Of a stretch of DNA of 20,359 nt, positions 1-20,359 are shown in pieces. The position numbers and the translations under genes were made by a program. Below the pieces are notes generated by a model. It made no database searches. It had not been told where the DNA came from and saw only the letters and a program-made list of their open reading frames with translations. Source of the stretch: a virus; IMG/VR virus record IMGVR_UViG_3300028008_000147, positions 1 through 20,359 of that record. One strand, written 5' to 3'. Within the stretch, counting starts at the first letter, position 1, and every line of letters starts with the position of its first letter.

Positions 1-423
1 ACAACCACAGTCTTCACATACATAATCTTCTTTTACTTCTACCATCTCGTACTGTTCTTTCAGTGCAAGTAGGAAATCTTTGTATGACTTTGCAAGTTTC
101 TGTTGAAATTTAAGTTTATCATCTGACCTTTTAATTCTCATAAACTTGTCCATGGCAGCCTGTGCCATTCTTTTGTCAACTTTCTTTTTACCAGATGCAA
201 ACTCAACGTCATGTCTACCGTTCATGGTGACAGACTTTCTCAATTGCATAATGATATTCTTAGATGCAGACTTTACATCATCATCTGAAGCATCATCATC
301 CTTAGAAAATGGATTTTGTTTCATATCCTTATCCTTGGACATTGCCCTTTTTGCGTCTGCCCGAGCAGATGCTTCTCTGACTTCCTCAAGGGCTTCGGAC
401 ATAGTTTTTGAATATCTTGTCAT
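1..423 (-). CDS. Charged phage protein of unknown function, 3' end outside window
   Basis: ATG at 423, one base after the stop of the preceding gene (TAA-A-ATG). 141 codons are visible and the frame stays open to base 1, so the C-terminus is missing. I do not recognise a characterised family. The protein is very rich in Lys, Asp and Glu, with an Asp run near residues 42-51 and a Lys-rich stretch near residue 80, and looks helical. It starts MTRYSKTMSEALEEVREAS. The last visible residues carry a Cys cluster (C-E-D-C-G-C), which could begin a metal-binding motif. As the last visible gene of the left block it probably shares the late, virion-associated expression of its neighbours (inference). 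Confident that it is a real gene, not about its role. Confidence 0.75.
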   Translation of the reverse strand, partial: MTRYSKTMSEALEEVREASARADAKRAMSKDKDMKQNPFSKDDDASDDDVKSASKNIIMQLRKSVTMNGRHDVEFASGKKKVDKRMAQAAMDKFMRIKRSDDKLKFQQKLAKSYKDFLLALKEQYEMVEVKEDYVCEDCGC

Positions 424-424
424 T

Positions 425-691
425 TTACTTTTCCCAAATTTTAATTTTAAGAGTACCTTCACCCTTAATTAGTCGATGGAATTCCATCTTGTTAATGTTA
501 TAGAGTTTGCCCTTTTGCAAATCCTCTGGTAGTTTGTTGTCCATCTGAAGTTGCCAACCAGCACCTTCAACAACCGTAATTTCTCTATCGTTTCTATCAC
601 GATGCCAGATTAGTTCATTTTCAGATATATCCTCTGAAAAGGTTCTAATCTTATAATCTCCCTCTAGTTCGTCCTTGTAAGGATTTACCAA
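425..691 (-). CDS. Small cupin-like protein, UUG start
   Basis: 88 residues. The only start that fits is TTG at 691, served by a perfect GGAGG nine bases upstream (701-705) that lies inside the Gly codons at the end of the preceding gene. The start overlaps that gene's stop by 7 bases. The pattern W-H-R-D-R, then GWQLQMDN, then a Gly turn, then EFHRLIKGEGTLKIKI looks like a one-domain beta-barrel of the cupin type, with the single His (F-H-R-L-I-K-G) where cupins place a metal ligand. Small proteins of this look are common in T4-like marine phages. No enzymatic role can be assigned. It sits between the NMNAT-like polyprotein and a charged protein, so a virion or assembly role is possible (inference). 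Confidence 0.7.
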   Translation of the reverse strand: MVNPYKDELEGDYKIRTFSEDISENELIWHRDRNDREITVVEGAGWQLQMDNKLPEDLQKGKLYNINKMEFHRLIKGEGTLKIKIWEK

Positions 692-2763
692 AAGAAATTA
701 CCTCCACCTGATAAACCTAATTGTTTTGCATAACGTGGTAAGTTACACGCCCAGTATCCTGCCTTGGTTCTGTCTTTTTGATTTTCACAATCGTGTCGGG
801 CAGCAAAACTCTTTCTTGCTTCCTTGTCATTCAACTTGACTTTCAGTCCAGTTGTATCACCCCAAGAAACTTTCTTCACATTACCTGTTGATGGGTCTTT
901 AACATACACATAGTATTTCTTAGGCCCACCGACTTTAGGTTTATTTAGTTCTACATCCTTGTCTTCGTCAAAAGACTCCATAGGACAATCTAGTGGAACT
1001 GGGTTACCATTGTACATGGCATATTCGCCAATGTTACCATCCAGTAGTTCTTTATCAAAACCTACTGGGTTTAGTTTACCACTTTCATATAGTTTTCTTT
1101 TTTCTTGAAAGAATTTATAGTATGCTTCAGAACCCACACGATATTGATTGGATTCGATTAAACTAGAAGTTTCACATTCGTTACAACAACTAGGTGTACC
1201 ACAGTCAAGATGTTCTTTGAATGAGAATACCTTTTGGCCTGGTGTCATCTTTTGCCTACTTTCTCTACTTGCATCTGTTCCAATTTCTCTAGGGTCTTGT
1301 TCTTCTTTTTTACCCTTCGCCTGTTTCCACAAGTCTGCATCAGCAGTTGTTCTTGTCTTACCACCAGTAAGGAATGAGTTCACTCTTGCGAATGCCCATT
1401 GTTGTGGAGTTGTGCCAGGGCGATGTCCTGTCTTCCATGCTGCCATACCTCTATCATATACTTTTTTCAAAATACCATAAGGTATACCAGACTTCTCTGC
1501 TTTTGTAATCAGTCCTTCAATCTTTTCGTTTAATTGAAAGTCTTCTTTTTTTAATAGTTTTTTGCGTTTTTCTATACTATCTGCTCTATCCTTTGCCAAT
1601 TGAGCAGACTTACCAGTTGCATATTTAAGATTTGGATATGTCTTAGATTGTTTTAACTTTTCATTCTTTGGAACACAGTTAGGAACTTCTTTTCCATTCT
1701 TCTTTTTCATACCAACTTGTTTGTGAGTATCCCAACATGGGCCTTCGCTCTCACCATACATCTGTTTGAATTTCTTTGTACTCTTAGATGGTTTAGTTTC
1801 AGCATGACCATCGCCAGGAGCAGGCCCGTCTTTACCTTTTGCAAAGTGTGCCGCACGTTTCTGTTTAGTGGACTTAGACATCTCATCACCATCAGCATCT
1901 TTTGCATAATACTTTGCTGGTTCTGTACCTTCTCTGTCCTTAATATCTTTATCTTGTTTGACTTCGTACAACCACTTCTTGTGTGTAGTACCGTCTTGTT
2001 CTGCGAATACGAGGTAATTAGTTCCTCTACGAATAACTTCACCAGATACTCCAGTGTAGTTGTCCTCAACTATATCGCCGATAGAATATAACTTATTCTC
2101 TACATATAAATCACGAATGACATCTTCGTCTGTCATCACGTTTGTTCTTGGAACAAATGATTCACGAATACCCATATACTTGCGAACATCTTTGAACAAT
2201 GACATTCCCTGTTTGAATGTACTTGGAACTCCAAGTTTGAAAGTATCGAAATCATTTGATGATGCAGCAGCACGCATTTTAGATGCAGACATTCCTGTCA
2301 CACCTTCTGCGTCTGGGTCACGTTCACCAGCAGAGATTACTTCAATGTTGTCAAAACCATAGTAACCATGTCTTGCTTCTACACCGTTATACTTGTTCAG
2401 TAGACCATTGAATTCAGTAACTCTATCTGAACCAACAACCATTACGATTGATTTGTGTCCTTTATTGTGCAGTGATACTGCAATCTCAAACACATTTCTT
2501 GCTTTATCAACAACAATAGTTCTAGAATGTTTTGGGAACATCTTCTTCATATATGCAACTTTCTTTGCATATGGAAGTGGGTCTTTCTTTGCATTTTCAG
2601 AGTGAGATGCGAATACATAGTATGGTGCGCCGACATTCTTCTTTGCCTGACCAGCGACTGCATCTAATAATTTCTCGTGTCCTGTAGTTGGTGGGTTGAA
2701 TCTACCAAATGTAAATACGGCAGTGTCACCCCTTGCTTCTACTATTTCTGAAAACTTCCTCAT
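685..2763 (-). CDS. NMNAT/cytidylyltransferase-like multidomain phage protein
   Basis: 692 residues. Residues 13-180 form a nucleotidylyltransferase domain: GRFNPPTTGH at 20-29 is the HxGH-type nucleotide-binding motif, and MSASKMRA at 158-165 matches the ISSTxxR-type second motif. The family transfers AMP or CMP from NTP, and NMN adenylyltransferase in NAD synthesis is the closest known activity. Next come a small SH3/KOW-like barrel (about 226-268, GDIVEDNYTGVSGEV), a linker rich in Lys and Asp, a C-W-D...V-P-N-C-V-P segment (342-366), a DUF5824-like helical segment (415-485), a Cys cluster (521-530) and a C-terminal domain (612-692) with conserved H-D-C, Y-W-A-C and R-Y-A-K. The start overlaps the upstream stop as ATGA. 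Residues 6-10 (I-V-E then A-R) resemble a T4 gp21 prohead-protease site. Substrate specificity is not established. Confidence 0.85.
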   Translation of the reverse strand: MRKFSEIVEARGDTAVFTFGRFNPPTTGHEKLLDAVAGQAKKNVGAPYYVFASHSENAKKDPLPYAKKVAYMKKMFPKHSRTIVVDKARNVFEIAVSLHNKGHKSIVMVVGSDRVTEFNGLLNKYNGVEARHGYYGFDNIEVISAGERDPDAEGVTGMSASKMRAAASSNDFDTFKLGVPSTFKQGMSLFKDVRKYMGIRESFVPRTNVMTDEDVIRDLYVENKLYSIGDIVEDNYTGVSGEVIRRGTNYLVFAEQDGTTHKKWLYEVKQDKDIKDREGTEPAKYYAKDADGDEMSKSTKQKRAAHFAKGKDGPAPGDGHAETKPSKSTKKFKQMYGESEGPCWDTHKQVGMKKKNGKEVPNCVPKNEKLKQSKTYPNLKYATGKSAQLAKDRADSIEKRKKLLKKEDFQLNEKIEGLITKAEKSGIPYGILKKVYDRGMAAWKTGHRPGTTPQQWAFARVNSFLTGGKTRTTADADLWKQAKGKKEEQDPREIGTDASRESRQKMTPGQKVFSFKEHLDCGTPSCCNECETSSLIESNQYRVGSEAYYKFFQEKRKLYESGKLNPVGFDKELLDGNIGEYAMYNGNPVPLDCPMESFDEDKDVELNKPKVGGPKKYYVYVKDPSTGNVKKVSWGDTTGLKVKLNDKEARKSFAARHDCENQKDRTKAGYWACNLPRYAKQLGLSGGGNFFW

Positions 2764-4010
2764 TTATCCCATGCCTTTATTGCAGTAAAGTTGTTGAAAC
2801 TAAATTCCATTCTGTCTACGAGTTTTACTGCATCTCCTGATACTCTATCAATTGCAACGTAACCCTCTGGGTTAGTTACTTTGAAACCATTTGCAGTTTT
2901 AATAAACGTACTCGTTAATCCCTTAACACTATTTAGTTTGCTTACGATACCCATTTTAGCATCCACAAGGTGTCCTTGGAATGCAATGATATTTTCTAAA
3001 TTCTTTGTATGTTTCTTTACTTCACGAACATACTCGGTTTGTATATTTGTATACTTCTCTTTACCCTTAACACTCTTGGCCTTATCAATCTGTTTTTGGA
3101 TTGACATTTCAACCCACTTTTCATATCCCCTTGCGTGTTGACTAGGATTACTAATCTTCTGTCCCTGACGAACTTTACTATTATTGTAAGTCTTCAGTGA
3201 TGCACCAGCAAGCGCTCCAGTCATACTATTCTGTAGGTTAAGAAACTTTGTTAGATTAGCAGAATTAATTTTTTGAAATGTAGAACCAGCAGATGATAGA
3301 GATTTAGTAACAGTTGCAGTCTCACTTGCAGTCATTGTCGCCTTACCAGATACATCTTTATAAGTTGCATCATCCATCCACACGTTTCTTGATTTTGTTA
3401 ACTTACTTATACTTGCACCAAAAGATGCTTTCATATCCTGAAGTGCTGAACCTGAATAAGTTGTATGCCAGACAATACCAATCTTTGCAGTATTGATTTG
3501 TTTACCAATATCTGAAGTTGGGTCTACTGCATATACAATTGTATTTGGTTGGAATGTAATGAATGACTTGCCATCAATCATCTCTGTAGATTTATCTTCT
3601 GATGTAAACATCAAGTCGCCTTGAAGTACACCTGTGATACCCAAAGATGAGAACTCTGCAAGTGCTGTTTTGAACTTACTATTCAGTGAACCAGATAGTC
3701 CATCATCATCTATCTCTTTTGCAGTCTTATATAACTTAGGAGTTGCGTTAAATACTGACTTCTTCGCAACAAAGAACTTACCATCTTCTGGGTCAATACC
3801 AGCAAAGATTGCAGGAGCACCGTCCCATTTGACAGTCATGTTTACAGATGAACGTGATTCACCAGATAACATATCTCGTAAAGAACGCATAAAGTTAATC
3901 GCCGCACGCCCACCAGGCACACCGAAATTAAGTATTTCGTCTTCTATATGTTCTAGGTGTAGGTTCTTCCCACCTTTGTCTTCGGCAAGGAAGTTTGAAA
4001 AATCTATCAT
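2760..4010 (-). CDS. KxDG nucleotidyltransferase (ligase-like) protein, DUF6267-like
   Basis: 416 residues, ATG at 4010. I read covalent-nucleotidyltransferase (DNA/RNA ligase superfamily) motifs: TVKWDGAPA with K61 as candidate adenylated Lys (motif I), GVLQGDLMF at 127-135 in place of motif III, NPEGYVAID at 380-388 (motif IV, E382) and AVKLVDRMEF at 394-403 (motif V, K396). The order is right, but motifs III and IV are about 245 residues apart, so a large helical insertion splits the core. Related proteins are widespread in T4-like marine phages as a DUF (DUF6267 from memory) of unknown function. The N-terminus MIDFSNFLAE resembles a T4 capsid-targeting peptide. It is coupled by ATGA to the NMNAT-like gene. 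Ligase, capping or tRNA/RNA repair activities are all conceivable, and an inactive structural derivative cannot be excluded. Confidence 0.75.
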   Translation of the reverse strand: MIDFSNFLAEDKGGKNLHLEHIEDEILNFGVPGGRAAINFMRSLRDMLSGESRSSVNMTVKWDGAPAIFAGIDPEDGKFFVAKKSVFNATPKLYKTAKEIDDDGLSGSLNSKFKTALAEFSSLGITGVLQGDLMFTSEDKSTEMIDGKSFITFQPNTIVYAVDPTSDIGKQINTAKIGIVWHTTYSGSALQDMKASFGASISKLTKSRNVWMDDATYKDVSGKATMTASETATVTKSLSSAGSTFQKINSANLTKFLNLQNSMTGALAGASLKTYNNSKVRQGQKISNPSQHARGYEKWVEMSIQKQIDKAKSVKGKEKYTNIQTEYVREVKKHTKNLENIIAFQGHLVDAKMGIVSKLNSVKGLTSTFIKTANGFKVTNPEGYVAIDRVSGDAVKLVDRMEFSFNNFTAIKAWDK

Positions 4011-4047
4011 TTAGCACAGTTTCCATTTATACAAATTATTATGTTAC

Positions 4048-4055
4048 TATTTATA
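4048..4055 (-). promoter_or_regulatory. T4-type late promoter box
   Basis: TATAAATA on the minus strand, the exact consensus used by the T4 late sigma factor gp55. It lies 38 bases upstream of the ATG at 4010 and overlaps the -10 box of the sigma70-type promoter at 4053-4081. It fits late expression of the left block, which looks virion-associated. Confidence 0.65.
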
Positions 4056-4081
4056 ATAACACAATTATTCAGAAATGTCAA
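4053..4081 (-). promoter_or_regulatory. Sigma70-type promoter before the KxDG gene
   Basis: TTGACA (4081-4076), 17-bp spacer, TATTAT (4058-4053). The -35 box lies inside the last codons of the 76-aa gene at 4065-4295. It has the same geometry as the six other promoters in the window. Confidence 0.7.
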
Positions 4082-4295
4082 CAGCCCTATTGTTACCCTT
4101 CATAAAAGATGGCAGTTTATCTTCACCAAAAGGTTTTACACTAACCAATTGTTCTGATAACATCTCTGCATCCCTTTTATTAGAAAAAGAACGAACGATA
4201 TCATTTGATGGGAATTCTACTACTTCCCACCATATTCCATTTTGCTGCACAAAGTATTTTACTTTCTTATACTTTGATGTCCTGAAATTTTTCAT
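4065..4295 (-). CDS. Small conserved-looking phage protein, unknown function
   Basis: 76 residues from ATG at 4295, which lies within the last 29 bases of the gp41 gene, with GGAAAG ten bases upstream. The frame is open further upstream, but that extension lies wholly inside gp41, so I prefer this start. The core (YFVQQNGIWWEVVEF, then S-N-D-I-V-R-S-F-S, then K-R-D-A-E) has the alternating pattern of a small beta-sheet domain. I do not recognise a named family. Its last codons (Val-Asp-Ile-Ser-Glu) contain the -35 box of the next promoter, and that dual use may constrain its C-terminus. Confidence 0.65.
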   Translation of the reverse strand: MKNFRTSKYKKVKYFVQQNGIWWEVVEFPSNDIVRSFSNKRDAEMLSEQLVSVKPFGEDKLPSFMKGNNRAVDISE

Positions 4296-5676
4296 AGTCT
4301 TTATGCTTTCCAAGACTACTTCCGAAAGTCGTTTTATCAAATGCTGGTTCCTCTGGTTGTCCACTGTCAATAATGTCATCTTGTGCTTCCTGTTCCACAT
4401 CGTATAGTTTCATTCTCGCCCTATCGATACCCACGACAAATCTCTTGTTTGCGCCTGGGTCGTTATATCGATTCTTTAATTGTTTCACCATTATCTGGTT
4501 TAGACTGTCTAAGTCTTCCGTAGATATGAGTGCAAACATGAGGTCTGCCGTAGCAGGCAAACCAAAACTTTCTGATGTATCTTCCAAACCAACATCTGAG
4601 TTGGAGTACCCACCTCTTGTCGTTTGTGTTGCCGACATAATCGGTACATTATTTTCAACTGCAAGTCCCCTAAGTTCTTCTGCAATTGATTTGATATAGA
4701 AGTATGACCCAACATTAGCGTTCCCCTTAAATCTGGATGAAGCACAAATATTCAAATAGTCGATAAAGATAATATCTGGTCTAAATGATTTCTTTAGTGC
4801 AAGTTCTTTGATTAAACTTCTGAAGTGTCCAGTATGGGCAGATGCAGTAGGATATTCTTTGATAATTAACTTTCCATTAGTCTTTGTTTGTATCTTGGAT
4901 AGACGGTCAGTAAACATCTTTTTGGGCAACTCATGCAAGTCATCCATAGTAATGTTCATTAGATTTGCATCAATACGTTCTGCAATTCTTTCTTCTGCCA
5001 TCTCCATAGTTATATATAAAACACTCTTACCTTGCATGAGGGTGGACGCTGCCATGTGACACATGAATAACGATTTACCAACACCAGTTCCAGCAAGTGC
5101 AATATTTAATGTCTTTTGTGGAATACCACCTTTTGTAATTCTGTTGAAATAGTCAAGGTCGAATTCAATTTTCTCTTCTTTCTTATGGTAAAATTCAAAT
5201 CTGTTCTCACCATCTTCTACATAGTCGTGTCCAACATTCTGGTCAAATGCAACTGCAAGTGCTTCAGATAAGATGGACGGTATTGCTTCAGCGGTATGTT
5301 CTTTATCTTTACCTTCGATAATTTGAATACCATTAAGGATAGCATTGTAGACTGCTTTATCCTTACAAAACTTTTCTGTTGTGTCAACCAACCACTGCAT
5401 ATCAACTTCTGCATCTGATAAGGTATTGACGATTTCTGTAACCGACTTGAACTCTACGTCTGTTAAGTCTTTTCGATTATCTAGTTCAATAGAGAGTGCT
5501 TCTTTAGTAGGTTGATTATTATACTTCTCTACAAACTTAATGATTTCTTCAAAGACTACACGCTCTTGTCTATTTGCAAAATACTCTGGTTTGATGAAAG
5601 GGATTACCTTTCTTGCATAGGGTTCATTATATACTAAATTACTTAGCGTGGTTCGTTCAATCGTCTGTGTTGACAT
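4267..5676 (-). CDS. 41: Replicative DNA helicase (T4 gp41-like, DnaB/RecA fold)
   Basis: 469 residues, ATG at 5676, overlapping the upstream gene by 20 bases. The N-terminal helical domain (1-150) is followed by the RecA-type motor. Walker A is AGTGVGKS (195-202), then L-Y-I-T-M-E-M-A corresponds to motif H1a, and RPDIIFIDYLN is Walker B. After that comes SATQTTRGG and the acidic C-terminal tail typical of gp41. In T4 the gp41 hexamer travels 5' to 3' on the lagging strand, unwinds duplex ahead of gp43 and binds the gp61 primase. Length matches T4 gp41 (475). No primase or gp59 loader gene lies in the window. Identification is firm at family level. Confidence 0.95.
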   Translation of the reverse strand: MSTQTIERTTLSNLVYNEPYARKVIPFIKPEYFANRQERVVFEEIIKFVEKYNNQPTKEALSIELDNRKDLTDVEFKSVTEIVNTLSDAEVDMQWLVDTTEKFCKDKAVYNAILNGIQIIEGKDKEHTAEAIPSILSEALAVAFDQNVGHDYVEDGENRFEFYHKKEEKIEFDLDYFNRITKGGIPQKTLNIALAGTGVGKSLFMCHMAASTLMQGKSVLYITMEMAEERIAERIDANLMNITMDDLHELPKKMFTDRLSKIQTKTNGKLIIKEYPTASAHTGHFRSLIKELALKKSFRPDIIFIDYLNICASSRFKGNANVGSYFYIKSIAEELRGLAVENNVPIMSATQTTRGGYSNSDVGLEDTSESFGLPATADLMFALISTEDLDSLNQIMVKQLKNRYNDPGANKRFVVGIDRARMKLYDVEQEAQDDIIDSGQPEEPAFDKTTFGSSLGKHKDYEKFQDIKV

Positions 5677-5965
5677 ACTGCATATTCTCCTCGTTCACTT
5701 GTTGGTCTATCAGGTCTTGAAGTATATCTCCAAGTAACTGAAAGAAATCATCATTAAAATATTCTCTATCTAACGAGTTAGAGTCTAACACATTATAATC
5801 GAATTGTAAAGAGGCTTCTGTCTTTTCTTCATTCTCAACAATAGAAACTTTACCATATTCATATACAACCCCCTGATAAAATCCTGCCTTCTCCGTCAAA
5901 CCAATACCTTGCCACTTTCTATCCTTGTTGGCAACGAATGTATATTTTTCACGAATGTTAGACAT
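5657..5965 (-). CDS. Conserved-looking small phage protein upstream of gp41, unknown
   Basis: 102 residues, ATG at 5965, overlapping the preceding stop by 8 bases and the next start by 20 bases. The first half looks beta-rich (WQGIGLTEKAGFYQGVVYEY, GKVSI), and the second half is acidic and helical (FFQLLGDILQDLIDQQ). Similar short proteins occur beside gp41 in cyanophages, but no activity is known to me. The tight overlap with gp41 suggests co-translation and perhaps a role at the replisome (inference). Confidence 0.7.
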   Translation of the reverse strand: MSNIREKYTFVANKDRKWQGIGLTEKAGFYQGVVYEYGKVSIVENEEKTEASLQFDYNVLDSNSLDREYFNDDFFQLLGDILQDLIDQQVNEENMQYVNTDD

Positions 5966-6506
5966 AATGTAAATAACTCCCTATAATATATTTCGGTTCA
6001 ACTTCTGGTTTTTCTCCAGCATGAAGATGTGTCCATAATGGTGGGAACATCAACATTCTGCCTGGCCTTGGTTCAACTCTCATATTCCATTGTGGAAAAG
6101 TAGTTGCACCTTTCTCGGGCCAGTTCAGATAAAGAAAGAAAACTAAGAACCTACGAGCAGACTCATAATTACCAACATCAACATGGTCTTTGAACTCATC
6201 GAAATCATTCGCCTCGTACTTCTTCATACGATACTGTTCAAATGCAAATTGTTCTGGGAACATTCCATTGGTAATATTACAGTCCTGTCTGTATTTATCG
6301 ATATGTTCAAAGAACACTTCAGTTAATTTTTCCGTAAAGGGTTGCCAGTCATTGTGTTGTTGCAATGTAACTTGTTTGAAAGAACGATGTCCTTCCAACT
6401 TTATATCTTCATGTTGTTGAGGATTCTCTTCAAACATTGCAATTAGTTGTTTGCACAAATCTTCACCAATAACTTTGTTATATACTTTTACGAAATCATT
6501 ATTCAT
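5958..6506 (-). CDS. 2OG-Fe(II) oxygenase (prolyl-4-hydroxylase-like)
   Basis: 182 residues, ATG at 6506, one base after the preceding stop. The iron ligands of the double-stranded beta-helix are visible: H108-V-D110 in FKDHVDVGN, and the distal His in PLWTHLHAGEKP (H160 or H162), followed by K172-Y-I-I-G-S-Y-L, whose basic residue can bind 2-oxoglutarate. FFLYLN and TTFPQW are typical of P4H-like members. Such enzymes hydroxylate protein side chains or, in the TET/JBP and AlkB branches, bases. The sequence is P4H-like rather than TET-like, so the substrate is unknown. It sits two genes after a TAGT-like glycosyltransferase, so hydroxylation before glycosylation is worth considering. Confidence 0.85.
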   Translation of the reverse strand: MNNDFVKVYNKVIGEDLCKQLIAMFEENPQQHEDIKLEGHRSFKQVTLQQHNDWQPFTEKLTEVFFEHIDKYRQDCNITNGMFPEQFAFEQYRMKKYEANDFDEFKDHVDVGNYESARRFLVFFLYLNWPEKGATTFPQWNMRVEPRPGRMLMFPPLWTHLHAGEKPEVEPKYIIGSYLHYV

Positions 6507-6507
6507 A

Positions 6508-6822
6508 TTAAGTAATCAACCCACTTCCAGATGCTGCTGTATTGGTAGGGATTTCAATGCCTGTTGTCTGTTTCATATATCCTGCTGATAGTTCTGGTGC
6601 AGTTTGAATCATAAACATAATTGAATTCCTAGAGAAGTTGAAATCTCCATCTGGTTCAACACCAGACATACAAATTCCATTCACCAAACCAACTCCTTGT
6701 TGATTTGCCTGTAGCATTCTTGGACGATTGAGGGTAATAGTAGTCCCAACTTCGTCAACGTATTTGCCCAAGATTTCTGCCCCATTCGACATCACCAAGG
6801 TAACAATTGTTCCTTTATTCAT
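6508..6822 (-). CDS. Small Sm-like (LSm/Hfq-like) fold protein, tentative
   Basis: 104 residues from ATG at 6822, one base after the preceding stop and with AGGAG ten bases upstream (6833-6837). The frame continues further upstream, but only inside the glycosyltransferase gene. GTIVTLVMSNGAEILGKYVD followed by T-T-I-T-L-N-R-P-R-M-L resembles the Sm1 strand pattern (Gly, then hydrophobic-x-Leu, then N-G, then G-x-hydrophobic). The rest (about 50-104) is a beta segment and a Thr/Ala/Ser-rich tail. Sm-like proteins bind RNA as rings. This is fold-level pattern reading only, so an RNA-binding role is a guess. I am confident that the gene is real. Confidence 0.65.
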   Translation of the reverse strand: MNKGTIVTLVMSNGAEILGKYVDEVGTTITLNRPRMLQANQQGVGLVNGICMSGVEPDGDFNFSRNSIMFMIQTAPELSAGYMKQTTGIEIPTNTAASGSGLIT

Positions 6823-6823
6823 A

Positions 6824-7609
6824 TTACATAAACTCCTGTAAGTTTGTTGTTTGACTTTGCTTCCAAGCCTTTTTATATTGTATTTTAATCTTATTGAATG
6901 TGCCACCCATCATTTCTTTTGTTCCATTATATGAAACATACTCTGGGAACTTCTCAATAAGTTTTTGGTGGTTGTCGTTTATCATTTTCAAGTCTCTGCC
7001 CATATCCATACACCCACCTTGTGTACCGACAAAATCACTTAGATAAACAAACCTATCCCATACTCTATTAGGATATCCTTTTGATAATAGTTGTAACGAT
7101 AACGAAATATCTTCTGCTGTTGATAACTCCCAATCTAGTTCATCTGCACTAGGAAGTTGTTTACCATCAAAGAAGAATACTTCTGCCGTTCCAGTATTAT
7201 CTATATATTCTTTACCAGCGGGCGGTAACCCACCAGTTCTGCATCCACCCCATGTCACACCTTCATCCATCCATTTGGATGTTTCGGTAAGCATATGATT
7301 CCAATCGTCTTCGGTCATTGTACGTTTAGTCAGTTCACCGTCATGCCAAGGTTTCCTTGTTTTCATAACAATGTCATCGTCCATTACAATGTACCGTTTA
7401 TTTTTACCTTGCTCCCAAATCCACTTACGAGTTGCAGTAATACCACAATCATTTTCTGGTAATACTATCATTGGTAAGTGAGCATGGTGAGTGCGTTCTT
7501 TGGGTTGAACAACCAAAACACATTTGTTCTGTATGCTGGATGGCATATTGAAAAACGTGAGTTGATTATTATATCTTCCCAGCGTGGGAATAAAAATTGT
7601 ATCTATCAT
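6824..7609 (-). CDS. TAGT-like GT-A glycosyltransferase
   Basis: 261 residues, ATG at 7609. It opens with FIPTLGR (6-12) and has V-L-V-V-Q-P near 31-36. L-P-E-N-D-C-G-I-T-A-T-R (50-61) is followed by YIVMDDDI (73-80), whose acidic cluster supplies the DxD metal and nucleotide-sugar site. T-A-E-D at 164-167 is the probable second acidic motif. This order matches the TET-associated glycosyltransferase (TAGT) group, phage GT-A enzymes linked to sugar transfer onto hydroxymethylated cytosine. It has its own promoter 7 bases upstream and is followed by an Sm-like protein and an oxygenase. A DNA-base acceptor is likely from family and context but unproven, and a protein or glycan acceptor is possible. 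Confidence 0.8.
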   Translation of the reverse strand: MIDTIFIPTLGRYNNQLTFFNMPSSIQNKCVLVVQPKERTHHAHLPMIVLPENDCGITATRKWIWEQGKNKRYIVMDDDIVMKTRKPWHDGELTKRTMTEDDWNHMLTETSKWMDEGVTWGGCRTGGLPPAGKEYIDNTGTAEVFFFDGKQLPSADELDWELSTAEDISLSLQLLSKGYPNRVWDRFVYLSDFVGTQGGCMDMGRDLKMINDNHQKLIEKFPEYVSYNGTKEMMGGTFNKIKIQYKKAWKQSQTTNLQEFM

Positions 7610-7615
7610 TTTCTT

Positions 7616-7644
7616 ATAATACCAGAAGTTAAGTTACTTGTCAA
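7616..7644 (-). promoter_or_regulatory. Sigma70-type promoter before the TAGT-like gene
   Basis: TTGACA (7644-7639), 17-bp spacer, TATTAT (7621-7616). The -35 box encodes the Val-Asp-Lys end of the upstream gene. Transcription would begin within about 10 bases of the ATG at 7609, so the leader is very short or absent unless initiation is shifted. Confidence 0.7.
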
Positions 7645-8617
7645 CACCTAAATGCATTTTATTTGAAAAAGATTCAAAGTATTCTTCTTGTGACAATAAT
7701 ACTTTTTTGTAGTTATTCCTACATTCTTCTAATTTATTTTCAAAGAAACTTTGTTCTCGTAACAAAATAGACTTTTCTACTAATTCTTCTGAAGATGATA
7801 CTCGTTGCCAATCATCAATATTATATGTGTTGTTTGAATCATAGTCTCTCCATACGAAAGGTATCATACCAATAGAGAGCGCTTCTGGGTATCTACTTGT
7901 AGTTGCAGTCTGGTCAATCCAATTGAAACATAATGTACATCTTGCTGGTTCTAACATTGGATATAGTTCTTTCCAATCCTTAATCCACGCCGCTTGTCGT
8001 TTTACCCCTGATGGGAAACCACCAACCATAACTGTAGATAATTCAGAACGATAGATTTGTCTGATAGTTTTCTCTCTATCATTACCGTGTTTCATCCGTC
8101 CCCAATATGCGAAATCAATCTCTTTATCTGTACCCATCATATCAGCGAGTGGGTTCTTTAGTGTTTGAATAAAGTGATACTTCATACCGTGGATGTTACC
8201 AGAAAAGTCTACCTCATCAATAGTTGTAAAGTTTTCTATGCCTGGCAAGAAACTACGATATAGTTCTTCTGTATCTCCTCTATCACTTCTAAACATGATT
8301 ACATTCTTACCTTCAAAATAAGGTGCAATCTTTTCAATATGACTTTGAGACTTTGCAAGGTCTTTTGGATTCATCTGTAGTTCACCATGATATCTAAATT
8401 CACTATCAGATGGAATTACAATAGTATCTGCCCACTTGATTGTATCTGGTGTACGTTGTGGGCGTGACTGATTAAAGGATACATTATAAGTATCATACTT
8501 ATGTTGAGGATTTCTTCTCATCCATGTAACATAGTTTTCAAAGAAACTATCCAATACAGTTTCTAGTGGGCCATTGTATTTTACGTTAGAACGTATTCTT
8601 GCAATTGTAATGTTCAT
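7634..8617 (-). CDS. GT-B-type glycosyltransferase, T4 AGT-like C-terminus
   Basis: 327 residues, ATG at 8617, ATGA overlap with the upstream gene. The C-terminal half carries CTLCFNWID (227-235) and SRYPEALSIGMIPFVW (241-256). Glu245 is followed by small residues and the I-P-F-V-W strand, resembling the donor-binding segment of T4 alpha-glucosyltransferase (H-L-E-L-G-A-C-G-T-I-P-V-F-W). FAYWGRMKHGNDR (169-181) would start the second Rossmann domain. AGT-type enzymes transfer glucose from UDP-glucose to hydroxymethylcytosine in DNA. A DNA acceptor fits the coupling to gp43 and the nearby TAGT-like enzyme. Similarity is by motif only and the sugar is unknown. Its 3' end contains the next promoter's -35 box. 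Confidence 0.7.
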   Translation of the reverse strand: MNITIARIRSNVKYNGPLETVLDSFFENYVTWMRRNPQHKYDTYNVSFNQSRPQRTPDTIKWADTIVIPSDSEFRYHGELQMNPKDLAKSQSHIEKIAPYFEGKNVIMFRSDRGDTEELYRSFLPGIENFTTIDEVDFSGNIHGMKYHFIQTLKNPLADMMGTDKEIDFAYWGRMKHGNDREKTIRQIYRSELSTVMVGGFPSGVKRQAAWIKDWKELYPMLEPARCTLCFNWIDQTATTSRYPEALSIGMIPFVWRDYDSNNTYNIDDWQRVSSSEELVEKSILLREQSFFENKLEECRNNYKKVLLSQEEYFESFSNKMHLGVDK

Positions 8618-9726
8618 CTTATAATATCAATCTTGTTCATAGTATCTTGATTCCAAACTTCTAGTTCTCTACGGAGTCTACCTTCTGCAACCATCTTATT
8701 ATATCGTTTAGTAGCAAGTTTCTTCCACCATGCAATTACAGCATCAAGTTCAAATCTATCATAATTTTCTGCCTTTGTCAATAGATTTGTCTTACCCAAT
8801 AATACATCTCTTGCATTGTCGTATCCATAGGTACTGCTGTAAAATCTCTTCTGGGTAGTTACTTCACCAGCCTTATTCATTGCATCTGTAAATAGTTCGT
8901 ATGCTTTTGTATCGTGTTGTTTCAATGATGACTTGATTGTTCCTACCATCTTAGTCTGCATTTTTAGTTTACGAGATGATGCACCTTTGTGTATCAAGTC
9001 CTCTCCACCATTCCGTTCAGTAAACCAATCACGCATCTCCATATAGATATCTTCACCTAGTGTCAATAGAAACTTAGACTGAGTATCGCCCTTGTATCTT
9101 AGATATGGTTTCATTCCATCGTACATGGAGGCCCCCTTCAAATTGCCATAAAGAGAAGTTGTCTCAAAAAGGCAGAACTCTGTATCATACTTCTTGTTTA
9201 GCATTCTACGAGTTGCATGAGAACAACAGATTGCAGCAAGTAACTTACCACCCAAACAGTTATACCCAAATGGTTGTGCCGCCACAATGTGAAACCCCAT
9301 GATAGCACGTTTGTTGAAGATATCCAAATCAGGAACTCCACCAAGAAAATCATTACGAGGTTTAGAATTGATTAGTGGTGAACCATAACGAATAAACCCT
9401 ACGATAGTATTTGTAGTTGTTTCCTTAACAACTAGTTTCAAAGTCTTGCCTGGGTTCTCATCTGGACTGAATGATGCAGTCTTTTCTAATAGTGTATCAT
9501 ATACTTTGTTTGGTATTTCTACAACTTGAAAATTCATATCTTCTGGATGCATATCATAATCTTGAAACAAGTCATCCTCAATACTCATGCCTGGCAAACC
9601 AGCAGGAATGTCTTTTACTCGTTCAATCTTTCTTGCACGAAAGTAATCGTCAATCCGTCCAAAGTCTTTGAAGTATTCCATCAACTTGGTTGCGGCATAT
9701 ATTGAATCTTGTCTATCTAATATCAT
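8614..9726 (-). CDS. DruA/DUF4338-like protein
   Basis: 370 residues, ATG at 9726, with ATGA overlaps at both ends (gp43 upstream, GT-B gene downstream). Residues 95-215 resemble the DUF4338/DruA core: T-I-V-G-F-I at 107-112, R124-N-D-F-L-G-G, F-N-K-R-A-I-M-G-F, then P-F-G-Y-N-C-L-G-G-K-L-L (152-163), C-L-F-E-T-T-S-L-Y-G (185-194), K-G-A-S-M-Y and R-Y-K-G-D-T. DruA is a component of the Druantia anti-phage system and its biochemical activity is unsettled. The C-terminal 150 residues are helical, Lys/Arg-rich and not recognised. Between the polymerase and a glycosyltransferase it is a candidate DNA-modification or counter-defence factor (inference). The family call is by pattern and could be wrong. 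Confidence 0.6.
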   Translation of the reverse strand: MILDRQDSIYAATKLMEYFKDFGRIDDYFRARKIERVKDIPAGLPGMSIEDDLFQDYDMHPEDMNFQVVEIPNKVYDTLLEKTASFSPDENPGKTLKLVVKETTTNTIVGFIRYGSPLINSKPRNDFLGGVPDLDIFNKRAIMGFHIVAAQPFGYNCLGGKLLAAICCSHATRRMLNKKYDTEFCLFETTSLYGNLKGASMYDGMKPYLRYKGDTQSKFLLTLGEDIYMEMRDWFTERNGGEDLIHKGASSRKLKMQTKMVGTIKSSLKQHDTKAYELFTDAMNKAGEVTTQKRFYSSTYGYDNARDVLLGKTNLLTKAENYDRFELDAVIAWWKKLATKRYNKMVAEGRLRRELEVWNQDTMNKIDIIR

Positions 9727-12257
9727 CCAAAAAAGTCCTCAAGTGTTGTTTGTGTTCCATAAGAACGGTCAATCTTCCAACCAATCTGGTTACAGATAAA
9801 TGTCAGAGGTTCAACGAATGCCTTATCGAACTGTGTATCATAATCTAAATATTTGTGAATGTCAAACTCTTTTGGTAATTTAGTCATAAAAGAAATGACA
9901 CCTGATTGCATATGGTTAGGAGTTCTCATATTCAAGAATTTGATTTTCTCACCTTCTTGCACAAGAGGATACTTTCCAGTCAACTTCTGTTTCTTTAGAA
10001 AGTGATTGTAAAGTATAACGCCTTTGATGTGCATGGGAGCACCCTTCTTAAAGATGCCTGATGAACTACTCCACTTTGCAATACCATTACATCCACGAGG
10101 GAATGCAATCTCTTCTGGAGGCAACTGCATGAATTCATCACGAAACTCTTGGATAAAATCATTAATGTCTTTCTCCGTACCAGACATGATAATCTTCAAT
10201 GCCTGTTTAATCTTTTCACGACAAGGAGCAGGAGTACTTGACTTTACTGCTTCAATACCCATGACCTTTAGTGATGCTTCTTGGTAACGAACACCTTCCA
10301 CATCCCATGCATTTAGAATGTATCTTTTCTTTGCAGTCCAGATACCCTTGTCTGCAATGACCTCTCGTGCCATCTGCATCTTTTGGTCGAATGCATTTAC
10401 ATACTCAGCAAGGTCTTTATAACACGAATCAATAAAAGGTTCAATCTTCTCTTTAGCAATTCTATCAAGGAAGTCCACCGCCCGTTCACGATAGTTATCC
10501 TCTGACTCATTATCTCGTTTCTGTAACACCTTATTAATAAGTTCGTCAAACCTAATGTATACTGAATCCGTATCCGATGCAATAACATAGTCTACTCCTG
10601 TACTATTTAGCAACTTGTTCAGATACTCATTCAGTGCTTTTTCAATCCACCGAATAGATAACTGACCAGAGGTTGTGATACCTTCTGCAATCCTCAAATC
10701 ATAATAACGAAACCACTCATTACCAATCGCACCATAGGCAGAGTTCAATGAAATCTTTCTTGCCATCTGGATGTTATGATAACGACTTACATCGTTTGCA
10801 TACTTGGGGTCTTTAGTATCTTCATATTTCTGTTTAGCGTCCAACATCTTTTTCTTGTAGATAGTACGGTCATCATACATCTCTTGCATCATCTCAGGCA
10901 AGAACCCTTGGGTCTTTGTTCTGAACAACGCACCATTTGGTGTACAAGTAACTGATGCTGGTTTTAGTGGTGTCAAATCATGTTGTCTATCCAACATCTC
11001 ATTAACAGATTTCTCCTTGTCAAATCCCATAGTTTTGGGAAGCAAAGTCTCTGGAGAAATATTGTATTGCATAATCAAGTGAGGATACAAAGAGTTCAAG
11101 TCAAAAGACATAACCCATTTGTGTTGACCAACTTGTGGGTCTTTCACATATGCACCTACATACTTATCACTCTTGTGTATCTGTGATGCCTTTTGAGGAA
11201 TGACAATCTTTTTCTTGAGCAAGTGATTGTAGATTAGAACATCCCAATACTTAACAGACGTAAATGAGTCAGAGATATTAACCTTGGCCTCATACGTCAT
11301 AGTCAATATCAAGTCCAACAATTTCATCTTGTCATCGATACGGTCAACTAGTTCAACGTCCATGATGTTATAGTCAAGGAATGATTGATAGTCTTTAGTA
11401 TACCATTCACGAAAAGTCTCAAAAGGATTCTCATCCTTGCGTTCACCTAGTTCCACAAAAGCAATATGGTCAAGACGATATGACTCCTGACCAGTGTAAG
11501 TAAACTTCTTGTATAGTTGTAGATAGTCAACCTCTTCAACACCAAGAATATCATACACTTGGTCTTTACGTCCAAAACCAGAGTTCACCATCTTAGAGTT
11601 TACAACACCCCAAGGCGATAAACGCTTCATTGCATCTTCACCCATTTGGGATTTGATACGGTTACAGATATAAGGAATATCAAAGAACTCGGTATTCCAA
11701 CCAGTGATTACGTCTGGATGGTCACTTTCCCACCAAGCAAGAAACTGTGCAAGAAGTTCACGTTCAGTTGCACATTGAATGTACTGAACATCTTCTCTGT
11801 CATTGTGATAGTCGTGCAAACCCCAAACCTTAATACGTCCAGTATCATGGTTCTTGATAGTAATAGACAGCATTGGTTCTGCTGCTTGGTCTGCATTTGG
11901 GAAACCGTTCTCACACTCAACCTCAATATCGATTGTAACAATACGCATCTTAGCGATGTCATATTCAATCTGATTAGGATAGGTTTCTGAGAGATAGGTA
12001 TATGGGAAAGAAGTCATACCATACACAAGGTGTGGTTGACTTTCTCTTTGTTGCAAATGTTCCTTCGCTTCCTTGATTGAAAGGAAGGGCATTGGTGCAA
12101 CGTGTTTACCTTCTAAGGTTGTCCACCCTGTAGGTTTCCCTACAGGATAGTAGAGAGTGGGTTCGTACTTAACTTTGAAGTTAGAACGAACACCATTCTT
12201 TACGGCACGAACAAGTAATTGGTTGCCCCATTGGGCGATGTGTGTGTAGAAATTCAA
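9723..12257 (-). CDS. 43: Family B DNA polymerase (T4 gp43-like), UUG start
   Basis: 844 residues from TTG at 12257. This start has GAGG seven bases upstream and gives an N-terminus (MNFYTHIAQWGN) that aligns with T4 gp43 (M-K-E-F-Y-I-S-I). An earlier in-frame TTG at 12275 would sit at the predicted transcription start with no ribosome site. Exonuclease motifs: D-I-E at 110-112 (T4 D112/E114), NTEFFDIPYICNR, and Y-N-I-M-D. Polymerase motifs: SFDLNSLYPHLIMQYNIS (A), KISLNSAYGAIGNEWF (B) and ASDTDSVY (C). The extreme C-terminus T-T-L-E-D-F-F-G matches the clamp-binding peptide that docks on gp45. All catalytic residues for synthesis and proofreading are present. It is about 50 residues shorter than T4 gp43 (898). 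Confidence 0.97.
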   Translation of the reverse strand: MNFYTHIAQWGNQLLVRAVKNGVRSNFKVKYEPTLYYPVGKPTGWTTLEGKHVAPMPFLSIKEAKEHLQQRESQPHLVYGMTSFPYTYLSETYPNQIEYDIAKMRIVTIDIEVECENGFPNADQAAEPMLSITIKNHDTGRIKVWGLHDYHNDREDVQYIQCATERELLAQFLAWWESDHPDVITGWNTEFFDIPYICNRIKSQMGEDAMKRLSPWGVVNSKMVNSGFGRKDQVYDILGVEEVDYLQLYKKFTYTGQESYRLDHIAFVELGERKDENPFETFREWYTKDYQSFLDYNIMDVELVDRIDDKMKLLDLILTMTYEAKVNISDSFTSVKYWDVLIYNHLLKKKIVIPQKASQIHKSDKYVGAYVKDPQVGQHKWVMSFDLNSLYPHLIMQYNISPETLLPKTMGFDKEKSVNEMLDRQHDLTPLKPASVTCTPNGALFRTKTQGFLPEMMQEMYDDRTIYKKKMLDAKQKYEDTKDPKYANDVSRYHNIQMARKISLNSAYGAIGNEWFRYYDLRIAEGITTSGQLSIRWIEKALNEYLNKLLNSTGVDYVIASDTDSVYIRFDELINKVLQKRDNESEDNYRERAVDFLDRIAKEKIEPFIDSCYKDLAEYVNAFDQKMQMAREVIADKGIWTAKKRYILNAWDVEGVRYQEASLKVMGIEAVKSSTPAPCREKIKQALKIIMSGTEKDINDFIQEFRDEFMQLPPEEIAFPRGCNGIAKWSSSSGIFKKGAPMHIKGVILYNHFLKKQKLTGKYPLVQEGEKIKFLNMRTPNHMQSGVISFMTKLPKEFDIHKYLDYDTQFDKAFVEPLTFICNQIGWKIDRSYGTQTTLEDFFG

Positions 12258-12264
12258 GACTTTT

Positions 12265-12269
12265 CCTCT
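12265..12269 (-). promoter_or_regulatory. Ribosome binding site fixing the gp43 start
   Basis: AGAGG seven bases before TTG at 12257. With the promoter at 12284-12312 the predicted leader is only about 20 bases, so an upstream start at 12275 would be essentially leaderless. T4 gp43 represses its own mRNA through a hairpin at the ribosome site. I see no clear hairpin here. Confidence 0.6.
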
Positions 12270-12283
12270 TATCAACTGTAATC

Positions 12284-12312
12284 ATTATATAATAAAAAGA
12301 GGGGAGTGTCAA
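12284..12312 (-). promoter_or_regulatory. Consensus sigma70 promoter for gp43
   Basis: TTGACA (12312-12307), 17-bp spacer, TATAAT (12289-12284), a perfect consensus match. The TGA inside the -35 box is the stop codon of the 73-aa gene upstream. This gives the polymerase its own start independent of the clamp and clamp-loader operon. Confidence 0.8.
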
Positions 12313-12530
12313 GAGAAAAGTGAAATTTGTTCTTCTGTTGTGAAGTGTCTATCCACCATGTCTATAATATCTTGTGCATTAGCAATCTTTAATAGTTCAG
12401 ATTCTACTGCCTCTGCAATGTCAGGATGCTCTCCGATACCAGCAGGGTTCTTCAGATATACTGCAATGTTTGCTTTGTGTATTGCAATCTTACCTTCATT
12501 GTGTTTCTTAATCGCTTCCAGTAGTGTCAT
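12309..12530 (-). CDS. 73-aa helical phage protein, unknown function
   Basis: ATG at 12530, overlapping the end of the RimK-like gene by 23 bases, with AAGG upstream. Predominantly helical (LLEAIKKHNEGKIAIHKANI, then A-E-A-V-E-S-E-L-L-K-I). Similar short proteins occur beside gp43 in marine T4-like phages, but no function is known to me. It is the last gene of the clamp-loader operon, and its TGA stop lies within the -35 box of the gp43 promoter. Confidence 0.7.
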   Translation of the reverse strand: MTLLEAIKKHNEGKIAIHKANIAVYLKNPAGIGEHPDIAEAVESELLKIANAQDIIDMVDRHFTTEEQISLFS

Positions 12531-13884
12531 TATTTTCGCCTTTCATTGTTGTAATAATCAATTTCTTCTGGGGGTCTACCATAACATTCATCTCCGTCAT
12601 GGCAAATCTATTTAGAAGAACACTAGTTCCTCTTTTACTTCTATCATCAAGACCAAACATCAACTGATGTGTGTGTCCCATAAATTCAACTTCTAACTGA
12701 ACGACTGGGCGTTTATCAACACCACCACCAGTTCTCGCTTTATAATCTTTCACAAGTTTAGTGGTTAGGGTTTGTCCACCAAACGTAGTGAATGTAATTT
12801 TACTACCATTAATTTTTATGTCCTCAGCATGAAGAACTGAGTAAGCACTATTTCCTGTATCAAATTTAGTTTCAACTTCACCGAAAGGTTTGATATCAAC
12901 CATCTCGTGAAATCCACATCTGATAGGAACAGTGTATCTGTTTTTTGATTCTTTATAATGTTCCAAAACTTCTTTTGCAACATTCAGTCCAGAGTTTGCT
13001 TCCTCTACACCTTCTGTGCCAGGCGAACTATTTACTTCCAAGAAATAAGGTTTGCCTTTATGTGAAATAAAATCTACTGCAACGAAATCACCATCAACTG
13101 CTTTTGCGGCAATCAAACACTGTCTAATTTCTTCTTCTGATAAATCATATTTCTTAACACCAGCACCCTGTGTGTAGTTACTTCTGAAATCACCTTCAAC
13201 AACTTCTCTTTTCATTGTGCCTATGATTTTAGAACCAACTATAAGCACACGAATATCACCGTCAGTTTTAATATATTCCTGAATGAGAATATCTGTATCA
13301 GGGTCTTGTTTATAAATTAACTGTACCAAAGAATCTAATGCACGTTTTGATTCTACAAACAGAACTCCAACTCCACCAGCGCCTCTAAGTGTTTTTAGAA
13401 TGATAGGGAATTTTGTATCTAGTTCCTCTAGTGCATTATCAATATCTTTGTCTGAAGGAAGTAGAACTGTCTTTGGTTGGTCTAGTCTAAAATCTTTTAG
13501 ACGAACATAACTACGATACTTATCAGCACAAATACTAATAGTGGTTCTACTGTTAATGCAAGTTATACCAATTCGTTCTAGTTCTGATATCATATCTAGA
13601 TGACTATCTCGTGTAGGTGTACCTCTAACAAAAACCACAGTATCTTTAGCACTGACTTGCATACTGTCTTCTCTACTCTTAATGATATATTTACCATCAT
13701 CAAATACTAAAGATGCATTTTTGAACTCGCACAGTATAGTATCTAATCCAAGTTTCTTTGCTTCCTTTTCAAATTTATCAGCAGTGTTCTTTCGTACATC
13801 GCCTACTTCAACTGAAAGAATAACTACCTTGTAGTTTCCATCTGTTTTTTCTTCTGTAATGAATTTTGAAAAAGATTGTGTCAA
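12508..13884 (-). CDS. RimK-like ATP-grasp ligase fused to RimB-like protease domain, UUG start
   Basis: 458 residues, TTG at 13884, one base after the regA stop; no ATG occurs near it. Residues 17-315 are a RimK-type ATP-grasp: K-T-L-R-G-A-G-G-V-G-V (164-174) is the ATP-binding loop and FLEVNSSPG (281-289) holds the Mg-binding Glu and Asn. Residues 320-447 match the RimB/'ATP-dependent zinc protease' fold, a retropepsin relative, with F-D-T-G-N (341-345), V-L-H-A, K-R-P-V-V-Q-L and a terminal V-D-P. In bacteria RimK adds glutamates to ribosomal protein S6 and RimB trims them, as separate proteins. Here both are one chain inside the replisome operon. The N-terminus MTQSFSKFITEE resembles a T4 capsid-targeting peptide. 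The target could be ribosomal S6, another host protein or a virion protein. Confidence 0.85.
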   Translation of the reverse strand: MTQSFSKFITEEKTDGNYKVVILSVEVGDVRKNTADKFEKEAKKLGLDTILCEFKNASLVFDDGKYIIKSREDSMQVSAKDTVVFVRGTPTRDSHLDMISELERIGITCINSRTTISICADKYRSYVRLKDFRLDQPKTVLLPSDKDIDNALEELDTKFPIILKTLRGAGGVGVLFVESKRALDSLVQLIYKQDPDTDILIQEYIKTDGDIRVLIVGSKIIGTMKREVVEGDFRSNYTQGAGVKKYDLSEEEIRQCLIAAKAVDGDFVAVDFISHKGKPYFLEVNSSPGTEGVEEANSGLNVAKEVLEHYKESKNRYTVPIRCGFHEMVDIKPFGEVETKFDTGNSAYSVLHAEDIKINGSKITFTTFGGQTLTTKLVKDYKARTGGGVDKRPVVQLEVEFMGHTHQLMFGLDDRSKRGTSVLLNRFAMTEMNVMVDPQKKLIITTMKGENNDTTGSD

Positions 13885-13885
13885 T

Positions 13886-14290
13886 TTAAGCTTCTCTTTT
13901 TTTACCTATGTTATATTTAGTCTCTAACACCCACTCATTTTTCTCTTTGAAGGCAATAACCTTGATTTGAGATAATGGTGCTTTAGGTTCAGCAGTACCC
14001 ATGATTTCAATCAGTCCCCAATCCCCTAGTAAACTAGCGATAGAGTTTCGTCTTGATATATCGTTTTCGTTAAAGTTTGTTTCTTTACCATCCAGAGCAA
14101 ACAATTCTTTGAAGTGTACAATATAGTACTTTCCTTGTTTGTGTAGAATGTGGCAGGACTGATATAGTTTTTTCTCTTTACGAGATGCAACACCAATCCT
14201 TGATAATGTCTCACGAACCTTTAAGAAGTCATCTGGTTCTTTTAGTTTTACTTCCAGCATCGCTTCTGGATGCCAATCAATTTCTGTCAT
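13886..14290 (-). CDS. regA: RegA translational repressor
   Basis: 134 residues, ATG at 14290, ATGA overlap with gp62. EPDDFLKVRETLSRIG and LYQSCHILHKQGKYYIVHFK are the signature core of T4 RegA, and S-R-R-N-S-I-A-S-L-L-G-D-W-G-L matches its C-terminal half. RegA binds A/U-rich sequences over the ribosome sites of early phage mRNAs (gp44 and gp45 in T4) and blocks translation when replication proteins are in excess. Its place after gp62 is the T4 order. The gene ends over a run of seven A residues on the coding strand (13897-13903). Confidence 0.95.
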   Translation of the reverse strand: MTEIDWHPEAMLEVKLKEPDDFLKVRETLSRIGVASRKEKKLYQSCHILHKQGKYYIVHFKELFALDGKETNFNENDISRRNSIASLLGDWGLIEIMGTAEPKAPLSQIKVIAFKEKNEWVLETKYNIGKKREA

Positions 14291-14679
14291 TTTCTTCCAC
14301 CTTTATTCAAACTATCTTTGATAGTATTAATTTGTTCATTATCAAGTAGTTTGAGAGCGGCTTTTGCTTTTTCATTACTATATCCAAAATACTCTTTTAC
14401 ATACTCTAAATCTTTCAACTTGTCACCCTTTACCCAAGGTGCATACCGTTTCTTAGACCTAATAGTATTTAGTAAAAAATCATATTGGAGTTTTGATGGT
14501 AGGTGGTGTCTCATGTTCATCTCATTAACAAGCATGATGGTATCGTTGAACGGTGCCAGACACTTGTTAATGATGAACGGTGAGTACTTCTTCTCCCACA
14601 TAGGGTCATCTGATTCCATCAGATTTTCCTTTGTTTCATTGAGAGATTTCAGATAATGTTTTAGTTCGTACCCACTCAT
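14287..14679 (-). CDS. 62: Clamp-loader small subunit (T4 gp62-like)
   Basis: 130 residues from ATG at 14679, which overlaps the gp44 stop as ATGA. An in-frame TTG six bases earlier is less likely. The sequence is diverged, but GYELKHYLKSLNETKENLM, P-F-I-I-N-K-C-L-A, and N-M-R-H-H-L-P-S-K-L-Q-Y-D-F-L fit gp62, and its place between gp44 and regA is diagnostic. In T4 one gp62 joins four gp44 subunits to load the gp45 clamp. T4 gp62 is longer (187), so this is a compact version, as in marine relatives. Confidence 0.9.
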   Translation of the reverse strand: MSGYELKHYLKSLNETKENLMESDDPMWEKKYSPFIINKCLAPFNDTIMLVNEMNMRHHLPSKLQYDFLLNTIRSKKRYAPWVKGDKLKDLEYVKEYFGYSNEKAKAALKLLDNEQINTIKDSLNKGGRK

Positions 14680-15614
14680 TTCCAATTCACCTGTGTCATA
14701 ACTTCAACCATGAAAGCAAGCATATTGATTTCTTGGTCAGCGACAAAGGCAGATTTGTATGAATAGTCTGCTGTTGCAAGAACAAGATGAGGTACATTTT
14801 GTGGTTGCACTTCATCATACAGAGAATCGTAAACTTTACGATACACACGAGAGGGGTCATTATCTAGGTTGTTTGCAACCCATTTACGAATGGACTTGAA
14901 GTCTTTCTCTTTGAGGAATTTAGTCAAGTCCTTCATATTCGTTTCTGAGATATTGACAAGAATTCCACTGTCAATCATACCAGATGCCGAATATCTTTGC
15001 AGTTCGTTTAGAACTCTTCTCCAATCAGGGAAGTGTTTTTCAACAACACCAGCGACTGCCTTTGGTTCAAATTGTACTTGTTCTGTTTTAAGAACGTCTT
15101 GTACACGAGCAAAGAATTCACCAGCAAGTTTAGGTTTCTCTGAAGATGGAATACGAAATTCTACAACAGAACACCTACTATGCAAAGGGTCGATGATACG
15201 GTTCTTGAAGTTACAGGTTAGGATGAAACCACAGTTCTTGTGGAACTCTTCAATAAATCCACGCAACGCTGGTTGTGTAGATTGAGGATTAAGATAATCT
15301 GCCTCATCCAAGATTACGAACTTACGGTTACCATCCATAGAGACAGTACTTGCAAAGTTCTTAATCTTGTTTCTAAGAACGTCAATACCAGATTCCTCTG
15401 AACCGTTAATCATCATATAGGTGGCGCCGAGTTCATTCAACATTGCTTTTGCAACAGTTGTCTTACCAACGCCTGGCCCACCAGATAAAAGTAGATTTGG
15501 AATATGTCCTTCATCTACAAATGTCTGGAAGGTTTTCTTTAGGTCATCAGTGAGAACACACTCACTGATAGTTTTGGGACGGTATTTCTCCACCCACAAC
15601 ATCACATCATTCAT
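14676..15614 (-). CDS. 44: Clamp-loader ATPase large subunit (T4 gp44-like)
   Basis: 312 residues, ATG at 15614 with AAGGA about eight bases upstream. AAA+ motifs in order: L-W-V-E-K-Y-R-P, Walker A GGPGVGKT (45-52), Walker B ILDEADYL (101-108), sensor 1 T-C-N-F (133-136) and the S-R-C arginine-finger motif (146-148). The helical collar follows (about 230-312). It hydrolyses ATP with gp62 to open and place the gp45 clamp at primer-template junctions. Length is close to T4 gp44 (319). The stop overlaps the gp62 start, which keeps the two subunits coupled. Confidence 0.97.
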   Translation of the reverse strand: MNDVMLWVEKYRPKTISECVLTDDLKKTFQTFVDEGHIPNLLLSGGPGVGKTTVAKAMLNELGATYMMINGSEESGIDVLRNKIKNFASTVSMDGNRKFVILDEADYLNPQSTQPALRGFIEEFHKNCGFILTCNFKNRIIDPLHSRCSVVEFRIPSSEKPKLAGEFFARVQDVLKTEQVQFEPKAVAGVVEKHFPDWRRVLNELQRYSASGMIDSGILVNISETNMKDLTKFLKEKDFKSIRKWVANNLDNDPSRVYRKVYDSLYDEVQPQNVPHLVLATADYSYKSAFVADQEINMLAFMVEVMTQVNWK

Positions 15615-15631
15615 AATATATTCCTTCTGGT

Positions 15632-16291
15632 TTAGGATGCTTCTAGAGCAATAAAGTATTCTACGTCCTTTGTCATATTAGTAAAGCGAGAGATACCCTT
15701 TTGAGATACTTCTACTTTATAATCACCAGAAAGAAGTTTAAGATTTTCAACCTTAAAGAAGTAAGTAAAGTCTGAAGGCGAGTTCTCACCAACAACAATA
15801 CTGAAGTCATTAGAGGTTTCATTCTTACGGTCAGTTGTGGTAAGTGTAATATCACCACCAGTAGTTCCTTTAAGAACTACATCTGGAACACCAAGTACAG
15901 CAGATGCTTTCTGAATTTGATTGAAAGTATCTTGAGTAAATGTGAACTCAACATCAACAGAAGGCATAGTGATTTCTGTCTTTGGTGCAGTCACGATAGA
16001 TGGGTCACTAAACATATACGTTAGTTTTGAACCACCACCTTCTTCACTGAGTTTTACACTTTTCTCATCGAACGCCATAGATGGGTCTTTGAAAAGAGAC
16101 AACGCAGACAAGAACTCATTCAAGTCATAAATTGCAAACTCCTGATTAAAGGTGTCTGGGATAGTTGCTCTTGATACAATGTTTTTCATTGCTGACATTG
16201 TATTAATTACGTTTCCGTTTTTAACCAGAAGATTCTGATTAATTGTTGAGAAGTTCTTTAGTACTTCTCGTGTATCATTACTAAGTTTCAT
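15632..16291 (-). CDS. 45: Sliding clamp (T4 gp45-like)
   Basis: 219 residues from ATG at 16291, one base after the preceding stop. GGAG nine bases upstream (16301-16304) and the T4 N-terminus (M-K-L-S-K-D-T-T...L-K-N-F) support this start over the ATG at 16306. MKLSNDTREVLKNFSTIN and FAIYDLNEFLSALSLF are the clearest matches to T4 gp45 (228 residues). The trimeric ring holds gp43 on DNA through the polymerase's C-terminal peptide, which is also present in this window. In T4 gp45 is also the mobile activator of late transcription, which fits the late boxes found here. Confidence 0.95.
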   Translation of the reverse strand: MKLSNDTREVLKNFSTINQNLLVKNGNVINTMSAMKNIVSRATIPDTFNQEFAIYDLNEFLSALSLFKDPSMAFDEKSVKLSEEGGGSKLTYMFSDPSIVTAPKTEITMPSVDVEFTFTQDTFNQIQKASAVLGVPDVVLKGTTGGDITLTTTDRKNETSNDFSIVVGENSPSDFTYFFKVENLKLLSGDYKVEVSQKGISRFTNMTKDVEYFIALEAS

Positions 16292-16292
16292 T

Positions 16293-16580
16293 TCACTTGT
16301 CTCCATAATTATCGTGATTGTGTAGTGACATTATACCATAATGTATCACTTTTAGCAAGTCATTTCTGTTCTTGCCGTCCTTTTTTCCGTATCGTTGTGC
16401 ATACTTTAATATGTTGCCGATACAAAAACCTTCTCCATGTCCACCGTCCATGATGAATTCTGTTGCTTGAAATTTGTTTTGGGAATAATGTGCAGAATAT
16501 GTTTTATCAATATACTGCCTGAGTTCTTCCAGAATCTTGTCTTCTGAATATTTGTATTCAATCTCTTTATTATATTTCAA
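16293..16580 (-). CDS. DUF3310 protein, UUG start
   Basis: 95 residues. TTG at 16580 is the only workable start, with AGGA nine bases upstream. An overlapping ATG lies in another frame and ends after six codons. QATEFIMDGGHGEGFCIGN then L-K-Y-A-Q-R-Y-G-K-K-D-G-K-N-R-N-D-L-L-K-V-I-H-Y matches DUF3310, the family of T7 gp1.7, a phage nucleotide (TMP) kinase. It leads the clamp operon behind the promoter at 16610-16638. The predicted leader is about 20 bases. A nucleotide-metabolism role fits the position, but kinase activity is not established for most family members. Confidence 0.85.
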   Translation of the reverse strand: MKYNKEIEYKYSEDKILEELRQYIDKTYSAHYSQNKFQATEFIMDGGHGEGFCIGNILKYAQRYGKKDGKNRNDLLKVIHYGIMSLHNHDNYGDK

Positions 16581-16609
16581 TTGTTTTCATCCTATTTCAA
16601 TTTATACAT

Positions 16610-16638
16610 ACTATACCAAGAAATGGGGGGATTGTCAA
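16610..16638 (-). promoter_or_regulatory. Sigma70-type promoter for the clamp/clamp-loader operon
   Basis: TTGACA (16638-16633), 17-bp spacer, TATAGT (16615-16610). The -35 box lies partly in the loop of the GC-rich hairpin at 16626-16651. It drives DUF3310, gp45, gp44, gp62, regA and the RimK-like gene. Confidence 0.75.
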
Positions 16639-16651
16639 GAGATAATCCCCC
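16626..16651 (-). terminator. GC-rich hairpin after hsp20, overlapping a promoter
   Basis: Perfect 8-bp stem GGGGGATT/AATCCCCC with a 10-base loop, 7 bases after the hsp20 stop. Only a weak U-rich stretch (ATTTCTT) follows, so termination is probable but may be partial. The right-hand part coincides with the -35 box of the next operon. Confidence 0.6.
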
Positions 16652-16657
16652 ACATCT

Positions 16658-17089
16658 TTATTTAATTTTAATTACTTTAGGTTTCTTCTCCTCTGGAATA
16701 ATTCTTTCCAAATTGATATAAAGCAATCCGTCTTTCATATCAGCACCATTTACAAAAACGTCTTCTGCAAGTGTAAATAATTTCTTGAATGACCTTTGCG
16801 AAATACCTTTATGAAGATACTCTGTTGTGTCCACTTCAGTCTTATCCTCACCAGAATCCTTTGACTGAACCATAAGAGTATTGTCTTTTGTTTCAATCGC
16901 AATATCGTCTTTTGAGAAACCAGCAACTGCCATTTCAATAGTGTACTTATCGTCACTATGTTTTACGATATTATATGGTGGGTAAGTATGGTTCTTCGAT
17001 GGGTAATTAAGCATCGAATCAAACATTCTATCGAAACCGATAGAGTAAGTGTTAACCCTTGATGGGTCAATAGTTAAAGATGTATTCAT
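16658..17089 (-). CDS. hsp20: Small heat-shock protein (Hsp20 / alpha-crystallin)
   Basis: 143 residues from ATG at 17089, with AGGAG six bases upstream (17096-17100). The frame is open further upstream, but that part covers the late promoter and has no ribosome site. YNIVKHSDDKYTIEMAVAGF begins the alpha-crystallin domain, and G-L-L-Y-I-N-L is the conserved strand near its end. A short I-P-E-E-K-K-P-K tail follows. Hsp20 proteins are ATP-independent chaperones that hold unfolding proteins in oligomers, and they are a near-universal accessory of marine T4-like phages, probably helping virion protein folding. The TATAAATA box upstream marks it as late, unlike the replication genes around it. 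Confidence 0.93.
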   Translation of the reverse strand: MNTSLTIDPSRVNTYSIGFDRMFDSMLNYPSKNHTYPPYNIVKHSDDKYTIEMAVAGFSKDDIAIETKDNTLMVQSKDSGEDKTEVDTTEYLHKGISQRSFKKLFTLAEDVFVNGADMKDGLLYINLERIIPEEKKPKVIKIK

Positions 17090-17148
17090 GTTTTTCTCCT
17101 TTGTTAAGCAAGATACATTTGATACCTGACTATTCAGCATATCACGTT

Positions 17149-17156
17149 TATTTATA
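17149..17156 (-). promoter_or_regulatory. T4-type late promoter for hsp20
   Basis: TATAAATA on the minus strand, 60 bases upstream of the hsp20 ATG and preceded directly by the hairpin at 17159-17181. No sigma70-type -35 box accompanies it. Confidence 0.75.
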
Positions 17157-17158
17157 AC

Positions 17159-17181
17159 GGTGGTTTTTAGGGAGAACCACC
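17159..17181. other. Inverted repeat upstream of the late promoter
   Basis: Seven-base perfect stem GGTGGTT/AACCACC with a 9-base loop, ending two bases upstream of the late box. No U-run follows, so it is not a classical terminator. It could end DUF932 transcripts weakly or shield the hsp20 promoter. Confidence 0.5.
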
Positions 17182-17194
17182 AAACTCCATTTTG

Positions 17195-17221
17195 TGTCAC
17201 AGAGTAAGCATTTTTGTGACA
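17195..17221. other. Second inverted repeat in the DUF932-hsp20 gap
   Basis: TGTCACA/TGTGACA arms (17195-17201 and 17215-17221) with a 13-base loop, extendable by a bulge. It is either an RNA hairpin or a protein-binding dyad; nothing in the sequence decides between them. Confidence 0.4.
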
Positions 17222-17241
17222 ACAGGGCGACTTACGAACAG

Positions 17242-17262
17242 CACCCTATTATTATATAGGTG
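17242..17262. terminator. Weak hairpin just after the DUF932 stop
   Basis: Arms CACCCTAT and ATAGGTG pair with one bulge, three bases after the stop codon at 17265. There is no U-run on the minus strand, so any terminator activity would be weak. With the two inverted repeats it makes three hairpins in 100 bases. Confidence 0.35.
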
Positions 17263-17264
17263 TT

Positions 17265-18224
17265 TTATGCAGCGTCAGCGTACTCAAGTGCTTTTTCTAA
17301 TGCATTCAACTTCACTTTACGGTTACGTCCGTACCATGATGAAACTAATCGACCATCGTTAGAACGTCCTTGTAAGTGGTCTGTCATGTTAGTAACAGAG
17401 TTAAATGCAGTCCACCAAGTACCTTGAGCAAACTCAGCACCAGGCTGCACATCTAGGTTCTCAAATGCACCTTTTGAATTACGAGATGTAAATGGAAGAA
17501 CACCATCAACTTTCTCTTTCGCAGGAGCACCAAATACTTCGTTGAAGTATTGGATTACATTATCAGGAGTATACCTCTTTGAACCAAGGTGTGCAGCCAT
17601 CGACTTGTACTGTTCCATTTTCTCACGAGCAATACCCATCTGTTCTTTAACTTCAGAAGCATCAAATTCTTTACGGTGATTTACCGTAAGCATCTTGTCA
17701 GCGTTCTGAGAAAGAGACAGTGTAAGTGTATTGTTACATACCACCCTAATTGGTGTCATGCGAATATTAATCGCCTTACCAAATTGGTGTGGGTTAGTAA
17801 AGAGGAAATAGTTGTCAGTAACATCACCGTCAAACAACTCAAATGATTCTTTAGTCTTTGCAAGTGCCCAGACCATTTGTCCATCTTTCAGTGAACCAGC
17901 AGTGTGCATTTCCATATCACCTGCCATCACATACTCGTGGAAGAATTCAAATGCTTCAGAGTTCTGGACTGGATTCCATCCTGTACCGACAACATCCAAT
18001 ACAGAGTTGTCAGAGGAACGTACAAGTGCCTCTTTGTTTTTGATTGGAAGACCTGTTGCAGTAACAAGTGGTTGTTTCTCAACAGTCCAATCTAAACCAG
18101 CAACTTTTTGGAAGTCGCCAGGGGTAAGGTCATGTTCAACCTTAGTACCAAGTCCATGCCAAGGTAAGTCTCCAACGTATGCCATTTGAGCGTTACCATT
18201 TACAATTTCAAGTTCGTGTGCCAT
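17265..18224 (-). CDS. DUF932 / TIGR03299 phage-plasmid protein
   Basis: 319 residues from ATG at 18224 with GGAG ten bases upstream (18235-18238). Starts further upstream lie inside the promoter. MAHELEI, then W-H-G-L-G-T-K-V, then V-G-T-G-W-N-P-V-Q-N-S-E-A-F-E-F, R-M-T-P-I-R-V-V-C-N-N-T-L and the T-W-W-T-A-F-N-S-V-T repeat of the C-terminus define the DUF932 family (TIGR03299), common in phages and plasmids. The function is unknown to me. Two tandem consensus promoters precede it, so strong early expression is likely, and many such phages make it abundantly early in infection (inference). Confidence 0.88.
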   Translation of the reverse strand: MAHELEIVNGNAQMAYVGDLPWHGLGTKVEHDLTPGDFQKVAGLDWTVEKQPLVTATGLPIKNKEALVRSSDNSVLDVVGTGWNPVQNSEAFEFFHEYVMAGDMEMHTAGSLKDGQMVWALAKTKESFELFDGDVTDNYFLFTNPHQFGKAINIRMTPIRVVCNNTLTLSLSQNADKMLTVNHRKEFDASEVKEQMGIAREKMEQYKSMAAHLGSKRYTPDNVIQYFNEVFGAPAKEKVDGVLPFTSRNSKGAFENLDVQPGAEFAQGTWWTAFNSVTNMTDHLQGRSNDGRLVSSWYGRNRKVKLNALEKALEYADAA

Positions 18225-18264
18225 AATATATTTTCTCCGTGTTGTTTTCTCAGTTTGTATATTC

Positions 18265-18293
18265 ATTATATACGTTATAATAACAAATGTCAA
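18265..18293 (-). promoter_or_regulatory. Promoter copy 1 before DUF932, full consensus
   Basis: TTGACA (18293-18288), 17-bp spacer, TATAAT (18270-18265). Its -35 box and upstream A-tracts are part of the 36-bp direct repeat. Confidence 0.8.
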
Positions 18294-18315
18294 GATGTTT
18301 TTAGAACTTTTTTGA
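18280..18315. repeat. 36-bp direct repeat, copy 1
   Basis: Identical over 36 bases to 18365-18400. On the minus strand it contains two A-tracts (6 and 5 A, 11 bases apart) and then TTGACA, so the unit is a -35 box with an upstream A-tract element but no -10 box. Confidence 0.9.
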
Positions 18316-18349
18316 AATTAATTTCTGTCTCAATTCATCTTACTTATAC

Positions 18350-18378
18350 AGTATACTTGTTTTTATAACAAATGTCAA
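18350..18378 (-). promoter_or_regulatory. Promoter copy 2 before DUF932
   Basis: TTGACA (18378-18373), 17-bp spacer, TATACT (18355-18350). It shares the 36-bp repeat with copy 1 but has a different spacer end and -10 box. It fires about 85 bases upstream of copy 1. Confidence 0.75.
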
Positions 18379-18400
18379 GATGTTTTTAGAACTTTTTTGA
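18365..18400. repeat. 36-bp direct repeat, copy 2, overlapping the methyltransferase 3' end
   Basis: Perfect match to 18280-18315, offset 85 bases. Its right part encodes the last Ser-Lys-Lys-Phe codons and stop of the methyltransferase gene, which suggests copy 1 was made by duplicating the end of that gene together with its promoter element. Confidence 0.9.
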
Positions 18401-19600
18401 TAAAATATGCATATCTTCTACATTTCCTTTTGTACCCATTTTTCCAGCAAGAGTAGAAAATCCAGACCATGCAATGTTTTCTGTTTTCTCATAGGTCATA
18501 TGTCTCTTACATATGTTTAGCATATCTTCTGATATGTTTATCTGTGAGTCATTAGAATTTTCTTTTTTAACATTAGAAAATACGTCTTTGTAATTAGATA
18601 TAACAAAAGCAAAGGTGCCTCCAGACTTCAATGTAGGAAGAATATTTTCTACTGTTGCGTTCCAATATCCCTCTAACCAATCATTATATTCTGGAAAATT
18701 ATTAACTGATTGGTTCTGGTTGTCTGTCTCATATATCTCTAAATTAAAATATGGTGGACTACATAAAGAAAGGTCATAGTAATTTTTTTCTTCCAATAAA
18801 ACTTTTTCTGATGGACAGCAATGCCCACTTACAATTTTATTTTCTGTAAATGGATTGGTATTATAGTAATCAGCAATATCAGAAACATTCTCAATGACGC
18901 TTTCTATGACATCAATACAAGTGAATTCTTTCCAATCGGTTTGATGAAATCCTATCTGATAAGCATTCCATCCAGCGGTTGGAGCGATAACTCTTTCACC
19001 CTCAAAATAATTCTGCAATAACCATCCATAGGTGTATGGATTAAATATACTAGCACGATGTCTCGTGCCTCTCATAATAGCAAAAATAGTTGACAAGTCT
19101 TTACTTATAACTTTTTTGAAACCGTGGGGAATGATTAAATTACTATTGATAATATAGTCAGTGAACATACATTTCAGTTCATTCAAAATAGGCATATTGT
19201 CTTCACTAGAATACTTCTTTGTTGCGAATATTTTATCAAAGTTTATATTCTTAACAATTCTACCTTTATTTTGTAATCTACCATGAATGACACCATCCTT
19301 CAGAATATTATCACTCAGCGAAAAGTTCATGTGTTTAGATAGATTGTCAATTTTAATATGTGAGTTAAACCACATCTCTAAAGTAGTTTCTCTATCAGTA
19401 ACACATATCTCATATAGATTTCTGTAATACTGTTCTTTCTGAACAAGTCTAAAATCATTTCTAGCTTCAAAAAATTCATCTGGAGTATAGTCCATAATTT
19501 TTTGGTTTCGCTTTACTTTAATTTTAGACTTGAATTCTTCGTAGTCTATTTTATCTGGTAGTTCAAACAGACTACGAAATTTTGTGTATGATACAATCAC
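18386..19600 (-). CDS. SPPY-type DNA amino-methyltransferase, GTG start
   Basis: 404 residues, GTG at 19600 overlapping the preceding stop as GTGA. The catalytic motif is DLSLCSPPYFNLE (276-288, SPPY at 281-284). The AdoMet-binding region is A-P-T-A-G-W-N-A-Y-Q-I-G (206-217) with the acidic residue in C-I-D-V (D230), so the order is motif I then motif IV. SPPY marks N4-cytosine or N6-adenine methylation. Residues 1-165 are an unrecognised N-terminal region that could carry target recognition. Coupled to a GIY-YIG-like gene, it may protect phage DNA from host or phage nucleases. The target sequence cannot be read from this. Confidence 0.8.
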   Translation of the reverse strand: MIVSYTKFRSLFELPDKIDYEEFKSKIKVKRNQKIMDYTPDEFFEARNDFRLVQKEQYYRNLYEICVTDRETTLEMWFNSHIKIDNLSKHMNFSLSDNILKDGVIHGRLQNKGRIVKNINFDKIFATKKYSSEDNMPILNELKCMFTDYIINSNLIIPHGFKKVISKDLSTIFAIMRGTRHRASIFNPYTYGWLLQNYFEGERVIAPTAGWNAYQIGFHQTDWKEFTCIDVIESVIENVSDIADYYNTNPFTENKIVSGHCCPSEKVLLEEKNYYDLSLCSPPYFNLEIYETDNQNQSVNNFPEYNDWLEGYWNATVENILPTLKSGGTFAFVISNYKDVFSNVKKENSNDSQINISEDMLNICKRHMTYEKTENIAWSGFSTLAGKMGTKGNVEDMHILSKKF

Positions 19601-20058
19601 TGATAAAAATTAACCTTCTTAATTTCTACATCTGGATAGAAATCTTTGGTCATCTCTTCTATGGTATAAACCACATCAGCGATTTCATCATCAGTAAAAG
19701 AGTATGTCTCTCTCTGACCTTGTGAACCAATCAAATTTCTTTCTAGAAAAGTTTCCTTAATTAATCTCTCCAGAACATATGTGTCGGAGTTTTTACCAAC
19801 AACAATTTCTGCATAGATACGAAAATCAATACCAGGCTGGTTTCTACCACGTTGTAGTGCAGTAATAAACTTACCACGACCAATCTTCAACTGACCTCTA
19901 GCAGTAACACCAGTTTCAAAGTCATCTACAACAGCACGACCAAAGTAAATGACAAACTTTTCATTACCCTTCTTTTCAATATCAGTCTTGTTAACAAAAC
20001 CGCTCTCATTGAAGACCTTTGACTTCATATCCTGATAACCAATACCTTCAAACATCAT
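19597..20058 (-). CDS. GIY-YIG-like (T5orf172-type) small protein
   Basis: 153 residues from ATG at 20058, with AAGGA eight bases upstream. An ATG at 20076 overlaps that site and is too close to the predicted transcript start. FVIYFGRA, then G-Q-L-K-I-G-R-G, then A-L-Q-R-G-R-N-Q, a conserved Glu in V-L-E-R-L-I-K-E-T-F, and Q-G-Q-R-E-T-Y-S-F follow the order of GIY-YIG nucleases of the T5orf172 type: K-I-G, Arg, Glu, then a terminal aromatic segment. Such domains occur in homing endonucleases and in some restriction enzymes. The first Tyr motif is weak, so activity is uncertain. It is coupled to the methyltransferase by a GTGA overlap. Confidence 0.6.
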   Translation of the reverse strand: MMFEGIGYQDMKSKVFNESGFVNKTDIEKKGNEKFVIYFGRAVVDDFETGVTARGQLKIGRGKFITALQRGRNQPGIDFRIYAEIVVGKNSDTYVLERLIKETFLERNLIGSQGQRETYSFTDDEIADVVYTIEEMTKDFYPDVEIKKVNFYQ

Positions 20059-20091
20059 AATAGAATTCCTTTCCATCTCTATTGTCTTTAC

Positions 20092-20120
20092 AGTATATAC
20101 TAGTTATTACAACAAGTCAA
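20092..20120 (-). promoter_or_regulatory. Promoter for the GIY-YIG/methyltransferase cassette
   Basis: TTGACT (20120-20115), 17-bp spacer, TATACT (20097-20092). Phased A-tracts lie directly upstream (20121-20158). A single mismatch in the -35 box makes it the weakest -35 of the set. Confidence 0.7.
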
Positions 20121-20158
20121 GTACTTTTTTCACTTTTTTTCACTTTTTTTACTTTCTT
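20121..20158. repeat. Phased A/T-tract tandem repeat upstream of a promoter
   Basis: Three units of about 10 bases (CACTTTTTTT on the plus strand, the first a variant) place T-tracts once per helical turn next to the -35 box, as in curved UP-type promoter DNA. The same bases encode the Lys/Ser tail of the upstream gene. Confidence 0.6.
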
Positions 20159-20359
20159 CTTCAAAAAGAATAAGTGCAATAAGAGCATAGTTTGCCATAT
20201 CAATAAGAGTATCTTGCACACTCTCATCCTTAACCTTTAGTTTTTCTTTCTTTGCAAACCCCATGATACGACTGAACTTATCACTGATACGAACACAGAC
20301 ACCCTTCCATGCTGGAATACCAGCAATCTCACAATGTCTGAAGTTTGCGAATACATCAG
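20130..20359 (-). CDS. DUF1599/Nmad1-like protein, 5' end outside window
   Basis: The last 75 residues are visible, with TGA at 20130-20132; the start is beyond the right edge. D-V-F-A-N-F-R-H, then V-C-V-R-I-S-D-K-F-S-R-I, then V-K-D-E-S-V-Q-D-T-L-I-D-M-A-N-Y-A matches the C-terminal half of DUF1599, the 'nucleotide modification associated domain 1' family of phage proteins, related in pattern to MazG-type nucleotide pyrophosphohydrolases (D-K and E...D-x-x-D clusters). The tail is Glu- and Lys-rich (F-E-E-E-S-K-K-S-E-K-K). A role in the nucleotide pool or in modified-nucleotide handling would fit the glycosyltransferases elsewhere in the window, but that is inference. Confidence 0.75.
   Translation of the reverse strand, partial: DVFANFRHCEIAGIPAWKGVCVRISDKFSRIMGFAKKEKLKVKDESVQDTLIDMANYALIALILFEEESKKSEKK

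What the first reader, a model, noticed from the sequence alone, without database searches (positions are those of the whole stretch)
12508..13884. RimK ligase and RimB-like protease fused in one phage protein within the replisome operon
The glutamate-adding and glutamate-trimming activities are separate genes in bacteria. Here one chain carries an ATP-grasp with intact metal and ATP motifs and a D-T-G retropepsin-like domain. A phage could use it to set the length of a poly-glutamate tag on ribosomal S6 or on its own proteins. The N-terminus (FSKFITEE) also looks like a capsid-targeting peptide, although the gene sits in an early operon.
Basis: partly seen in the sequence, partly recalled or inferred. 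Interest (0 to 1): 0.7.

Follow-up and report, generated by a model that had tools for sequence, protein, structure and literature searches.

The report
Packaged glutamate-tagging enzyme of marine phage
A marine T4-like virus encodes one protein that should both add and trim glutamate tails on other proteins, and its first 11 residues match the address label T4-like phages use to load proteins into their heads, so it is probably injected into the host with the viral DNA.

Summary
The minus-strand ORF 12508-13884 (458 aa, TTG start) lies between regA and gp43. It is a RimK-family ATP-grasp glutamate ligase fused to a retropepsin-like domain of family PF05618. Catalytic and polyglutamate-contact residues checked are invariant in 33-62 relatives, both domains are under purifying selection, and predicted folds match RimK (7qys, 5zct) and RloA/DUF785 proteases (2pma, 9g58, 9g59).

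The fusion is not new. Monier et al. 2008 reported phage rimK genes, one regA-linked, some with a C-terminal DUF785 (=PF05618), and noted cellular fusions in Synechococcus and Halobacteria.

The N-terminal extension F-x-x-F-[IL]-x-E conserves the four positions that in T4 IPIII govern capsid targeting (4, 7) and gp21 processing (8, 10). It is present in 156 of 160 distinct relatives from three lineages, including one that lacks the protease domain. It resembles their gp23 cleavage site and occurs on cytidylyltransferase GC190, found in S-SM1 virions by mass spectrometry. A distant fused homologue in YerA41 is annotated as a structural protein.

Best reading: a virion-packaged, injected polyglutamylation enzyme. 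The substrate (S6 or another protein) is untested.

The parts
12508..13884 (-). rimK-retropepsin fusion gene, 458 aa, TTG start at 13884, stop at 12508-12510
13852..13884 (-). N-terminal tag, residues 1-11 (M)TQSFSKFITE, predicted capsid-targeting sequence; predicted gp21 cut after E11
   Evidence: 156 of 160 distinct relatives; F5, F8, I9, E11 98.8% conserved against 63% for neighbouring columns; disordered in the model
13528..13833 (-). N-terminal lobe of the RimK fold, residues 18-119
   Evidence: structure match to RimK 7qys and 5zct over about 300 residues
12961..13527 (-). ATP-grasp (RimK) domain, residues 120-308
   Evidence: PF08443 1.9e-38
13030..13074 (-). metal-binding residues D271, E283, N285 of the ATP-grasp
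   Evidence: invariant in 62 of 62; aligned to E. coli RimK
12541..12915 (-). retropepsin-like domain, residues 324-448
   Evidence: PF05618; fold match to 2pma, 9g58, 9g59
12853..12861 (-). catalytic motif D342-T-G344; predicted poly-Glu contacts K340, R392 and R415 lie in the same domain
   Evidence: 62 of 62; K340, R392, R415 invariant in 33 of 33
13886..14290 (-). regA translational repressor, directly upstream
   Evidence: PHROG 242, 5.5e-62
9723..12275 (-). gp43 DNA polymerase, downstream
   Evidence: PHROG 262
2760..4010 (-). second tagged gene: DUF6267 protein, N-terminus MIDFSNFLAED
4048..4055 (-). T4-type late promoter motif TATAAATA, about 40 nt upstream of the DUF6267 gene
685..2763 (-). 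third gene with a degenerate tag: cytidylyltransferase, N-terminus MRKFSEIVEAR
   Evidence: homologue S-SM1 GC190 starts MKKFSAFLNEAE and is in virions

Best explanation
The gene makes a RimK-type alpha-L-glutamate ligase carrying its own RimB-like poly-glutamate protease. An 11-residue N-terminal tag brings it into the prohead, where the gp21-type protease cuts after E11; the enzyme is packaged and then injected with the DNA, as T4 does with its internal proteins and Alt. In the newly infected cell the ligase adds short alpha-glutamate tails to the C-terminus of a host protein, most likely ribosomal protein S6, and the in-cis retropepsin limits tail length. Shown here by sequence and structure comparison: fused architecture, intact catalytic residues, both domains under purifying selection, a conserved tag matching the T4 capsid-targeting sequence. 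Inferred: packaging and injection (about 0.85), poly-Glu adding and trimming chemistry (about 0.75), S6 as target (about 0.4). The confidence given below is for packaging plus poly-Glu chemistry with S6 as the leading but unproven target.
For: Tag: 61/61 window-type, 59/59 Mosig-type and 36/40 Melnitz-type distinct proteins carry F-x-x-[FY]-[ILV]-x-E; the exceptions are degenerate versions. In T4 IPIII, residues 4 and 7 govern targeting and 8 and 10 processing (PMC9026906); these align with F5, F8, I9, E11, the four most conserved positions of the extension. T4 IPII and IPIII begin MKTYQEFIAEA; gp23 of Melnitz and Mosig contains AFLSE|AA where T4 gp23 has SFLTE|AE. Cytidylyltransferase GC190, detected in S-SM1 virions by mass spectrometry, begins MKKFSAFLNEA. 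Motif at N-termini: Melnitz 3 observed against 0.10 expected; window 2, with no internal occurrence. gp21 protease present in Mosig and Melnitz. Untagged cyanophage RimKs lack the extension. The fused YerA41 homologue is annotated structural in a phage with 63 particle-associated proteins. Enzyme: RimK is the closest solved fold; retropepsin domain Z 14.0-14.9 to RloA/DUF785; RloA poly-Glu contacts K46, R114, R137 correspond to K340, R392, R415, invariant; pN/pS 0.105 and 0.130.
Against: No virion proteomics exists for this virus or its tagged relatives in what I could read. The gene sits in the replication operon with no convincing late promoter of its own: CTAAATA at 13914-13920 is not kept in relatives and lies in the regA coding sequence. 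The YerA41 homologue lacks the tag motif, and its virion preparation held many replication enzymes. RimK's acceptor-pocket arginine R8 does not look conserved, so the acceptor may not be S6. One whole lineage lacks the protease domain, so trimming is dispensable there.
Confidence: 0.5

Rival explanations
1. Packaged and injected as above, but the substrate is not S6: another host protein, or a phage protein such as an internal head or DNA-binding protein.
For: It belongs to the broad RimK family, not the S6-specific RimK model: 101.3 bits against a cut-off of 331. N-lobe contacts of P. aeruginosa RimK such as R8 are not evidently kept in the alignment.
Against: The closest solved folds are true RimK proteins, including RimK bound to RpsF (5zk6), ahead of LysX/ArgX. 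Mosig also encodes S21 and a peptide deformylase and a tmRNA, so translation is a plausible target.
Confidence: 0.3
2. Not packaged: an ordinary replication-time takeover gene that modifies ribosomes in the infected cell, with the N-terminal motif serving another role.
For: Location beside regA and gp43 in the window and in Mosig, and after regA in Melnitz, in a replication operon; no conserved late promoter.
Against: Conservation of exactly the T4 targeting and processing positions across three lineages, and the same tag on an experimentally found virion protein.
Confidence: 0.13
3. The ligase makes free poly-alpha-glutamate, or glutamylates a small molecule, rather than tagging a protein.
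For: RimK itself makes free poly-alpha-glutamate (stated in PMC12239564); the family includes small-molecule ligases such as MptN and CofF.
Against: Those equivalog models score far below their cut-offs; fusion to a poly-Glu protease would undo the product.
Confidence: 0.07

Closest known systems
Marine phage rimK with C-terminal DUF785 (Monier, Claverie and Ogata 2008, PMC2530865)
   Same: Same kind of gene: regA neighbour, ATP-grasp plus C-terminal PF05618, T4-like marine phage contigs
   Different: In the passages I read they do not discuss an N-terminal tag, virion packaging or poly-Glu proteolysis (RimB's activity was shown later)
Pseudomonas RimK and RimB
   Same: Same two folds; intact ATP-grasp metal/ATP residues, DTG and poly-Glu contact residues
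   Different: Two separate proteins; no N-terminal tag; no RimA partner seen in the window
RloA retropepsins (9g58, 9g59) and Lpg0085 (2pma)
   Same: Same fold and DTG; poly-Glu contact residues conserved
   Different: RloA are secreted stand-alone enzymes with signal peptides; DTGN here instead of DTGA
T4 internal proteins IPI-IPIII and Alt
   Same: Short N-terminal targeting sequence with a [IL]xE cut site; Alt is an injected enzyme that modifies a host protein
   Different: Different enzymatic domain; here the gene is in the replication operon; packaging not yet shown
YerA41 gp066
   Same: RimK plus PF05618 fusion, about 33% identity, annotated as structural protein
   Different: Lacks the F-x-x-F-[IL]-x-E tag

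Membership tests
RimK-family alpha-L-glutamate ligase (TIGR00768 / PF08443) | Score above the curated cut-off | tested here: met
   167.8 against 143.4 bits; PF08443 132.4 against 21
RimK-family alpha-L-glutamate ligase (TIGR00768 / PF08443) | ATP lysines and D/E/N metal residues intact | tested here: met
   K122, K164, D271, E283, N285 invariant in 62 of 62
S6-specific RimK (NF007764) | Equivalog score | tested here: not met
   101.3 against a cut-off of 331 bits; so not filed as an S6 ligase by sequence
S6-specific RimK (NF007764) | Glutamylates the C-terminus of S6 | not testable with these tools
   needs biochemistry
PF05618 / RimB-RloA retropepsin-like proteases | Score above the Pfam cut-off | tested here: met
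   whole protein 25.7, below 27; domain alone 30.4; relatives 28-31.6
PF05618 / RimB-RloA retropepsin-like proteases | Catalytic DTG and retropepsin fold | tested here: met
   DTG in 62 of 62; Z 14-15 to 2pma, 9g58, 9g59
PF05618 / RimB-RloA retropepsin-like proteases | Poly-Glu contact residues (RloA K46, R114, R137) | tested here: met
   K340, R392, R415 invariant; correspondence from motif spacing (lysine two before the catalytic D; 23-residue R to R distance) and the paper's numbering
PF05618 / RimB-RloA retropepsin-like proteases | Active homodimer | not testable with these tools
   only monomer prediction available
T4-type capsid-targeting sequence | N-terminal [FY]xxF[IL]xE within about 10-12 residues | tested here: met
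   156 of 160; T4 IPII/IPIII compared directly
T4-type capsid-targeting sequence | Phage has a gp21-type prohead protease | tested here: met
   PF03420 in relatives Mosig and Melnitz; not in the window itself, which is a fragment
T4-type capsid-targeting sequence | Protein found in virions, cleaved after E | not testable with these tools
   no proteome for these phages; the same tag is on S-SM1 GC190, which is in virions

The most novel reading that the evidence does not exclude
Marine T4-like phages carry in their heads, and inject, a single-chain poly-glutamate writer and trimmer that resets the host ribosome (or another host target) before phage genes are expressed: injection-delivered protein polyglutamylation.
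Probability: 0.4. Interest if true: 0.85.

Novelty: new variant of a known kind. Interest (0 to 1): 0.62.

Why it matters
Virus-delivered modification of host machinery is well known for ADP-ribosylation (T4 Alt), but I found no report of an injected glutamate ligase. If true, translation in very abundant ocean bacteria (SAR11, OM43) would be altered in the first minutes of infection, and the 11-residue tag gives a simple way to find other head-packaged enzymes in T4-like marine phages, most of whose genes have no known function. The single chain would also be a convenient model for how RimK and RimB work together.

Tried and rejected
Late promoter for rimK: CTAAATA at 13914-13920 is not conserved in relatives (CAAAATA) and falls in regA coding sequence; rejected. 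YerA41 viral-contig scan found no relatives. The tag motif was also sought in five YerA41 proteins, four annotated structural and RNR alpha noted as present in the particle; it is not there. The one genome-contig scan gave only a virus-like contig in a Parcubacteria MAG and two archaeal ligases, so host rimK and S6 C-termini were not examined. PDB search with the protease profile gave a top hit to designed repeat proteins (v31Bagel8) through 20-residue chance matches; ignored. Cyanophage RimK-only proteins (S-RIM12, S-RIM8, S-RIM32, S-CAM8) have no N-terminal extension, so the tag is not general to phage RimK. Papers on cyanophage virions naming gp184 were not found; the link came through Sullivan et al. 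2010 and the S-SM1 record. In Mosig the strict motif marks only RimK (1 observed against 0.18 expected), so that genome alone would not have been convincing.

Full report
What is there. The ORF at 12508-13884 is on the minus strand, 458 aa with a TTG start at 13884. It begins just after the regA stop codon and is followed by a 73-aa ORF and gp43; upstream lie regA, gp62, gp44 and gp45. The window is an IMG/VR-type virus record of 20,359 bases from a T4-like marine virus. Its closest cultured relatives for this protein are Pelagibacter phage Mosig (46% over 97%, same place beside regA and near gp43) and, for the N-terminal 310 residues, the OM43 phage Melnitz (35%).

Domains. Residues 120-308 match PF08443 RimK at 1.9e-38 and TIGR00768 above its cut-off. 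The S6-specific RimK equivalog is far below its cut-off (101 against 331 bits), so the protein is a RimK-family ligase, not by sequence a proven S6 ligase. The C-terminal 135 residues match PF05618: below the cut-off in the whole protein, above it when the domain is scanned alone, and 14 of 14 relatives match. AlphaFold models give RimK of Pseudomonas syringae and E. coli as best matches for the whole chain, and DUF785/RloA retropepsins for the C-terminal domain (Z 14.9, 14.2, 14.0), with retroviral and Ddi1 proteases next at about 10.

Active sites. In 62 aligned proteins K122, K164, D271, E283, N285 and D342-T-G344 never vary. RloA residues that contact poly-glutamate, K46, R114 and R137 (catalytic D48; PMC12239564), correspond by motif and spacing to K340, R392 and R415, invariant in 33 of 33. 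pN/pS is 0.105 for the ATP-grasp and 0.130 for the protease. Both halves look like working enzymes. In Pseudomonas, RimB trims RimK-made tails and thereby sets their length (PMC7343187), and RimB acts as a retropepsin (PMC11957791).

Prior art. Monier, Claverie and Ogata (2008, PMC2530865) described more than a hundred marine phage-like contigs with rimK, one flanked by regA, several with a C-terminal DUF785 (the old name of PF05618), and noted fused cellular proteins in Synechococcus (domain order reversed) and Halobacteria. I confirmed a 461-aa archaeal fusion on a Halorarius plasmid. So the fusion itself is known and is not unique to phages.

The tag. Relative to RimK and to cyanophage RimK-only proteins, which start directly at the first strand, this protein has an extension of about 17 residues, predicted disordered. 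Residues F5, F8, I9 and E11 are 98.8% conserved while the other columns of residues 2-25 average 63%. In a wider survey 61/61 window-type, 59/59 Mosig-type and 36/40 Melnitz-type distinct proteins carry F-x-x-[FY]-[ILV]-x-E; the four others have degenerate forms such as LKDYIAE. Melnitz-type proteins lack the protease domain, so the tag is more widely kept than the protease. A tree puts all tagged proteins in one clade (97/94), with the fused, untagged YerA41 protein outside it; the simplest reading is an ancestral fusion, gain of the tag, and loss of the protease in the Melnitz line.

Why it is read as a capsid-targeting sequence. T4 IPII and IPIII begin MKTYQEFIAEA. Mutagenesis of IPIII assigned targeting mainly to residues 4 and 7 and processing to residues 8 and 10 (PMC9026906); these are the equivalents of F5, F8, I9 and E11. 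The gp23 proteins of Mosig and Melnitz have AFLSE-AA where T4 gp23 has its SFLTE-AE site, and both phages encode a gp21-type protease. In Melnitz the strict motif stands at three N-termini against 0.10 expected; in the window at two (RimK and the DUF6267 protein) with no internal occurrences. Crucially, cytidylyltransferase T4-GC190 was found in purified S-SM1 virions by mass spectrometry (PMC3037559), and that protein begins MKKFSAFLNEAE; its relative in this window (41% over 269 residues) begins MRKFSEIVEAR. The fused YerA41 protein is annotated as structural, and 63 particle-associated proteins were reported for that phage; I could not read the peptide table, and that preparation held many replication enzymes, so this is supporting evidence only.

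Mechanism. Most likely the protein is carried into the prohead by its tag, cut after E11, packaged, injected, and then glutamylates a host protein while its own protease limits tail length. Packaging is strongly indicated but not shown. The chemistry follows from the conserved residues. The substrate is open: S6 is the default because RimK is the closest fold, but the acceptor-side residue R8 of P. aeruginosa RimK does not look conserved here.

Weak points. The gene is in the replication operon with no conserved late promoter, whereas the tagged DUF6267 gene has TATAAATA at 4048-4055. Dimer geometry of the protease, host S6 and host RimK were not testable here.

Noticed in passing
window 2760-4010 (-): DUF6267 protein with the same N-terminal tag (MIDFSNFLAED) and a T4-type late promoter TATAAATA at 4048-4055; it contains a KWDGAP motif like the KxDG of nucleotidyl ligases.
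   Followed up: partly
window 685-2763 (-): 692-aa cytidylyltransferase with a degenerate tag (MRKFSEIVEAR); the N-terminus of cyanophage homologues (351 records cover most of the query) is like MKKFSAFLSEA, and S-SM1 GC190 is a virion protein.
   Followed up: partly
L027:10951-12036 (Melnitz): Unknown 361-aa protein with the tag MQGFKTFLSEAK, directly upstream of the tagged DUF6267 gene; no Pfam match.
   Followed up: no
window 13882-13884: The gene uses TTG here; in the window-type relatives 54 of 61 use TTG or GTG, while Mosig-type mostly use ATG. A weak start may set copy number.
   Followed up: no
L021:7595-9050 (MZ577095): Annotation appears shifted by one gene: the name 'RimK-like ATP-grasp domain protein' is on the short regA-like CDS and the true RimK is called hypothetical.
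   Followed up: partly
L118 (PBQF01000074.1): A 'Parcubacteria' MAG contig encodes this phage protein at 52% identity; probably a virus contig binned by mistake.
   Followed up: no
window 6824-7609 (-): Glycosyltransferase-like protein matching PHROG 842 (beta-glucosyl-HMC-alpha-glucosyltransferase, 4e-21); may point to modified DNA or glycosylation.
   Followed up: no
window 16658-17200 (-): Hsp20-like ORF is probably over-extended: TATAAATA at 17149-17156 lies upstream of a likelier start near 17089.
   Followed up: no
L024:9932-10141 (Mosig): Mosig encodes ribosomal protein S21, a peptide deformylase and a tmRNA as well as this RimK, a set that suggests tuning of host translation.
   Followed up: no
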